From a bacterium HR37 (GTDB taxonomy: Bacteria > Desulfobacterota_D > UBA1144 > Nemesobacterales > CSP1-2): a stretch of 64,000 bases of DNA. Under the pieces are notes generated by a model, which saw only the letters and a list, made by a program, of their open reading frames with translations, was not told the origin of the DNA and made no database searches. A program made the position numbers and the translations under genes. Below, one piece after another: positions 1 to 64,000 of the stretch (its first letter is position 1; every line of letters starts with the position of its first letter). The DNA is taken from positions 186,001-250,000 of the forward strand of contig BEIN01000001.1 in the NCBI GenBank assembly GCA_002898375.1. Direction: 5' to 3'.

Positions 1-2
1 AC

Positions 3-1253
3 TCACGTAGTTATATCAACTATCTCTTCTATCCTTGCCAGGGCCTTCTGGTAGTTTGTGAGATGGGTATAGTATGTAAGTTCAAAGTTAAAAAGGGTTA
101 TCAGGTTATCCAGAAGGGTTAGGAAGTCTATGTTTCCTACCTGGTACCCGGCAATTGCCGATTCAAGTGATAGTGTTGCCTGTGGAATTATCCCCTCTTC
201 AAAGAGCTTAAGAAGATTCTCTGAGGTTCTGGCAATTAGGTACTGGTTTTTAAGCTCGAAGAAAAGGGTTTGAGTTGTGCTTGTATAGCTCTGGCGTGCT
301 GCTTCAAGTTTATTTGCTTCCTCTTCTATTCCCAACTTCTGCTTTCTCCAGAAGTAAATGGGTACTTTTATACCAAGGGTTACTTCCCAGACACCCTGCA
401 CTCCTCCCTCACTCATTCCCATTACACCCGGTGCTGCACCTAAAACAAAGTCGGGGAAGTACTCTTTTTTAGCAAGTTCTAAGGCCTTTTCCTCTCTTTT
501 TATGGATCTCTCTTTTGCCTTAAGAAGTGGGGCCTTCTCTTGGGTAAGTTTGTAGAGTTCCTCAATAGATAGGCTAAAGGGGGTTTTCTTTATCTCCTGG
601 GGTTTCCCAAGAGGTGAGTTAGGTGGTCGGTTTAGGAGGGTTCTTAATCTTGCTTCTATGGTTTCCTTTTTCTCTTTAAGTAGTTCAAGCTGTTCAATAA
701 ACCTTGATACCTCCACCTGGGCCTTTAGTACATCCTGCTGAATACCCTCTCCTACAGTGTATTTCGTCTCAGCAATCCTTAAAAACTTTTCAAGTAGGTC
801 TTTATTTTTCTGCGTTATCTCTATTGATTTATCAATTAGGAACCAATCGTAATAGGTTTCTTTAAGATCAGCTATTACCTTTCTCAAAGTGGCCTTGTAG
901 AGTTGTTCTTGTGCACGTGCTTCCTCTAGAGCTATCTTTTCCTTAAGGGAAAGTTTCCCAGGGAATGGAAATTCCTGCATAAAAGAGAAAAGAACCATGC
1001 TCATTGGTTCCTCATTTAGGGTTATGCGGTCAAAGCTTACGTTTCTCCATCCGATTCCAATAATGGGATCAGGTAGGGAACCCTCCTGATAAGGTCGCTT
1101 TGTGGAAGCTTCCCATTTTGCTTTTGCTTCCTTTATATCGGGATTGTTCTGTAGGGCTTCTTTTATAAGCGATTCAAGCGTTGTAACCTCACTGGCAAAG
1201 GATACTCTGGTAAGTAGTACTAGAATTAAAGCTAGCCCACTTATTAGTTTCAT
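3..1253 (-). CDS. TolC/CusC-family outer membrane efflux protein
   Basis: 416-aa outer-membrane channel subunit of the type that pairs with a membrane-fusion protein and an inner-membrane pump to export metals or drugs. Residues 1-20 form a Sec signal peptide ending in VSFA. The mature part shows two long Lys/Glu/Ala-rich helical repeats separated by beta-rich segments, as in OEP-family proteins. The length fits the heavy-metal branch. The gene is complete: its stop lies at positions 3-5. A small secreted protein is encoded just upstream on the same strand. The pump and fusion-protein genes are not visible here and would be to the left of the window. The family call is firm; the metal substrate is inferred only from general neighbourhood (CDF exporter, His-rich protein). 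Confidence 0.88.
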   Translation of the reverse strand: MKLISGLALILVLLTRVSFASEVTTLESLIKEALQNNPDIKEAKAKWEASTKRPYQEGSLPDPIIGIGWRNVSFDRITLNEEPMSMVLFSFMQEFPFPGKLSLKEKIALEEARAQEQLYKATLRKVIADLKETYYDWFLIDKSIEITQKNKDLLEKFLRIAETKYTVGEGIQQDVLKAQVEVSRFIEQLELLKEKKETIEARLRTLLNRPPNSPLGKPQEIKKTPFSLSIEELYKLTQEKAPLLKAKERSIKREEKALELAKKEYFPDFVLGAAPGVMGMSEGGVQGVWEVTLGIKVPIYFWRKQKLGIEEEANKLEAARQSYTSTTQTLFFELKNQYLIARTSENLLKLFEEGIIPQATLSLESAIAGYQVGNIDFLTLLDNLITLFNFELTYYTHLTNYQKALARIEEIVDITT

Positions 1254-1293
1254 GTTCTCTCTCCCTTTTACGGTATTTATTGTGGTAAGGGTA

Positions 1294-1354
1294 TATCTCT
1301 GGCTGGAAAAGTCCGTGTTTGTATTACACAGAATCCCTACAGCAACCAGAGATA
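1294..1354 (-). promoter_or_regulatory. Predicted structured RNA leader before the TolC-like gene
   Basis: Read on the minus strand, TATCTCTGG (1346-1354) and CCAGAGATA (1294-1302) form a perfect 9-bp stem. It encloses an inner hairpin CTGTGT/ACACGG (1326-1331 with 1313-1318) around a 7-nt loop. One inner pair is G-U in minus-strand RNA but C/A mismatched on the other strand, which fits a minus-strand transcript. No U-run follows, so it does not look like an intrinsic terminator. It lies in the 126-bp gap between two minus-strand genes. I do not recognise it as a named riboswitch class. Confidence 0.4.
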
Positions 1355-1379
1355 GAGGAGTTTTAAGGGGTAGGTTCTA

Positions 1380-1772
1380 TCATAGGATAAGGGAGAGGTT
1401 TTTAAGGAAAAGCTCAGGTGGTTTGAGTTTTACAAGCCTGCTTTCTACTATAGAAGGATAAAAAGCCTTTTCCCGCTCTATAACGTGTGAGATGTAGAAA
1501 AAGTTAAAAGCTAGGATGGCTTTGGCAAGAGAATTAAAGTCACTGTTTTGAGGGATGCTTGGTAGCATGTACTTACAGGTAAAAGATAGGTGTTTTGGTG
1601 GGTTTGTCTCTTTATAGGAGGTTTTAGCAGTGTTTGTGCCTTGGTGGTTACCCTCTGAAGTGGAATGACAGTTGGCTTCTCTTAAGGATATTTCCTGGAA
1701 GCAGAGATCAGCACACAAACCTGTGTAGCAAAAAAGCGTAACAAAAACAAAAAGCAGGCTAAGAAATCTCAT
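1380..1772 (-). CDS. Small secreted protein, function unknown
   Basis: 130-aa protein with an N-terminal signal peptide (about residues 1-20, cleaved near LCA). The mature N-terminal half contains several Cys and His residues. A central hydrophobic stretch (about 85-98) is followed by a conserved-looking Pro/Leu-rich end (PPELFLKNLSLIL). It precedes the TolC-like gene on the same strand, with a structured RNA candidate between them. Small secreted proteins are common at the head of metal-efflux operons, so a periplasmic metal-related role is possible, but no domain is recognisable. Coding status rests on the signal peptide and the lack of any competing gene. Confidence 0.65.
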   Translation of the reverse strand: MRFLSLLFVFVTLFCYTGLCADLCFQEISLREANCHSTSEGNHQGTNTAKTSYKETNPPKHLSFTCKYMLPSIPQNSDFNSLAKAILAFNFFYISHVIEREKAFYPSIVESRLVKLKPPELFLKNLSLIL

Positions 1773-1818
1773 TCGCCCTGTATTGTAATTTTGGTTCCTA
1801 TAAAAGTCAAGGCAGGTT

Positions 1819-1846
1819 TTGGATTTAGAGTAAGGGGTTGTATATT
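1819..1846 (+). promoter_or_regulatory. Possible promoter of the GGDEF gene
   Basis: TTGGAT (1819-1824) and TATATT (1841-1846) are 16 nt apart. A second -10-like box, TAAAAT at 1862-1867, lies only 9 nt before the ATG at 1877. Because the gene lacks a Shine-Dalgarno sequence, the second box with a leaderless transcript is also possible. Confidence 0.35.
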
Positions 1847-1876
1847 TGGGCTAGAAAAAATTAAAATTATTACGTA

Positions 1877-2776
1877 ATGGGTGGTAATAAGGGTGATTCG
1901 TTAAGAAAAAGGTTTGGAATAATTTTAGCAAATTTTATATCCAAGAACTATACCACCACAACGGTATTAGTTTCCTCTCTCGGGTTTATTTTCCCTTTTT
2001 TGTTTGTAATAAGCCTTCCGTTTTTATCTAAGAGTAGATTTGAGGTATTAGCAGATATTTTTGCAGTTGCCCTTATTAGCGTCTTGTTAGGAGCTATTTT
2101 TACGGTGTGCTCATTGTACATTCTAACCCTTCCTGTCTCTAGTTGTCTTAAGGTGCTTTATGAGTATCTAACTTATGGAGAAGTGCCCAAGTTGTACGAA
2201 ATCTATTGTCTCAATAATAAGGTAAATAAAGAGAATACGCTTGATGGCAGCTTGATTCTAAGTTTGCTTGTTACTGATTATTTAACAGGTGTTTATAACC
2301 GTCGTTCGGCAGAGGTCTGTCTTAAGAAATGTGTAAATAGTGAGCAAACACCATTGCTTTCTCTTGCCATGCTTGATGTTGATAACTTAAGGTTTATTAA
2401 TAACGAGTACGGGCATAGTGTGGGGGATATATGCCTTAGGTATGTTGCTAATGTGCTTAAGGAAAACATAGTTGGTATGGATAAGAACAGCTGGGTTGGA
2501 AGATGGGGAGGTGATGAGTTTCTGGTTATGCTATGTGGTCTTAAGGAAAAAGAATCATTTGAGGTTATGAGGCGTATCTGTTCGTTTTTCGATGAAAACC
2601 CGGTATTTGTAGGTAATCAGCTTATAGGAGTTTCTTTAAGTATAGGTATCTGTGAATACGATCCCAAAAAGGATAATGAGAAAAACCTCCTTGTAAAGAC
2701 GGATAGGGCTCTTCTGGAGGCGAAAAAAAGGGGGAAAGGTCAAATCATTTGCTATTCAAGTCTGCTCCCAATCTGA
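1877..2776 (+). CDS. Membrane-anchored GGDEF diguanylate cyclase
   Basis: 299-aa protein predicted to make cyclic di-GMP from two GTP. Two transmembrane helices (about 30-50 and 63-90) anchor it, leaving a GGDEF domain from about residue 135 to the end. The active-site motif is intact (GGDEF, residues 211-215) and the usual LTGVYNRR entry motif is present. The position where the RxxD inhibitory site normally sits reads DKNS, so product inhibition through that site is unlikely. There is no recognisable sensor domain beyond the membrane part. It is a single gene, divergent from the small secreted protein, and has no clear Shine-Dalgarno sequence. Confidence 0.88.
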   Translation: MGGNKGDSLRKRFGIILANFISKNYTTTTVLVSSLGFIFPFLFVISLPFLSKSRFEVLADIFAVALISVLLGAIFTVCSLYILTLPVSSCLKVLYEYLTYGEVPKLYEIYCLNNKVNKENTLDGSLILSLLVTDYLTGVYNRRSAEVCLKKCVNSEQTPLLSLAMLDVDNLRFINNEYGHSVGDICLRYVANVLKENIVGMDKNSWVGRWGGDEFLVMLCGLKEKESFEVMRRICSFFDENPVFVGNQLIGVSLSIGICEYDPKKDNEKNLLVKTDRALLEAKKRGKGQIICYSSLLPI

Positions 2777-2813
2777 ATTCCGCTATTGCAAATTAAAACA
2801 AAGCAGAATTTTC

Positions 2814-3476
2814 CTATTTACTAGCTTCATCTAAGGAGTTAATCAAACAAACATCAACCTCAGACAACCTATCCACAACTACATCTGCCTCCGTAAACTT
2901 ATCCAAAGGAAGCCTCTTATCAGGTATTGCTATACATCTCATCCCTGCCCTTTTTGCTGCTCTAACACCGTTAATTGAGTCCTCAATTACAACACACTCA
3001 TTTGGTGTAACCCTCAATTTATCTGCAACATACAGGTAAATATCAGGATAAGGCTTTCCTCTCCCTACCATTTCTCCCGATACAATGGCTGAGAAAAAGC
3101 TCTTTAAAGAGAACTGATCCAGCACAAAGTTTATAACCCTTAGAGGAGAACTTGAGGCCAGAGCTATAAGGAAACCATTTCCCTTAAGTTGTTCCAGAAG
3201 GTGTATAAGTCCCGGTATGGGTTTTAGCTCCTTTTTGTAGAGTTCAAGCAAGATGCTGATTCTTTCCTCAATAAGCTCTTCTATACTTTCTGGTAATCCA
3301 AATGTTTCTTTAAGCAAGAGGGCAGAATCCCTCTGGTTTAAGCCAACTATTTTTTCCCTATAAGCTGGCTCGTAATTGATTTCCCTTCTTTTTAGAAGTA
3401 TCTTCTCTGTCTTTTCCCAAATGGGCTCACTATCAATCATAACCCCATCCATATCAAATATAACCGCTTTAATCAT
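2814..3476 (-). CDS. HAD-family phosphatase, beta-phosphoglucomutase-like
   Basis: 220-aa cytoplasmic HAD subfamily IA hydrolase. Motif I is FDMDGV with the nucleophile Asp8 and acid/base Asp10. A helical cap follows (about 15-85), then motif II ASSS (about 108), the lysine of motif III (GKPYPD) and the motif IV acidic pair (VIEDS). The family acts on sugar phosphates or other phosphomonoesters; the substrate cannot be read from sequence. It lies 9 bp downstream of the His-rich gene on the same strand and is one of three HAD phosphatases in the first 10 kb. Confidence 0.88.
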   Translation of the reverse strand: MIKAVIFDMDGVMIDSEPIWEKTEKILLKRREINYEPAYREKIVGLNQRDSALLLKETFGLPESIEELIEERISILLELYKKELKPIPGLIHLLEQLKGNGFLIALASSSPLRVINFVLDQFSLKSFFSAIVSGEMVGRGKPYPDIYLYVADKLRVTPNECVVIEDSINGVRAAKRAGMRCIAIPDKRLPLDKFTEADVVVDRLSEVDVCLINSLDEASK

Positions 3477-3485
3477 TCCCTACCT

Positions 3486-3770
3486 TTATTTAAAGACAAA
3501 ACCAAAGTTTAGAGAGAAAAAGGGATAAGTATAAGTATAGTAGTAAGGATAGTATGTGTAGTAGTAATGGTGGTGATGGTAAAACCTATAAACATGTGGA
3601 CTGTAGTAATGATAGTGGTATCTGGGTACAACATGGTGGTGATGGTAGTGATGTTTGTGTTTGTGGAAATGGTGTTTATGAAAATGGTGGGGTTTATGAG
3701 CCAACACTAAAGTAGGACTAAATAAGGAGAGGGCAACTAGAATTGTAAAGATTGACAGTAGCCTTTTCAT
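3486..3770 (-). CDS. Secreted histidine/tyrosine-rich small protein
   Basis: 94-aa protein with a clear signal peptide (residues 1-24, cleaved after VLA). The 70-residue mature part contains 21 His and about 17 Tyr in clusters such as HKHKHHYHHHH and YYTYYPYYYTYTY. It ends in an alternating hydrophobic tail (FSLNFGFVF) reminiscent of an outer-membrane beta strand. A strong AAGGAGG ribosome site precedes the ATG. His clusters of this kind bind Ni, Zn, Cu or Co. A CDF metal exporter is encoded about 500 bp upstream. A metal-buffer or surface role is inference; no named domain is seen. Confidence 0.8.
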   Translation of the reverse strand: MKRLLSIFTILVALSLFSPTLVLAHKPHHFHKHHFHKHKHHYHHHHVVPRYHYHYYSPHVYRFYHHHHYYYTYYPYYYTYTYPFFSLNFGFVFK

Positions 3771-3847
3771 CTCCTTACCTCCTTTCTAAAGGGAATTCTT
3801 ACCTTATTAAACTCAGTTTATTTTAAATAGGTTTCAAGGGCTCCTAG

Positions 3848-4141
3848 CTACTCAGTATCAAGCAGCAGATTTATGCAATCATTTAGAAGCTCCCAGTTTT
3901 TTCTCATCGATTTAATGGTTAGGTTTACTGCTCCATGTGTGAGCTCTCTTATGTTAGAGTGAGAATGTTTAATCAAATCAAGTGGGGGTTCCATCGAGAA
4001 AAACCTCTGTACATTTTCATTAAAGAGGTTTTGAAACTCCCAAAATAGATTTATCTGGTGTATAAAGAGTTCTGTATTTTTCCTCCATAAAGCCATACCT
4101 GTTTCAAAAGCGTCTAGATAGTTCTGCATTATGAGGTTCAT
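3848..4141 (-). CDS. Small helical protein, phasin-like, function unknown
   Basis: 97-aa soluble protein, almost entirely amphipathic helix, with many aromatic residues (Trp, Phe) and Asn. There is no signal peptide or membrane segment. The pattern loosely resembles short phasin-like proteins that coat polyhydroxyalkanoate granules, but no PHA synthase or depolymerase is in the window, so this is only a hint. It lies between the His-rich gene and the CDF exporter, with about 78 and 125 bp of non-coding DNA on its sides. A start at the second Met (residue 5) is also possible. Confidence 0.55.
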   Translation of the reverse strand: MNLIMQNYLDAFETGMALWRKNTELFIHQINLFWEFQNLFNENVQRFFSMEPPLDLIKHSHSNIRELTHGAVNLTIKSMRKNWELLNDCINLLLDTE

Positions 4142-4265
4142 GGATTTATAACAGATATCTGGAAAATAAAATACACTCTCCTTTTCTCTACTTACCCCAT
4201 ATTGTTTCCCTCCCTGTTTGGTTAAGAATTAATTTACTTAAAGTGCACTCATAAATCAAAGGTTA

Positions 4266-5186
4266 TTACGAGTAATCGGGAAAGCCGTGTGGATCAACGT
4301 GTACCGTTACTTCTGCATTTGGTATCTTCTTCTCTATTTCTTTTATTATATCTTCAGCGATATTATGTGATTCTACAAAACTAAGGGTATGGTCAACTAC
4401 AAGGTGAAACTCTATAAATTTTTTTGAACCGGCCCTTCTTGTTCGCATTTTGTGGAATCCTTTGACATAGGGCTGGTATCTTAAGATTACACCCTCAATC
4501 TCTTTTACTGTACTTTTTGGAAGTTCTTTATCCATCAGTATATCTATTGACTCCTTAAAAACAGATGTTGTGGACCAGATTATATATAAAGACACACATA
4601 TAGAGATCAGTGAGTCTATAAACAATAGACCAGTTATCCTTACTATCATTAATCCCAGAACTATACCAAGATTGGTGTATACATCTGATCTGTAGTGTAA
4701 ACTATCAGCTGAGAGAGCTACGCTATCGGTATAGTCTGCTACCCTTTTTATGTGTCGTGAGATAAAGAAACTTACTATTGCTGAAAATACCATAACAAGT
4801 ATTCCAATGTCTAAGGAGCGTACCTGTGATCCAACTACCAATCTCTTTACAGAGACGTATATAAGGTAGAGGGAGGATAAACCTATTATGAAGCTCTGAA
4901 ATAACCCAGCTAATCCCTCGGCCTTGCCATGACCAAATCTGTGTTCCTTATCTGCAGGTTTTTCTGCCTTCTTAATTGAGAAGTAGTTTACAGAAGAGGC
5001 TGAGAGATCAAATAGGGAATCAATAGCAGAGGCAAATATGCTTATAGAGTTTGTAAGAAAACCAAAGACAAGCTTTAGGACTATTAAAAAAGAGGATGCC
5101 ACTATGGAGAGAAGCGCCGTTTGTAGTTTCTTTTCTCTTTGGCTTAAAGAAGCAGAAGTAGAGGAATCCAACCTATCTAGACCCAA
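4266..5186 (-). CDS. Cation diffusion facilitator metal exporter
   Basis: 306-aa inner-membrane transporter that exports divalent cations (Zn, Fe, Co, Cd, Ni or Mn) against protons. About six transmembrane helices span residues 20-215. Helix 2 carries the metal-site motif DSLFD and helix 5 the paired SADSLHYRSD motif. A C-terminal cytoplasmic domain (about 220-306) with HVDPHG is typical of the dimerisation/metal-binding domain. The HRFGHGKAEG loop is diagnostic of the family. The start appears to be a TTG at 5184-5186 with no good ribosome site; another TTG five codons on is possible, and there is no ATG before the first helix. Confidence 0.9.
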   Translation of the reverse strand: MGLDRLDSSTSASLSQREKKLQTALLSIVASSFLIVLKLVFGFLTNSISIFASAIDSLFDLSASSVNYFSIKKAEKPADKEHRFGHGKAEGLAGLFQSFIIGLSSLYLIYVSVKRLVVGSQVRSLDIGILVMVFSAIVSFFISRHIKRVADYTDSVALSADSLHYRSDVYTNLGIVLGLMIVRITGLLFIDSLISICVSLYIIWSTTSVFKESIDILMDKELPKSTVKEIEGVILRYQPYVKGFHKMRTRRAGSKKFIEFHLVVDHTLSFVESHNIAEDIIKEIEKKIPNAEVTVHVDPHGFPDYS

Positions 5187-5220
5187 GTTTTTTTAGTTGG
5201 CTACATTAAGACAATCCAGC

Positions 5221-6564
5221 CTATGGTGTAGACACAAGCGGATTGGGATTAATCACCTTGCTCTTCTTCTTACCTTTGGACTTTCCAAAAGCCTTTATTG
5301 TGAGTTGCTCCTTGTATTCCTCAATATCTATATTTATCCTTGCAACCCCTGTCTTAATAGCTGCTTCTGCTACTGCTGAGGACTCCCATATAAGCACCCT
5401 TGGATCAAAGGGTTTTGGAACTATGTATTCCGGTCCAAACTCAAAATGAGACCTGCCATAGGCTTTTGCAACCGAATAGTCTGCTCCTAGCTTAGCAAGG
5501 TTAGCCAGAGCATAGGCAGCTGCTACTTTCATCTCTTCATTTATGGTTTTTGCCCTTACATCCAAGGCACCTCTAAAAATAAACGGAAAACCAAGTACGT
5601 TATTTATCTGATTCGGATAATCTGATCTTCCTGTAGCCATGATTATATCGCTTCTTGCAGCCTTTGCATCCTCGTAAGAGATCTCAGGGTCAGGATTTGC
5701 CATAGCAAATATTATAGGCCTGTCAGCCATTGACTTTACCATCTCAGGAGTTACCATACCTGCTACCGAAAGTCCCACGAAAACATCAGCTCCTTTCATA
5801 GCCTCAGCAAGTGTTCTAAGAGGGGTATCAATTGCAAACTTTTCCTTCTGGGGGGTCATACCTTCCTCTCTACCCTTGTAAATAACACCCCTTGTATCGC
5901 ACATTATTATGTTTTCTCTCTTGGCTCCAAGGCGTATAAAGAACTCCGCACAAGAGATTGCTGATGCACCCGCACCACAAAAGACTATCCTTACCTGGCT
6001 TATATCCTTTCCGGTAAGTTCACATGCGTTTAAAAGGCCTGCTCCTGAAATAATTGCTGTTCCATGCTGGTCATCGTGAAAAACCGGAATGTTCATCTGC
6101 TTCTTAAGTTCCTCTTCTATATAAAAACACTCCGGAGCCTTTATATCCTCAAGATTAATTCCGCCAAAGGTTGGTTCAAGTAATTTTACCGTTCTAATTA
6201 CTTCATCTGGATCCTGACTGTCAATCTCTATATCATATGCATCTATATCTGCAAAACGCTTAAAAAGAACGCTTTTCCCTTCCATTACAGGCTTTCCCGC
6301 CAGTGCTCCTATGTTTCCTAGACCAAGAACTGCGGTTCCATTTGTTACAACAGCAACCAGGTTCCCTTTATTGGTGTACTCATAGGCTAGATCCGGGTCC
6401 TTTTTTATCTCTTTACAGGGTTCGGCAACCCCGGGAGAGTAGGCAAGTGAGAGGTCCCACTGGGTTTTACATGGCTTTGTAGGAACCACCTCCAGTTTCC
6501 CTTTTCTACCCTTTCTGTGGTATTCTAGGGCAGCTTGCCTTATGTCTTTTTTCCCCTTTGGCAT
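5221..6564 (-). CDS. maeB: NAD(P)-dependent malic enzyme
   Basis: 447-aa malic enzyme, converting malate to pyruvate and CO2 with reduction of NAD(P). The N-terminal domain has [11 protein letters not shown] and the metal-site segment [11 protein letters not shown]. The Rossmann domain has [15 protein letters not shown]. It lacks the C-terminal phosphotransacetylase-like domain of the long MaeB form, so it is the short bacterial type. AGGAGG sits 6 nt before the ATG. The C-terminus is Lys-rich (KGKKKSKV). An FmdB zinc-ribbon gene lies 22 bp upstream. Pyruvate made here could feed the PDH complex encoded at 21-27 kb. Confidence 0.92.
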
Positions 6565-6586
6565 TTTATCCTCCTAAGATTAGCTT

Positions 6587-6829
6587 TTAGTTTCTTGCAC
6601 TGCATCCACAACCTAAAGGGCCACATGCACAACCTGCTCCCTTGGAATCCGAGGCTGTGGTATATGAGCTGGCTTGGGTAGATTCATAGGATCTAAAACC
6701 GAATCTGGAAAAGAGCTTTTCCAGATCAAAGCTGCCACAGCTTGGACAGTAGACCTCTTCAGTGCTGCTTAAAACAAGGGTTTCAAATTCCTTCTGGCAA
6801 CTTCTGCAAAAATACTCATAGATTGGCAC
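6587..6829 (-). CDS. FmdB-family zinc ribbon protein (1)
   Basis: 80-aa protein starting MPIYEYFC, the signature of the FmdB regulatory zinc-ribbon family. Two CxxC pairs (CRSC near residue 8, CPSC near 28) would bind one zinc. The C-terminal tail is Cys/Gly-rich (GCACGPLGCGCS), giving extra potential metal or thiol ligands. It starts with GTG. Family members are linked to transcription of formamidase/amide genes in one system but are otherwise of unknown role. It lies upstream of malic enzyme on the same strand. Confidence 0.85.
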   Translation of the reverse strand: MPIYEYFCRSCQKEFETLVLSSTEEVYCPSCGSFDLEKLFSRFGFRSYESTQASSYTTASDSKGAGCACGPLGCGCSARN

Positions 6830-6942
6830 CTTTTAAGCCAACCTCCTTACGTTAAATATTTATAACTCAGGTAAAAACAGTATAAAAATTCTAAAATAAC
6901 TAGTCAATAGAATAAAGAAAATCAACTGTTTTAGGCAATTTC

Positions 6943-7704
6943 CTAGAAGGTTTTCCAAAAGTTCACTCCTACAAGGTCTAGGATCTTCTGGCCGTATATG
7001 TTGAGATAATACAGGTTATTTGTAAACATAAGAACCCCTACTACAACCAGTGCTCCTCCAACTACAAACTTGTATACGCTGTAGTGCTTCTTTATCCAGT
7101 TAAATGCCAAAAGGGCTCTTGATAGGGCAAGGCCTGTTATCAGGAAGGGAATGCCAAGACCTGCAGAGTAGGTAAAAAGAAGCAAAGCACCTTTGGCTAC
7201 CCCCTCTGTTGTGCTTGCATAAAGAAGGATTGAACCCAGTATAGGACCAACACACGGTGTCCATCCAAAACCAAAGGCAACCCCAAGGAAGAAGGTTCCT
7301 ACAGTTCCTAAGCTGTATCCCCCTATGTGAAGCCTTTTTTCCCTATAGAGCCATGAAATTCTAATGATTTCCATTACAAAGAGACCAAAGAGTACAACTA
7401 CTGTTCCGGAGAGCTTAAGAAGAACGGTTTTGTATTTCTGTAAAAAACTGCCAAGTAGGGATGCGGAGGCACCTAGCATCACAAAAACCACTGAAAAACC
7501 CAGTACGAAGAAGATAGTTGGAAGAACGATTTTTTTTATTTTTCCCGAAGGGTTGTTATCTTTTAATTCCTCAAGAGATAGCTTTGAAACCATTGATATG
7601 TAGCCTGGAATCAGTGGAAGCACACATGGGGAGAGAAAGGAAACCACTCCCGCAAGAAATGCAAGTACCCAGCTTACTTCCCCGACAGGTGTTGGGCTCA
7701 TCAT
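6943..7704 (-). CDS. ccdA: CcdA-like transmembrane thiol-disulfide electron carrier
   Basis: 253-aa inner-membrane protein with six predicted helices. The conserved motifs FLSPCVLPLIPGY (helix 1) and GFGWTPCVGPILG (helix 4) supply the redox cysteine pair that moves electrons from cytoplasmic thioredoxin to periplasmic partners. Such proteins support cytochrome c maturation or general periplasmic reduction. The start ATG overlaps the stop of the tlpA-like gene (ATGA), so the two are translationally coupled and the TlpA-like protein is the likely electron acceptor. Confidence 0.92.
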   Translation of the reverse strand: MMSPTPVGEVSWVLAFLAGVVSFLSPCVLPLIPGYISMVSKLSLEELKDNNPSGKIKKIVLPTIFFVLGFSVVFVMLGASASLLGSFLQKYKTVLLKLSGTVVVLFGLFVMEIIRISWLYREKRLHIGGYSLGTVGTFFLGVAFGFGWTPCVGPILGSILLYASTTEGVAKGALLLFTYSAGLGIPFLITGLALSRALLAFNWIKKHYSVYKFVVGGALVVVGVLMFTNNLYYLNIYGQKILDLVGVNFWKTF

Positions 7705-8210
7705 AGTATCTCCTCTATATAGCTAATAAAGCTTTCCTCTCCACGCCTGTCTATAAATGCTCCGTAATTTTTCCTTATCACCTTTCCCTCTTTATCTACA
7801 AAAAGGGTTACGGGCAGTGCAGTTACCCCAAACGAATTGAGCATCTCTCCAGATGGGTCCTGTAGATTGGGATATGAGATATTAAGGGTTTCTAGGAACT
7901 CCTTTGCATCTTTTTTATCATCTAATACGTTGATTCCTATAAAAAGGACCCCTTTTGCTCTGTATTGCCTCCACACCTTTTCAAAGACAGGCATCTCTTC
8001 CCGGCAGGGACTGCACCAGGATGCCCAGAAATTTATCACAAGGGGTTTTCCTTTGAATGTGTTTAGAGAAACCTTTTTATTGTCACTAAGTGATAAAAGA
8101 GAGAAATCCTTAGAGTATATTGTATCTGCTGACCTTTCCCCACCCTTACATGAGATAAGGGTAAAAAGCACCAAAACAAGACATATGGGTAAAAGCACGT
8201 TTCTAAACAT
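7701..8210 (-). CDS. TlpA/ResA-like thioredoxin-fold lipoprotein
   Basis: 169-aa periplasmic thiol-disulfide reductase. The N-terminus is a lipoprotein signal with a LISC lipobox, so it is membrane-anchored facing the periplasm. The thioredoxin fold carries the active site WASWCSPCREEMP (about residues 65-77) and the cis-proline segment TALPVT. It probably receives electrons from the overlapping CcdA-like protein and reduces heme-binding CXXCH apocytochromes or other substrates. AAGGAT precedes the ATG. Confidence 0.92.
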   Translation of the reverse strand: MFRNVLLPICLVLVLFTLISCKGGERSADTIYSKDFSLLSLSDNKKVSLNTFKGKPLVINFWASWCSPCREEMPVFEKVWRQYRAKGVLFIGINVLDDKKDAKEFLETLNISYPNLQDPSGEMLNSFGVTALPVTLFVDKEGKVIRKNYGAFIDRRGEESFISYIEEIL

Positions 8211-8253
8211 TTTATCCTTGAATAATTTAACTGAGTTTTACGGATAATAAAGA

Positions 8254-8281
8254 AGGGGATGGGTTTTTATACCCATCCCCT
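8254..8281 (-). terminator. Intrinsic terminator of the secreted Cys protein gene
   Basis: A perfect inverted repeat, GGGGATGGGT (8255-8264) with ACCCATCCCC (8271-8280), extended by one A-T pair, encloses a 6-nt loop. On the minus strand it is followed by a T-rich run (TTCTTTATT). It lies just past the stop of the 8292-8687 gene and before the TlpA/CcdA pair. It would end that gene or partly separate it from the pair. It is the only textbook intrinsic terminator I found in the window. Confidence 0.85.
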
Positions 8282-8291
8282 ATCTGGCTTC

Positions 8292-8687
8292 CTAGCTTCC
8301 TGCGGGTTTAACTTCCGCAGGAACTATTGCATGCATACCGTTTTTATTGAAAACGATGCCCTTTACGGTAACCTTTGATTCTGCGTGATCCCAGAGGAGC
8401 TTATTGGGATCTGCACCGGGGGAACCCTCTAACACCTGGTAGAGTATACCGGCTTCCTCATCAAGGATACCAAAAGCTTGCCCAGCCTTTGCACATAAAA
8501 CGGCACACTGTTTGTGTTGCTCACCCTTTAGCCCCATTGATATATAGCAGGCAGGATCAACTACATGTCCGGTTATTGTTACCTCTTTTCCACCTGTTTT
8601 TTCCTGACCTGCAAAGCCTGTGTAAGCAACAAAGAGAAAGACCCCTGAGAGGGCAATTAAGGTTGCAAGTAACCCTTTCTTTAGCAT
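8292..8687 (-). CDS. Secreted protein with three conserved-looking cysteines
   Basis: 131-aa exported protein. Residues 1-26 are a signal peptide ending near TGFAG. The mature protein looks like a small beta-rich (OB-like) domain with TGHVVDPACYI and QCAVLCAKAG near residues 40-70, i.e. Cys residues spaced for metal, heme or disulfide use. A strong GGGAGGTG ribosome site precedes the ATG. A terminator follows, then the TlpA/CcdA redox pair on the same strand, making it a plausible substrate or partner of that pair. I do not recognise a named family; similar small Cys proteins occur in other anaerobes and thermophiles. Confidence 0.75.
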   Translation of the reverse strand: MLKKGLLATLIALSGVFLFVAYTGFAGQEKTGGKEVTITGHVVDPACYISMGLKGEQHKQCAVLCAKAGQAFGILDEEAGILYQVLEGSPGADPNKLLWDHAESKVTVKGIVFNKNGMHAIVPAEVKPAGS

Positions 8688-8831
8688 CTTCTACACCTCC
8701 CTCTTTTAGTTTATCTCCACCTCCGGCGGCCACCTGCTAATTAGATGAATACAATCTGCAAAGGTTTCAAATTCCGCTATATTGCATAAGCAAGACAAAA
8801 CAAAAAAATCGTGTAAAATAATAAGCCAGCA

Positions 8832-9518
8832 ATGTTAAAGCTGATAATATTTGATTTTGACGGCGTTATAGTAGATGCAGAACCCCTGCACCTTAGAGCG
8901 TTTCAAGAGGTACTAGCTAAAGAGGGAATTCAGCTATCAAGAGAAGAGTACTACGATAAATACCTTGCACTGGATGATACAGGCTTCTTCAGAGCAATCC
9001 TAAGGGATAGGGGAAGAGCAATAAACAATGAGACTATAGAAAAACTTAAAAGTCAAAAATCCACATACTATACCAGCATAATAAAGAAAGGACAGATAAC
9101 CCCATTTCCAGGGGTTATAGATTTTATAGAAAAAGCAAGCCAAAGCTACATACTGGCAATAGGCTCAGGAGCGCTAAGGGAAGAGATAGAGTTTATACTT
9201 GAAAAATTAGGAATAAGAAAGAGATTTAAAGAGATCGTAAGTGCAGAGGAGGTAGAGAGGTGTAAGCCTGCACCAGATACGTTTATAGAGGCACTTAACC
9301 GTGTAAACAGAGACCTGCAAAATCCAGTGTATCCAAACGAGTGTCTGGTTATAGAAGATTCCATCGCAGGAATTAAAGCTGCTCACTCTGCAGGAATGAA
9401 ATGCCTTGCTGTAGCCAACTCCTATCCTGAATCAAGGCTAAAGGAAGCCGATATAGTGGTAAGCAGCCTTAAGGGTATAACCCCCTTATATCTAGAAGAA
9501 CTCTTTAGCAGAAAATAA
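8832..9518 (+). CDS. HAD-family phosphatase, beta-phosphoglucomutase-like
   Basis: 228-aa HAD subfamily IA hydrolase. Motif I is FDFDGV near residue 8, followed by a helical cap, motif II AIGSGA, motif III lysine in RCKPAPD, and motif IV VIEDSIAGI. It probably dephosphorylates or isomerises a sugar phosphate. There is no Shine-Dalgarno sequence; a TAAAAT box at 8814-8819 lies only 12 nt before the ATG, suggesting a nearly leaderless mRNA. It converges with another HAD gene, with 7 bp between the stops. It is related to, but clearly different from, the protein at 2814-3476. Confidence 0.88.
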   Translation: MLKLIIFDFDGVIVDAEPLHLRAFQEVLAKEGIQLSREEYYDKYLALDDTGFFRAILRDRGRAINNETIEKLKSQKSTYYTSIIKKGQITPFPGVIDFIEKASQSYILAIGSGALREEIEFILEKLGIRKRFKEIVSAEEVERCKPAPDTFIEALNRVNRDLQNPVYPNECLVIEDSIAGIKAAHSAGMKCLAVANSYPESRLKEADIVVSSLKGITPLYLEELFSRK

Positions 9519-9525
9519 CCTGTAT

Positions 9526-10272
9526 CTACAAAAGTATCTCTTTAATCTCAGGAAGCCTAGATACAACATAATCAGGTGTTAAAGCCTGGGCCTTAATGAG
9601 CTCATTTCTTTTATTAACCCATATAGCACTCATGCCCACCGATTTTGCCCCAATAACGTCAGCCTCAAAACTATCACCAACAAAGATTGCCTCCTCAGCA
9701 GCTACACCAAGAGAACTTAAAACCTTATTAAAGACACAGGGCTTTGGTTTCCTCCAGCCAAACTCAACTGATATAACAATGGTGTCAAAGTAGTCTTTTA
9801 TTCCAAAAACATCAAGTATCCTATAGGCTGTTGGAGCATGATCAAAGTTAGAAAGCAGAGCAACCCTGTAGTTTTTCTTCTTAACCGCAAGCAGAGTATC
9901 CCTGTTTTCTTTGGGAAAACTAACGCTGCTAAAGATGGTTTCCATATGTGCAACGACCATATCCTCTACTAAATCCTCCAAAACCGGCTCATCTGCACTT
10001 ATATTTAGCTTCGTTAACATCAACCTGAATCTCTCTCCTGCACATAGCTCCTTATACTCTTTTTTCTTTTCCCGTTCAATTTCCTCATAACTTTCTATAA
10101 AGGCTCTTTGAAACTTATTAAAGTCCGTATAACCAAAGGCCTGACTAAGCACCCTGTAGACAGGGACACTTATGGATTTAACCTCAACTCCATTAATCTC
10201 AACCGATGGAGGGTTTGAGTGGTTAAAATCAACAAGGGTATCGAAAAGATCAAACACAATAGCCCTATACAT
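9526..10272 (-). CDS. HAD-family hydrolase (YjjG-like)
   Basis: 248-aa HAD subfamily IA hydrolase with motif I VFDLFDTLVDF, motif II LLSNFDHAP, motif III lysine in WRKPKPCVF and motif IV FVGDSFEADVIGA. The family includes nucleotide and sugar phosphatases; the substrate here is unknown. Its start overlaps the stop of the upstream CbiX-like gene by 8 bp, so the chelatase, this phosphatase and the M20 peptidase gene upstream appear to form one minus-strand operon. Confidence 0.85.
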   Translation of the reverse strand: MYRAIVFDLFDTLVDFNHSNPPSVEINGVEVKSISVPVYRVLSQAFGYTDFNKFQRAFIESYEEIEREKKKEYKELCAGERFRLMLTKLNISADEPVLEDLVEDMVVAHMETIFSSVSFPKENRDTLLAVKKKNYRVALLSNFDHAPTAYRILDVFGIKDYFDTIVISVEFGWRKPKPCVFNKVLSSLGVAAEEAIFVGDSFEADVIGAKSVGMSAIWVNKRNELIKAQALTPDYVVSRLPEIKEILL

Positions 10273-10642
10273 CTCCTATCCTCTCAAAAATCACATCAAC
10301 TATCTTTGGATGTATTCCCAGGGGAGGTGTTACCTTATAAGACACGTTAGGGTAGTTCCTTGCTATCTCACTAACCATACGGGGGATATCCTTTGTAGAG
10401 TGTCTTCCCGGGAAAAGAAAGAACGGATGAACAACTATCTCTTCTGCTCCACTGGAAACACAGAGCTCAAACACCTCAGAGATAGTTGGTCTTGCAAGCT
10501 CCATATGAGCACAGCAAACCATATCAAAGTTACACCTCCTGCTCTGCTTTATCATTTTTACTATTTCCTCAAGCATATCGTTTGCTTCCTTAATCACGCT
10601 TCCGTGATCTACAAGTATGAGCGCTCTCTTTTTTGATTGCAT
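10265..10642 (-). CDS. CbiX/SirB-like sirohydrochlorin chelatase
   Basis: 125-aa single-domain chelatase. Members insert Co or Fe into sirohydrochlorin for cobalamin or siroheme synthesis. The first metal-ligand segment is LVDHGS (about residue 12) and the second HPFFLFPGRHSTKDIP (about 73-88). The length matches the short half-size CbiX form that works as a homodimer. No other tetrapyrrole genes are in the window, so the metal and pathway cannot be decided. It lies 10 bp from the M20 peptidase gene and overlaps the HAD gene. Confidence 0.85.
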   Translation of the reverse strand: MQSKKRALILVDHGSVIKEANDMLEEIVKMIKQSRRCNFDMVCCAHMELARPTISEVFELCVSSGAEEIVVHPFFLFPGRHSTKDIPRMVSEIARNYPNVSYKVTPPLGIHPKIVDVIFERIGDV

Positions 10643-10652
10643 ATCCTCTAAC

Positions 10653-11804
10653 TTAGAGTGTATTTAGAGCATTTAGTTTAATTGTCTGTAGAATAATCTC
10701 TGCTGCACGGTAAAACTCTTCAAGAACCAGGTACTCATTTGGAGTGTGAATCTCTTTCATACCTGTTCCCAGATTAACACACTCTATCCCCTTTTTGTTA
10801 AAATAATTTGCATCACATCCGCCACCACTTGCATGCAACTCAACATTGTACCCAAGCTCCCTAGCCGCATGGGTTAGGAGTTTAACTATTTTTGCTTCAG
10901 GAGAAACATTCATCCGGTCATAGCTTTTCTCTATCAATTCTTCTACCCTGGCGCTGTAGTGTTTACCTTCCAGATTAAGTTTATACTCAGCCACTGACTC
11001 AACAAAGCACCTCTTCATATGCTCGACCTGATCCATAAGCTTTTCTTCACTGTGGCTTCGTACTTCACCAACCACACGTACGTATCCGGGAACTATATTT
11101 GTTGCAATTCCACCTTCTATAATGCCGATATTTGCAGTGGTTTCAAAATCGATCCTTCCCAACCTCATTCTGGATATAGCATCACTTGCAACCTTAATAG
11201 CATTTATCCCTCTTTCAGGACAGACCCCTGCATGGGCTTCTAGGCCATAGACTTTAAACTCCAGCCTCTTGGCTGATGGGCATTTGGTAATAAGGTGGTA
11301 AGGAGACCCACTATCGAGAACAACTCCATATTTGGAGTTAAAGATAGAACAATCCATATACCTTGCACCAAGAAGTCCAATTTCCTCACAAACGGTAAAT
11401 GCTATCTCTATATCACCGTGAGGGATGTTCCTTTCCTTAAGTGTTCTGACTACCTCCACTATTATAGCTATACCGCTTTTATCATCACTTCCAAGGATTG
11501 TAGTTCCATCACTCCTTATAACCCCGTTAACAATGTGTGGTTTAATACCCTCACCAGGGCTAACCGTATCCATATGGGCTGAGAGAAAGAACGGAGATAC
11601 CCCCTCTGTGTTGCCTTTAATTTTTACTATAAGGTTTCCAACGTTACCGCCTACTTTCTTATCCACGCTGTCAAATACACACCTACCACCAATATCCTCC
11701 ATGTCTTTTTTAAGCCTTAGTGCTACTTCCCTTTCCCTTCTTGAAGGGCTATCGATTCTGATTAAATCCATAACGTACTCAGTCATTCTATCTCTATCAA
11801 TCAT
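10653..11804 (-). CDS. M20/PepT-like zinc peptidase
   Basis: 383-aa cytoplasmic metallopeptidase of the M20 family, closest in layout to peptidase T-like proteins. Zinc ligands appear in SAHMDTV (about residue 80), LGSDDKSG and CEEIGLLG (catalytic Glu pair, about 140). A dimerisation domain follows, then a C-terminal HASGGGCDANYF and the last ligand in EIHTPNEY. It likely trims small peptides; strict tripeptidase specificity is not proven. It is first in a minus-strand run with the chelatase and HAD genes. Confidence 0.88.
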   Translation of the reverse strand: MIDRDRMTEYVMDLIRIDSPSRREREVALRLKKDMEDIGGRCVFDSVDKKVGGNVGNLIVKIKGNTEGVSPFFLSAHMDTVSPGEGIKPHIVNGVIRSDGTTILGSDDKSGIAIIVEVVRTLKERNIPHGDIEIAFTVCEEIGLLGARYMDCSIFNSKYGVVLDSGSPYHLITKCPSAKRLEFKVYGLEAHAGVCPERGINAIKVASDAISRMRLGRIDFETTANIGIIEGGIATNIVPGYVRVVGEVRSHSEEKLMDQVEHMKRCFVESVAEYKLNLEGKHYSARVEELIEKSYDRMNVSPEAKIVKLLTHAARELGYNVELHASGGGCDANYFNKKGIECVNLGTGMKEIHTPNEYLVLEEFYRAAEIILQTIKLNALNTL

Positions 11805-11837
11805 AATTAAATTCTCCGACCTGATTAACGTTTTTTT

Positions 11838-11846
11838 ATTATATCA
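11838..11846 (-). promoter_or_regulatory. Possible extended -10 for the M20 peptidase operon
   Basis: The minus strand reads TGATATAAT, an extended -10 (TGnTATAAT), about 33 nt before the peptidase start at 11804. No good -35 is seen. A short perfect palindrome GGTAATTACC (11856-11865) lies just upstream, in the divergent gap. Confidence 0.4.
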
Positions 11847-11880
11847 GATAGGCAAGGTAATTACCATTGGCCGACAAAGG

Positions 11881-11908
11881 TTGACAATAACCAATCTTTT
11901 TGTTAATA
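11881..11908 (+). promoter_or_regulatory. Possible promoter of the hydroxyacid dehydrogenase gene
   Basis: A consensus -35 TTGACA (11881-11886) is followed after 16 nt by TTAATA (11903-11908). The -10 is imperfect, but the position 31 bp before the start at 11940 is suitable. Confidence 0.4.
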
Positions 11909-11939
11909 AGGTTATAGCGATTTACGGGAAAAAGGGAGA

Positions 11940-12863
11940 ATGGCAACAGAAAACATTAATCCTCTAAACACCACAATAGGATGGATAGGCACGGGTGTAA
12001 TGGGTGCCTCAATGTGCCTTCACATAGTTAAACGGGGGTATAAGACCTTTGTCTTTAACCGCACTAGGGAAAAAGCAAGGGGGTTATTAGAGGCCGGAGC
12101 AATATGGGTTGGATCCCCAAAAGAGGTAGCAGAGAGGGCAGATATTATCTTTACAATGGTTGGGTTTCCCTCGGATGTGGAGGAGGTTTACTTTGGGGAG
12201 AAAGGGATACTAAAGGGTGTAAAACCATCTGCAATCCTTATAGACATGACAACAACAAAACCTTCTTTGGCAATTGAGATTTACAACGCTGCAAAGAGCA
12301 AGGGGGCAAGTTTTATTGATGCCCCGGTCTCCGGTGGCGATGTTGGGGCAAAAAACGCAACCCTTTCTATAATGGTAGGTGGAGACAAAGATGTTGTAGA
12401 AAGGGTTATGCCACTACTGGAGTTACTTGGCAAGAAAATCGTATATCAGGGTAGAGCTGGCTCCGGACAGCACACCAAGATGTGCAATCAGATCGTTGTT
12501 ACAGGCAACATGATTGGTATGTGTGAGTCCTTGCTTTATGCGTATAAATCCGGTCTAAATATAGAGACAGTACTTAGCTCAATAAGTGAGGGGGCAGCTT
12601 CAAGCTGGCTTCTAAATAACCTAACACCAAGGATAGTAAAGGGGGATTTTAATCCTGGATTTTTCGTTGAGCACTTCATAAAGGATATGGAAATAGCCCT
12701 TGAAGAAGCAAGCAGAATGAACCTCTGTCTTCCAGGGTTAGCACTTGTGCATCAGCTGTATCTGGCAACAAAGGCTCAGGGCTATGGTCGTTTGGGGACA
12801 CAGGCCCTTATACTTGCCCTTGATAGCATCTCAAAAGCAGGGGTATTTTCCAAAAGGGACTAA
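11940..12863 (+). CDS. 3-hydroxyisobutyrate dehydrogenase-family oxidoreductase
   Basis: 307-aa NAD(P)-dependent beta-hydroxyacid dehydrogenase. The Rossmann start is [12 protein letters not shown] (about residues 14-25). The substrate loop is [11 protein letters not shown], and the catalytic lysine lies in [10 protein letters not shown]. The family acts on 3-hydroxyisobutyrate, tartronate semialdehyde or succinic semialdehyde; the substrate is not decided by sequence. A purine-rich AAAGGGAG sits only 1-2 nt before the ATG, unusually close; no other in-frame start precedes it. It is 5 bp upstream of the metallo-beta-lactamase-fold gene, probably one operon. Confidence 0.88.
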
Positions 12864-12868
12864 CTACC

Positions 12869-13759
12869 ATGAGGATTAACACAATTGATCTTAACTTTTT
12901 TACACCAAAGGCTGTGGCCTGTTACCTTGTAGAAGCTGGTAGTGGTCCCATACTAATAGAGACGGGTCCGGATACGACGTTTCCTAACCTGAAGGGTGCA
13001 ATAGAGGGTTTGGGATACGATTTAAGGGATATAAGGGGTGTGTTTGTTACCCACATACACCTGGATCATGCAGGTGCAGCGTGGCACTTTGCAAGCATGG
13101 GTATAAGGATTTATGTACACCCATTTGGAGCTCCCCACATTGTTGATCCAACCAGACTCCTTGCCTCTGCTCGAAGAATCTATAAGGATCAGATGGAGTT
13201 GCTCTGGGGAAGGGTTGAAGCCATTTCAGGTGAGTACGTATATGCAATAAAAGATGGAGAGCGTGTCAGGGTAGGTGGTATAGAGGTTGAAGCGGTTGAG
13301 ACACTTGGACATGCCTCCCATCACCATGCTTATCTTATAGAAAACTCCATGTTTGTAGGGGACATAGGGGGGATTCGTATAGAGGGAGGACCTGTATTAC
13401 CACCAACCCCTCCTCCAGATGTTCATATAGAGAGGTGGCTGGAGTCTTTAAGAAAGATCCGTAAGAGGAGGCCAGAGGTTATTTTTCTCAGCCACTTTGG
13501 CAGGTATGAAGACGTTTTTAAACACCTGGATGAGCTTGAAAGAAGGCTAGTGGAGTACAGTGAATGGGTAGGCAAGAAGGTAGAGGAAGGAAAGGAAGAC
13601 GAAGAGATTATCCCGGAATTTGTTGGTATGTGCCATAGGGTTTTAGAAGAAGCTGGAGTGGACCCAAGCACTGTAAAGGCCTATGAGTATGCTGATCCTT
13701 TCTGGATGAATGTACTTGGGCTTACACGTTACTGGAAGAAGTTTAGATTGCAGCTCTAG
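12869..13759 (+). CDS. Metallo-beta-lactamase-fold hydrolase
   Basis: 296-aa MBL-fold protein. The metal motif THIHLDHAG (HxHxDH, about residues 58-66) is intact, with later ligands in GHASHHH (about 149) and FVGDIGG (Asp) and the final His in LSHFGRY. It resembles glyoxalase-II or lactonase-like hydrolases; the C-terminal helical extension (about 215-296) is family-typical. Substrate unknown. It follows the hydroxyacid dehydrogenase gene, so both may handle one small-molecule pathway. Confidence 0.88.
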   Translation: MRINTIDLNFFTPKAVACYLVEAGSGPILIETGPDTTFPNLKGAIEGLGYDLRDIRGVFVTHIHLDHAGAAWHFASMGIRIYVHPFGAPHIVDPTRLLASARRIYKDQMELLWGRVEAISGEYVYAIKDGERVRVGGIEVEAVETLGHASHHHAYLIENSMFVGDIGGIRIEGGPVLPPTPPPDVHIERWLESLRKIRKRRPEVIFLSHFGRYEDVFKHLDELERRLVEYSEWVGKKVEEGKEDEEIIPEFVGMCHRVLEEAGVDPSTVKAYEYADPFWMNVLGLTRYWKKFRLQL

Positions 13760-13763
13760 AGTG

Positions 13764-14048
13764 TTAGTCCCTATGTTCTTTTAGAATGTTTTCAAGGGAG
13801 TTTATAACCTTTCTCAGTCTGCTTCTATTTAGGTAGTATATTCTGTTTTGTGCAACCTTGCGCTCTCTTATTAAGCCAGCCTCTTTTAGGATCCTTAGGT
13901 GATTTGACACAGTGGGTTGGGAAATCTTAAATCTACGTGCTATCTCTCCTGCGGTTGCACTTTTCTTTGCAAGAATGGAGAGTATCTTTCTTCTCTTCTC
14001 ATCTCCAATAGCTTTAAAACAGCACCCCATAGTGCTTTTCTCCTTCAA
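13764..14048 (-). CDS. ArsR-family transcriptional regulator
   Basis: 94-aa winged-helix repressor. The helix-turn-helix reads ATAGEIARRFKISQPTVSNH and the wing RERKVAQNRIYYL. A CC pair near the N-terminus (after an internal Met, MGCC) could bind a thiophilic metal, though the classic alpha-3 ELCVCD motif is absent. It is last in a minus-strand cluster behind FetA/FetB-like exporter genes and a BtuF-like gene, so it probably controls them in response to a metal or metabolite. A start at the internal Met (residue 7) is possible. Confidence 0.88.
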   Translation of the reverse strand: MKEKSTMGCCFKAIGDEKRRKILSILAKKSATAGEIARRFKISQPTVSNHLRILKEAGLIRERKVAQNRIYYLNRSRLRKVINSLENILKEHRD

Positions 14049-14065
14049 TTAGGGTTTTTACACGC

Positions 14066-14863
14066 TCAGGAAAAAGCTTCCTCTCTTAGCTGATGCTCAG
14101 CAGTAAAATACCTTCTGAATCTAAGGTGGGTCAAGAGGAATGAGGAGATGGCAACGGAAAAAGCTATCATATACATTATGATAATCTGGTACTTAACAGC
14201 AAGAAAAGGAGAGGTTCCAGAGAGAATCTGACCCGTCATCATTCCGGGAAGGGAAACTATGCCTACAACCATCATTGAGTTAATTGTGGGGATCATAGCT
14301 GCCTTCATGGCGGACCTTATACACGAAAGGGCTGCCTGTCTGGCAGTTGCTCCAAGGGCCAGGTAGGCTTCAATCTCCATTCTTCTTGATGCTATCTCTG
14401 AATCGAGCCTCTCTACGGCCAGGGTTGAACCGTTTAGGCTGTTTCCTATAATCATCCCTGCAAGGGGGATAAGGTAGTGGGGTTCATACCACGGCTCTAT
14501 CTGAATTATAACCTGTGTGATTACAAAGAGGGTGATTCCAGAGCCTACAGTTATTGCAAACCCAACTATATAGGGAAGCTCTTTTGTTTTCCTTTGCTGC
14601 CTCTGAACAACGGTTCTTGTAGCAACGGCTATCATAACAAGAAGTGTAAGAACTATCAGGTACCATCTGTTAAAATCAAATATAAACTTAAGGACGTATC
14701 CTACAGCAAGAAGCTGGATAAAGGTTCTTACTGTGCCTATAATCAGGGCAACCTCTAGACCTATTCTGTACCAGCGGTAAAGTCCAGCTGCAATGAGCAT
14801 CAGGGAAAGGGCTATAATGAGGTCAAGGTAGTTTAGATCAACGAGGGTGTGAGTGTATTCCAT
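14066..14863 (-). CDS. fetB: FetB/UPF0014-family ABC transporter permease
   Basis: 265-aa inner-membrane permease with about seven helices. The conserved GMIIGNSLNGSTLAVERLDSE segment (about 145-165) and the ALGATARQAA and SLPGMMTGQIL motifs mark the FetB (YbbM) family, whose E. coli member exports iron and protects against oxidative stress. It lies 2 bp after the ATPase gene. The long C-terminal segment matches the family size. Iron as substrate is by homology only. Confidence 0.88.
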   Translation of the reverse strand: MEYTHTLVDLNYLDLIIALSLMLIAAGLYRWYRIGLEVALIIGTVRTFIQLLAVGYVLKFIFDFNRWYLIVLTLLVMIAVATRTVVQRQQRKTKELPYIVGFAITVGSGITLFVITQVIIQIEPWYEPHYLIPLAGMIIGNSLNGSTLAVERLDSEIASRRMEIEAYLALGATARQAALSCIRSAMKAAMIPTINSMMVVGIVSLPGMMTGQILSGTSPFLAVKYQIIIMYMIAFSVAISSFLLTHLRFRRYFTAEHQLREEAFS

Positions 14864-14865
14864 GG

Positions 14866-15549
14866 CTATATAAGTGCTCTGCTCTGTGTTGTTTTTTTAT
14901 CTAAGACAGTTCCATTTTCAATGTATATAGCTGATCCATTAAGTATGCGCATGTGCTCAACCTGGTGGGTTACCATAATTATTGTAAGTCCCAATACCCT
15001 GTTTAGCTCGTTAACTGAGTCAAGAAGGGTTAGGGCTGTTTCGTAATCGAGGGCAGAGGTTGGCTCGTCCAGAAGCAGAACCTCCGGGTTATTTAGAAGG
15101 GCACGTGCCAGGTTAAGACGCTGTTTCTCCCCCACGGAAAGGTCCATAGCCCTTTGGGAAAGGAAGCTCTCCTTAAGCCCTGATAGGGTAAGTGCCTTTT
15201 TAATTTCCTCCTTATCCGGAGGTATACCTTTAATGCTGTAGGGAACAAGCAGGTTGTCTTCTACGGTTCCTTCAAACACAACGGGAATTTGAAAAACCAT
15301 ACCGACTTTTTTTCTTAGTTTTGTGACAGGTATATTCTTTATGTTCTCACCATCAAATAGAATCTCTCCAGAGGATGGCTCTTCCATGCGGTTAAGAAGT
15401 CGAAGCAGGGTGGTTTTTCCACTACCGGAGGGACCAAGGATAGTATACTTACTTCCAGAGAGAAACTGGAGGTTTATGTTTCGCAATATGGGCTTGCCGT
15501 TTTTAATCTTTGAGACGTTTATAAGCTCAAACTTTACCCTGCATACCAT
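14866..15549 (-). CDS. fetA: FetA-like ABC transporter ATPase
   Basis: 227-aa ATP-binding subunit. Walker A is GPSGSGKTT (about residues 37-45). The signature is LSVGEKQR, with Val in place of the first Gly of LSGGE. Walker B is LLLDEPTSALD, and the switch His is in VTHQVEHM. It pairs with the FetB-like permease. Its start lies inside the end of the BtuF-like gene (23-bp overlap), so the two are translationally coupled. Confidence 0.9.
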   Translation of the reverse strand: MVCRVKFELINVSKIKNGKPILRNINLQFLSGSKYTILGPSGSGKTTLLRLLNRMEEPSSGEILFDGENIKNIPVTKLRKKVGMVFQIPVVFEGTVEDNLLVPYSIKGIPPDKEEIKKALTLSGLKESFLSQRAMDLSVGEKQRLNLARALLNNPEVLLLDEPTSALDYETALTLLDSVNELNRVLGLTIIMVTHQVEHMRILNGSAIYIENGTVLDKKTTQSRALI

Positions 15550-16330
15550 CTCTACATACCTCTGGATGGATAAGCTCTAAGAGCAAATTAAGCCCATCGG
15601 TTATCCTTGGTCCCGGGCGGCCGAAAAGGGCCTCGGAAACGCAATAAACCCTCTTACTCCTTATACCGCTTATGGCTTCCCATCCTGACCTCGTAAGGAT
15701 AACTTCCCTTCGCATCTTTCTCTGCCATCTCGGTCCACACCAGCATACAACCACCACTTCAGGGTCAAGGGTTAGGATATCCGTATCGGAAACCACAGCG
15801 CTTGTTTTTTTTACACCCGAAAATACGTTTACCCCCCTGACCGTTTCAATCATCTCGTTTATCCAGCCAAGACCGCATGCTGCAATTAATGGTTTTGGCC
15901 ACCACTCCCAGTAAACCCGGGGTTTGTAATCCACCCACTTTACCTTTTCCATTACGGATTCGATCTCCAGCCTCATCTTATCCACAACGCTCTTGGCTCT
16001 CTCCAGTGTTTTTGTAATGCTTCCAAGAAACACTATGTCATTTAGTATCTCTTCGATGCTCTGTGGGTTTAGAACCACAAAGGGAATATTATGGTTGCTT
16101 AGTTTCTCAATGTTTCTTTCCATACCGGGTACGGAGAGGGAAGCTACAACCAGGTCAGGGGAGAGGGCTTTAATCTTATCTACGTTTACCTTTAAATCCG
16201 GGCCAACCTTTGGAAGCTCTCTTACCTGGGGAGGGTAGTCAGAGTAGCTATCAACTCCAACCACGTACTTTCCTGCACCTATGGCAAATAGTATCTCAGT
16301 GTTGCTTGGGCAGAGGGAGACAATTCGCAT
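15527..16330 (-). CDS. BtuF-like helical-backbone binding protein, no signal peptide
   Basis: 267-aa protein with the fold of cobalamin/iron-siderophore binding proteins (Peripla_BP_2). It begins MRIVSLCPSNTEILFAIGAG, exactly where mature BtuF-type proteins begin, with no signal peptide, so it is probably cytoplasmic. Other conserved segments are VDSYSDYPP and SPDLVVAS. A TATAAT box lies about 11 nt before its ATG with no Shine-Dalgarno sequence. It overlaps the FetA-like ATPase gene. In this family some cytoplasmic members bind corrinoids; its role beside an exporter is unclear. Confidence 0.85.
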   Translation of the reverse strand: MRIVSLCPSNTEILFAIGAGKYVVGVDSYSDYPPQVRELPKVGPDLKVNVDKIKALSPDLVVASLSVPGMERNIEKLSNHNIPFVVLNPQSIEEILNDIVFLGSITKTLERAKSVVDKMRLEIESVMEKVKWVDYKPRVYWEWWPKPLIAACGLGWINEMIETVRGVNVFSGVKKTSAVVSDTDILTLDPEVVVVCWCGPRWQRKMRREVILTRSGWEAISGIRSKRVYCVSEALFGRPGPRITDGLNLLLELIHPEVCRDGMQGKV

Positions 16331-16353
16331 TGTTTGGGTTAATTATAAAGAAG

Positions 16354-18135
16354 CTAGACCCTTACTTCAATTGGCTCACCCGATATTGCTTTATTGTAGG
16401 CGGTAATTATTGCCTTTCGCGAAAGGATGCCAACAATCTTTTTTGATCCACTTGATTCCACTACGGGAAGTATCTCAACGGGCTTTTTGCTCCACTTCTT
16501 AAGCACCACATCCATTGTTTCATCTGGAGTCACCGTTAGTACGCTCAGGGTGGCAACCTCTTTTACCACAACCAGGTCTTTAAGGGACTCTTCAAACAAC
16601 CATTCTCTTAGGTCCTGAACCGATATTATGCCCACAAGTAGACCTTTTTGGTCCACAACGGGGAAGGTTGTATAGCGGCTTTTTGGTATGTATTCTATGA
16701 GTTTTCTAAGGGTCATGTTCTCGGGGATGGACTCTACTTTCGGGTTCATTACATCCCTTACGCGTATTGATTTTAAGAGGTTAACCTCTGGTTCCTCTTC
16801 AAGGTTTAGTCCCATTCTCCTTAGCTCTATGCTTTCAAGGGAGCCCCCTACAAGGATTTGGGTAACTATACTTCCAAGAACCGAGCTAATCATTATTGGA
16901 ATAACCACCTGGTAGTTCTGGGTAACCTCAAATATGAGAAATATAGAGGTAAGGGGTGCCTGGGTTATTGCAGCAAGAAATGTTCCCATTCCCACGGTTG
17001 CGTAAGCACTGCTTAGGTTCGCCGAGTTTGTAAACACGGATTCAACCATATGTCCGAAGGTGTTACCGATCATCGCTCCTATAAATATTGAGGGGGCAAA
17101 GATTCCTCCGGGCCATCCTGACCCGATTGTGAGGGAGGTTGCAAGGGGTTTTAGTACTATAAGCCCCAGGGCAATCCAGAAGGGAAGCTCACCGAGGAGG
17201 GCTTTCTCAACGTGTTCGTAGCCGTTTCCAAGCACATAGGGGAAGAACACTCCTATGAGCGCTACCGAGATACCTCCTATTATGGGTTTTGTGTAGTTGG
17301 GGAGTTTAAGTTCCCCGATAGAGTCCTTTACCCCGTAGAAGAGTTTGATAAAACCTGCTGCCAGTATGCCGGAGATGATCCCAAATAGGGCGTAGAAGAA
17401 AAGCTCCTTATAGGCCAGGAGCTGGTAGGGAGGAACCTCAAAGATGGGTTCACCGCCTCTTAACATTCGGGATGTTATGGTTCCTACGGCTGAGGCTATA
17501 ACGATTGGGACAAAGCTTACTATTTTAAAGTCCCTCAGCAGGGCTATCTCCTCTGCAAAAAGCACACCGGCAATGGGGGCATTAAAGGTTGCAGCAATGC
17601 CAGCTGCAACCCCGCATGCAACCAGAACACGGATTTTGTTTCTGGGCACTTTAAGTACCTGACCAAATATGCTGCCAACTGCACCACCTATCTGTGCAAT
17701 TGGTCCTTCCTGTCCGGCTGATCCTCCAAATCCGAGGGTTACACATGAACCAATAGCCTTTGCAAGCGTTTCTTTCGGGCTTATTATCCCACCTCTAAGA
17801 TTCACCCTCTCGAGGAAGCGAGGAAACCCGTATCCAAGTATATCGGGGAAGATAAACGAGAGGACAACAAGTATCAGGCTTCCGCTAACAAGAGGTAGCA
17901 CCACAAGGGGTGACCCCCAAAAAGGGATTACCACCCTGGAGTAGAGGAGTTCGTAGCTTTCAACGAAGATGAAGTTTAAAAGGCCACTGGCTATACCGAT
18001 GCCAATGGCTATAATTATAAAGGAAGTGTATCCGTTAAGGAGAAGATGGTAGGATCGGAACAGAAATCTTCGGAGGTTTTTCTTTAGAGGTTCTAAAGGG
18101 CTTGTTTGTGACTCTTCTTCCAGAGTTTCTTCCAT
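16354..18135 (-). CDS. ClC-family chloride channel/transporter with CBS domains
   Basis: 593-aa membrane protein. The channel part (about 35-430) has GSAGQEGPIAQIGGAVGS with the gating glutamate, and the GGIFAPS anion-filter motif in SGWPGGIFAPSIFIG. Two C-terminal CBS domains (about 450-590) probably sense adenine nucleotides. It may work as a Cl-/H+ antiporter for acid or osmotic balance. The next gene on the same strand (BtuF-like) starts 23 bp after its stop but has its own promoter-like box. Confidence 0.92.
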   Translation of the reverse strand: MEETLEEESQTSPLEPLKKNLRRFLFRSYHLLLNGYTSFIIIAIGIGIASGLLNFIFVESYELLYSRVVIPFWGSPLVVLPLVSGSLILVVLSFIFPDILGYGFPRFLERVNLRGGIISPKETLAKAIGSCVTLGFGGSAGQEGPIAQIGGAVGSIFGQVLKVPRNKIRVLVACGVAAGIAATFNAPIAGVLFAEEIALLRDFKIVSFVPIVIASAVGTITSRMLRGGEPIFEVPPYQLLAYKELFFYALFGIISGILAAGFIKLFYGVKDSIGELKLPNYTKPIIGGISVALIGVFFPYVLGNGYEHVEKALLGELPFWIALGLIVLKPLATSLTIGSGWPGGIFAPSIFIGAMIGNTFGHMVESVFTNSANLSSAYATVGMGTFLAAITQAPLTSIFLIFEVTQNYQVVIPIMISSVLGSIVTQILVGGSLESIELRRMGLNLEEEPEVNLLKSIRVRDVMNPKVESIPENMTLRKLIEYIPKSRYTTFPVVDQKGLLVGIISVQDLREWLFEESLKDLVVVKEVATLSVLTVTPDETMDVVLKKWSKKPVEILPVVESSGSKKIVGILSRKAIITAYNKAISGEPIEVRV

Positions 18136-18208
18136 ATTTTAGAGATCAGATTAGGAAAACCAAAAGGGTTCTTTTATAATTATACCTAAAAAGAAGGGGT
18201 GTTGTTAA

Positions 18209-18904
18209 ATGCCAAGGAAGGCTTTTGCAGTATTGGTGGTTCTTCTTTGTTTGTTACCTTTCTGGGGTAAGTTTAGCCTGGCTGATGACCTTAAAACCGC
18301 AAGGGAGATTGTAAGGAGGGCACAGGTTACGGCTGAGAGTTTTCATATGGATGTAAACCTATACCCGGAGTGGAAAAGGTTACTTAGTGAGGCAAGAGGG
18401 GTTTTAATCTTCCCTCAGGTTGTAAAAGGAGGGTTCATAGTTGGGGGATCTGGTGGAAGTGGGGTGTTGATTGCACGTGATAGGTCCTCTGGCAGGTGGC
18501 ATGGCCCTGCATTTTACTCAATAGGAGGGGTAAGTTTTGGTCTTCTTGCTGGGGTTAAGGTGGCGGAGGTGGTGGTTGTAGTACGGACGGAAAACGGTAT
18601 TAACCGCCTGCTCAGTACAGGGGTTAAGCTTGGTGCTGATCTAAGCGTTGCTGCAGGCCCGGTGGGAGGAGGTATAGGGGCTGGAAACCTAGTGGCTGAC
18701 CTGGTTGTGCTTTCACGCTCAAAGGGGGTTTACGGAGGGCTGTCCCTTGAGGGCTCCGTAGTTGGTGTTAGGGGTGATCTAAACAGGGCATACTATGGCA
18801 GAGCAGTGGATCCGGTAGATATACTTATCTTTGGCAGGGTAAGAAACCCTCATGCAAGTGGGTTAATAAATGCGGTAAGGAAGCTAACGGGGGAGAGGAT
18901 CTAA
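18209..18904 (+). CDS. Secreted SYLF/YSC84-domain lipid-binding protein
   Basis: 231-aa exported protein with a signal peptide (1-25, ending SLADD). The SYLF domain includes ARGVLIFPQVVKGGFIVGG and the glycine-rich GGVSFGLLAGV and GPVGGGIGAG segments. The family binds phosphoinositides in eukaryotes; bacterial members are thought to act in the cell envelope. AAGAAGGGG precedes the ATG and a TATAAT box lies at 18175-18180. The stop overlaps the convergent TPR gene by 4 bp. Confidence 0.9.
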   Translation: MPRKAFAVLVVLLCLLPFWGKFSLADDLKTAREIVRRAQVTAESFHMDVNLYPEWKRLLSEARGVLIFPQVVKGGFIVGGSGGSGVLIARDRSSGRWHGPAFYSIGGVSFGLLAGVKVAEVVVVVRTENGINRLLSTGVKLGADLSVAAGPVGGGIGAGNLVADLVVLSRSKGVYGGLSLEGSVVGVRGDLNRAYYGRAVDPVDILIFGRVRNPHASGLINAVRKLTGERI

Positions 18905-19221
18905 TCTATTGACTCAAGGGCTTCTTCAAACTCCTCAACCATGTCCTGATGTCCATAGCGCATGGCCGATTCTATTCCCCTTCTGTAGGCTTCTTTTGCC
19001 TCCTCTTTCATGCCAAGCTGAAGGAGGGAGTTGGCAAGGATTCTATAGGCTGCACCTTCATCGTCCTTTAGGGCAAGGTAGGCTCTTATCTCATCAACTG
19101 CCTCCTTATACATACCCAGTTTAAAGTACTCCATTGCAAGCCCGTATCTACCAAGGGGGTTGGTGGGGTTTTTCTCAACTAGTGCTTTTAGCTCTTCAAG
19201 TCTTGATTTCCCTTTGCTCAT
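18901..19221 (-). CDS. Tetratricopeptide-repeat protein
   Basis: 106-aa protein of about two and a half TPR units, with the Gly/Ala/Tyr spacing seen in NPLGRYGLAMEYFKLGMYKEA and AYRILANSLLQLGMKEEA. It probably scaffolds protein contacts; no enzymatic domain. It overlaps the 3' end of lipB by 26 bp and lies in the lpdA-lipB-TPR operon. Confidence 0.85.
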   Translation of the reverse strand: MSKGKSRLEELKALVEKNPTNPLGRYGLAMEYFKLGMYKEAVDEIRAYLALKDDEGAAYRILANSLLQLGMKEEAKEAYRRGIESAMRYGHQDMVEEFEEALESID

Positions 19222-19876
19222 CTAAAGATACCTCTAGCACCCTTTTATTAAACACCTTGGCAAAGGCATCCACTATGCTGTCTTCAACCTCTTTCATGCT
19301 TATATCCTTTCCAAGGAGTTCTTTAAGTGAGGTTATCTCTACGTCCTGCATTCCACAGGGAACTATCATATTGAAGTATGACAGATCAGTATTTACGTTT
19401 AGGGCAAAGCCGTGGTAGGTTATCCATCTTTTTATACCGATGCCTATTGATGCTATTTTTTTGTTATCTACCCAGACACCGGTTAGCCCTTTAATCCTTC
19501 TAGCTCTTAAACCAAAGTTTCCAAGAGCAATTATAATGGTTTCCTCAAGGTTTCTTAAGAAACTGTATATGTCACGGTTTATGGAGCCAAGATCAACTAT
19601 AGGGTATCCCACCAGCTGTCCTGGGCCATGGTAGGTTATGTCTCCCCCTCTGCTTACCGCCTCAAAGTGTATACCCCTTTTCGCTAGCTCCTCCCGATTT
19701 ACAAGAAGGTGGGTATTTTTGCCTCCTCTTCCGATCGTAAAGGTTGGAGGGTGCTCAAGGAGCAAAAGCACATCCTCAATCTCCCCTTTAAGCCGCCTTT
19801 CAAGAAGGGACATCTGGAGTTCAAGGGCCTCCCTGTAGTGGATGGTTCCTAGTCTAAAAACCCTGACCTCGCCCAT
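19196..19876 (-). CDS. lipB: Octanoyltransferase LipB
   Basis: 226-aa lipoyl(octanoyl) transferase that moves octanoate from acyl carrier protein onto apo-lipoyl domains. Signature RGGDITYHGPGQLVGYP is present, with the catalytic lysine in KIASIGIGIKRW and the catalytic cysteine in VPCGM. It sits beside lpdA, whose partner AceF carries a lipoyl domain, so it probably serves the PDH complex. No lipA is in the window. Confidence 0.95.
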   Translation of the reverse strand: MGEVRVFRLGTIHYREALELQMSLLERRLKGEIEDVLLLLEHPPTFTIGRGGKNTHLLVNREELAKRGIHFEAVSRGGDITYHGPGQLVGYPIVDLGSINRDIYSFLRNLEETIIIALGNFGLRARRIKGLTGVWVDNKKIASIGIGIKRWITYHGFALNVNTDLSYFNMIVPCGMQDVEITSLKELLGKDISMKEVEDSIVDAFAKVFNKRVLEVSLDEQREIKT

Positions 19877-19881
19877 TTTAT

Positions 19882-21315
19882 TTATATGTTCCTTGCCATA
19901 CCCAGTGCGGCTAGGGCAGCTTCCATTACAGCCTCTGAAAGAGTTGGGTGGGCATGAACGGTTGAGCCAATCTCCAGGGGGGTGGCTTCAAGGGTTTTGG
20001 CGATTCCTATCTCTGCTATAAGCTCAGTTGCCCCATGCCCTATTATGTGTGCACCCAGTATCTCTCCGGTTTTTGAATCGGAGATTATCTTTACAAAGCC
20101 CTCGGTATCACCTACTGCCATGGCTTTCCCGGAGGCTCTAAAGGGGAATTTGCCTATGTTAAACTTGACTCCTCTTTCCCTTACCTGCTTTTCCGTAAGG
20201 CCTATTGATGCTATCTCAGGTTGACAGTACACACAGCTTGGTATGTTGTCATAGTTTAGTTTCTTTTTATGGCCGGCCATTATCTCAACCGCTACAACCC
20301 CCTCCTCAGAGGCCTTGTGTGCTAAAAGAGGAGGGCCGATAACATCCCCTATTGCATACACGTTTGTGCATGTGGTCATATAGGATTCATCGGTTTTAAT
20401 AAACCCCTGTTCATCCACCTCAATTCTTAGCTCTTTAAGGCCAAGATCAGGGGATTTTCCGTAATAGCTAAGGGAGGTTGGGGCTGTATTGGCAACAGCC
20501 TTTCTTCCAACGGCAACAAGAACATGGGAACCAGAAAGCTGCTTTGTTTCCTTTCCCTCTCTATCCTCAAGTGTTACCTCAACCGTGTTTTTGTTTCTTT
20601 TAAGGTGTTTAAAACGCATACCTGTAACTACGTTTATCCCCGCCTTTTTAAAGCTTCTCTCAAGCTCCTGGGCAACTTCTTCGTCTGCCCCCGGGAGGAG
20701 GTGATCCTCCATCTCAACGATGGTTACCTTGGTACCAAAGGAGTTGTAAACGTAGGCAAATTCAACCCCTATGTATCCTCCACCGATTATTATTATGGAG
20801 TCTGGGAGCTCCTTTGACATTATCGCCTCATCGCTTGTCATAACGAGCTTGCCATCTACTTCAAGACCGGGGAGGGTTTTTGGGACTGAGCCGGTTGCAA
20901 TAAGGATTCTTTCTGTCTCTATCTCAAGCTCGTTACTCTCGGTTATAACCCCGACTTTCTTTGGGGTAATTAGCTTTCCTATTCCTGAGTAAAGGGTTAT
21001 TCTGTTTTTCTTAAACAGAAACTCTATACCCTTTGAAAGGGTGGAGGAGGTTTTTCTGCTCCTTTCTATGACCTTTGGGTAATCAACGGAGAGTTCGTTG
21101 TGCTTGATACCGTATTTCTCTGACTGCTTAAAGGTCTGGTACAGTTCTGCACACTTAAGGATCGCTTTGGAGGGAATACATCCCCAGTTAAGACAGACCC
21201 CTCCAGGTTTATCCCGCTCAACAACAGCAACCCTCATTCCAAGTTGGGCTGCACGGATGGCTGCTATGTATCCCCCGGGCCCTGAGCCTATAACGACAAG
21301 GTTAAATTTTTCCAT
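19882..21315 (-). CDS. lpdA: Dihydrolipoamide dehydrogenase (E3), copy 1
   Basis: 477-aa FAD enzyme that reoxidises dihydrolipoamide and reduces NAD. The FAD-binding GSGPGG (residues 10-15), the redox disulfide Cys41/Cys46 in GGVCLNWGCIPSK, the NAD-binding GGGYIGVE, and the C-terminal HAHPTLSEA with the catalytic His are all present. It is divergent from aceE and followed by lipB. The promoter reads TTGACC-16-TATAAT with only 8 nt from the -10 to the ATG and no ribosome site, so the mRNA may be leaderless. Confidence 0.95.
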   Translation of the reverse strand: MEKFNLVVIGSGPGGYIAAIRAAQLGMRVAVVERDKPGGVCLNWGCIPSKAILKCAELYQTFKQSEKYGIKHNELSVDYPKVIERSRKTSSTLSKGIEFLFKKNRITLYSGIGKLITPKKVGVITESNELEIETERILIATGSVPKTLPGLEVDGKLVMTSDEAIMSKELPDSIIIIGGGYIGVEFAYVYNSFGTKVTIVEMEDHLLPGADEEVAQELERSFKKAGINVVTGMRFKHLKRNKNTVEVTLEDREGKETKQLSGSHVLVAVGRKAVANTAPTSLSYYGKSPDLGLKELRIEVDEQGFIKTDESYMTTCTNVYAIGDVIGPPLLAHKASEEGVVAVEIMAGHKKKLNYDNIPSCVYCQPEIASIGLTEKQVRERGVKFNIGKFPFRASGKAMAVGDTEGFVKIISDSKTGEILGAHIIGHGATELIAEIGIAKTLEATPLEIGSTVHAHPTLSEAVMEAALAALGMARNI

Positions 21316-21323
21316 AGCTTAGT

Positions 21324-21351
21324 ATTATAGCCTTATGCGCTTATTGGTCAA
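21324..21351 (-). promoter_or_regulatory. lpdA promoter
   Basis: On the minus strand TTGACC (21346-21351) and TATAAT (21324-21329) are 16 nt apart. The -10 ends 8 nt before the lpdA ATG. With a usual start site 6-8 nt after the -10, transcription would begin at or next to the ATG. Confidence 0.7.
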
Positions 21352-21366
21352 TATTTCTTGACCCAA
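21344..21366. promoter_or_regulatory. Near-palindrome overlapping the lpdA -35, possible operator
   Basis: TTGGTCAA (21344-21351) and TTGACCCAA (21358-21366) form an inverted repeat with one extra base, centred 6 nt apart. It covers the lpdA -35 and lies in the 161-bp divergent region ahead of aceE, so a bound regulator could control both arms of the PDH locus. Confidence 0.4.
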
Positions 21367-21476
21367 TTTGACAGGGTGTTGTACACTTATTGGTGTTTCC
21401 CTAAAGGTTCTCTGAAACCGAGCTTTGTTTTACTTACTCTAAAGAGAACTGGATTTTTGCTAATTGGGAGGGGGAA

Positions 21477-24167
21477 ATGGGTATAATGGATAAGGACGTA
21501 AGGGATAAGGAGTCTTCTGAGCTTGAGGAGATAGAGACCAGGGAGTGGTTAGAGTCTCTTGACTATGTGCTTCAGAGAGGTGGGCCTGAGAGGGTAAGGG
21601 CGTTACTTAAGCAACTCCAGGTCCATGCTCAGAAGGCTGGTGTTAAGATACCCTTTACAGCAAACACCCCATACATAAACACAATCCCTGTGGAAGAACA
21701 ACCTCCCTTCCCTGGTAGCCGTGAGATAGAGAGGAGGATAAGGAGCATAATTCGCTGGAATGCAATGGCCATGGTGGTAAGGGCCAATCGTCTTGAGGAG
21801 GGGATAGGTGGACACATATCAACCTATGCTTCTGCTGCCACACTTTACGAGATAGGGTTTAACCATTTCTTCAGGGCAAGAACGGAGGATTTTGAGGGGG
21901 ATTTGATATATTTTCAGGGGCATGCATCCCCGGGGATATATGCCCGTGCCTTTCTGGAAGGTCGTCTAACTGTGGAGCAGCTTGAGAACTTCAGAAGGGA
22001 GCTTCAACCCGGGGGTGGGCTATCATCTTACCCACATCCATGGCTTATGCCCAATTTCTGGCAGTTCCCAACGGTGTCAATGGGTCTTGGGCCCATAATG
22101 GCAATTTATCAGGCAAGGTTTAACAGGTATCTGGAGCACAGAGGGCTTAAGAAGCCTTCAGATGCTAAGGTGTGGGCGTTTGTTGGTGATGGTGAGGTTG
22201 ATGAGCCTGAGACCCTTGGGGCAATAACGCTTGCTGCACGCGAGAGGCTGGATAACTTAATCTTTGTTGTAAACTGTAATCTTCAGAGGCTAGATGGACC
22301 TGTACGTGGCAATGGGAAGATAATACAGGAGCTTGAGGCTATATTTAGGGGGGCTGGGTGGAATGTGATTAAGGTTATATGGGGAAGTGATTGGGACCCG
22401 CTTCTTGCAAAGGACAAAGATGGCATACTGGTTAAAAGGATGGAGGAGACAGTTGATGGGCAGTACCAGAAGTACAGTGTTGAGTCAGGAAAGTACATAA
22501 GGGAGCACTTCTTCGGGGTTGACCCAAGGCTGCTTGAGATGGTAAAGCACCTCTCGGATGAGCAGTTAAGGAAGCTAAGGCGTGGTGGGCATGACCCTGA
22601 GAAGGTGTATGCAGCGTATAAGGCTGCGGTGGAGCATAAAGGGGCCCCTACTGTAATACTTGCCAAGACGATAAAGGGGTATGGTCTTGGTGAGAGTGGG
22701 GAGGGGAAAAACATTACCCATCAGCAAAAGAAGCTAAATGAAGAGGAGCTAAGGGAGTTTAGAAGCAGGTTTGGGATACCGATTTCGGATGAGGATGTTG
22801 CAAAGGCCCCGTTTTACAAACCCCCTGATGACAGCCCGGAGATGAAGTACCTTCATGCAAGGAGGCAAGAGCTTGGGGGCTATGTTCCCCAGCGTGTGGT
22901 TAAGTGTAAGCCCCTTAAGGCTCCACCTGAGGAGTTGTTTGAGGAGTTCTACAGGGGTTCAAATGGCAGAGAGGTCTCTACCACGATGGCATATGTGCGG
23001 ATCCTTATGAAGCTTATGAGGGATAAGGAGATAGGGAAGCTAATTGTTCCCATTATTCCGGATGAGGCAAGGACATTTGGTATGGAGGGGCTATTTAGGC
23101 AATTTGGTATATACTCAAGTGTGGGCCAGCTCTATGAGCCGGTGGACAAGGAAACACTTCTTTACTACAAGGAGGCAAAGGATGGACAGATACTGGAGGA
23201 GGGGATAACCGAGGCTGGGGCAATGTCTTCTTTCATAGCGGCTGGAACCGCATATGCAACGCATGGGATAAATACGATTCCGTTTTTTACCTTCTACTCC
23301 ATGTTTGGGTTTCAGAGGATAGGGGATCTTATATGGGCAGCAGGGGATATGAGATGCAAGGGGTTTTTGGTGGGTGGAACCTCGGGGAAGACAACGCTTG
23401 CAGGGGAGGGGCTTCAGCACCAGGATGGTCACAGCCACCTTCTTGCCTACCCACTTCCCAATCTAAAGGCCTATGACCCTGCATACGCGTATGAGCTGGC
23501 AGTAATAATACAGGATGGGATAAAGCGTATGTATGAGGAGCAGCAAGATGTTTTTTACTACATAACGGTAACCAATGAGCCATACGTTCAACCACCAATG
23601 CCAAGTGGGGTAAAAGAGGGGATTATAAAGGGGATGTATAAATTTAGGGCAGCAGAACACAGGAACCCAAAGCTACATGCCCATCTCTTTGGTAGCGGGG
23701 CGATTCTTAATGAGGCACTAAAGGCTCAGAAGATACTTGAGGAAAGGTATGAGGTAAGTGCTGATGTATGGAGTATAACAAGTTACAAAGAGCTCTACAG
23801 GGATGGTCATGAGGTTGAGAGGTGGAATATGCTTCATCCCTCGGAGATACAGAGGATCCCGTATGTAACCCAGTGTCTTCAAAATGAGGATGGGGTGTTT
23901 GTGGCGGTATCAGACTATGTTAAAGCCCTGCCTGATTCCATATCCAGATGGTTTCCAAAACCGCTTGTGGCACTGGGAACAGATGGGTTTGGAAGGAGTG
24001 ATAGCAGAAAGGCCTTAAGGGATTTCTTTGAGGTTGATGCAAGGTTTATCACACTTGCTGCCCTATGGGCACTTGCAAAGGAGAAGAGGATAAAGATAGA
24101 GGTTGTTGAACACGCAATAAAGGACCTCGATATAAACCCTGCAAAGGCAAATCCAATGATCTCATAG
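21477..24167 (+). CDS. aceE: Pyruvate dehydrogenase E1, homodimeric type
   Basis: 896-aa thiamine-diphosphate enzyme that decarboxylates pyruvate and acetylates the E2 lipoyl arm. The TPP motif starts at GDGE (residues 237-240) and ends about 30 residues on with NCNLQ. The length and order (TPP domain, pyrimidine domain, C-terminal domain) match the AceE form used by many proteobacteria, not the alpha/beta E1. A GGGAGGGGG ribosome site precedes the ATG at 21477; a second in-frame ATG is at 21486. It starts the aceE-aceF-lpd operon, 9 bp from aceF. Confidence 0.95.
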   Translation: MGIMDKDVRDKESSELEEIETREWLESLDYVLQRGGPERVRALLKQLQVHAQKAGVKIPFTANTPYINTIPVEEQPPFPGSREIERRIRSIIRWNAMAMVVRANRLEEGIGGHISTYASAATLYEIGFNHFFRARTEDFEGDLIYFQGHASPGIYARAFLEGRLTVEQLENFRRELQPGGGLSSYPHPWLMPNFWQFPTVSMGLGPIMAIYQARFNRYLEHRGLKKPSDAKVWAFVGDGEVDEPETLGAITLAARERLDNLIFVVNCNLQRLDGPVRGNGKIIQELEAIFRGAGWNVIKVIWGSDWDPLLAKDKDGILVKRMEETVDGQYQKYSVESGKYIREHFFGVDPRLLEMVKHLSDEQLRKLRRGGHDPEKVYAAYKAAVEHKGAPTVILAKTIKGYGLGESGEGKNITHQQKKLNEEELREFRSRFGIPISDEDVAKAPFYKPPDDSPEMKYLHARRQELGGYVPQRVVKCKPLKAPPEELFEEFYRGSNGREVSTTMAYVRILMKLMRDKEIGKLIVPIIPDEARTFGMEGLFRQFGIYSSVGQLYEPVDKETLLYYKEAKDGQILEEGITEAGAMSSFIAAGTAYATHGINTIPFFTFYSMFGFQRIGDLIWAAGDMRCKGFLVGGTSGKTTLAGEGLQHQDGHSHLLAYPLPNLKAYDPAYAYELAVIIQDGIKRMYEEQQDVFYYITVTNEPYVQPPMPSGVKEGIIKGMYKFRAAEHRNPKLHAHLFGSGAILNEALKAQKILEERYEVSADVWSITSYKELYRDGHEVERWNMLHPSEIQRIPYVTQCLQNEDGVFVAVSDYVKALPDSISRWFPKPLVALGTDGFGRSDSRKALRDFFEVDARFITLAALWALAKEKRIKIEVVEHAIKDLDINPAKANPMIS

Positions 24168-24176
24168 GGGGATATT

Positions 24177-25511
24177 ATGGCGATTGAGTTTAGGCTTCCT
24201 GAGCTTGGTGAGAATATAGAGGAGGGGGATGTGGTAAAGGTGCTAGTTTCTGTAGGTGATAGGGTTACAAAAGATCAGCCTGTAATGGAGGTAGAGACGG
24301 AGAAGGCTGCCGTTGAGATCCCATCTCCTGCAGATGGGGTTGTAAGGGAGGTACATGTAAGGGAAGGACAGAAGGTAAGGGTAGGAGAGCTTCTTCTGGT
24401 TATAGAGGAGGCAGGAGAGAAAGAGGAAGAGGTTAAGAGGGAGATGGAGAAAAGGGAAGTTAGGGCAAGGGTTGAGGAAGCAGTTGGGAAGGAAAAGGAG
24501 GCTCCTTCTTTACCTGAGGTTGAGGTTAAAGAAGAAAAGGAGCAGGAGGGGGAGGTGGTTGAGTTTTTTCGGCAGGCGGCAAGGGAGGTACATGGTGAGC
24601 CAAGGAGGGTTGCACCTGCTGCTCCTTCGGTAAGGAGGCTTGCTCGTGAGCTAGGTGTTGATATAAACGAGGTGCCGGGTACTGGTCCTGGTGGGAGGAT
24701 ATCTGAGGAGGATGTAAAGAGGTATGCTAGAGAACTGATTTCGGGGATAAGAGGGCAGAGGGTTGAGACTCCTCTGCAGACCGAGCCTGAGCTTCCTGAC
24801 TTTAGCAGGTGGGGGGATATAGAGAGAAGGCCTATGAGCAGTGTGCGTCGTAAAACTGCACAGCAGGTAAGCCTTGGCTGGAGGGCACCTCATGTAACCC
24901 AGCATGATAAGGCAGACATTACGGAGCTTGAGAAGGTAAGGAGGCAGTTTGGAAAGAGGGTGGAAGAGGCCGGGGGTAAGCTTACGGTAACTGCGATAAT
25001 GCTTAAGGTTGTAGCCTCGGCTCTAAAGGTCTTTCCCCAGTTTAATGCGAGTGTGGATATGGCGCGTGGGGAGATTGTGTACAAGAGGTACTACCACATA
25101 GGGGTCGCTGTGGATACAGACCGCGGGCTTTTGGTGCCGGTTATTAGGGATGTAGACAAAAAAAATATCTTTGAGCTCTCTCTTGAGCTTACAGATGTCT
25201 CTGAGAGGGCAAGGAATAAAAAGATTACACCTGAGGAGATGCAGGGAGGGAGTTTTACGATAAGCAATCTTGGTGGGCTTGGTGGTACGTTTTTTACCCC
25301 CATTATAAACTTTCCCGAGGTTGCCATCCTTGGCATATCACGTGCGATTAGAGAGCCTGTATTTACCGGAAGCGGTTTTGAACCAAGGCTTATGCTTCCC
25401 CTTTCTCTCTCTTATGACCACCGGGTTATTGATGGGGCTGATGCTGTTCGTTTTCTCAGGTGGATAGTAGAGGCACTTGAAGAGCCGTTTAAACTGCTTC
25501 TTGAGGGATAG
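24177..25511 (+). CDS. aceF: Dihydrolipoamide acetyltransferase (PDH E2)
   Basis: 444-aa E2 core. One lipoyl domain (1-75) with the target Lys43 in VETEKAAVE is followed by a charged Glu/Lys/Val-rich linker (about 80-140). The E3-binding domain (about 143-182, VRRLARELGVDINEVPGTG) and the catalytic domain end with the DHRVIDG active site (Asp414-Gly420, catalytic His415). A single lipoyl domain is fewer than the three of E. coli. It lies between aceE and a second E3 gene. Confidence 0.95.
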   Translation: MAIEFRLPELGENIEEGDVVKVLVSVGDRVTKDQPVMEVETEKAAVEIPSPADGVVREVHVREGQKVRVGELLLVIEEAGEKEEEVKREMEKREVRARVEEAVGKEKEAPSLPEVEVKEEKEQEGEVVEFFRQAAREVHGEPRRVAPAAPSVRRLARELGVDINEVPGTGPGGRISEEDVKRYARELISGIRGQRVETPLQTEPELPDFSRWGDIERRPMSSVRRKTAQQVSLGWRAPHVTQHDKADITELEKVRRQFGKRVEEAGGKLTVTAIMLKVVASALKVFPQFNASVDMARGEIVYKRYYHIGVAVDTDRGLLVPVIRDVDKKNIFELSLELTDVSERARNKKITPEEMQGGSFTISNLGGLGGTFFTPIINFPEVAILGISRAIREPVFTGSGFEPRLMLPLSLSYDHRVIDGADAVRFLRWIVEALEEPFKLLLEG

Positions 25512-25515
25512 GGAT

Positions 25516-26943
25516 ATGAGTGGGGAGAAAAAGACCACAGGGGTTGCGGTTATCGGTGGGGGCCCGGGAGGATACCCAGCAGCGTTTCTTGCCTCAGACC
25601 TTGGAATGGATGTTACGCTTATTGATATGGAGCCCAACCCTGGAGGTGTGTGCCTTTATAGAGGCTGTATTCCCTCCAAGGCACTCCTTCATGTAGCCAG
25701 AGTTATAGCGGAGGCCCGTCATGCATCCAGATGGGGGGTTGAGTTTCCAGAGCCAACTGTGGATATAGATAGGCTTAGGGAGTGGAAAAACTCTGTTGTA
25801 AGAAAGCTTACAGGTGGGCTTGGACAGCTTACAAAGAAGAGAGGGATTAACTACATCCAGGGTAGGGCAAGTTTTTTAAGCCCAAATACCCTAAGGATTG
25901 AGAAAGATGGAGGGGAAGAGCTCCTCCTTGGGTTTAGCCATGCGGTTATAGCAACCGGCTCAAGACCTGCTTTGCTTCCCGACATATCCATAAATAGTCC
26001 GCGTATTATGGATTCAACGGATGCACTTGAACTTCCAGATATACCAAGAACCATGCTTGTTGTTGGTGGTGGATACATAGGGCTTGAGCTGGGAAGTGTT
26101 TATGCAACCCTTGGAACAAGGGTTACTGTGGTTGAGATGACCTCGGGTTTAATGCCAGGGGTTGATAGGGATCTTGTTTCGGTGCTTTCAAGGCGGCTTG
26201 AGAGGCTATTTGATGGGATAGTGCTTAACACAAAGGTAGTGGATATGAGGGAGGAAAGGGAAGGGATAAAGGTAAGGTTTGAAGGAGCCAGCAAGGAGGA
26301 GAGGGTATTTGACAGGGTGCTTATCTCTGTAGGACGGGTTCCAAACTCAACCAACCTGGGACTTGAGGGTTTAGGGATTAGGGTTGATAAGAAGGGCTTT
26401 ATCATTGTGGATGAGAAACGCAGAACCAACATCCCAAATATCTATGCTATTGGGGATGTTGCAGGAGAGCCAATGCTTGCACACAAGGCTACCCATGAGG
26501 GAAGGACGGTGGCTGAGGCTATTGCCGGTCGCAAGGTGGCATTTGAGCCAAGGGCAATCCCTTCAGTCGTCTTTACAGATCCAGAGATTGCCTGGTGTGG
26601 GCTTACAGAAACTGAGGCAAGAGAGAAGAAGATCCCGGTTAAGGTTGCAAGGTTTCCCTGGAGTGCATCTGGAAGGGCAACAACCCTTGACAGAAATGAT
26701 GGCGTTACAAAGCTCATACTGGAGCCTGAAACTAATCGCGTACTTGGTGTGGGTATAGTAGGGATTGGGGCTGGAGAGCTTATTTCCGAAGGAGCTCTGG
26801 CAATTGAGATGGCAGCCCTTGCCTCAGACCTTGAACTCACAGTACATCCACATCCAACCCTGTCTGAAACCATTATGGAAGCAGCAGAGGTAGCCCTTGG
26901 TACCTCTACACACCTGCTTTACGGAACCGGAAAAAGCAAATGA
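25516..26943 (+). CDS. Dihydrolipoamide dehydrogenase-type flavoprotein, copy 2
   Basis: 475-aa E3-like enzyme. FAD motif GGGPGG (14-19), redox pair Cys46/Cys51 in GGVCLYRGCIPSK, NAD motif GGGYIGLE, C-terminal HPHPTLSET. The start is taken at the ATG at 25516, behind a purine-rich GGGATAGGG; a longer frame begins 39 bp upstream inside aceF without such a site. It differs clearly from the lpdA at 19.9-21.3 kb, so it is an old duplication or separate acquisition. It may be the dedicated PDH E3, while the other serves other complexes, or the reverse. Confidence 0.9.
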   Translation: MSGEKKTTGVAVIGGGPGGYPAAFLASDLGMDVTLIDMEPNPGGVCLYRGCIPSKALLHVARVIAEARHASRWGVEFPEPTVDIDRLREWKNSVVRKLTGGLGQLTKKRGINYIQGRASFLSPNTLRIEKDGGEELLLGFSHAVIATGSRPALLPDISINSPRIMDSTDALELPDIPRTMLVVGGGYIGLELGSVYATLGTRVTVVEMTSGLMPGVDRDLVSVLSRRLERLFDGIVLNTKVVDMREEREGIKVRFEGASKEERVFDRVLISVGRVPNSTNLGLEGLGIRVDKKGFIIVDEKRRTNIPNIYAIGDVAGEPMLAHKATHEGRTVAEAIAGRKVAFEPRAIPSVVFTDPEIAWCGLTETEAREKKIPVKVARFPWSASGRATTLDRNDGVTKLILEPETNRVLGVGIVGIGAGELISEGALAIEMAALASDLELTVHPHPTLSETIMEAAEVALGTSTHLLYGTGKSK

Positions 26944-26945
26944 GC

Positions 26946-27656
26946 TTAGGCCTTTCCAAAAACAGGTATCCCGGCTCCGCTTATTGGTTTTGACTCATCT
27001 GATGCCAGAAACACAACTACCCGTGCTATCTCTTCAGGCTTTACCCACTTTGAGAAGTCTGCCTCAGGCATTGCTTTCCTGTTTGCGGGGGTATCAATAA
27101 CACTTGGCAGTATCGCATTTACGTTTATATCGTATTCCCTGACTTCCTCGGCTATTGCTTCTGTCAGGTTTAGAACCCCGGCTTTAGATGCCCCATATGC
27201 TCCAACACCCGCGGCTCCCTTTAAGGCCGGACGTGATGATATGTTTATTATCTTACCGTAGTTTTGCTTTATCATGTGGGGTAGAACCGCTTTTGAACAC
27301 AGAAAGGTGGATTTTAAGTTGATATTCATCATGTGATCCCAGGTTTTTTCATCGGTTTCCACAACTGGAGCATAAGCAAATCCCCCAACAGTATTTACAA
27401 GTATATCTATTCTCCCGAACCTCCTTAGCGTTTTCTGAACCGTTCTTTCTACCTGCTTTTGCTTTATAACGTTTGTTTTTGTAAACACGATTTGGTCCCT
27501 AAACTGTGAGAGAAGCGGTAAAACGTCCCTAAGTTCTTCATCCACGATGTATGTGCATATTACTTTTGCCCCTTCCTTTAGGAACTCAGATACAATTACC
27601 CTTCCAAGTGCTCCTGTTCCTCCAGTTACAATGGCTACTTTTTCTTTGAGCTTCAT
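26946..27656 (-). CDS. Short-chain dehydrogenase/reductase
   Basis: 236-aa SDR oxidoreductase. The NAD(P) motif is VTGGTGALGRV (about residues 10-20), followed by NTVGG, the catalytic Ser in ISSRPA and YxxxK in YGASKAG. It probably reduces a ketone or oxidises an alcohol; specificity is unknown. It is convergent with the copy-2 E3 gene (2 bp between stops) and follows the RNA ligase gene on the same strand. Confidence 0.88.
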   Translation of the reverse strand: MKLKEKVAIVTGGTGALGRVIVSEFLKEGAKVICTYIVDEELRDVLPLLSQFRDQIVFTKTNVIKQKQVERTVQKTLRRFGRIDILVNTVGGFAYAPVVETDEKTWDHMMNINLKSTFLCSKAVLPHMIKQNYGKIINISSRPALKGAAGVGAYGASKAGVLNLTEAIAEEVREYDINVNAILPSVIDTPANRKAMPEADFSKWVKPEEIARVVVFLASDESKPISGAGIPVFGKA

Positions 27657-27676
27657 TGTAGGTCCTCCATGTTTTG

Positions 27677-28768
27677 TTAGTCGATGTGACCATAACCTTT
27701 GAGTATTTCACGGAATCGCCGTGTGCTTTTCCGGAATAAGCGGTAAAACTCTATCTTAAACATCTCGGTGTTCTCAAGAACCACATGCTCAATGCTTTCG
27801 GTCTTTACAGATACGTGGGTTTTAAGCAGATTGCGAAGTGCATTCCAGGTTCGAAGGTTTTTTACGTATATTGTGTACTTCTCTCTTGAGCCTTCAAAGC
27901 TCTCCAGGGGAGCATATCCATCCAGAAAGGCCTTTCCAATCAGGTGGGCATACTTGCTTTCATCCAGCTTAAACTCCCTTACAAAGAGGGATATTCTTAA
28001 GAGTCTGTTTGTTATAAAGCCGGGTTCCAGATCAAACTCGAGTATAAGGTTATCCCTTATGTCTTTTAGGTCGGTCAGAGGGGTAACGAATTTTAACGCA
28101 CGGTTACCTGAATTGCTCTTTAAAACAACTCCCTCTCGTTCTCTGTCGTTAAGGTCAAGTAGGATCGCATAGAGCCTATCTATCTGCTCCAGGGAGAACT
28201 GACCCAGCAATGGAACAGAAGGAAGTCCATATGAATTTACAATCTCATATCGGTCACGTACGCGCATAAACTCTCCATCTGGTTTTGCGATCTCAAACAC
28301 AAAGAATGAAAGACCTGGTGGAATCAGTGGGTCTCTTTGAGGATTATAAGGGTTATCCCCAAGAACCTCACAGAATAGGATGTGGTCTGGAAATGAGGTA
28401 AAGAAACGATTGAGTCTGTGTTTGTACCACCATATCTCCTCAGCCCATTCCGAGGTAAAGGGACAGATAAAGCCACCCCGGGTGATAGCAAGAACTTTGC
28501 CCTGGTGAACCAGTATGCGAACGTTATAGCCATCAAGTTTTTCCTCCGCAAAGAAGGGAGCTGTGTGAAAGAACCTCTGTATTCCCTGGTGTAGGCGGTA
28601 CACGCGTTTTATATGAGGAAAACCTGGTACAGTACGTATGGGTCTTTGTCCACTTGCATCAAAAAGCACAACCGTACCCCTTGGGGTGTGGCCAATGTCA
28701 TCTGCATAACGCAGGTACTTAAGGCCGTTATAGCTGAGCTCTTCCACACTACGATCCACACTCCTCAT
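27677..28768 (-). CDS. ATP-dependent RNA ligase, archaeal Pab1020/Rnl3 type
   Basis: 363-aa nucleotidyltransferase. The adenylation lysine is Lys77 in EEKLDGYNVRI (KxDG motif I). Later ligase motifs are visible as FCEVLGDNPY, GLSFFVFEI and EGVVLKSN. A C-terminal helical domain (about 245-363) matches the homodimeric Rnl3 family, best known from Archaea, where it can circularise RNA. It overlaps the PIN partner gene by 4 bp (ATGA), with a GAGGAG ribosome site. The natural RNA substrate is unknown. The family call is strong; the role is open. Confidence 0.9.
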   Translation of the reverse strand: MRSVDRSVEELSYNGLKYLRYADDIGHTPRGTVVLFDASGQRPIRTVPGFPHIKRVYRLHQGIQRFFHTAPFFAEEKLDGYNVRILVHQGKVLAITRGGFICPFTSEWAEEIWWYKHRLNRFFTSFPDHILFCEVLGDNPYNPQRDPLIPPGLSFFVFEIAKPDGEFMRVRDRYEIVNSYGLPSVPLLGQFSLEQIDRLYAILLDLNDREREGVVLKSNSGNRALKFVTPLTDLKDIRDNLILEFDLEPGFITNRLLRISLFVREFKLDESKYAHLIGKAFLDGYAPLESFEGSREKYTIYVKNLRTWNALRNLLKTHVSVKTESIEHVVLENTEMFKIEFYRLFRKSTRRFREILKGYGHID

Positions 28769-29415
28769 ACTTGCTCCTCATCTGGCTTTGTGTATCTGTT
28801 TATAAAATAATCAGCTGAATATACCTCTATACCCAGAGCTTCGGCCATTTTTGCAATCCCCTCGTCAGCTGAAAGGATTGCACCACCTACCTCTTTGGCA
28901 AGAAGCACAACATCAAGGTCTTCAACGCTATCCACTATACCGCTTCGGAGGGCTTCTCTGTACTGCTGTCTCAGGCGTCTTAGGTTCTCAGGGGTGGGTT
29001 CTCTGTAGATCGCCTCTTCTGCAATCCTTAACCCCTTGTTAATGCGTTCCCTGAGTTCCCGGATGAATATGTGAAGTATAGCGGCTGGTACATGGAGGTT
29101 ATATATATCCGGAGCCCTTACTATGGCCTCCTGGCGAAACAGTACAAGGGCTTCTTTCGATGTGAAGTGGGAAAGCTCACGGAATACCGAGATGGGCATG
29201 TATATTTCGATCTTGTTTCTGCGTACTATGTCAAGGAAGTTCCTTACAGCCTGTTCTACATCTGCTCCAAACCTGCTCTGGGTTTCAGGGTTAACAAACA
29301 GGCTTGTGTCAAGAACAAGTCGGGGGCGCACTGGGACAAGAGATGTCTTCTCCTCATATGGTTTTAACTTTTGCATCTTCTGTGTTTTCCTTGGAGGTCT
29401 TTCCTGTCCTTCCAT
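28765..29415 (-). CDS. RNA ligase partner protein, PIN-domain
   Basis: 216-aa PIN-domain protein. The first acidic motif is LVLDTSLFVNPET (about residue 37), with further acids in VEDLDVVLLAKEV and LSADEGIAKMA, the usual pattern of a magnesium-dependent ribonuclease site. It matches the conserved 'RNA ligase partner' family, which is found next to Rnl3-type RNA ligases. It may cut or trim the RNAs that the ligase seals. AAGGGA precedes the ATG. It is first in the minus-strand pair, divergent from the 112-aa gene. Confidence 0.88.
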   Translation of the reverse strand: MEGQERPPRKTQKMQKLKPYEEKTSLVPVRPRLVLDTSLFVNPETQSRFGADVEQAVRNFLDIVRRNKIEIYMPISVFRELSHFTSKEALVLFRQEAIVRAPDIYNLHVPAAILHIFIRELRERINKGLRIAEEAIYREPTPENLRRLRQQYREALRSGIVDSVEDLDVVLLAKEVGGAILSADEGIAKMAEALGIEVYSADYFINRYTKPDEEQV

Positions 29416-29469
29416 GTTGTCCCTTGATTAATCATAACCAACATCTTAGGAAAATGGTAGGAAATGTGG

Positions 29470-29499
29470 TTGACAATCCAAGTGGTGTAAAATTAAAAT
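29470..29499 (+). promoter_or_regulatory. Promoter of the 112-aa gene/CBS unit
   Basis: TTGACA (29470-29475) and TAAAAT (29494-29499) are 18 nt apart, 22 bp before the first ATG at 29522. Confidence 0.55.
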
Positions 29500-29521
29500 A
29501 AATCTCTGCAACACACCCGGG

Positions 29522-29860
29522 ATGGATCTTTTAATCTCTATGAAGGCTGAACCCATTGAGAAAGGGCTTGAACCAAGGTGGAGTACTATGACCACGCCAG
29601 CTGCCCAGACGGGAGGATACTTTATAGCTGAATTTAGAGAGGGGGATCAGGAAAAACTTAGACTCCTTATAATGTATGCTGAGATCCTGCGGAGCAAACT
29701 GGATGGAGAGGAGTTTCAGATAGAGCTTACGCAGTTTGGATTCATTCTAAAGAAGAAGGTTGACCAGGATGTAGAGTATATAAAGGCCTGGGATAGCTGG
29801 GTTGAGTTCTCAAGGTCCATTTATGAGAAGCTTGTAGATATACTTGAGGGTTCAGATTGA
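29522..29860 (+). CDS. Small soluble protein, function unknown
   Basis: 112-aa mixed alpha/beta protein without a signal peptide or membrane segment; the well-structured part begins near GGYFIAEF. The first ATG (29522) has no ribosome site. An internal ATG at 29588 follows GGTGGAG at a good distance and may be the true start (90 aa). It lies in front of the CBS protein gene (22 bp gap), likely the same transcript. No family recognised. Confidence 0.55.
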   Translation: MDLLISMKAEPIEKGLEPRWSTMTTPAAQTGGYFIAEFREGDQEKLRLLIMYAEILRSKLDGEEFQIELTQFGFILKKKVDQDVEYIKAWDSWVEFSRSIYEKLVDILEGSD

Positions 29861-29882
29861 TGGCTCTTGGATAGGAGGAATT

Positions 29883-30338
29883 ATGAAGGTAAAGGACATA
29901 ATGAGTTACCCGGTTATTGTAGCCAGAGAGGAAACAACCCTTAGGGAGATCGCTGGGGAGATGCTAAAGCACAAGATAGGAGCCATGCCTGTTGTGGATG
30001 TGGAGGGTAAGATTGTAGGGATCATAACGGATTCTGATTTTGCAGCTAAAGAAAGAGGGTTTCCGTTTTCAACGTTTTTTGCCCCTCAGGTCTTCGGTAG
30101 GTGGATGCCCAAAGAGGACATTGAGAAGATATACGAAGAGGTTCAAAACCTTAGGGCAAAGGATATAATGACCAGTCCCGTAATTACGGCCTCTGAGGAG
30201 GAAGAAATAGAGGAAGCTGTGGAGAAGATGCTAAAGTATGATTTTAATCACCTTCCGGTTGTTCGTGATGGGGTGCCGGTTGGAATGCTTTCAAGACACG
30301 ACCTTCTTAAGCTAATCTTAAGGAACAAATCCCGGTAA
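29883..30338 (+). CDS. CBS-domain pair protein
   Basis: 151-aa protein made only of two CBS domains (about 1-65 and 85-151), each with a VKDIMSYPVI- or AKDIMTSPVI-type opening. Such stand-alone pairs bind adenine nucleotides or S-adenosylmethionine and act as energy sensors. The start at 29883 is set by AGGAGG at 29873-29878, 4 nt away; a longer frame starting upstream overlaps the preceding gene and lacks this. The inter-domain insertion is slightly longer than usual (FPFSTFFAPQVFGRWMP). Confidence 0.88.
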   Translation: MKVKDIMSYPVIVAREETTLREIAGEMLKHKIGAMPVVDVEGKIVGIITDSDFAAKERGFPFSTFFAPQVFGRWMPKEDIEKIYEEVQNLRAKDIMTSPVITASEEEEIEEAVEKMLKYDFNHLPVVRDGVPVGMLSRHDLLKLILRNKSR

Positions 30339-30420
30339 ATCCTTGGCATCTGTCTGTATAGATAGTAGAATATCTGTTTACAACCCTAAAAGGTTTTGCC
30401 AACGGAGGACAGTTTAGCAC

Positions 30421-33225
30421 ATGAAGAACGAGAAGGATGTGGATTATAAAAACACTCTTAACCTTCCACAAACTGGGTTTCCAATGAAAGCAAACCTGCC
30501 TCAGAAGGAGCCAGAGATCTTAAAGAGGTGGGAGGATATAGGACTCTATGAGAAGATAAGGAATAAGTCCAGGGGACGTCCAAGGTTTATCCTTCACGAC
30601 GGTCCTCCTTACGCAAATGGACATATACATATGGGAACTTCCTTAAACAAGATACTTAAGGATGTGGTTGTAAAGTCAAAAACAATGCTGGGGAGAGACT
30701 CTTACTACGTTCCTGGCTGGGACTGCCATGGCCTCCCAATTGAGTACCAAGTTACAAAGGAACTTGGTCCAAAGAAAGAGGGTATGTCCAAGATAGAGAT
30801 AAGGAGACTCTGTAGAGAGTACGCCAGCAGGTTTGTTGAGATTCAAAGAGAAGAGTTTAAGCGCCTTGGGGTGTTTGGAGACTGGGCAAATCCCTATCTT
30901 ACGATGAACTACGATTATCAGGCCACCATTGCACGGGAATTTGGCAGGTTCGTTCAGGTGGGAAATGTATACAGGGGAAAGAAACCGGTCTACTGGTGCT
31001 ACTCCTGTCAAACGGCACTGGCAGAGGCAGAGGTAGAGTATGAGGAAAAGGTTTCCCCATCGATCTATGTAAAGTTTCCTCTGGTTTCTACAGAGGGTAT
31101 AGGGTTAGAAGTTGGCAAACAGGTATTTGCCCTTATCTGGACCACAACCCCATGGACACTCCCTGCAAATCTGGCACTTGCTGTTCACCCCGAGCACACT
31201 TATGCAGTGGTTGAGGTTAAGGGGGAGGTGTTTATAGTTGCAGAGGCGCTTATCCAGAGCGTCTTTCCTGAAGAGGATGTAAGAGTTATAGAGAGGTTTT
31301 CTGGAAACCGTCTTCAGGGTCTTTCTTTTAAACATCCCTTTTACGAGAGGGAATCCATAATGACTGTTGCTGAGTTTGTAGCACTTGATACCGGAACGGG
31401 AATCGTTCACATAGCACCGGGGCATGGACAGGAAGACTATGAAATAGGGGTAAGATACAACCTTGAGATATACTCTCCTGTAGACGATAGAGGAAGGTTT
31501 ACAGAGGATGTGGAGTTTTTTAAGGGGATGTTTATATACGATGCAAACGAGTCAATCTTAAAGAAACTCGAGGAGACAAAAACACTTTTTAAAGCCGGGG
31601 TTACAAAACACTCCTATCCTCACTGCTGGAGATGCAAAAAACCTGTTATCTTTAGGGCAACTCCCCAGTGGTTTATATCCATGGATGCAAACAACCTCAG
31701 GCTAAATGCCCTAAGGGAGATTAACCGTGTAAAGTGGATACCCGAGTGGGGAAGGGACCGGATTTACAACATGATAGAGAAGCGGCCTGACTGGTGCATA
31801 TCAAGGCAGAGGGTGTGGGGGGTACCAATAGTTGTTTTTTACTGCAGTGAATGTGAATACGTGGTTATGGATGCACGTATTATAGAGCATGTGGCAAATC
31901 TGTTTGAGCAACACGGTGCAGATGTGTGGTTTTCATACGAGCCAGACAAACTCCTTCCCCCGGGAACAAGATGCCCTGGTTGCGGTAGCAGGTCCTTTAG
32001 AAAGGAAACAGACATTCTGGATGTATGGTTTGACTCAGGTGTTAGTTTTGCTGCGGTACTTGAGAGAAACCCTGAACTCACCATGCCTGCAGATATGTAT
32101 CTGGAGGGAAGTGATCAGCACAGGGGATGGTTTCACTCAAGCCTTCTTGTATCCGTTGGTACACGAGGTATTGCACCCTATAGGTCGGTTCTAACCCATG
32201 GTTTTGTGGTGGATAAAGAAGGGGAGAAGATGTCAAAATCCAGAGGTAACGTTATTGCCCCATCAGACATTATAAAAAAATACGGAGCAGAGATCCTAAG
32301 GCTCTGGGTTGTGGCTGAGGACTACAGAAGTGATATAAGGATCTCTGAAGAGATTCTAACTAGGTTAACGGAGTCCTATAGAAAAATAAGAAACACATTT
32401 AGATACCTCCTTGGTAACCTTTTTGATTTTGACCCTAAAAGAGATCTGGTAGAGTTTAAAAATCTTGAGGAGATAGACAGGTGGGTTCTTCACCGTCTTG
32501 GCGTTGTATCAAGTAGGGTTCTTAAGGCATACGATGAGTATGAGTTTCACATTGTATACCATGAGCTTCAACGATTTTGCATTGTTGATTTAAGCGCAAT
32601 CTATCTGGATGTTCAGAAGGATGTTTTATACACATTTCCTCCAGCTTCTTCTAAAAGGCGTTCTGCTCAGACTGCTATTTACACGGTTTTAAACTGGCTT
32701 CTAAGACTATCAGCTCCCATTCTCTCATTTACAGCAGATGAAGCATGGCAATATATGCCCGGGGAGAAGGTTGAGAGCGTTCATCTAACGGATTTTCCCT
32801 CTCCGGATTTTATTGACAATAAGATAGAGGAAAAATGGAAAACCATACTGGATATAAGAGATGAGATACTAAAGGCCCTTGAAGAGGCCCGAAAAAACAG
32901 GTTTATAAGAAGCTCTCTTGAAGCCGGTATTAGGATCTTTGTAGAAAGGGAAAGTAAGCTGGAAAGATTTATAAAGGATAATCTGGAGTTGTTAAAAACA
33001 CTTGCCATAGTATCTTACATGGATATTCAAGCTGGTTATCCTGAAGCGGGAAATATTGTCTTTAAAAGCACAGAGATTCCGGAGGTTGTGGTAGAGGTTA
33101 TAAAGGCTCCTGGATACAAGTGTGAGAGATGCTGGACATACAGCACCACTGTCGGTACTAACCCAGTTTATCCAAACCTGTGCAGTCGATGTATCTCTCA
33201 CCTTGGACTGGAAAGAGCTACTTAA
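30421..33225 (+). CDS. ileS: Isoleucyl-tRNA synthetase
   Basis: 934-aa class I aminoacyl-tRNA synthetase. The HIGH motif appears as GHIHMGT (about residue 66), KMSKS as [10 protein letters not shown] (about 605), and the CP1 editing domain lies between them. The C-terminal zinc finger is CERCW...CSRC. The start at 30421 gives the usual short N-terminal lead-in ending [21 protein letters not shown] lies 12 nt upstream. The stop overlaps the convergent glucosidase gene by 8 bp. Confidence 0.97.
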
Positions 33226-35383
33226 CTATAATGATCCTTACCTTTCCTTCCTTCCTGGTAAGGTTTATTCCAACGTCTTGCTTGTATCGGTGCAGCACTA
33301 TATCCACAACACTGTTTCCCACTTTTAGGTTCTTTATCTCCACACTTTGCAGGAATTCTGGAAGTGTTGGATAGTAAAAAAGGATGGTGGACTTATGAGC
33401 CCTTATAGAGAGTCCAAGACAGGCCTGAAGCAGCAGGAGAACGGAGGCAGCTGCCCATGATTGGGGAACACAGGCTACAGGATATAGAGTGGGTCCCTCT
33501 CCTGCACGCCTTGGGAAACCACAAAAAAGCTCTGGCATCCTGTGAAGGTCAAGGAAAAGGCTTGCATCAAAAAGGCCTTTAATTACCTGAAGAACCGCTT
33601 TCTTTAACCCGTATTTGGCAAATCCGTATGCAATAAGTGCGTTATCATGGGGCCATACAGAGCCATTGTGGTAGGACATGGGATTGTATCTTACCTCAGA
33701 GGAGGCAAGAGTACGTATACCCCATCCAGAAAACATCTCTTCAGATAACAGGGTGCTTGCAACACGATGAGCACGATAAGGGCTTGCAATGCCTGAAAAA
33801 AGACAGTGACCTGCATTGGAGGCTTTAACGCTACAGGGTCTTTTCTTACCATCGAGGGCAAGAACGTATGTTGAGAGTTGCTCACACCAAAACGCACTCT
33901 CAAAGCGCTCACGTAGTCTTTTTGCCTTGAGGTTAAGGGTTTGTGCCGTGCTGGTGTATCCAAGAGCCCGTGCTATTTTTGAGGCTTCCTTTAGTGCAGC
34001 ATAGATGTATCCCTGAACTTCACAGAGTGCTATAGGGGCTTCAGCTAAGGTGCCATCGGCATGAAAAACGGAATCTGAAGAATCCTTCCACCCCTGATGA
34101 GTAAGTCCTCTTTCAGAGTGTTTTATGTACTCAACAAAACCATCACCATCTGCATCGCCATAGGTCTCAATCCACTTTAGGGCGAGTTCAATGTTTGGCC
34201 AGATTGATTCTATAAAATCCCTATCTCCTGTTCTTGAGTAGTATGCCCCTGCAAGCATACAGAAAAGAGGGGTGGCATCTATGCTTCCGTAGTACTTTCC
34301 AAAGGGTATCTCTCCAAGGGTGGCCATCTCTCCTCTGCGGCTTTCATGAAGTATCTTGCCAGGTTCTGCATCACGTTCCGGGTCTGTTTCCTTTGCCTGT
34401 GTGTTTGCAAGATACGATAAAACCCCTCTGGCCACTTCGGGGTTTAGCCAAAGCCACTCGAGGGCAGTTATTATACCGTCACGACCAAAAGGGGTACTGA
34501 ACCAGGGAATTCCTGCATATGGGTAGAGTCCGTACTCTGTTGTGGTAAGCATCATGTGCAGATCAGCTAAAGAACGGTTTACCCAATCGTTAAACTGTTC
34601 GTTGGAGGTGTAGATGTGGCACTCCTCTGCCCTTGCTATGGTTAGCTCATCTTCCGATTTAGCCCTGGCCTCATCGTAACTCAGGATGGATGTAGTGGCA
34701 CCACCTACATCACATGATATGGTAATATAGCAGGTAAGCTGTTCTTTGGGCTCTAAACGTACTTCAAAGTGTGCCTCTGAGGAGAGGATTTTCTTGGGTT
34801 TAAGAGAGAACTCAAGCCTTGTACGTCTTAAAATCCCATCTAGCCCCATGTATGGCAGTGTTACACTTCTTTCATCAATGCTTGTATCCATATACTCTCC
34901 TCTTTTCTCTCTTGATATTCCCCGTACCTCAAAGATATCGGCAAAATCCGCCTGGAAATGCAGAGAGAAGGAAAAATGTATTGGGTATAGCCCGTAATTC
35001 CAGAATCTTAGCCTCTCATAACAGATGCCGTTCCAAAGAAACTTTGATCTAAATATGTGGATTGTTCCCCTTGGAATCATTACACGCCCGGATATACGAA
35101 TATCTGGGTTTGTAAGATCAACGGTTAGTAGAGCGTTATCCTCTTTTACCGTGGAGCTTAGAAGAAGGGGGCGGTTTGTTTCCAGTCTCAACTCCAGCCG
35201 TGAGAGAAACCTGGTGCCCTCATGGTAAATCCCCTGTTCTCCAAGCCCTACAGGCTGGATATCACCGTAGCGGTCAAATACAGCAAAGGTTTCCCCGTGT
35301 TTAAGGACCCTGGTTCTATCGTCTGCTAGAGAGGAGGTTGCAAGGATATAAAATTGATCCTTTACCTGTATGATCTCCTCCAT
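33218..35383 (-). CDS. Glycogen-debranching-type amylo-alpha-1,6-glucosidase
   Basis: 721-aa protein with an N-terminal GDE-type beta domain (about 1-220) and a C-terminal (alpha/alpha)6 glucosidase domain. The landmark [17 protein letters not shown] (about 313) and [14 protein letters not shown] (about 575) match the GDE family that removes alpha-1,6 branches. It lies 8 bp downstream of a GT4 glycosyltransferase, so both may handle an alpha-glucan or trehalose-type sugar. The substrate is inferred. Confidence 0.85.
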
Positions 35384-35391
35384 TACAGCAC

Positions 35392-36432
35392 TTAGACAGC
35401 TTGTTGTTTTACCTCTAGAAGCTGCTTGTATATGTTTAGGTAATCCCTTGTCATACGGGTTGCGGAGAAACGCTCCTCAAATACCTCCCGACAGCGTCTG
35501 CGGTTTATGTTTCTGACCTTATACACGGCTTCAACTGCATCTTCAAGCCCCTGTACTATAAATCCGGTAACTCCTTCCTCAAGAACCTCAGGAACAGAGC
35601 CCCTACGGTATGCAATAACCGGGGTTCCACAAGCCATAGCTTCAATCATAACCAGTCCAAAGGGCTCTGGCCAATCGATTGGAAACAGCAGGGCATAGGC
35701 GTTTCCCAGGAATTCGTTCTTTTCTCCATCCCCTATTTCACCAAGATACTCAATAAGGGGATCCCTTAGAAGGGGTTGTACAACGGTTTCAAAGTACTCT
35801 TTATCCACCTTATCGACCTTTGCAGCAATCTTTAACGGTATGCCAGTACGCTTTGCTATCTCTATGGCCCTATCAACCCTTTTCTCGGGTGCAATACGAC
35901 CTAGAAAGGCAAGGTACTTTCCGTGTTCCTCCCTGAAGGTGTACAGGTCCTCAGGAAGACCGTGGTAGACAGTTCCCCGCCAGTTAAGCCAGGGCAGGGG
36001 CTCTCTTTGAGAGTTTGATATTGATACAACCGGCATTTCACCAAACTCACGATAAAGTGGAACCAGATCCGGTATATCAAGGCGTCCATGAAGGGTTGTT
36101 ACATGGGGGATGTTATGTCGTCTGGAGAGCGGAAAGTGTAGGTAGTCTATATGGAAGTGTATTATGTCAAACCTGTGTGCTTGTTTAAAGACCATCTCCA
36201 GCATCAGTATGTGATGTGCAAGTTGATCTACACAGTTCTTATCCAGCCTGAGGGATCTTCTGCATGGAGCAATGAGATGAGCTTTGGTAACCGAGTCACC
36301 ACTTGCAAAAAGGGTTACTTCATGTCCCTGTCGTACAAGCTCCTCTGTAAGGTAGGAAACAACCCGTTCTGTTCCCCCATAGTACTTGGGTGGTACGCTC
36401 TCAAAGAGCGGGGCTACCTGTGCTATTTTCAA
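35392..36432 (-). CDS. GT4-family glycosyltransferase
   Basis: 346-aa glycosyltransferase with two Rossmann domains. N-terminal motif YYGGTERVVSYL, C-terminal sugar-nucleotide motif PEPFGLVMIEAMACGTPVIA (about 255-275). Several members next to debranching enzymes act in alpha-glucan or trehalose metabolism. It starts with TTG at 36430-36432, behind GGAGG, and is upstream of the glucosidase gene. Substrate unknown. Confidence 0.88.
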   Translation of the reverse strand: MKIAQVAPLFESVPPKYYGGTERVVSYLTEELVRQGHEVTLFASGDSVTKAHLIAPCRRSLRLDKNCVDQLAHHILMLEMVFKQAHRFDIIHFHIDYLHFPLSRRHNIPHVTTLHGRLDIPDLVPLYREFGEMPVVSISNSQREPLPWLNWRGTVYHGLPEDLYTFREEHGKYLAFLGRIAPEKRVDRAIEIAKRTGIPLKIAAKVDKVDKEYFETVVQPLLRDPLIEYLGEIGDGEKNEFLGNAYALLFPIDWPEPFGLVMIEAMACGTPVIAYRRGSVPEVLEEGVTGFIVQGLEDAVEAVYKVRNINRRRCREVFEERFSATRMTRDYLNIYKQLLEVKQQAV

Positions 36433-36487
36433 CTCTTACCTCCAGGCTCTGCAATATAAAATATAACACCAATTACAAAATCCGGTG

Positions 36488-37522
36488 TCAATACCTAATG
36501 CCAGGCCAGCTGTATATGGAGTCTGTTGAACGAACAATATGCATTCCGGCTTCTGCAAACCGCTTAAAAGCAGAATCAGCTTCATCGGTGTAATCAACTA
36601 CCCCAGGAACCACAACAGGTGATGTACAGTCTTCAAGGAGATATACCCTGTTTGCAAGTTTCTTATCCTTTGCCGTAATTTTTGAAAGCAGATCAGCAAC
36701 TGTCCAGGCAACACAGTGGCTTTTTGCCTGTCCAGCAACTATGATGACATCGAATTCCAGGAGCTTTTCAAAGAGTCTTTCGTCCCTTGGTAGAAGCTCT
36801 TTGCCATCAGGTCCGGTGGCAACCTCGGGGCCAAGAGCTGAGTAGTGCTCTGTTAATGGGTGGTTTCCCTTTATGTAGATATATGGCTGGCTGTAGCGAG
36901 CAATTGTGTGAAAGAAAATGGCTTCCTCAACCGCTGACACCAGTGCATGGCCTATTCCGCCAAGCATAGCATGATACGGCCAGATTGTAAGCTCATACTT
37001 TCCCCCTTTCTTAAGCTCCCGTGTGTAGTGAAGCAGGTGACGTTGTATATAGTTAGAATCTAGCTTTAGGCTGTAAGCAAGCTCGGGGTTAAAGCGCCAG
37101 CGGCCACTTATAATATCATCCTCTGTGACTGTGGTAAAAGGAGGGGGATGTTCACCGTTTTCATCTACAAAGAAGATACTGTGGAAGATCTGCATTGCCT
37201 GATGAGTGTCCATTGTAGGCACAATCTGCGTTATGACATTTAGGTTTCTGTATATGAACTCACAAAGACGCACGTTGTCTTCAACAGCCCCCATACCAGA
37301 GCGCCCTCCGACATATAGCTCAAAACCCGGAATACAGAACGTGTTCTGCACATCAATTGCAACAAGGCACACTCTTAAACTATCTCCTGAGGCAGGTTTA
37401 ATGTCATGTACCCTTGCCCAGTCTCTGGCAAGACCAGAAAGTCCTTGATAGTCTACCTTCCACACCTCCTTTACCTTATCCGGGTTAAAGTGTGGAGGTA
37501 AGGGTAGTTCTCTATAGGGCAT
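36488..37522 (-). CDS. Nicotinamidase/isochorismatase-like cysteine hydrolase, long form
   Basis: 344-aa protein with the isochorismatase-like hydrolase fold. Asp of the triad is in [11 protein letters not shown] (about residue 53), metal ligands in [12 protein letters not shown], the lysine in YIKGNHP, and the catalytic Cys in [12 protein letters not shown] (about 268). It is longer than the usual 180-240 aa, with an N-terminal extension of about 45 residues and a wider middle. It may deamidate nicotinamide or a similar amide. Minus-strand, behind GAGGTAG. Confidence 0.82.
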
Positions 37523-37589
37523 AGCTACTACCTCTGTTATGTTTTTTATATTTATTTTACGACAACCATGTGAGCTGACAAATAAAAAC

Positions 37590-37618
37590 TTGACATTGGT
37601 ACGGTTGATGGAAATAAT
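37590..37618 (+). promoter_or_regulatory. lutABC promoter
   Basis: TTGACA (37590-37595) and AATAAT (37613-37618) are 17 nt apart, 20 bp before the lutA ATG at 37638. Confidence 0.6.
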
Positions 37619-37637
37619 CAGAAAGGGACCTTATATC

Positions 37638-38372
37638 ATGGAATCAAAGAAAGCTTATCTATTTGTTACCTGTCTGGTTGATAACTTCTTTCCACAGGTG
37701 GCTGAAAGTGCTGTTTGCGTACTTAGAAGATTGGGGATTGAGGTTGAGTTTGTTGAGGGGCAGACGTGTTGTGGACAACCGGCATTTAACAGCGGTTTCT
37801 GGCAGGATGCACGTACGGTTGCAAAGAGGTTTCTCTCCGTTTTTGATAGGGAGAAAGATGGTTTTATAGTGTGCCCTTCTGGTTCCTGTGCCTCCATGGT
37901 GCGTATCTTCTACAGGGAGCTGTTTGAGGAAGGGGATAAGGAGTATGGTTCGGCTGTTAACATATCCAAGAGGGTTTATGAGTTCTCAGAGTATATTGTA
38001 AATGTGTTAAAAGAGACGGATGTGGGAGCTTTCTATAAGGGTAGGGTAGCATATCACGGTTCCTGCCATCTTATTCGGGAGCTTGGTATTAGAGAGGAAC
38101 CAATTAGGCTTATAAGATCTGTAAGAGGAATAGACTTTGTTGAGATGAAAAACTACGATGTGTGTTGTGGCTTTGGGGGAACTTTCTCCGTAAAGTTTCC
38201 CGAGCTCTCAGCTGCCATAGTTGAGGATAAGATACAGAGTATAGTGGAGAGCGGAGCAGATACACTTGTTTCAACCGATATGGGATGCTTGATGCACATT
38301 GGAGGTATTATAAGCAGGAGGAATCTACCGATAAGGGTAATGCATATAGCAGAGCTTCTCGCATCGAGGTGA
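37638..38372 (+). CDS. lutA: LutA, lactate utilisation CCG-domain subunit
   Basis: 244-aa subunit of the LutABC L-lactate oxidising complex. Two CCG-type motifs: TCCGQPAFNSG (about 46) and VCCGFGGTFSVKFPE (about 178). The start at 37638 (MESKKAYLFVTCLVD) has AAAGGGA 9 nt upstream; a longer frame reaches 37539, before the promoter, and is unlikely. It is followed by lutB and lutC. Confidence 0.93.
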   Translation: MESKKAYLFVTCLVDNFFPQVAESAVCVLRRLGIEVEFVEGQTCCGQPAFNSGFWQDARTVAKRFLSVFDREKDGFIVCPSGSCASMVRIFYRELFEEGDKEYGSAVNISKRVYEFSEYIVNVLKETDVGAFYKGRVAYHGSCHLIRELGIREEPIRLIRSVRGIDFVEMKNYDVCCGFGGTFSVKFPELSAAIVEDKIQSIVESGADTLVSTDMGCLMHIGGIISRRNLPIRVMHIAELLASR

Positions 38373-38379
38373 GGTCTGT

Positions 38380-39801
38380 GTGGAAATAAGAAAACTAAAT
38401 TTTAAGAAAAACTCAGTCCGTGCTCTGGGGGATAAAACCCTTCAGCAGGCACTACACTATACAACTGAGCGCTTTACCTCTGCAAGAGAGAGGGCAAAGA
38501 GGGAGTTTGGAGAGCTAGATAATCTACGGGAAAAAGCAAGAGAGATTAAAAGGAGAACAATAGAAAACCTGGATGATTATCTGGAGATACTGGAAGAAAA
38601 CGTATGTAAGGCAGGTGGCAAAGTATACTGGGCAGAGGATGCAAAAGGGGCAGTAGATACCGTGTTAGACATTGCAAGGAAAAACCGTGTTAAGCTCGTT
38701 GTAAAGAGCAAGTCAATGGCTACGGAAGAGATAGAGCTTAACCGTGCTATTGAGGGGGAAGGGATAGATGTAGTTGAGACAGACCTTGGGGAGTATATAA
38801 TCCAACTTGCAAATGAACGCCCTTCGCACATAATAGCACCGGCAATTCACAAGACTAAGGATGAAATAGCTAGGTTATTCTCTGAAAAGCTTAAAATACC
38901 TTACTATAAAGAGCCAGAGCTCCTTGTGGGTGCGATAAGGGAGAGGTTAAGAGCTACATTTTTAAGAGCTGATATGGGGGTAACAGGGGTTAACTTTGCA
39001 GTAGCTGAAACCGGGACGATTATTATAGTTGAGAACGAGGGAAATGCACGCTTTGTAACCACAGTGCCAAGAGTACACGTTGCAATCATGGGCATTGAAA
39101 AGGTTATTCCCAGCTTTAAGGACGCTGCGGTGTTCCTTAGTATCCTTGCTCGTAGTGCTACAGGTCAGAAAATGTCATCTTATGTTTCCTTCATAACGGG
39201 CCCGAGAAGAAATGGAGAGATAGATGGCCCTGAGCAGTTTCACCTTATCATAATGGACAATGGACGAACCCGTGTGCTTGGATCAGAGGAAACCCGTGAA
39301 ACACTTTACTGCATAAGATGTGGAGCCTGCCTTAATGCATGCCCAGTTTACAGAAAAGCAGGGGGACACTCCTACGGGTGGGTTTACTCAGGTCCAATAG
39401 GGGCTATTCTAACCCCACAGCTAATCGGTATGGATAGGGCTTTAGAGCTCCCTTTTGCCTCAACCCTTTGCGGTGCGTGTAGGGAGGTGTGCCCGGTAAA
39501 GATAAACATCCCTAAGATATTAATCGGGCTTAGAAGAAGGGCTGTAGAGAATGGGTTTCATAAAAACGTAAAAGAGCATCTGGCAATGAGGATCTGGAGA
39601 TTTGTGGTTTCACATACAGGTGTATACGATATCCTTACTTCCCTACTTTATGTACTCCAGCATCCTTTTAAATCAGACGGAAAGTTACGTTCCTTACCCT
39701 TATTTAGTCAGTGGACCAGATACAGGGACCTACCGGTCTTAAAGATACCTTTTAGAAAGAGGTGGAAAAGACTAACCGTCAATAGAGGACCCAGAGGATG
39801 A
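38380..39801 (+). CDS. lutB: LutB, iron-sulfur LUD subunit
   Basis: 473-aa protein with an N-terminal LUD domain (about 60-290) and two 4Fe-4S motifs, CIRCGACLNACPVY (about 309) and CGACREVCPVKINIP (about 363), then a C-terminal Lut domain. It oxidises lactate with LutA/C. The start is GTG at 38380 behind GAGGT, 7 bp after lutA; the lutC ATG overlaps its stop. Confidence 0.93.
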   Translation: MEIRKLNFKKNSVRALGDKTLQQALHYTTERFTSARERAKREFGELDNLREKAREIKRRTIENLDDYLEILEENVCKAGGKVYWAEDAKGAVDTVLDIARKNRVKLVVKSKSMATEEIELNRAIEGEGIDVVETDLGEYIIQLANERPSHIIAPAIHKTKDEIARLFSEKLKIPYYKEPELLVGAIRERLRATFLRADMGVTGVNFAVAETGTIIIVENEGNARFVTTVPRVHVAIMGIEKVIPSFKDAAVFLSILARSATGQKMSSYVSFITGPRRNGEIDGPEQFHLIIMDNGRTRVLGSEETRETLYCIRCGACLNACPVYRKAGGHSYGWVYSGPIGAILTPQLIGMDRALELPFASTLCGACREVCPVKINIPKILIGLRRRAVENGFHKNVKEHLAMRIWRFVVSHTGVYDILTSLLYVLQHPFKSDGKLRSLPLFSQWTRYRDLPVLKIPFRKRWKRLTVNRGPRG

Positions 39802-40466
39802 CGCAGGCCTCTTTTAAACACTCTATCCTAGCTAAGATTAGAGCTGGTCTTGGTAAAAAAACGGAGATAAGTGAGAACTCCAAAACGGAGTTGGTCTATA
39901 AGGACTATACACACCAAAATAGGCTAGAATCAGAGGATCTAGTCTCTATATTTACTGAGGAGGCTCTAAAGGTTTCAGCAAAAGTAAAAACCATAGGAGA
40001 TAAAAAGGAGATTCCAAAAAGCATAGAGGAGGTTTTTAGGGAAAATGGATATAAGAGGTTTGCTATATGGAATTCTCAGACCCTCAAGAGTTTAAGGGTT
40101 AAGGAGCTTCTTTCAGAGAAGGGGTTTAGAGCAGTATCAAACAACAAAGAGGAGCTTATAGAAGCAGATGTTGGTATTACAGAAGTGGATTTTGCAATAG
40201 CCGATACAGGGACACTGGTTCTACTTACTGATAGCACTAAACCACGCTCTGTCTCCCTAATTCCACATTCTCACATCGCTGTAGTTGAATCCAAAAAAAT
40301 AGTGGCAAACATTTTTGAGCTTTTTACCTTCTTGCCAGACCTTTTTTCATCCAGCAAACCCAGTTGCCTAACGTTTATTACTGGTCCAAGCAGAACAGCA
40401 GATATTGAGCTTACCCTGACAATAGGAGCCCACGGGCCAAAAAACCTTTTTGTGCTTATCTACTAG
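39798..40466 (+). CDS. lutC: LutC, LUD-domain subunit
   Basis: 222-aa LUD-domain protein of the LutABC complex, with VGITEVDFAIADTGTLVLLT and the C-terminal SLTFITGPSRTADIE-type segment (here CLTFITGPSRTADIE). It overlaps lutB by 4 bp. Its 3' end overlaps the convergent SDR gene by 11 bp. Pyruvate from the complex could enter the PDH encoded in the window. Confidence 0.9.
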   Translation: MTQASFKHSILAKIRAGLGKKTEISENSKTELVYKDYTHQNRLESEDLVSIFTEEALKVSAKVKTIGDKKEIPKSIEEVFRENGYKRFAIWNSQTLKSLRVKELLSEKGFRAVSNNKEELIEADVGITEVDFAIADTGTLVLLTDSTKPRSVSLIPHSHIAVVESKKIVANIFELFTFLPDLFSSSKPSCLTFITGPSRTADIELTLTIGAHGPKNLFVLIY

Positions 40467-41181
40467 AGTTATTTAGCCACTCTCTTGCATCAAACTGACA
40501 ACCGGTTATCCCTACTGACTCATCTGATGCAAGGTAGATAAAGACTGGCACTATATCGTCAGGTGCAGGTAGGGTCCTTGGGTCTTCTTCTGGATATGCC
40601 ATTGCCCGCATCTCTGTTCTTGTTCCTCCCGGATTTACCGAGTTTACCCTAACGTTGGTTGACTTTAACTCATCTGCAAGAACCTGGGTAAGTCCTTCCA
40701 GCCCAAACTTTGACACAGCGTAGGCTCCCCAGGTTGCTTTTCCACGTCTTCCTACACTTGAGCTCACGTTTATTATTGAGCCATTTCTGGAGGTTAGCAG
40801 AAGCGGAAGAAGTGACTTTGTAACAAAGAACTGGGCATTCAAGTTAATCTTTATGACCTCTTCCCATATATCCTCAGGATAACTTGCAATGGGTGCACGG
40901 ACCCCAAGGATGCTTGCGTTGTTTACAAGGATATCAACCTTTCTAAATCTCCCGGCTACAAAATCACGGAGCCTCTTTACATCCTCTTTGCTTGAGATGT
41001 CTGCCTTTATGTATTCTATCCTACCAAACTTTTCCAGTTCCAGTGCCGTGTTTTTTAGGTTATCTTCGTTACGGCTGCATATGATGGTATAGCATCCTTC
41101 TTTTACAAAGGCCTTTGCAACAGCTTTTCCTATTCCCTTACTTCCTCCTGTGATAACGGCTATTTTGTCCTTTAGTTTCAT
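40456..41181 (-). CDS. Short-chain dehydrogenase/reductase
   Basis: 241-aa SDR with VITGGSKGIGKAVA (nucleotide site), NNASIL, catalytic SSSVG and YAVSKFG. It resembles 3-oxoacyl-ACP-reductase-like enzymes but the substrate is unknown. The ATG at 41179-41181 is chosen; a TTG 45 bp upstream would add 15 residues. A TATACT box lies 9 nt before the ATG with no ribosome site, which supports this start and a leaderless mRNA. Confidence 0.88.
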   Translation of the reverse strand: MKLKDKIAVITGGSKGIGKAVAKAFVKEGCYTIICSRNEDNLKNTALELEKFGRIEYIKADISSKEDVKRLRDFVAGRFRKVDILVNNASILGVRAPIASYPEDIWEEVIKINLNAQFFVTKSLLPLLLTSRNGSIINVSSSVGRRGKATWGAYAVSKFGLEGLTQVLADELKSTNVRVNSVNPGGTRTEMRAMAYPEEDPRTLPAPDDIVPVFIYLASDESVGITGCQFDAREWLNNSSR

Positions 41182-41265
41182 GGAAGGGATAGTATACCGT
41201 GTAATCAGGGATTGTTTAATATACAATACTATGTCTGATAAGATATCTTATGTCAACTAATAAGG

Positions 41266-41571
41266 CTACCTGTAGACCACCTCCACAGTATCAAGAAAAA
41301 GCAAAAGTTCCTCCATATAGCGTCTAACCCTAACTTCATCCCTCTTTCCAGCAGCCTCCTCAATCTTCCTCCCGAGATCCGTTATGAAATCAAATCCATA
41401 TCCACCTCCAGAGCCCTTCATCATGTGTCCCACCCTCTTTATAGACTCAAAGTCCTCTGATTCCAGCGCCCTGCTTATTAACTCTATATCCTTACGCCTG
41501 TTTGAGAGAAATACAGGGACAATCTCTGAGAGCTCAGAGTCCACATACACCTTAAATCTCCTTTCTTCCAT
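41266..41571 (-). CDS. Stand-alone HPt phosphotransfer protein
   Basis: 101-aa histidine-phosphotransfer protein. The phosphoacceptor His49 lies in RVGHMMKGSGGGYGF, and the rest is a four-helix bundle. It would shuttle phosphate between receiver domains in a phosphorelay. No kinase or receiver is in the window, so its partners are elsewhere. AAGGAG precedes the ATG. Confidence 0.85.
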   Translation of the reverse strand: MEERRFKVYVDSELSEIVPVFLSNRRKDIELISRALESEDFESIKRVGHMMKGSGGGYGFDFITDLGRKIEEAAGKRDEVRVRRYMEELLLFLDTVEVVYR

Positions 41572-41677
41572 AGCGTTTTGCTCCTTAAAATGCCTTGCAG
41601 GTCTTGATATGTGTATTATATTTAAGGTAATCTAGAGTCTCAACACCAAAATCCCTCTTTAAAGGAGAGAAAAGATC

Positions 41678-41968
41678 ATGCCCATCTATGAATACGAGTG
41701 TGAGAAGTGTGGACGGATAACTGAAGTTCTTCAGGGGTTTAATGATCCCCCTCTTAAGAGATGCAAGCATTGCAGAGGAAAGGTTCATCGTATAATATCA
41801 CTCTCATCTTTCCAGCTTGTGGGTACAGGTTGGTATGCAACAGATTATGCAAAGAACCCCGGTATTCCACCCAAGGCAGCCTCAAAGGAGAGTGACTCCC
41901 CTGAGGGTAGCAAGTCAGAGGGAGGCGAAGCCAAGGGATCGAAAGATACCGGGATCGCAAACGCCTAA
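41678..41968 (+). CDS. FmdB-family zinc ribbon protein (2)
   Basis: 96-aa protein beginning MPIYEYECEKCG, with CEKC and CKHC zinc pairs and the RIISLSSFQLVGTGWYATDY segment typical of FmdB. A disordered Ser/Glu/Lys-rich tail (about 65-96) follows. It is divergent from the HPt gene and 21 bp before an SDR gene. AAAGGAGAG precedes the ATG. Function unknown. It shares the family of the 6587-6829 protein but is distinct. Confidence 0.88.
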   Translation: MPIYEYECEKCGRITEVLQGFNDPPLKRCKHCRGKVHRIISLSSFQLVGTGWYATDYAKNPGIPPKAASKESDSPEGSKSEGGEAKGSKDTGIANA

Positions 41969-41989
41969 AAAATAAAAGAGGTAGATTTA

Positions 41990-42781
41990 ATGGACCTGGG
42001 ATTGAGAGGGAAAGCCGCTATTGTCTGTGCTTCAAGCAAGGGGCTTGGCAAAGCTGTTGCTTTAGGCCTTGCAGAGGAAGGGGTTAACCTAACGATATGT
42101 GCAAGAGGGAAAGAGGCTCTGGAAAAAACGGCCAATGAGATAAGAGACAGGTTTGGAGTTAATGTACTCTCAGTCCAGGCAGATGTTTCAAATCCTGAAG
42201 ATGTAAAGAAGGTGGTTTCCTTAACCGTTTCTACCTATTCAACCGTGCACATACTTGTAAACAATGCAGGAGGCCCACCTGTTGGCAGTTTTCTTGAGAT
42301 TCCAACACACGAATGGCAAAGGGCTGTAGAGTTAAACCTATTTAGCACCGTAAACTTTACAAGAGAAGTGCTTCCTTATATGAGAAAACAGAAGTGGGGA
42401 AGGATAATAAACATTACCTCCATAGCCGTAAAACAACCTCTTGATGGACTTATCCTTTCAAACACAGCACGGGCGGGTGTTATAGGTTTTGCAAAAACGG
42501 TATCCAACGAATTTGCAAGGGAAAACATCCTTGTAAACAATGTATGTCCAGGTCGCATCCTTACAGACAGAATCATAGAGCTTGCCAGTGAAAGAGCAAG
42601 GCGCTACAACAAAGGACTTGATGAGGTAATAAGGGCACTGGAAGAGGATATCCCTGTAGGCAGGATTGGCGCTCCAGAGGAGCTTGCCAGCTTGGTTGTG
42701 TTTCTTGCCTCTGAGAGGGCAAGCTATATAACGGGTACAACGATTCAGGTAGACGGTGGTCTTGTAAAGGCAATATTCTAG
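41990..42781 (+). CDS. Short-chain dehydrogenase/reductase
   Basis: 263-aa SDR, 3-oxoacyl-reductase-like. Nucleotide motif CASSKGLGKAVA, NNAGGPPVG, catalytic Ser in ITSIAVK. The YxxxK tyrosine position reads LSNTARAG, so the usual catalytic Tyr/Lys pair is replaced here; this occurs in a subgroup of atypical SDRs. It may still bind a nucleotide or use another mechanism. It follows FmdB and precedes comEA. Confidence 0.82.
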   Translation: MDLGLRGKAAIVCASSKGLGKAVALGLAEEGVNLTICARGKEALEKTANEIRDRFGVNVLSVQADVSNPEDVKKVVSLTVSTYSTVHILVNNAGGPPVGSFLEIPTHEWQRAVELNLFSTVNFTREVLPYMRKQKWGRIINITSIAVKQPLDGLILSNTARAGVIGFAKTVSNEFARENILVNNVCPGRILTDRIIELASERARRYNKGLDEVIRALEEDIPVGRIGAPEELASLVVFLASERASYITGTTIQVDGGLVKAIF

Positions 42782-42794
42782 GATTGCTGTAACC

Positions 42795-43292
42795 ATGCCG
42801 TCCTCTAATAAATCTGTTTTCATTACCGCTCTATGCTGCCTTCTTTTTTACTTATGCAAATGCTATATTCCGGATTTAAACTGGAAAAGCACAGAGTATA
42901 GCACCTACATAGAGGTATCGGTATCAAAAAGCCTTCCAGTGGTATATCCCCTAAGAAACGAGACTGAACTCAGACACTTATTATCACTCTATGGGATCTC
43001 AGAACCCTCAATTAACGGTGGAGACAGTATTTTGGTAAGGAAAGACAAAGGTGTTTACGTATCGCAAATAAGTGGCAAAAGACGCATAGCCCTTGGAATG
43101 CCAATTGGCATAAACTCAGCCAGCATCGAAGACCTTAAGGCCTTACCGGGTATAGGTACAGAGCTTGCCAGAAGAATCGTTGAGTACAGAAACTCAAATA
43201 ACGGCTTTAGAAAAATTGAAGAACTCTTAATGATAAAAGGAATAGGGAAGAAGAGGTTTGAGCGAATAAAACCCTTTATAGACCTTAACTAG
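42795..43292 (+). CDS. ComEA-like helix-hairpin-helix DNA-binding protein
   Basis: 165-aa protein with an N-terminal hydrophobic segment (about 8-22), a poorly conserved middle, and a C-terminal double helix-hairpin-helix (about 103-165: SIEDLKALPGIGTELARRI and LMIKGIGKKRFERI). ComEA binds incoming DNA in natural transformation. The usual SLBB-like middle seems reduced. The stop shares a CTAG with the convergent PBP1A stop. Confidence 0.85.
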   Translation: MPSSNKSVFITALCCLLFYLCKCYIPDLNWKSTEYSTYIEVSVSKSLPVVYPLRNETELRHLLSLYGISEPSINGGDSILVRKDKGVYVSQISGKRRIALGMPIGINSASIEDLKALPGIGTELARRIVEYRNSNNGFRKIEELLMIKGIGKKRFERIKPFIDLN

Positions 43293-45898
43293 CGTCTAAG
43301 CAAGAAATCAATCTCTGTTTCCTCATCAAATAACCCGCTTCCCCCATCCGGGGGTGATACATTTCCATCAGGTGCGTGCGGATTTGTATCCACCGCCGTA
43401 TCAGCTGTGCCAACTTTATAAGGAATAAACCCATAAGGTGTGTTCACAAACTCGATGCCCGAGGGAACAGTAAACTCCCCTCCAGGAATCTTTCTTAAAG
43501 CCTCCTTCATAAAGTCGATCCATATGGGAAGAGCAGCCCGTCCACCCACCTCACCCTTACCTATTGGTGTATGGTTATCCCTGCCCACCCACACACCTGT
43601 AACTATCCTGGGGCTAAACCCTATAAACCAGGCATCCGTAAAATCATTGGTTGTTCCGGTTTTCCCAGCTATAGGGGCAAGAGAGGTAAGTGAAAGCGCT
43701 CTTCTTCCAGTCCCCTCTTTTATAACAGACTGCAAAAGGTCAACCATTATAAACGCAGTTTCAGGGCTTATTACCTGCTCTCCAGGATCCGGCAATATCC
43801 TTATGGATTTATTCCTAAGCAACGCTAGGAATTCCTCAGGGGTCTGAAACTCAGCGGCTTTTGTTGAGCCAGAAAAAGACTCCTCCTTTATAAAGCTTGC
43901 TGGTATACCTCCCTCAACATCCCTACCTACCCTTCTTGCAATCTCTTTTATGATCTCGGTCCTTTTCATCTCACGTTCCCATCTTTCGGCATCTTTCTCC
44001 TCAACATACCTTATGTTGTTCTCAACCAGCCTGCCATCACGGTCATAGATTCTTAGTATAAACTTTGGCTGAACCAGTTTCCCTCCGCTGGCAAACACAT
44101 TAAATGCCCGTACCATCTCTATAAGGGATACATCCGAACTACCCAGAGCAAGAGAAGGATATGGATTAAGACTGGATGTAAAGCCAAATCGTTTTGCATA
44201 CTCAACAACGTATCTGGGATCTATATCCAGAAGAACCCTTACACTTGCAAGATTTCTAGATTGGGCAAGGGCTTCTCTTAAGGTAATTGCCCCCAGGTAG
44301 TTTCCATCGTAGTTTTGGGGAAACCAGTCCTTAATAACAACGGGGAGATCATAGACAACTGAGGTTTCCGTATACCCCTTATCTACTGCGGCAGCATAGA
44401 CTATGGGCTTAAAGGATGAACCCGGTTGTCTTAGGGCCTGCAGTGCTCTGTTAAACTGCGAGTGCCTAAAATCAAATCCACCCACCATGGCCTTAACATA
44501 CCCACTTGTGTCCATTGCAATCAAAGCTCCCTGGATTAAAGGTTGTGGGTCCAGGGAGGTATAAACCACCCCATCTTTCTCCCCTCTTATCCTTACCCTT
44601 ACTACATCACCAACCCTTAACTTAAAAGGCAAAAGACTTACACCATTGTAGCCATTTAAGGGAGCATAGTCTTCTGACAGAGGAAAGTACATGCCCTTTA
44701 TTGCCTTGCCAAACGGTGAGCTTACAGCAAATGTAAGCGTACCCTCCAGGCTTCCTATACGTAGCTCTGCTTTAAAAACACCCGGGATATCAGTCTCACC
44801 AATGCCAGTAATTACCCCCTCGTATGTTTTCCCCTTTTGAACCCTCTCTATGCCCTGAGAGCTAGCAAACTCATCTATTGCCTTTTGAGTGCCAAGGTGT
44901 TTTAAAACCATACTTCGTCCCTGCCTTTCTTCAATCTCCAGGATGCCACGCCTAAGAGCCCAGGCAGCTTCTAGGCTTAGATCCACATCCACGGTTGTAA
45001 ACACCTTAAAGCCCCCTTCAATAAGGGCCTTCGTTCCAAATTTGTTCTCAAGGTACTGTCTTACATACTCCACAACGTAAGGGGCTACCTGCATGTTGAG
45101 GTTTTGCCTTGGAACAATTCTTATCGGGTAAGACTGTGCTTCTTTTCTCTGCTCCGGGGTTATAAACCCCTCTTCCTCCATTAGCTTTAGTATGAGTTCC
45201 TGTCTTTTCTTTGCCCTCTCAAAGTGCTCACGCGGATAGTAATAACCTGGGGCTTTGGGCAGGGCAGCAAGAAACGCAGCCTCAGCTATGTTTAGGTCTC
45301 TGGCTGATTTTCCGAAGTAGCTTCTGCTTGCCTCCTCAATTCCGTAGGCTCCATCTCCAAAGTATATATGGTTTAGGTATATGTAGAGGATCTCCTCTTT
45401 TGAGAGGTTTTTCTCCATCCTGTAGGCAAGAATCGCTTCCTTAATCTTGCGAGATATTGTGCGCTCCGGGGTAAGAACTATGTTCTTTACAACCTGCTGG
45501 GTAATTGTGCTTGCTCCCTCAACGGGTCTCCACTCCTTTATGTTTTTTAAAAGCGCTGCAACAATACGCCTTAAATCTATCCCCTCGTGTTCAAAAAAGC
45601 GTTTATCCTCAACCGCTATAAACGCGTTTACCACATGAGGTGGAATCTCCTCATACGGGATCAACTTCCTTTTCTCTACCCCAAATTCGCCTATAAGCTG
45701 ACCATCTGAGGAATACACCTCATTTATAAGCTTTGGTCTGTAACCCGTAATCTTTGTAAGATCAGGGAGATCATGGGCAAAGTACCAGTAAACAAGAAAA
45801 GAGGTAAGTACGGACAGGGCAAAGAAAAAGACAGCAGCAAATACGACTAAATCTCTAAATTTTCTTTTTCTCTTTGAAAGGTTTATACCCTTTTTCAT
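43289..45898 (-). CDS. mrcA: Penicillin-binding protein 1A
   Basis: 869-aa bifunctional peptidoglycan synthase. A membrane anchor (about 18-40), GT51 domain with EDKRFFEHEG (about 91) and transpeptidase domain with the catalytic Ser in PGSSFKP (about 485), SxN in SRNLAS and KTGT in GKTGTTND. An OB-like insertion lies between. It is divergent from the small ORF-cysK unit, sharing a 63-bp promoter region with a palindrome. Confidence 0.94.
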   Translation of the reverse strand: MKKGINLSKRKRKFRDLVVFAAVFFFALSVLTSFLVYWYFAHDLPDLTKITGYRPKLINEVYSSDGQLIGEFGVEKRKLIPYEEIPPHVVNAFIAVEDKRFFEHEGIDLRRIVAALLKNIKEWRPVEGASTITQQVVKNIVLTPERTISRKIKEAILAYRMEKNLSKEEILYIYLNHIYFGDGAYGIEEASRSYFGKSARDLNIAEAAFLAALPKAPGYYYPREHFERAKKRQELILKLMEEEGFITPEQRKEAQSYPIRIVPRQNLNMQVAPYVVEYVRQYLENKFGTKALIEGGFKVFTTVDVDLSLEAAWALRRGILEIEERQGRSMVLKHLGTQKAIDEFASSQGIERVQKGKTYEGVITGIGETDIPGVFKAELRIGSLEGTLTFAVSSPFGKAIKGMYFPLSEDYAPLNGYNGVSLLPFKLRVGDVVRVRIRGEKDGVVYTSLDPQPLIQGALIAMDTSGYVKAMVGGFDFRHSQFNRALQALRQPGSSFKPIVYAAAVDKGYTETSVVYDLPVVIKDWFPQNYDGNYLGAITLREALAQSRNLASVRVLLDIDPRYVVEYAKRFGFTSSLNPYPSLALGSSDVSLIEMVRAFNVFASGGKLVQPKFILRIYDRDGRLVENNIRYVEEKDAERWEREMKRTEIIKEIARRVGRDVEGGIPASFIKEESFSGSTKAAEFQTPEEFLALLRNKSIRILPDPGEQVISPETAFIMVDLLQSVIKEGTGRRALSLTSLAPIAGKTGTTNDFTDAWFIGFSPRIVTGVWVGRDNHTPIGKGEVGGRAALPIWIDFMKEALRKIPGGEFTVPSGIEFVNTPYGFIPYKVGTADTAVDTNPHAPDGNVSPPDGGSGLFDEETEIDFLLRR

Positions 45899-45927
45899 AT
45901 CAGTAAAGAAATAATATCAGGTTAATT

Positions 45928-45945
45928 ATAAAGTTCCAACTTTAT
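45928..45945. promoter_or_regulatory. Perfect palindrome in the PBP1A/cysK divergent promoter
   Basis: ATAAAGTT (45928-45935), CC, AACTTTAT (45938-45945) is a perfect 8+2+8 palindrome. It sits just upstream of the extended -10 (TGTTATAAT) of the cysK unit, where a repressor would block polymerase, and overlaps a TATAAT facing PBP1A (45925-45930). A similar dyad follows cysK at 47106-47122. Confidence 0.55.
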
Positions 45946-45946
45946 C

Positions 45947-45955
45947 TGTTATAAT
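45947..45955 (+). promoter_or_regulatory. Extended -10 of the small ORF-cysK unit
   Basis: TGTTATAAT (45947-45955) is a TGnTATAAT extended -10. It ends 8 nt before the ATG at 45964, with no ribosome site, so the mRNA may start at the ATG. Confidence 0.6.
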
Positions 45956-45963
45956 GTATTTTG

Positions 45964-46158
45964 ATGGCTGTAAACGAGAAGCTAAATGAATACATACGTG
46001 GTGTGGATGATCAGGAGATCAAAGGAGTACTTCTTAAGCTTAAAAACGAGTTACAGAAACAAAATCCGCAGTGGGAGGTTATAAGGGCACTTATCCGTAC
46101 CCTTTTTGAGAAAAGAAAGGATGTGCTTTTTGACATACTTCCTCTGATTCTTAACTAA
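45964..46158 (+). CDS. Small charged helical protein before cysK
   Basis: 64-aa protein, mostly amphipathic helix rich in Lys/Glu/Leu, ending in a hydrophobic tail (DILPLILN). It has no signal peptide. It lies 6 bp before cysK and shares its promoter, so the two are co-transcribed. A TTG in frame just before the ATG is not needed. Coding is supported by its placement and by the promoter, but no family is recognised. Confidence 0.6.
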   Translation: MAVNEKLNEYIRGVDDQEIKGVLLKLKNELQKQNPQWEVIRALIRTLFEKRKDVLFDILPLILN

Positions 46159-46164
46159 AAGGGA

Positions 46165-47106
46165 ATGAAGGCGCTACCGGTTGTTGAAAATATTCTTGAT
46201 TTAATTGGAAACACCCCTGTAATCAAGCTAAGAAGGGTTGTTCCTGAGGGAGCTGCTACGGTATGGGCAAAACTTGAGAACTTCAACCCAGGTGGGAGCG
46301 TAAAAGACAGGATATGTTTGCACATGATAGAGGTTGCAGAAAAAGAGGGGAAAATACAACCGGGCAAAAGCATAATTGTAGAGCCAACAAGTGGCAACAC
46401 AGGAATAGGACTTGCACTTGTATGTGCTGTTAAGGGATACAGGCTAATACTTACGATGCCAGAGGATATGAGCTTGGAGCGAAGGTTACTGCTTGCTGCG
46501 TATGGAGCTGAGCTTGTGCTTACTCCTGCTCATGAAAAGATGGAAGGAGCTGTTAGAAAGGCAGAAGAGATAGTGCGTGAGAACAAAAACGCTTTTATGC
46601 CACAGCAGTTTAAAAACCCAGCCAATCCTGAGGCTCACATGTTAACCACCGGACCCGAGATACTGGAGCAGATCTCAGGTGAAATACATGCGTTTGTAGC
46701 AGGTGTTGGAACCGGAGGAACCATAACCGGTGTTGGAAAAGTCCTTAGAGAACGCTTTCCAGACGTGTATATAGTTGCCGTTGAGCCTGCAGAATCGGCA
46801 GTACTGTCGGGCAAAGAGGCAAGCGTGCACGATATACAGGGAATAGGTGCTGGTTTTATCCCCGATATCCTTGCAGATGACATCTACAACGAGGTTATGA
46901 CAATTAGCGGCAAAGAGGCAAAGGCATTTATGAGGTTGCTTGCAAAAAAAGAGGGACTCCTTGTAGGAATATCTGCCGGGGCTGCAGGTCTTGCAGCAGT
47001 AAGAGTTGCAGAGAGATTGGGTCGAGGAAAACAGGTTGTAACCATTTTCTGTGATACCGGTGAGAGGTATCTTAGCACTGGTTTTTTTAGTGATGAGGGT
47101 TTATAA
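46165..47106 (+). CDS. cysK: Cysteine synthase A (O-acetylserine sulfhydrylase)
   Basis: 313-aa PLP enzyme that makes cysteine from O-acetylserine and sulfide. The PLP lysine is in GGSVKDRI (about residue 45), the substrate loop is [12 protein letters not shown], and the phosphate loop is [12 protein letters not shown]. Complete length. A repeated dyad motif lies on both sides of the small ORF-cysK unit. Confidence 0.95.
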
Positions 47107-47122
47107 TAAAGTTGAAAACTTT
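47106..47122. promoter_or_regulatory. Second ATAAAGTT/AACTTT dyad, after cysK
   Basis: ATAAAGTT (47106-47113), GAA, AACTTT (47117-47122) repeats the left half and most of the right half of the 45928-45945 palindrome. It begins in the cysK stop codon and lies about 70 bp before ftsH. It may be an operator or a weak AT-rich terminator (T-run follows). Confidence 0.4.
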
Positions 47123-47140
47123 TTTATGTGTGCTATCTTT

Positions 47141-47157
47141 TTAGAAGTTACTTCTAA
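47141..47157. promoter_or_regulatory. Palindrome before ftsH
   Basis: TTAGAAGT-T-ACTTCTAA is a perfect 8+1+8 inverted repeat 17 bp before the ftsH GTG. It could be a repressor site or an mRNA hairpin near the ribosome site. Confidence 0.45.
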
Positions 47158-47174
47158 GGGTTAATGAGGGAAAG

Positions 47175-49055
47175 GTGAACGGTCAGCTTTTTAAGAATCT
47201 AATTTTATGGATAGTTATCTTTGTAGCCGTAATTGCTCTATACCAGCTCATCCAGACCCCACACAGCAACTACATTGAGATACCCTACAGTGAGTTCCTA
47301 AAAAGCGTAGAGAAAGGCGAGATAAAAGAGGTTAAATTCAGTGGAGAGGAGATCAAGGGAGAGTATCTTGAGGCCAAGGATAAACTACACCAGGGCTTTA
47401 AAACAGTAGGTCCTGCAAGTGATGAGCTTCTAAAAAAGCTCAGCGAAAAGAATGTATCCTTTAGCTTCGATGAAAGAAAAGAAAACTCGGTAATGCACAT
47501 ACTCTTTAACTGGGCCCCTCTTATCCTGCTTATAGCAATTATGGTTCTGTTTATGCGGCAGATACAGGCTGGTGGAACAAAGGCCATGTCGTTTGGCAAA
47601 AGCCGGGCACGAATGATAACAGAGAGCCAGAACAAGATAACGTTTAAGGATGTAGCCGGTATAGATGAAGCCAAAGAAGAGGTTCAGGAGATAGTTGAGT
47701 TTTTAAAAAACCCAAAGAAATTTACCAGGCTTGGCGGTCGCATTCCAAAGGGCGTTCTTCTTGTAGGCCCCCCGGGAACGGGGAAAACCCTTCTTGCAAA
47801 GGCAATAGCTGGAGAAGCGGGAGTTCCTTTCTTTATAATAAGCGGAAGCGATTTTGTGGAGATGTTTGTAGGAGTTGGAGCTTCAAGGGTAAGGGATCTC
47901 TTTATTCAGGCAAAACGGCATGCCCCATGTATCATATTCGTTGACGAGCTCGATGCTGTAGGTCGTCACCGTGGTGCCGGGCTTGGAGGGGGACACGATG
48001 AAAGAGAACAAACCCTAAACCAGCTCCTTGTTGAGATGGACGGGTTTGAAACAAACGAAGGGATAATAGTGATTGCTGCCACCAACCGTCCAGATGTACT
48101 GGATCCCGCCCTTTTACGTCCCGGAAGGTTTGACAGACAGGTGGTTGTTCCAAGACCCGATGTAAGGGGACGTGAGGCCATTTTAAAGGTACACACAAAA
48201 AACACACCTCTTGATGAATCAGTTGATCTCTCCTTAATTGCACGTTCAACCCCTGGATTTTCAGGTGCGGATCTTGAAAACCTGGTTAATGAAGCGGCTC
48301 TCCGTGCTGCAAGGCTTGGCAAATCAAAGATAACGATGGATGATTTTGAATATGCCAAAGACAAAGTTATTATGGGGGTTGAGAGAAAAAGCCTTATTAT
48401 AAGCGAAACAGAAAAGAGAATAACAGCCTACCATGAGGGAGGTCATGCCCTGGTTGCAAAACTTACCCCCGGTACAGACCCCATTCACAAGGTAACGATA
48501 ATCCCTCGTGGACTCGCACTTGGTGTTACCCAGCAGCTTCCCATTGAGGATAAGTACACACTCTCTAAAACCTACCTCAATAACACCATAGCTGTTCTTC
48601 TCGGAGGTAGAGCAGCTGAGGAGATAGTTTTTAACGAGCAAACAAGTGGTGCAGGTAATGACCTTGAAAGGGCAACCGAGATTGCAAGAAAGATGGTTTG
48701 TGAATGGGGAATGAGCGAGAAGATAGGCCCAATTACCTTTGGTAAGAAGGAAGAGCAGATCTTTTTGGGTAAGGAGCTTGCACGCCACAAAGACTACAGT
48801 GAGGAAACAGCTATAGAGATAGATAAGGAAATTAAGAGGATAGTTAACGAAAACTACCAGAGGGCCAAGACCCTTCTTACCAAAAACATAGACCTGCTGC
48901 ACAAGCTTGCCGAGGTTCTGCTTGAAAAAGAGGTGGTTGATGGAAGGGAGCTGGATGAGCTGGTAAAGCAGGTAAAACCTTCATACCCCTCCTGGGACAG
49001 TGGAGTTGGAACCAAGGGTGCGGTAGCACTAAGAACCAACGTTGAAGATACATAG
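47175..49055 (+). CDS. ftsH: ATP-dependent zinc metalloprotease FtsH
   Basis: 626-aa membrane AAA+ protease. Two membrane helices flank a periplasmic loop (about 10-125); AAA+ Walker A GPPGTGKT (about 196), Walker [15 protein letters not shown] region, then the zinc site HEGGH (about 418). It degrades unassembled membrane proteins and regulators. The start is GTG at 47175 behind GAGGGAAAG. It begins the ftsH-folP-cdaA-cdaR-glmM-pdxJ-acpS run. Confidence 0.96.
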
Positions 49056-49106
49056 GTTGTTAGATACTTTTTTCTCAACACCAAGCAGCTTTTAGGAAAG
49101 CAAATT

Positions 49107-50012
49107 ATGCACCACCTATCAGAAAACTCTGGCAAGGCTATGATCTCAGATTACCCAAAGAAACCACAAAACAAGGTGTTTAGATGCAGGAACTTCCAGC
49201 TGGATCTGAGCCAGAGAACATACATAATGGGTATTTTAAATGTTACCCCAGATTCGTTTTTTGATGGGGGAAAGTATCTTAACCTGCCCAGCGCCCTAAG
49301 ACACATAGAGAGGATGTTAGAGGAAGGAGCAGATATAATTGATATAGGAGGAGAATCAACAAGACCAGGCTCACTTGGTGTTTCTGAGGATGAAGAGTTA
49401 AGGCGTGTTCTTCCGGTAATAAAGGAGGCGGTGAGAAGATTTAACACCATATTATCAATAGATACAACAAAACTAAATGTTGCAAAAGCGGCCCTTGAAG
49501 AAGGGGTTTCAATAGTAAACGATATAAGCGGGCTTAAGTTCGAGCCAAAAATTGCAGATCTTGTAGCCAAACACAAAGCAGGACTGGTTGTTATGCACAC
49601 CCCTTCCCGCCCCTACGATATGCAGGAAAAAACCCACTATAATTCCCTTATAGACGATGTAAGGGAATCTCTAAGGGCTTCTTTAAGGATAGCTGAGGAA
49701 AAAGGGGTGGCTCCTGAGAGCATACTGGTTGACCCGGGGTTTGGATTTGGAAAAACTGCAAGTCAGAACCTTCTTTTGCTAAAACACCTCAGGGAATTCG
49801 AGAGCCTGGGTAAACCAATTCTTGTTGGAACCTCAAGGAAATCCTTTATAGGAAAGGTTCTTGGTACCGAAGACCCACGGGATAGACTGGAGGGAACAGC
49901 TGCCACTGTGGCAGTAGCGATCTTAAACGGAGCCTCCGTTATCAGGGTTCACGATGTACTTTACATGAAGCGGGTAGCCACAGTGGTGGATGCAGTACTT
50001 AGAGCCAGGTAA
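49107..50012 (+). CDS. folP: Dihydropteroate synthase
   Basis: 301-aa enzyme that joins pABA to the pterin diphosphate in folate synthesis. Signature ILNVTPDSFFDGG (about 43-55), DIGGESTRPG (about 76) and the C-terminal GTSRKSFIG. The start at 49107 has AGGAAAG 7 nt upstream, giving a short N-terminal extension of about 20 residues beyond many homologues. Confidence 0.94.
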   Translation: MHHLSENSGKAMISDYPKKPQNKVFRCRNFQLDLSQRTYIMGILNVTPDSFFDGGKYLNLPSALRHIERMLEEGADIIDIGGESTRPGSLGVSEDEELRRVLPVIKEAVRRFNTILSIDTTKLNVAKAALEEGVSIVNDISGLKFEPKIADLVAKHKAGLVVMHTPSRPYDMQEKTHYNSLIDDVRESLRASLRIAEEKGVAPESILVDPGFGFGKTASQNLLLLKHLREFESLGKPILVGTSRKSFIGKVLGTEDPRDRLEGTAATVAVAILNGASVIRVHDVLYMKRVATVVDAVLRAR

Positions 50013-50035
50013 CTAGAAACACGAAGGAATAAAAG

Positions 50036-50854
50036 ATGTTTGATGTTATCTCAAATTTCGGATACAGGGACGTAGTGGATATCGTTATCGTTGCGATGAT
50101 CATCTACTACATCCTTAACATAATAGAGAAAACCAGAACTGTTTATGTGCTCTTTGGCCTTGCAGTTCTTGCAGGTCTTTACCTGCTCTCCCAGGTTGGC
50201 GAACTCTTTACCCTGAACTGGATTCTTGGACACTTCCTGGGCTCCATAATCCTTATAGCGGTTATCCTTTTCCAAAATGACATAAGAAGAGCACTCATAA
50301 CCCTTGGCAGAAACCCCCTTATACTGAGGCTGACCCCTGGTAACTCTCAGGAGGTTCTGGTTGACGAGATAGTAAAGGCAGCAAGCCTTCTTGCTAACCG
50401 TCAGATCGGGGCCTTAATAGCCCTTGAGAGGAAAACCAACCTCTCAGATTTTGTTGAGATAGGCATGAGGCTTGATGCCTGGGTATCAAAGGAACTTCTA
50501 ATAAGCATCTTTAATCCCTCATCTCCCCTCCACGATGGTGGGGTGATAATAGGGCGTAACAACAAGATACTCTCTGCGGGTTCCTTCTTTCCACTTGCCA
50601 TGGATCCTGACCTTGAAAGAGACCTTGGAACAAGACACAGAGCGGCTATTGGACTCTCTAGGGAAACAGATGCCATAGTGATAGTTGTTTCCGAGGAAAC
50701 AGGAATCATATCCCTTGCCTTCCAGGGAAACCTTATAAGGGGACTTGATGCAACCTCGCTAACAAACAGCCTGCTTGAGATGCTTGAACTAAAGAAGAAG
50801 AAGGGAAGCGGACTCTTAAGCTATATCCTGCATAGGAGAGAAAGAACTCATTAA
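50036..50854 (+). CDS. cdaA: Diadenylate cyclase CdaA
   Basis: 272-aa membrane enzyme that makes c-di-AMP from two ATP. Three N-terminal helices (about 10-85) precede the DAC domain. The active-site DGA motif reads HDGG (Asp167-Gly168-Gly169) and RHR is present (GTRHRAA). The Ala-to-Gly change is unusual but conservative. It is followed by its regulator cdaR and glmM, as in Firmicutes and some Gram-negatives. Confidence 0.93.
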   Translation: MFDVISNFGYRDVVDIVIVAMIIYYILNIIEKTRTVYVLFGLAVLAGLYLLSQVGELFTLNWILGHFLGSIILIAVILFQNDIRRALITLGRNPLILRLTPGNSQEVLVDEIVKAASLLANRQIGALIALERKTNLSDFVEIGMRLDAWVSKELLISIFNPSSPLHDGGVIIGRNNKILSAGSFFPLAMDPDLERDLGTRHRAAIGLSRETDAIVIVVSEETGIISLAFQGNLIRGLDATSLTNSLLEMLELKKKKGSGLLSYILHRRERTH

Positions 50855-50861
50855 GGTAAGT

Positions 50862-51875
50862 ATGAAAGGCATAATAAAGGGCACTTTACTTGGTATATTT
50901 GGTGGGGAGGAATCTAAAAACCCCCTATTTAACAATCTTGGCAAGAAGGTACTTGCCCTCATACTGGCAGTATCCCTCTGGTTTGTAGCAAACATAGAGC
51001 ACGAAATAGAAAGAAGCATATCAGTAGATATAAACTACGTTAACCTACCTTCAGAGCTTATAGTTGTAAATAATCCTCCTCAGAAACTCCACCTAAGGGT
51101 TCGGGGTCCTCGCACCCAACTCTCCACCCTATCTCCCCAAGATATTGTGTTTACACTAGACCTCTCAAACGTATCACCCGGCATATCAAAATTCGAGATC
51201 CAGACGGATCAGATTAAAACACCACGCGGGATCCAGGTTACCGGGATAAGCCCTGCACAGATTGAGCTTGACATTGACAGGTTGGTACGAAAAAAGGTAA
51301 AGGTTACCCCAGTTATAGAAAACCCACCTGAGGGATTTGAAATCGTTGGCAAACCAAGGGTTATACCATCAACCGTAGAGATCCAGGGACCTGAAAGATT
51401 TGTATCCAAACTTGAAACCATCCCTACAGATCTGGTATCAACCAAAGGTGTTAAATCTACCTTCACCATTCAGGTTCCACTAAAACCCCCCTACCCACTT
51501 GTAAAGGTGGTTGGGAATGAGCTTGTACAGGTTACCGTAAACATTCGGGAGATAACCGTTGTTAAGAGGTTCAAAGATATAGATATAGAGTTTGTTAACT
51601 TTGATAACATTAATTTCAAACCACTTGTAAATGAACCCAAAGCAGAGGTAGAATTTGAAGGTCCCTACAGCATAATCAAAAACCTAAACAGTGATGACAT
51701 AAGGGTTTTTGTAGATGGTAAAACACTTGATAAAAACTCCCTTAGGGATACCGTGAGGCTTAAAGTAAGCGTAGCTTATCCTCAAAATGAACACCTTGTT
51801 CTTAAAAGACAAAAGCCAGATACCATTACGATAAAATTAAACACCAGGGAGGATGGAGTTGGTACAAAATCCTAA
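50862..51875 (+). CDS. cdaR: CdaR/YbbR-domain regulator of CdaA
   Basis: 337-aa protein with one N-terminal membrane helix (about 22-42, VLALILAVSLWFVANIEHE) and about three to four extracytoplasmic YbbR domains of about 80 residues, each opening with a PxxV-type strand. CdaR binds and controls CdaA. AAGGT precedes the ATG. Its 3' end overlaps glmM by 23 bp. Confidence 0.9.
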   Translation: MKGIIKGTLLGIFGGEESKNPLFNNLGKKVLALILAVSLWFVANIEHEIERSISVDINYVNLPSELIVVNNPPQKLHLRVRGPRTQLSTLSPQDIVFTLDLSNVSPGISKFEIQTDQIKTPRGIQVTGISPAQIELDIDRLVRKKVKVTPVIENPPEGFEIVGKPRVIPSTVEIQGPERFVSKLETIPTDLVSTKGVKSTFTIQVPLKPPYPLVKVVGNELVQVTVNIREITVVKRFKDIDIEFVNFDNINFKPLVNEPKAEVEFEGPYSIIKNLNSDDIRVFVDGKTLDKNSLRDTVRLKVSVAYPQNEHLVLKRQKPDTITIKLNTREDGVGTKS

Positions 51876-53241
51876 AAGACTCTTTGGCACAGATGGTGTA
51901 AGAGGTATAGCAAATCTTGAGCCAATGACCCCTGAAATAAGCCTCAAGCTTGGAAAAGCCCTTGTATCGATACTTAAGAAACAGAAAGCCCAGTCCAGGA
52001 AAATAAGGGTTGTTGTCGGAAAAGATACAAGGCTTTCCGGGTATATGTTTGAGCAGGCCATATCGGCTGGTATAACCTCCATGGGAGCGGATGTGCTTCT
52101 GGTAGGCCCACTTCCCACCCCAGCCATTGCATTCCTTACCGTAAACATGCGTGCAGATGCAGGGGTTGTAATCTCAGCCTCTCACAACCCCTATGAGGAC
52201 AACGGCATTAAGTTCTTCGACAGGTGGGGATTTAAGCTTCCGGATGAGCTCGAATACGAGATGGAAAAACTGGTTCTAAGTGAGAGCACCAAAGACCTAA
52301 GGGTCCCCCCTTCTGATATAGGAAAGGCCTTCCGTATTGAGGATGCACAGGGAAGATACGTCGTTTTTGTAAAAAACACCTTCCCAAAAGACCTTACGCT
52401 TGAGGGAGTAAGGATCGTTCTTGATTGTGCCAATGGGGCAGCTTATAAGGTTTCCCCCATAGTGCTTCAGGAGCTTGGAGCTGAGGTTATAACCATAGGG
52501 GTAACACCTGATGGCAGGAACATAAACAAAGAGTGTGGAGCCCTCAATTCCAAACTCCTTAAAAAAAAGGTTCTTGAAACCTCAGCCCACATAGGAATTG
52601 CTCTTGACGGTGATGCCGACAGGGTGATTTTCTGTGATGAGAGAGGGGAAGAGATAGACGGAGATAAGATAATAGCCATGTGTGCTGATGAAATGATACG
52701 CAACCGCACCCTTTCAGGCAACGCCGTGGTAACCACAATTATGAGCAACATGGCCCTTGAGATGTTTATCCGCAGCCGGGGTGCACAGCTTGTAAGAACC
52801 CCCGTTGGGGATAGGTACGTTGTGGAGGAGATGAGAAGGAGAGGCTGCAACTTTGGAGGGGAGAAATCCGGACACATCGTTTTTCTCGACCACACCACAA
52901 CCGGGGATGGAACCCTTGCTGCACTTCAGATACTTGCCCTTATGGTACGCAGGGAAAAGAGTTTATCAGAGCTTTCAAGGATAATAGAGCTTTTTCCACA
53001 GCTACTTCTAAACGTAAGGGTTAGAGAAAGAAAGCCACTTGAGGATATCCCGGGGCTAAAGAATCTAGTTGATCTGCACTCAAAAAAACTCGATTCTCAT
53101 GGTAGAATACTTCTAAGGTACTCAGGAACAGAACCACTCCTTAGGGTAATGGTAGAGGGAGAGAACGAAGAACTTATAAGGGATATTGCAAAAGAAATTG
53201 CCTCTCACATAGAAAAACACATAGGATTGGAAAATGCCTAA
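51853..53241 (+). CDS. glmM: Phosphoglucosamine mutase
   Basis: 462-aa enzyme that converts glucosamine-6-P to glucosamine-1-P for UDP-GlcNAc. Active-site Ser in [13 protein letters not shown] (about 100), metal loop ALDGDADR (about 250), substrate loop GEKSGH and phosphate loop RYSGTEP. The AGGGAGG directly abuts the ATG; a TTG at codon 3 has better spacing and may be the real start. In several bacteria c-di-AMP synthesis is tied to GlmM activity. Confidence 0.95.
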
Positions 53242-53959
53242 ACTAAACGTAAACGTTGACCATGTAGCAACCCTAAGACAAGCAAGACGGGAAAAAGAGC
53301 CAGACCCCGTTTTTGCTGCCTATCTTGCAGAACTTGCGGGAGCAAGTGGCATTGTGGTTCACCTGAGAGAGGATAGAAGGCACATTCAGGAAAGAGATCT
53401 AAAGCTCCTTCGGGAAACCATTAAGACCAAACTAAACCTTGAGATGGCACCAACTGAGGAAATGGTTAAAATAGCTATCTCCGTAAAACCCGATATGGTA
53501 ACACTTGTTCCCGAGAAAAGACAGGAGATAACCACAGAGGGTGGGCTGGATGTAGTTGGCAACATAGATAACCTTACCAGAATCGTTTCAACCCTAAAGG
53601 AAAATGCCCTGTTTGTAAGCCTGTTTATAGACCCTGACCTGGAGCAGGTGCAAGCTTCAAAACGGGTTGGAGCCGATATGGTGGAGATACACACTGGACG
53701 TTATGCTGAGGCAACAAGCGAGGCTCAAAGGCAAGCAGAGCTACGTAAGATAAAAGAGGCCGTGGCAACTTCTCTTAAAATAGGAATAAGGGTTGCAGCA
53801 GGACACGGTCTTAACTACTCAAATGTAAAGGATATTGCCAGAATCCAGGGAATAGAAGAGCTAAACATAGGTTACAGTATAGTTGCCCGTGCCGTTATAG
53901 TTGGTATGGAAAGGGCTGTAAGGGAGATGCTTGCCCTTTGTAAACTGCCAGAGGAATGA
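53234..53959 (+). CDS. pdxJ: Pyridoxine 5'-phosphate synthase
   Basis: 241-aa TIM-barrel enzyme that makes pyridoxine phosphate from 3-amino-2-oxopropyl phosphate and deoxyxylulose phosphate. Signature [12 protein letters not shown] at the start, HLREDRRHI, and AGHGLNY near the C-terminus. It overlaps glmM by 8 bp and acpS by 4 bp, the usual pdxJ-acpS arrangement. Confidence 0.96.
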
Positions 53960-54327
53960 TAGTAGGTATAGGCATAGACCTTGTCTATATCCCCAGAATA
54001 AAAAAACTACTGGATAAATGGGGAGATACCTTTAAGAAACGTGTGTTTTCCGATGATGAGATAGCATACTCGGAAAAACACCTAAAGTATGAAAACCACT
54101 ACGCAGCAAATTTTGCTGTAAAGGAGGCCTTCTTTAAGGCCATAGGCAGGGGATTTCGATTTAAGGATATTGAGACACTAAGAGATGAGCATGGAAAGCC
54201 CTATATCAACCTCCATGGAGAGGCAAAGGAAACAGCCTCAACCCTTAGGATAAGCTCCATACACACCTCCATATCTCACGACGGAGAGTACTCAATAGCT
54301 GTGGTTTTACTTGAGAGCAGTCCCTAA
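53956..54327 (+). CDS. acpS: Holo-acyl-carrier-protein synthase
   Basis: 123-aa enzyme that puts 4'-phosphopantetheine on acyl carrier protein. [13 protein letters not shown] with the metal Asp near residue 8, [13 protein letters not shown] with the catalytic Glu, and [17 protein letters not shown] overlap with pdxJ. The stop overlaps the convergent fur gene by 4 bp. Confidence 0.95.
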
Positions 54328-54806
54328 AGGTTATTTGCCCCTTCTTTCTTTTTTTCCCTGCAGGACCCGCAGTAACCGTATAGCTCAAGCTTGTGGTTTA
54401 GAACCTCAAACCCATTTAATCTTGCAACCTCTCGTGAGTAGTACTCTATCCTTTGATTCTCAAACTCTATGATCCTCCCGCATCCAACGCATATCATGTG
54501 ATCATGGTGTTCTCCTTCAAACTTAACCGGCTCGTATCTTGTTTTCCCATCTCCAAAGTTCCTCTCAAATGCCAGACCACACTCTTTAAACAACTTTAGC
54601 GTTCGGTATATGGTTGCATAACCGATCTTGGGATACTGCTTTTTTACCTTCTCATAAAGCTCTTCCACCGTTATATGTTGACCGGGATGATTAAAAAACT
54701 CATCAAATATTATATCCCTTTGCTTTGTAGACTTTAGATGCTTCTTTGCCAGATACAACTCAAGAACCTTTTTTCTCTCAGATTTTGGTCTTACCTTGGG
54801 AATCAA
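54324..54806 (-). CDS. fur: Fur-family metal-responsive regulator
   Basis: 160-aa regulator. A winged helix (about 15-90, TVEELYEKVKKQYPKIGYAT) leads to the dimerisation domain with HHDHMICVGCGRIIEF and a second CxxC in YGYCGSCRE, a structural zinc site. Ferric uptake, peroxide (PerR) or zinc (Zur) sensing cannot be told apart for certain; the HHDH motif and general features favour Fur. The start is TTG at 54804-54806 with AAGGAG 7 nt upstream. Confidence 0.9.
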   Translation of the reverse strand: MIPKVRPKSERKKVLELYLAKKHLKSTKQRDIIFDEFFNHPGQHITVEELYEKVKKQYPKIGYATIYRTLKLFKECGLAFERNFGDGKTRYEPVKFEGEHHDHMICVGCGRIIEFENQRIEYYSREVARLNGFEVLNHKLELYGYCGSCREKKKEGANNL

Positions 54807-54813
54807 TTTCAGA

Positions 54814-54819
54814 CTCCTT
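54814..54819 (-). promoter_or_regulatory. Ribosome site fixing the fur TTG start
   Basis: AAGGAG on the minus strand lies 7 nt before the TTG at 54804-54806. No ATG or GTG start is in frame nearby upstream, so this site decides the start. Confidence 0.65.
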
Positions 54820-54914
54820 AATGCTTGAATTTGATTTATAATATCAACTTTACACTAAAAAACACCAAATATCAATAATATATACCACCTGGAAATTATT
54901 ACCATTAAGTTTTA

Positions 54915-54923
54915 TGATATAAT
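54915..54923 (+). promoter_or_regulatory. Extended -10 of the HIT gene
   Basis: TGATATAAT (54915-54923) is an extended -10 (TGnTATAAT), 28 bp before the HIT ATG; GGAGAAGG follows as ribosome site. The fur/HIT divergent region (145 bp) is very AT-rich and carries TTGAT/ATCAA inverted arms (54831-54847), possibly a Fur-type site. Confidence 0.5.
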
Positions 54924-54951
54924 AAATCAACCCAACACTGGAGAAGGTTTC

Positions 54952-55296
54952 ATGAGAGAGTGTGTGTTCTGTCAGATAGTAAGGAGGGAAAGCCCAGCCT
55001 ATATAGTCTATGAAGATGACTCTACCATTGCCTTTAAGGACATAAACCCCCAGGCCCCGGTGCACATACTGGTAATACCCAAAAGGCACATACGAACCCT
55101 ACTTGATATTCAAAGCAGTGATGAACCGCTTCTGGGGCACCTCTTCTCCGTTGCAAATACAGTTGCAAGAGAGCACGGAATAGCCCAAAGGGGTTTTAGG
55201 CTTGTTATGAACTGCGGGCTTGAAAGTGGTCAATCTGTGTGGCACATTCACCTTCACGTGCTTGGGGGCCGCAAAATGGGATGGCCACCGGGTTAA
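54952..55296 (+). CDS. HIT-family nucleotide hydrolase (HinT-like)
   Basis: 114-aa HIT protein. The histidine triad HIHLHVL (about 99-105) is intact; CVFCQIVRRESPAYIVYED opens the domain, with a CxxC that may bind zinc. HinT members hydrolyse AMP-lysine-type nucleotides. GGAGAAGG precedes the ATG. 6 bp before folC. Confidence 0.93.
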   Translation: MRECVFCQIVRRESPAYIVYEDDSTIAFKDINPQAPVHILVIPKRHIRTLLDIQSSDEPLLGHLFSVANTVAREHGIAQRGFRLVMNCGLESGQSVWHIHLHVLGGRKMGWPPG

Positions 55297-55302
55297 TAAG
55301 GT

Positions 55303-56562
55303 ATGGATGGATTAGCCTATCTTGACTCTCTTTGCCTGCACAGGGTAAAGCCTGGCCTATCAAGGATCCTTAAGATACTAGATGCCTTTGGTAACCCTCA
55401 ACACAGAGTTCCATCACTAATTGTGGGTGGCACAAACGGAAAAGGCTCCGTATCGGCAACCATATCTTCCGTTCTTGAATCCCAGGGATACAAAACCGCC
55501 CTCTACACATCCCCCCACCTCCTAAGCGTTACGGAAAGAATAAAGGTAAACGGTAGGGAAATCCCAGTTGATACACTCTCAAACCTGCTCTTAGAGATTA
55601 AAGAGGTTGCTCTAAAGCTTCATGAAGAACCCAGTTTCTTTGAGGTATTAACCGCTGTAGCTTTCCTATACTTTGCCGGGGAAAAAGCCGATATCTCCGT
55701 ACTTGAGGTTGGTATGGGAGGACGATGGGATGCAACAAATGTTGTAACCCCTCTTGTATCCGTAATTACAAACGTATCAATGGACCATATGGAGTTTCTT
55801 GGAAACACCATAGAAGAGATAGCCTCTGAGAAAGCAGGGATTATAAAGCCCAGTGTCCCTGTTGTAACAGGAGCAAGGGATAAAGCCCTTAGAAAGATAG
55901 AGCTAGTAGCCAGAGAAAACCTCTCACCCACAGTAGTGCTTTATAGAGACTTTGCATATGAGGGCAAAAATCCAAAAAACTTTACCTACCTTGGACCACT
56001 CTGGCACCTAAAGGGGCTTTCCCTTAACCTCCAGGGCCTCTTCCAACTTGAAAATGCCTCGGTTGCAATCTCAGCACTTGAGTGCCTATCCCGATATCAC
56101 GGGATAAAGATTGAAGAAAACAACCTGCGAACCGCTCTTTCCACAACCAGGTGGGAGGGAAGAATGGAGGTTCTAAGGGAATCCCCTCCTCTTATCCTTG
56201 ATGGTGCACACAACAGAGCAGGGGCAGCAGCCCTTAGAGACTCCCTTAAACACATGTTCCCAGGAAAACGCTTTGTGTTTCTAATAGGGATGCTTTCAGA
56301 TAAGGATCATTCAGGCTACATAGAAGAGCTGGTAGAGATAACAGATACTGTGGTTGTAACAAACATCCCATCTAAGAGGGGAACGGATGCAAAAACCCTT
56401 GCCTCTAAATTTAGGTACCACACTAACAGGGTGGAGGTTGTAGAGGATATAGAAAAGGCCCTCTGTAGGGTAGCTAACCTAGAGGCTCCCGTTTGCATTA
56501 CCGGGTCCCTCTACCTTGTAGCTGAGGCAAAAAAACTTCTTGGCAAAGAGGTTTTGTTGTAG
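55303..56562 (+). CDS. folC: Folylpolyglutamate/dihydrofolate synthase
   Basis: 419-aa Mur-ligase-family enzyme that adds glutamate to folates. The ATP loop GGTNGKGSVSATI (about 42), EVGMGGRWDATN and the Lys/His in SMDHMEFLG are present. Together with folP it gives two folate genes in the window. Confidence 0.94.
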   Translation: MDGLAYLDSLCLHRVKPGLSRILKILDAFGNPQHRVPSLIVGGTNGKGSVSATISSVLESQGYKTALYTSPHLLSVTERIKVNGREIPVDTLSNLLLEIKEVALKLHEEPSFFEVLTAVAFLYFAGEKADISVLEVGMGGRWDATNVVTPLVSVITNVSMDHMEFLGNTIEEIASEKAGIIKPSVPVVTGARDKALRKIELVARENLSPTVVLYRDFAYEGKNPKNFTYLGPLWHLKGLSLNLQGLFQLENASVAISALECLSRYHGIKIEENNLRTALSTTRWEGRMEVLRESPPLILDGAHNRAGAAALRDSLKHMFPGKRFVFLIGMLSDKDHSGYIEELVEITDTVVVTNIPSKRGTDAKTLASKFRYHTNRVEVVEDIEKALCRVANLEAPVCITGSLYLVAEAKKLLGKEVLL

Positions 56563-56612
56563 CTCCTTTCTGTATAATATGTTACTATTTGCTTGAAGAA
56601 GGAGCAGACACC

Positions 56613-57647
56613 ATGAAGAAACTAGGAGTTATTTTCGATAACCTCTACCTTCAACATGATAACGGTATGGGACACCCTGAATCCCCCCAGAGACTGCTTG
56701 CCATCCACGACATGTTAACAACCACCGGACTTATTAACGAAGTAACACGCATTAATCCACGTGATGCAACCCAGGAAGAGATATGCCTTGTACACGACCC
56801 AGAGTACTTTAACCTCATAAAATCCACCCGGGGAAGACCCCGCATCTTTTTGGACCCGGATACATCAACATCCCCCCTCTCCTTTGATGCAGCACTAAGA
56901 GCCGCAGGAGGAATGCTCTCTGGTATAGACAGTGTTGTTAAAAAGGAGGTGGATATAGCCTTTGCCCTTGTGCGTCCACCAGGACATCATGCCGAGAAAA
57001 ACAGAGCCATGGGGTTTTGCCTTTTTAATAACATTGCAGTGGGAGCTGCCTACGCTATAAACTCTTATGGATTTAAACGAATCCTGATCGTTGATTGGGA
57101 TCTGCACCATGGAAACGGCACACAGAACATATTCTATACCTCCCCCAACGTACTTTACTTCTCCCTTCACCAGTATCCCTACTATCCAGGAACCGGTGGG
57201 ATAAACGAGGTGGGAGCAAAAGAAGGAACCGGCTACAACGTAAATGTCCCGCTGCCTGCCGGTATGGGGGATAAAGAGTACATTAAGGTGTTCTTTGAGA
57301 TACTCGGGCCCATTGCGCAACAGTACAGACCTGAAATCGTCCTTGTTTCAGCGGGTTTTGATCCCTACTTTGATGACCCTCTTGGGGGCATGCAGGTTAC
57401 CCCCAGTGGTTTTGCCCAGATGGGAAGATTCCTTAAAGAGCTTGCAGAATCCGTATGCGATGGCAGGCTTGTGCTTATCCTTGAGGGGGGATATAACCTT
57501 GAAGGACTCTGGCACTCAACCAAAGCTGTTATAGAGGAGCTAATCGGTAAGAGAAAAACCAGGTATGAGGATAAAGACAATGTAACAAAGGCTGATGCGG
57601 TAATTGAACAGGTTAAAAAGGTGCAATCACAGTTTTGGAGGTTTTAA
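56613..57647 (+). CDS. Histone-deacetylase-family amidohydrolase (AcuC/acetylpolyamine type)
   Basis: 344-aa zinc deacetylase. Active-site RPPGHHAEKNRAMGFCLFNN (about 123-142) contains the catalytic His pair; DWDLHHGNGTQ gives the zinc Asp and His, and SAGFDPYFDDPLGG a further Asp. It could remove acetyl groups from acetyl-CoA synthetase lysines, polyamines or other substrates. The start at 56613 follows AAGGAG; a frame 24 bp longer is less likely. The 3' end overlaps the convergent dnaC-type gene by 21 bp. Confidence 0.9.
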   Translation: MKKLGVIFDNLYLQHDNGMGHPESPQRLLAIHDMLTTTGLINEVTRINPRDATQEEICLVHDPEYFNLIKSTRGRPRIFLDPDTSTSPLSFDAALRAAGGMLSGIDSVVKKEVDIAFALVRPPGHHAEKNRAMGFCLFNNIAVGAAYAINSYGFKRILIVDWDLHHGNGTQNIFYTSPNVLYFSLHQYPYYPGTGGINEVGAKEGTGYNVNVPLPAGMGDKEYIKVFFEILGPIAQQYRPEIVLVSAGFDPYFDDPLGGMQVTPSGFAQMGRFLKELAESVCDGRLVLILEGGYNLEGLWHSTKAVIEELIGKRKTRYEDKDNVTKADAVIEQVKKVQSQFWRF

Positions 57648-58460
57648 CACCCTCTTACCTGCCTTTCTAAAGTCCCTCCCTTCCATATAGATGAACTCAC
57701 ACATCTCATACAGCCTGGATGCAATTCTTGCTCCTACCCTTTCTTCAAGTATCTCTCTATCCTCGTACTCTTCCTGACTGGTTACAAAGTCTCTGGCAAT
57801 GTAGTTTGTGGTAATAAGGGTGGTTTTTGAGGCATTATATCTCTTTGAGATTAACTGATCCAGGATATTTAACTCCCACTCGTTTGTCTTCCCCTTACCA
57901 AGCTCATCTATAACCAGAACCTCAGTCTCTATAAGGGGAAGTAAAACCTCATTTTCAGGGGTACCAAGTGAGTATGCCTCCTTTAGCTCTGAGAGAAGAA
58001 AGAAAAAGTCCTTAAATAAGCACCTTACACCGTACTTAAGGGTAAGCTCAGATATAGCACCTATTGCAAGGTGGGTTTTGCCAAGACCTGCTTTTCCCAT
58101 AAGAAGGAACCCGCGCTTCTGTGGGTACATTTGAACAAACTCCTTTGCATACTTAAGAGCGTATTTGTGGGTTTCGTGTTTCGGTTGAAAGGTATCTACT
58201 TGAAGCACGTGTGAGTACTTTGCAGGAATGCCAGCAAGATTGTAAAGGTTTACATTCCTCCTTATAACCCCACAAACCCTGCAAGCTGAAATATACGTAT
58301 ACCCTTTCTTATCCTTAACGATATTAACACCCCTTCCACCGCACTCACTGCACCCGGTAACGCACCCACATATGCGTGACACAGCAAGATTCCCCCGCTT
58401 TTCAACCAGATACCCATTGCCATAACACCTCTCACAGCCTATCTCCATTGCCTTGCCCAC
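57627..58460 (-). CDS. DnaC/IstB-type helicase-loader ATPase
   Basis: 277-aa AAA+ protein. An N-terminal Cys-rich zinc region (CERCYGNGY, CGCVTGCSECGGRG, CRVCG; about 9-66) leads to the ATPase with Walker A MGKAGLGKTHLAIG (about 121-134) and Walker B EVLVIDELGKG. It likely loads the replicative helicase. The first start is GTG at 58460, overlapping the stop of the upstream gene; an ATG at 58448 is also possible. Confidence 0.88.
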   Translation of the reverse strand: MGKAMEIGCERCYGNGYLVEKRGNLAVSRICGCVTGCSECGGRGVNIVKDKKGYTYISACRVCGVIRRNVNLYNLAGIPAKYSHVLQVDTFQPKHETHKYALKYAKEFVQMYPQKRGFLLMGKAGLGKTHLAIGAISELTLKYGVRCLFKDFFFLLSELKEAYSLGTPENEVLLPLIETEVLVIDELGKGKTNEWELNILDQLISKRYNASKTTLITTNYIARDFVTSQEEYEDREILEERVGARIASRLYEMCEFIYMEGRDFRKAGKRVLKPPKL

Positions 58461-59074
58461 TAAGCTAAATCTATCAAGCCGTATTTTCTCTTAAGAACCA
58501 GATTTCGAAAAAACAAAAGGCTTTCCCTAAAAGCCTTCTCCGTTACAAACTCTCTCCTGTTGCTTGCAAGTTTCTCCGCCTGAGATAAAACCTCTTCCCT
58601 TTCTGCATCCGAAAGCCTTTTAAAAAACTCCTCATACATCCACCCCTCTACCTCACCTATGGCCCCAAAAAACTCCTCTTCCGTTGCCTTAATACCTAAA
58701 ATCTTCTCCCTTAAGTGGATATAAACTGACTTTACCCTCCGGTCCTTCTCCTTCCTTATGGCATCTCCTACCCTTTCTATAACAGAGGCCTTTATCTGTT
58801 CAGCCCTACCGGCTTCCTCTCTTCCCACCTTCTCCCCTCTCTTCCACACCCTTGCTACCCTTTCAACAAACGGAGCACAGCTACTAAGGCTTAACCCTCC
58901 TCTTCCCTTTCTTGCCCCCTCCTTAAAAGCTACCCTTATTCCCTGTAGAACTGCTTCCTTTGGAATCTTTCTCTTTTGCCACTCAAGAATCATACTGTAG
59001 TCTCTGGGTGAAAGCATGATCCCCTTTCCTGTTAGGGCAAGAAAGTACCTCTCTATATCCTTTACATACCCCAC
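58460..59074 (-). CDS. Unknown partner of the DnaC-type loader
   Basis: 204-aa largely helical, strongly charged protein with no recognised domain. The N-terminal part (about 1-75, IERYFLALTGKGIMLSPRDY) resembles the loose helical start of primosome-type proteins; a long Arg/Lys/Glu-rich helix follows. It starts with GTG and its stop overlaps the loader start by 1 bp, so the pair is co-translated and may work together at replication initiation. Placement is firm; function is inference. Confidence 0.65.
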   Translation of the reverse strand: MGYVKDIERYFLALTGKGIMLSPRDYSMILEWQKRKIPKEAVLQGIRVAFKEGARKGRGGLSLSSCAPFVERVARVWKRGEKVGREEAGRAEQIKASVIERVGDAIRKEKDRRVKSVYIHLREKILGIKATEEEFFGAIGEVEGWMYEEFFKRLSDAEREEVLSQAEKLASNRREFVTEKAFRESLLFFRNLVLKRKYGLIDLA

Positions 59075-59132
59075 TTCCCTATCTATTCTAACAGAATAAC
59101 ACCTAGGGTGTAAATTAAAAAGAAGCCTCTCT

Positions 59133-59807
59133 CTAGGCTACTGCTTTATCTATCTCCTTTCTCATTGCACGTATTGTCTCAAGGTAGTCCTCAGTGTGGA
59201 AGATCCCTGATCCCGAAACAAATACATCTGCCCCTGCTTTTGCAACCTCTCCTATGTTACTTAGCTTGATTCCCCCATCGACTTCAAGAAGCGGTTTGTG
59301 AGAAGAGCTATCAATTACCTCTCTAACGCGTCTTATCTTACCAATCATGGACTCTATAAACCTTTGTCCTGCAAATCCAGGCTCTACTGTCATAATGAGT
59401 ATGAGGTCTATGTAAGGGAAGATTTCATCTAGAACGGATATGGGTGTTGCCGGATTTAACGCAACCCCAGCCATAACCCCGTGGGATCTGATCCTGGAAA
59501 CGGTACTGTGCAGAAGCTTACAGCTCTCTACCTGAACCGTAATGACTTTAACAAATGGCTTTCCCGCTTCAAAAAACGCATCTATAAAATCCTCGGGGTT
59601 GTCTATCATAAGGTGGATATCCATGGGTGGTGGATTAAGTTTCCTTATGCACTCCACTATCGGTATGCCTATGCTTATATTGGGGACAAAGTGACCATCC
59701 ATTACATCAACGTGAAGCCAGTCTGCCCCTGCCTGTTGTACAGCCTTTACCTCTTCAGCCAGCCTTGTAAAGTCTGCTGCAAGTATTGATGGAGCTATAA
59801 GTTTCAT
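59133..59807 (-). CDS. rpe: Ribulose-phosphate 3-epimerase
   Basis: 224-aa TIM barrel of the pentose phosphate/Calvin pathways. IAPSILAADFTRL at the start, DWLHVDVMDGHFVPN (metal site), MTVEPGFAGQRF and EVDGGIK (catalytic Asp) are present. It lies 58 bp upstream of the unknown loader partner gene on the same strand. Confidence 0.95.
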   Translation of the reverse strand: MKLIAPSILAADFTRLAEEVKAVQQAGADWLHVDVMDGHFVPNISIGIPIVECIRKLNPPPMDIHLMIDNPEDFIDAFFEAGKPFVKVITVQVESCKLLHSTVSRIRSHGVMAGVALNPATPISVLDEIFPYIDLILIMTVEPGFAGQRFIESMIGKIRRVREVIDSSSHKPLLEVDGGIKLSNIGEVAKAGADVFVSGSGIFHTEDYLETIRAMRKEIDKAVA

Positions 59808-59895
59808 CTCTGTATAAATACGTATCTGATCTAGATTGCTATCGCTAAAATTCTAAACGGAATTATCCACACTTCAAGACTTGCCCTGTAATTTC

Positions 59896-59923
59896 TTGAC
59901 ATATATAGTGAAAAGTATATAGT
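59896..59923 (+). promoter_or_regulatory. metK promoter
   Basis: TTGACA (59896-59901) and TATAGT (59918-59923) are 16 nt apart. GGGAGG at 59951-59956 is the ribosome site for the ATG at 59967. The leader of about 37 nt is too short for a SAM riboswitch. Confidence 0.75.
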
Positions 59924-59966
59924 TTTTTCGCTATCCTGATAATAAAATTGGGGAGGTTTTACCTAT

Positions 59967-61130
59967 ATGAATCTAGGAGGCAGTTTTATTTTTACCTCAG
60001 AATCGGTAACCGAGGGGCACCCTGATAAAATGGCAGATCAGATCTCAGATGCTATACTTGATGCTGTAATAGCTCAAGACCCAATGTGTAGGGTTGCATG
60101 TGAAACCCTACTTACAACCGGACTCGTTGTTGTAGCTGGGGAGTTTACAACAACTGCAACGGTTGATATTCCCCACATTGTAAGGGATACAATAAAAGAG
60201 ATAGGTTACACTGATGGTGCTATGGGGTTTGATGCTGATAACTGTGGGGTGATGGTGGCAATAGGGAAGCAGTCCCCAGACATTGCCATCGGGGTTAATC
60301 CAGCAGGGGAAAAAGAGCAGGGAGCTGGTGATCAAGGGCTTATGTTTGGCTATGCCATAGATGAAACCCCCGAGCTTATGCCAGCCCCTATAATGTACTC
60401 TCACAAGCTTGCAAAACGGCTTGCCGAGGTTAGAAAGAACAAAACCCTTCCATTTCTAAGACCTGATGGAAAAACCCAGGTTACCGTAAGGTACGAGGAG
60501 GGTAAGCCTGTAGCTGTTGAGGTAATAGTTGTTTCTGCACAGCACTCCCCGGAGGTTAGCAACTCCACCATCTACGAGGCAATCGTTGAGGAGGTGGTAA
60601 AACCTGTGGTTCCCCCTGAGCTTCTCTCACCTAAGACCAGGATCCTCGTAAACCCTACAGGCAGGTTTGTTATAGGTGGGCCCAAAGGGGATACCGGACT
60701 TACCGGACGAAAGATTATAATAGATACATATGGTGGATGGGCACGACACGGTGGGGGAGCCTTTTCGGGAAAAGACCCATCAAAGGTTGATAGAAGTGCA
60801 AGCTATATGGCCCGTTACATTGCAAAGAACGTGGTTGCTTCTGGCCTTGCAAAGCAGTGTGAAGTACAGCTTGCATATGCAATTGGGGTTGCAGAGCCTG
60901 TTTCTGTTATGATAAATACCTTTGGAACAGGAATTGTTCCCGAGGATGTAATCTCCAGAGCGGTAAGGGAGGTTTTTGACCTCAGACCCAGAGGTATTAT
61001 TGGTTCTCTTAACCTTCTTAGACCAATTTATCGGAAGACAGCAGCCTATGGTCATTTCGGAAGGAGTGAGGAGGAGTTCTACTGGGAACGGACTGATAAG
61101 GTCAATGAGCTTAAAAACGCGGTTAGATAG
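59967..61130 (+). CDS. metK: S-adenosylmethionine synthetase
   Basis: 387-aa enzyme that makes SAM from methionine and [20 protein letters not shown] at the start, the [12 protein letters not shown] loop and [16 protein letters not shown] are all intact. It leads the metK-ahcY-xerD unit, giving SAM production and recycling of its by-product together. Confidence 0.97.
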
Positions 61131-61143
61131 GGCCATATATTAA

Positions 61144-62424
<1,281 letters not shown>

Positions 62425-62427
62425 TAG

Positions 62428-63321
62428 ATGGGTATAGATACCCTTATTGATTCCTTTCTCTCTTATCTGGAAGTGGTAAAGGGACTTTCAAAGAACACGG
62501 TAGAGTCTTACCAAAGGGATATCTCCAGGTTTGCAGGGTATCTTGAAGATAAGCAGATACACGATCTTAACTCCATTGATTACAGAACCGTTTTGGATTT
62601 TCTATCATATCTAAGAACCAGAGGGCTTGGGGCACGTTCTTTAGCAAGAACCCTGGTATCTGTAAGACAGTTTTTTAAGTTTCTTCTGCTGGAAAAGATT
62701 GTTTCTAAAGACCCTGTGTTTTTGATTCGCTCACCCAAAGTTCAAAAAAAGATCCCTGAGGTGCTCTCCATTGAGGAGGTTGATGTACTCCTTTCTGTAC
62801 CTGATGAATCCACTGCTGAGGGTATAAGGGATAGGGCTATGCTTGAAGTTCTTTATGCAACTGGTATTAGGGTTTCTGAACTTGTTCTTTTAGAGCTAAA
62901 CAGTATAAATCTTGAGCTAGGATATGTGGTTGTCTATGGTAAGGGGGGTAAAGAAAGGCTTGTTCCAATTGGTGAGAAGGCAAAGGAGAAGTTAAGACAA
63001 TACCTTGGTGCCTCAAGACCTCATCTCCTAAAGAATAAGACCTCATCTTATCTTTTTGTATCAAGACGTGGGAAGAGGCTAACACGCCAGGGCTTCTGGA
63101 AGATTCTAAAGGGATATGTGGTTAAGGCGGGTATCTCAAAGAATATAAGTCCCCATACATTACGTCACTCCTTTGCTACCCACCTGCTTCAGTGTGGTGC
63201 GGATCTCAGAACCATACAGCTTATGCTTGGGCATTCTGATATCTCAACAACACAGATATATACCCACATTGAAAGGGAAAGGCTAAAGGAAATTCATAAG
63301 AAGTTTCATCCAAGGTCATAG
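62428..63321 (+). CDS. xerD: Tyrosine recombinase XerD-like
   Basis: 297-aa site-specific recombinase. N-terminal SAM-like domain (1-90), catalytic domain with Arg in TGIRVSEL, Lys in YGKGGKERLVPI, HTLRHSFATHLL (HxxR), LGHSDIS and Tyr in TTQIYTHI. It resolves chromosome dimers. 3 bp after ahcY. XerC versus XerD cannot be fully told apart; no dif site was seen here. Confidence 0.9.
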   Translation: MGIDTLIDSFLSYLEVVKGLSKNTVESYQRDISRFAGYLEDKQIHDLNSIDYRTVLDFLSYLRTRGLGARSLARTLVSVRQFFKFLLLEKIVSKDPVFLIRSPKVQKKIPEVLSIEEVDVLLSVPDESTAEGIRDRAMLEVLYATGIRVSELVLLELNSINLELGYVVVYGKGGKERLVPIGEKAKEKLRQYLGASRPHLLKNKTSSYLFVSRRGKRLTRQGFWKILKGYVVKAGISKNISPHTLRHSFATHLLQCGADLRTIQLMLGHSDISTTQIYTHIERERLKEIHKKFHPRS

Positions 63322-63331
63322 GGAAGCGACT

Positions 63332-64000
63332 ATGGATTTTAATCTAAAACTGTTACTTATTCAGGTGCCGGTTATACTCTTTTCCCTTACGATACACGAG
63401 TTCTCTCATGCATGGGTTGCATATCTGTTGGGAGATGACACTGCTAAAAGACAGCGAAGGTTAACACTTAACCCACTTGTGCACCTGGATTTTGTTGGAA
63501 CTGTACTTATGTTTCTTGCTGGTTTTGGATGGGCAAAGCCTGTTCCGGTAAACTATCTTAATTTTAAAAACCCAAAGAGGGGATTGCTTCTTGTGGCCCT
63601 TGCAGGGCCTCTGTCGAATCTGCTAACTGCTCTTGTTGCTGGACTTATCTTAAGGATTCTTGTTCCCCTGGTAGTTGGTAGCTCAGTGATCCCTGGTGTG
63701 GTATCTGTATCTCTGGTAATGGTTATTCTTATGCTTCAATATGGAATTGCCCTTGCTGTGTTTAATATGATTCCACTGCCTCCTCTTGATGGGTCTAGAG
63801 TGCTCTATGGCTTGCTGCCTTCAAAACAGGCTGATTCCTATAGTCGTTTAGAACCTTATGGTGTTATGATCCTATTTGCCCTGTTTGTTTTTGGAGGCAA
63901 GCTCTTTTCCCATATTCTCTGGTATCCTGTCTCACTTCTTACGGTTTTGTTTTCAGGATATGATTACTTTCAGCTATCAAGTATAATTTACCATATTGCT
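63332..64000 (+). CDS. Site-2 protease-like M50 family membrane peptidase, cut by window end
   Basis: At least 223 aa, open to position 64000 with no stop, so the gene continues beyond the window. The zinc site LTIHEFSHAW (HExxH, about residue 23) and the third ligand in NMIPLPPLDGSR (about 151) mark the M50 family. Several hydrophobic helices are visible. It lies 10 bp after xerD behind an AGGGAAG ribosome site. It cleaves membrane proteins; substrate unknown. Confidence 0.92.
   Translation, partial: MDFNLKLLLIQVPVILFSLTIHEFSHAWVAYLLGDDTAKRQRRLTLNPLVHLDFVGTVLMFLAGFGWAKPVPVNYLNFKNPKRGLLLVALAGPLSNLLTALVAGLILRILVPLVVGSSVIPGVVSVSLVMVILMLQYGIALAVFNMIPLPPLDGSRVLYGLLPSKQADSYSRLEPYGVMILFALFVFGGKLFSHILWYPVSLLTVLFSGYDYFQLSSIIYHIA

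Follow-up and report, generated by a model that had tools for sequence, protein, structure and literature searches.

An overlapping HARP-Rnl3 gene pair in a bacterium with an RNA-based RNase P: a candidate operon for trimming and sealing RNA ends

The HARP proteins (homologs of Aquifex RNase P) are a known family of protein-only RNase P, and their partnership with the Rnl3 RNA ligase has already been reported (Seshadri and Gopalan, mBio 2025, PMC12153264). According to the main text of that survey, Rnl3 accompanies HARP in 89% of 751 HARP-positive genomes, the two are co-localised in about 80% of the cases from bacteria, and RNA repair, toxin-antitoxin activity, C/D-box RNA maturation and the removal of adenylated leaders are offered as ideas for the pair. 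The arrangement of the genes is called typically 'bidirectional', a term left undefined in the main text; a tandem order is given for 10 cases, one of them bacterial. The catalytic and tRNA-binding residues of HARP have been described (PMC8266387, PMC9051087, PMC10652100); of these, R125 and R129 of the Aquifex protein Aq880 and R138, R142 and R146 of PbHARP are required for cleaving pre-tRNA. ATP-dependent intramolecular ligation and a homodimeric form are known for archaeal members of Rnl3. The chemistries of the two enzymes fit, because RNase P-type cleavage leaves 5'-phosphate and 3'-OH ends (PMC10652100), and archaeal Rnl3 is described as sealing a 5'-phosphate to a 3'-OH (PMC5599603).

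The window, i.e., the whole 64-kb stretch of DNA that was analysed, holds another instance of this published partnership. A sequence-only reading had pointed to the pair as one known from archaea and some bacteria, in agreement with the 2025 survey, and its coordinates (27677-29415, both open reading frames on the minus strand) are exact. The HARP gene (28765-29415, minus strand) encodes a PIN_5 nuclease of 216 aa and the gene for the Rnl3/Pab1020-type ATP-dependent RNA ligase (27677-28768, minus strand) a protein of 363 aa; the 4-bp overlap seen earlier is an ATGA shared by the HARP stop TGA and the ligase start ATG (28765-28768, minus strand). The junction reads GAGGAGCAAGTATGAGGAGTGTGG, and a purine-rich GAGGAG precedes the overlap, a layout that suggests translational coupling of HARP and ligase. 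The absence of linked tRNA or CRISPR also held, as no tRNA or Rfam family was matched anywhere within the 64-kb window and no CRISPR-like repeats were found across 18000-40000.

The 'RNA ligase partner' is assigned to its family by TIGR03875 (172.4 bits, cut-off 95.3) and PF08745 (167.4 bits, cut-off 27), and the PDB entries that it matches best are seven sequences named 'RNA-free ribonuclease P' (E 6e-40 to 5e-34). By these matches the partner is HARP; the earlier description of a PIN nuclease-like partner chose the right family but missed that this is HARP, with published structures and RNase P activity. In an alignment of 15 sequences, the acids D36, E80, D162, D166 and D184 are invariant, so that the catalytic acids of the PIN protein are conserved. 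Four of them correspond to D7, D138, D142 and D161 of Aq880 when the published residues are mapped through alignments, and E80 is probably the fifth catalytic acid, a Glu. The spike-helix arginines R149, R153 and R157 are likewise invariant in the 15 sequences and correspond to R138, R142 and R146 of PbHARP, the first two also to R125 and R129 of Aq880. The basic stretch of this helix is matched by R147, R149 and R153, and the predicted tRNA-binding arginines of the window HARP are R147, R149, R153 and R157. Since the published residues are all invariant, the window HARP should be an active nuclease, although the main text of PMC12153264 cites four bacterial HARPs that failed to cleave pre-tRNA in vitro. 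About 30 N-terminal residues are not conserved, and the exact HARP start codon is therefore uncertain.

Compared with Aq880, the window HARP shares the family and the catalytic and arginine residues, and differs in having Q151 in place of the Aquifex Lys (K127). A second difference lies in the host: Aquifex is without an RNA-based RNase P, whereas the window genome (2.42 Mb, 97.6% complete) contains both the RNase P RNA gene rnpB (323.9 bits) and RnpA (105.1 bits). HARP is therefore not needed as the sole RNase P, and a role of the Aquificaceae type is ruled out. Among 11 named HARP-bearing genomes, the RNase P RNA (RF00010) was not found in three with the bacterial class A model alone, which may reflect incomplete metagenome-assembled genomes (MAGs) or an RNA of another class missed by that model; RF00010 was unmatched in the MAGs G062 and G068 (the genomes of loci L031 and L037).

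HARP could still back up RNase P in tRNA 5' maturation, with the ligase a separate enzyme that shares no substrate with it and is co-selected in harsh habitats. The intact active site and tRNA-binding arginines would fit such a role, as would the normal-looking tRNA set of the genome (44 tRNA matches) and the reports, in the main text of PMC12153264, that HARP complements RNase P defects of E. coli and yeast and that Aquifex has it as its only RNase P. Against these stand the ordinary rnpB and rnpA already in the genome, the CCA encoded in many of the sampled tRNA genes, which one HARP is stated to cut about 10-fold more slowly (PMC12153264), and the fixed-order overlapping or abutting tandem genes of several phyla with their joint presence or absence (see below), which argue for a shared process. 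On balance we consider a backup RNase P unlikely.

The ligase matches TIGR01209 near full-length (252.5 bits, cut-off 136.9) and is above the cut-off for PF09414 and for PF18330, 'Ligase Pab1020 C-terminal region'. This agrees with the Pab1020/Rnl3-type ligase and the Lys77 of a KxDG motif named in the sequence-only reading: K77, D79 and G80 of a KLDG motif are invariant in the 15 aligned sequences, as are E134, E212-G213, K217 and K226, and K77 is the predicted adenylated lysine. The best solved relatives are 8uce and 2vug, the latter PAB1020 itself (E 1e-57 to 3e-58), which match nearly the full length of the ligase, C-terminal region included. The resemblance to the Thermococcales enzyme ends at its setting. 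The latter acts on C/D-box RNAs and its gene is not beside HARP in T. kodakarensis, whereas the window ligase overlaps HARP in a host with no match to fibrillarin (PF01269), a search in which four archaeal controls were positive. Without fibrillarin there is no C/D-box system, so C/D-box RNAs cannot be the substrate here and their circularisation is ruled out as the function.

A related possibility is that HARP matures and Rnl3 circularises specific small RNAs, as has been proposed for C/D-box RNAs in archaea, the target here being a bacterial small RNA. A Thermococcus strain without the ligase loses C/D-box RNA circularisation (PMC9014305), and Seshadri and Gopalan propose in their main text that the 5' end is made by HARP (PMC12153264). 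The lack of a C/D-box system in this genome weighs against such a role, and known RNA families were found neither in the window nor near the pair in eight loci, where a conserved RNA beside the operon was sought with Rfam. We regard dedicated small-RNA circularisation as rather improbable.

The two genes are kept together in relatives. Among 58 genomes of the phylum, the ligase was above cut-off in five and HARP in the same five, with neither alone in any genome. All five come from a single family of seven genomes, and the remaining two have neither gene. The Fisher p values (2e-7 for the phylum, 0.048 for the family alone, 5/7) assume independent genomes, which these are not; the co-occurrence probably reflects one gain, and its p value is therefore not independent evidence. 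The pair is adjacent in all five family genomes while most other neighbour genes vary. With HARP alone as the query, 84,980 species genomes yielded 11 further loci, from Desulfobacterota-type genomes, Chloroflexota, Spirochaetota and one Micrarchaeota MAG, and the ligase adjoins HARP in every one; HARP and ligase are thus adjacent in 16/16 loci, those of the family and those reached through homology to the window HARP taken together. In the Micrarchaeota locus the genes are convergent. A wider survey of 400 Chloroflexota genomes gave no pair-bearing genome beyond one already known.

In the 15 bacterial loci, which span Chloroflexota, Spirochaetota, Desulfobacterota-type MAGs and the phylum of the window (window included), the order is tandem, HARP then ligase, without exception, and stop-start overlaps recur, e.g., in L033, L034 and L038. 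These loci share with the published partnership the two families, their adjacency, a patchy distribution in bacteria and archaea and, mostly, the company of an ordinary RNase P; they differ from it in their 15/15 tandem order against the typical 'bidirectional' arrangement, and a regular tandem order in these bacterial groups is not found in the main text of PMC12153264. Because the 15 loci were found by similarity to the window HARP, they represent its closer relatives and do not sample bacterial HARPs as a whole, and the tandem order may be a trait of this branch. The trees of HARP and of the ligase are in agreement (bacterial distance correlation 0.89; none of 2000 permutations as high). 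A Spirochaetaceae MAG falls within the Desulfobacterota-type group in both trees, and this suggests that the two genes were transferred together, although the contig could be misbinned; nearly all loci are MAG contigs.

Beyond bacteria, two haloarchaeal plasmid loci carry HARP and ligase divergently, and in three other HARP-carrying haloarchaeal plasmids no ligase match was found on the plasmid. Such copies, the patchy distribution, the two small overlapping genes with the nuclease first and the placement of PIN_5 in the VapC group by the main text of PMC12153264 would be in line with a toxin-antitoxin-like or defence system, in which a PIN nuclease of the VapC superfamily cuts tRNA and the ligase mends it. 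The plasmid copies are confined to haloarchaea, however, and no relatives of the pair were found in viral contigs and phages, by which a phage or viral origin or carrier is also ruled out. Neither protein matches the PADLOC anti-phage library, HARP requires oligomers and has a published RNase P specificity, HARP occurs without the ligase in the control genome of Haloferax volcanii, and Thermococcus is viable after deletion of the ligase (PMC9014305). A toxin-antitoxin or defence function is accordingly very improbable.

The neighbours of the pair in some relatives are RNA end-processing genes. In Chloroflexota, the gene for ThpR, the RNA 2',3'-cyclic phosphodiesterase, continues the operon in 4/4 loci, and its start lies within the final 8 bases of the ligase gene (ATGACTGA). 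All four ThpR genes (L033:7612-8271, L034:7621-7809, L038:7615-8226 and L039:4932-5555, plus strand) overlap the ligase end; three complete copies are above the TIGR02258 cut-off and the fourth is truncated by the contig end. The HARPs of these loci are only 58-76% identical, so the link does not stem from one recent copy. In two of the five family genomes (G001 and G005), RtcA, the RNA 3'-phosphate cyclase (TIGR03399, 383 bits), adjoins the ligase in convergent orientation, 25-400 bp downstream (L047:9852-10997 and L049:10864-11922, both minus strand), and HARP is preceded at about 100 bp, on its own strand, by a gene for a universal stress protein.

The two links differ in what they imply. 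Because 2H phosphodiesterases convert 2',3'-cyclic phosphates to 3'-OH ends by opening them, the ThpR link favours RNA repair or circularisation under stress. RtcA makes 2',3'-cyclic phosphates, which suit RtcB (also present in the window genome) rather than Rnl3; the RtcA link is therefore ambiguous, and its place beside the ligase need not imply one shared pathway. In all, ThpR or RtcA adjoins the pair in 6/15 bacterial loci, so that the earlier term 'stand-alone' for the module was too strong. No RNA end-repair gene was seen among the neighbours scanned in the other nine, and none adjoins the pair in the window itself. ThpR or RtcA neighbours are not mentioned in the main text of PMC12153264.

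In the window, a FabG-like short-chain dehydrogenase gene (26946-27656, minus strand) lies 20 bp downstream of the ligase. The human mitochondrial protein-only RNase P has a short-chain dehydrogenase subunit, SDR5C1, but the resemblance looks accidental. The gene adjoins the pair in only three of the five family loci (the window and two genomes of a sister genus) and in no other locus; it is therefore probably a passenger, and a third partner comparable to SDR5C1 is ruled out. Three pyruvate dehydrogenase complex subunit-like genes in a row (AceE-like E1, E2 and E3; 21477-26943, plus strand) converge on the dehydrogenase-ligase-HARP run. On the other side, a 112-aa open reading frame (29522-29860, plus strand) with no match in Pfam or NCBIfam is divergent from HARP, its start 106 bp away, and a sigma-70-like site (11/12) is located at 29470-29499 on the plus strand.

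Building on the observed family membership, intact active sites, operon, conserved linkage, co-occurrence and end-processing neighbours in some relatives, we infer a common RNA substrate for the two enzymes, repair as their purpose and the kind of RNA that is handled. The HARP and Rnl3 genes would form one translationally coupled operon that trims and seals RNA ends. HARP, as an oligomeric Mg2+-dependent PIN nuclease, would cut a tRNA-like structured RNA, generating a 5'-phosphate and, on the piece set free, a 3'-OH; Rnl3, adenylated at Lys77, would then join 5'-phosphate to 3'-OH within one molecule or between fragments base-paired together. The likeliest substrates would be tRNA-like RNAs that are damaged or immature, and where genes for ThpR- or RtcA-type enzymes adjoin, these enzymes would heal the 3' ends. 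As the ordinary RNase P is present and would handle routine tRNA 5' maturation in this bacterium, the pair would be an auxiliary, stress-related system. This reading, an operon for RNA end trimming, repair or circularisation and sealing on tRNA-like RNA, is put forward tentatively, at slightly less than an even chance.

Several observations speak against it, among them the nine bacterial loci, the window included, in which no end-repair neighbour was seen, and the affinity of RtcA for RtcB rather than Rnl3. Growth is unharmed when HARP is deleted in Haloferax or Methanosarcina, or the ligase in Thermococcus, as stated in PMC12153264 and PMC9014305. A substrate RNA was found neither by Rfam near the pair in eight loci nor by comparison of 23S rRNA between pair-bearing G002 and pair-less G003. 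The 23S sequences of these two family members are collinear over 3,057 nt, and on their comparison it is ruled out that 23S fragments are rejoined once an intervening sequence has been cut out; in the window genome, 4,500 bases of the stretch fetched for 23S read N.

In its logic the proposed operon resembles the Rtc operon (RtcA-RtcB) and fungal Trl1, the ligase-kinase-phosphodiesterase tRNA ligase of fungi, in that some relatives encode the sealing enzyme alongside either a 2H phosphoesterase or a 3'-phosphate cyclase; the likeness is one of logic, not of descent. Unlike them, the window operon has an Rnl3 sealing enzyme and a HARP nuclease and no kinase. It is possible, if doubtful, that the tandem HARP-Rnl3 pair, joined in some loci by ThpR or RtcA, makes up a system of RNA repair and circularisation in bacteria that is distinct from Rtc. 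In it, HARP would re-cut tRNA-like RNAs that are damaged or aberrant and so provide clean 5'-phosphates, the 3' ends would be treated by ThpR or RtcA, and Rnl3 would seal.

These operons bear on the question of why some microbes hold a protein-only RNase P alongside an RNA-based one. An overlapping HARP-Rnl3 operon without C/D-box machinery, sometimes joined by an RNA 3'-end enzyme, makes the question testable without the archaeal C/D-box complication, and bacterial HARP-Rnl3 operons with 3'-end enzymes point to RNA repair. If a repair system separate from Rtc is indeed at work, bacterial protein-only RNase P would gain a role other than tRNA maturation.
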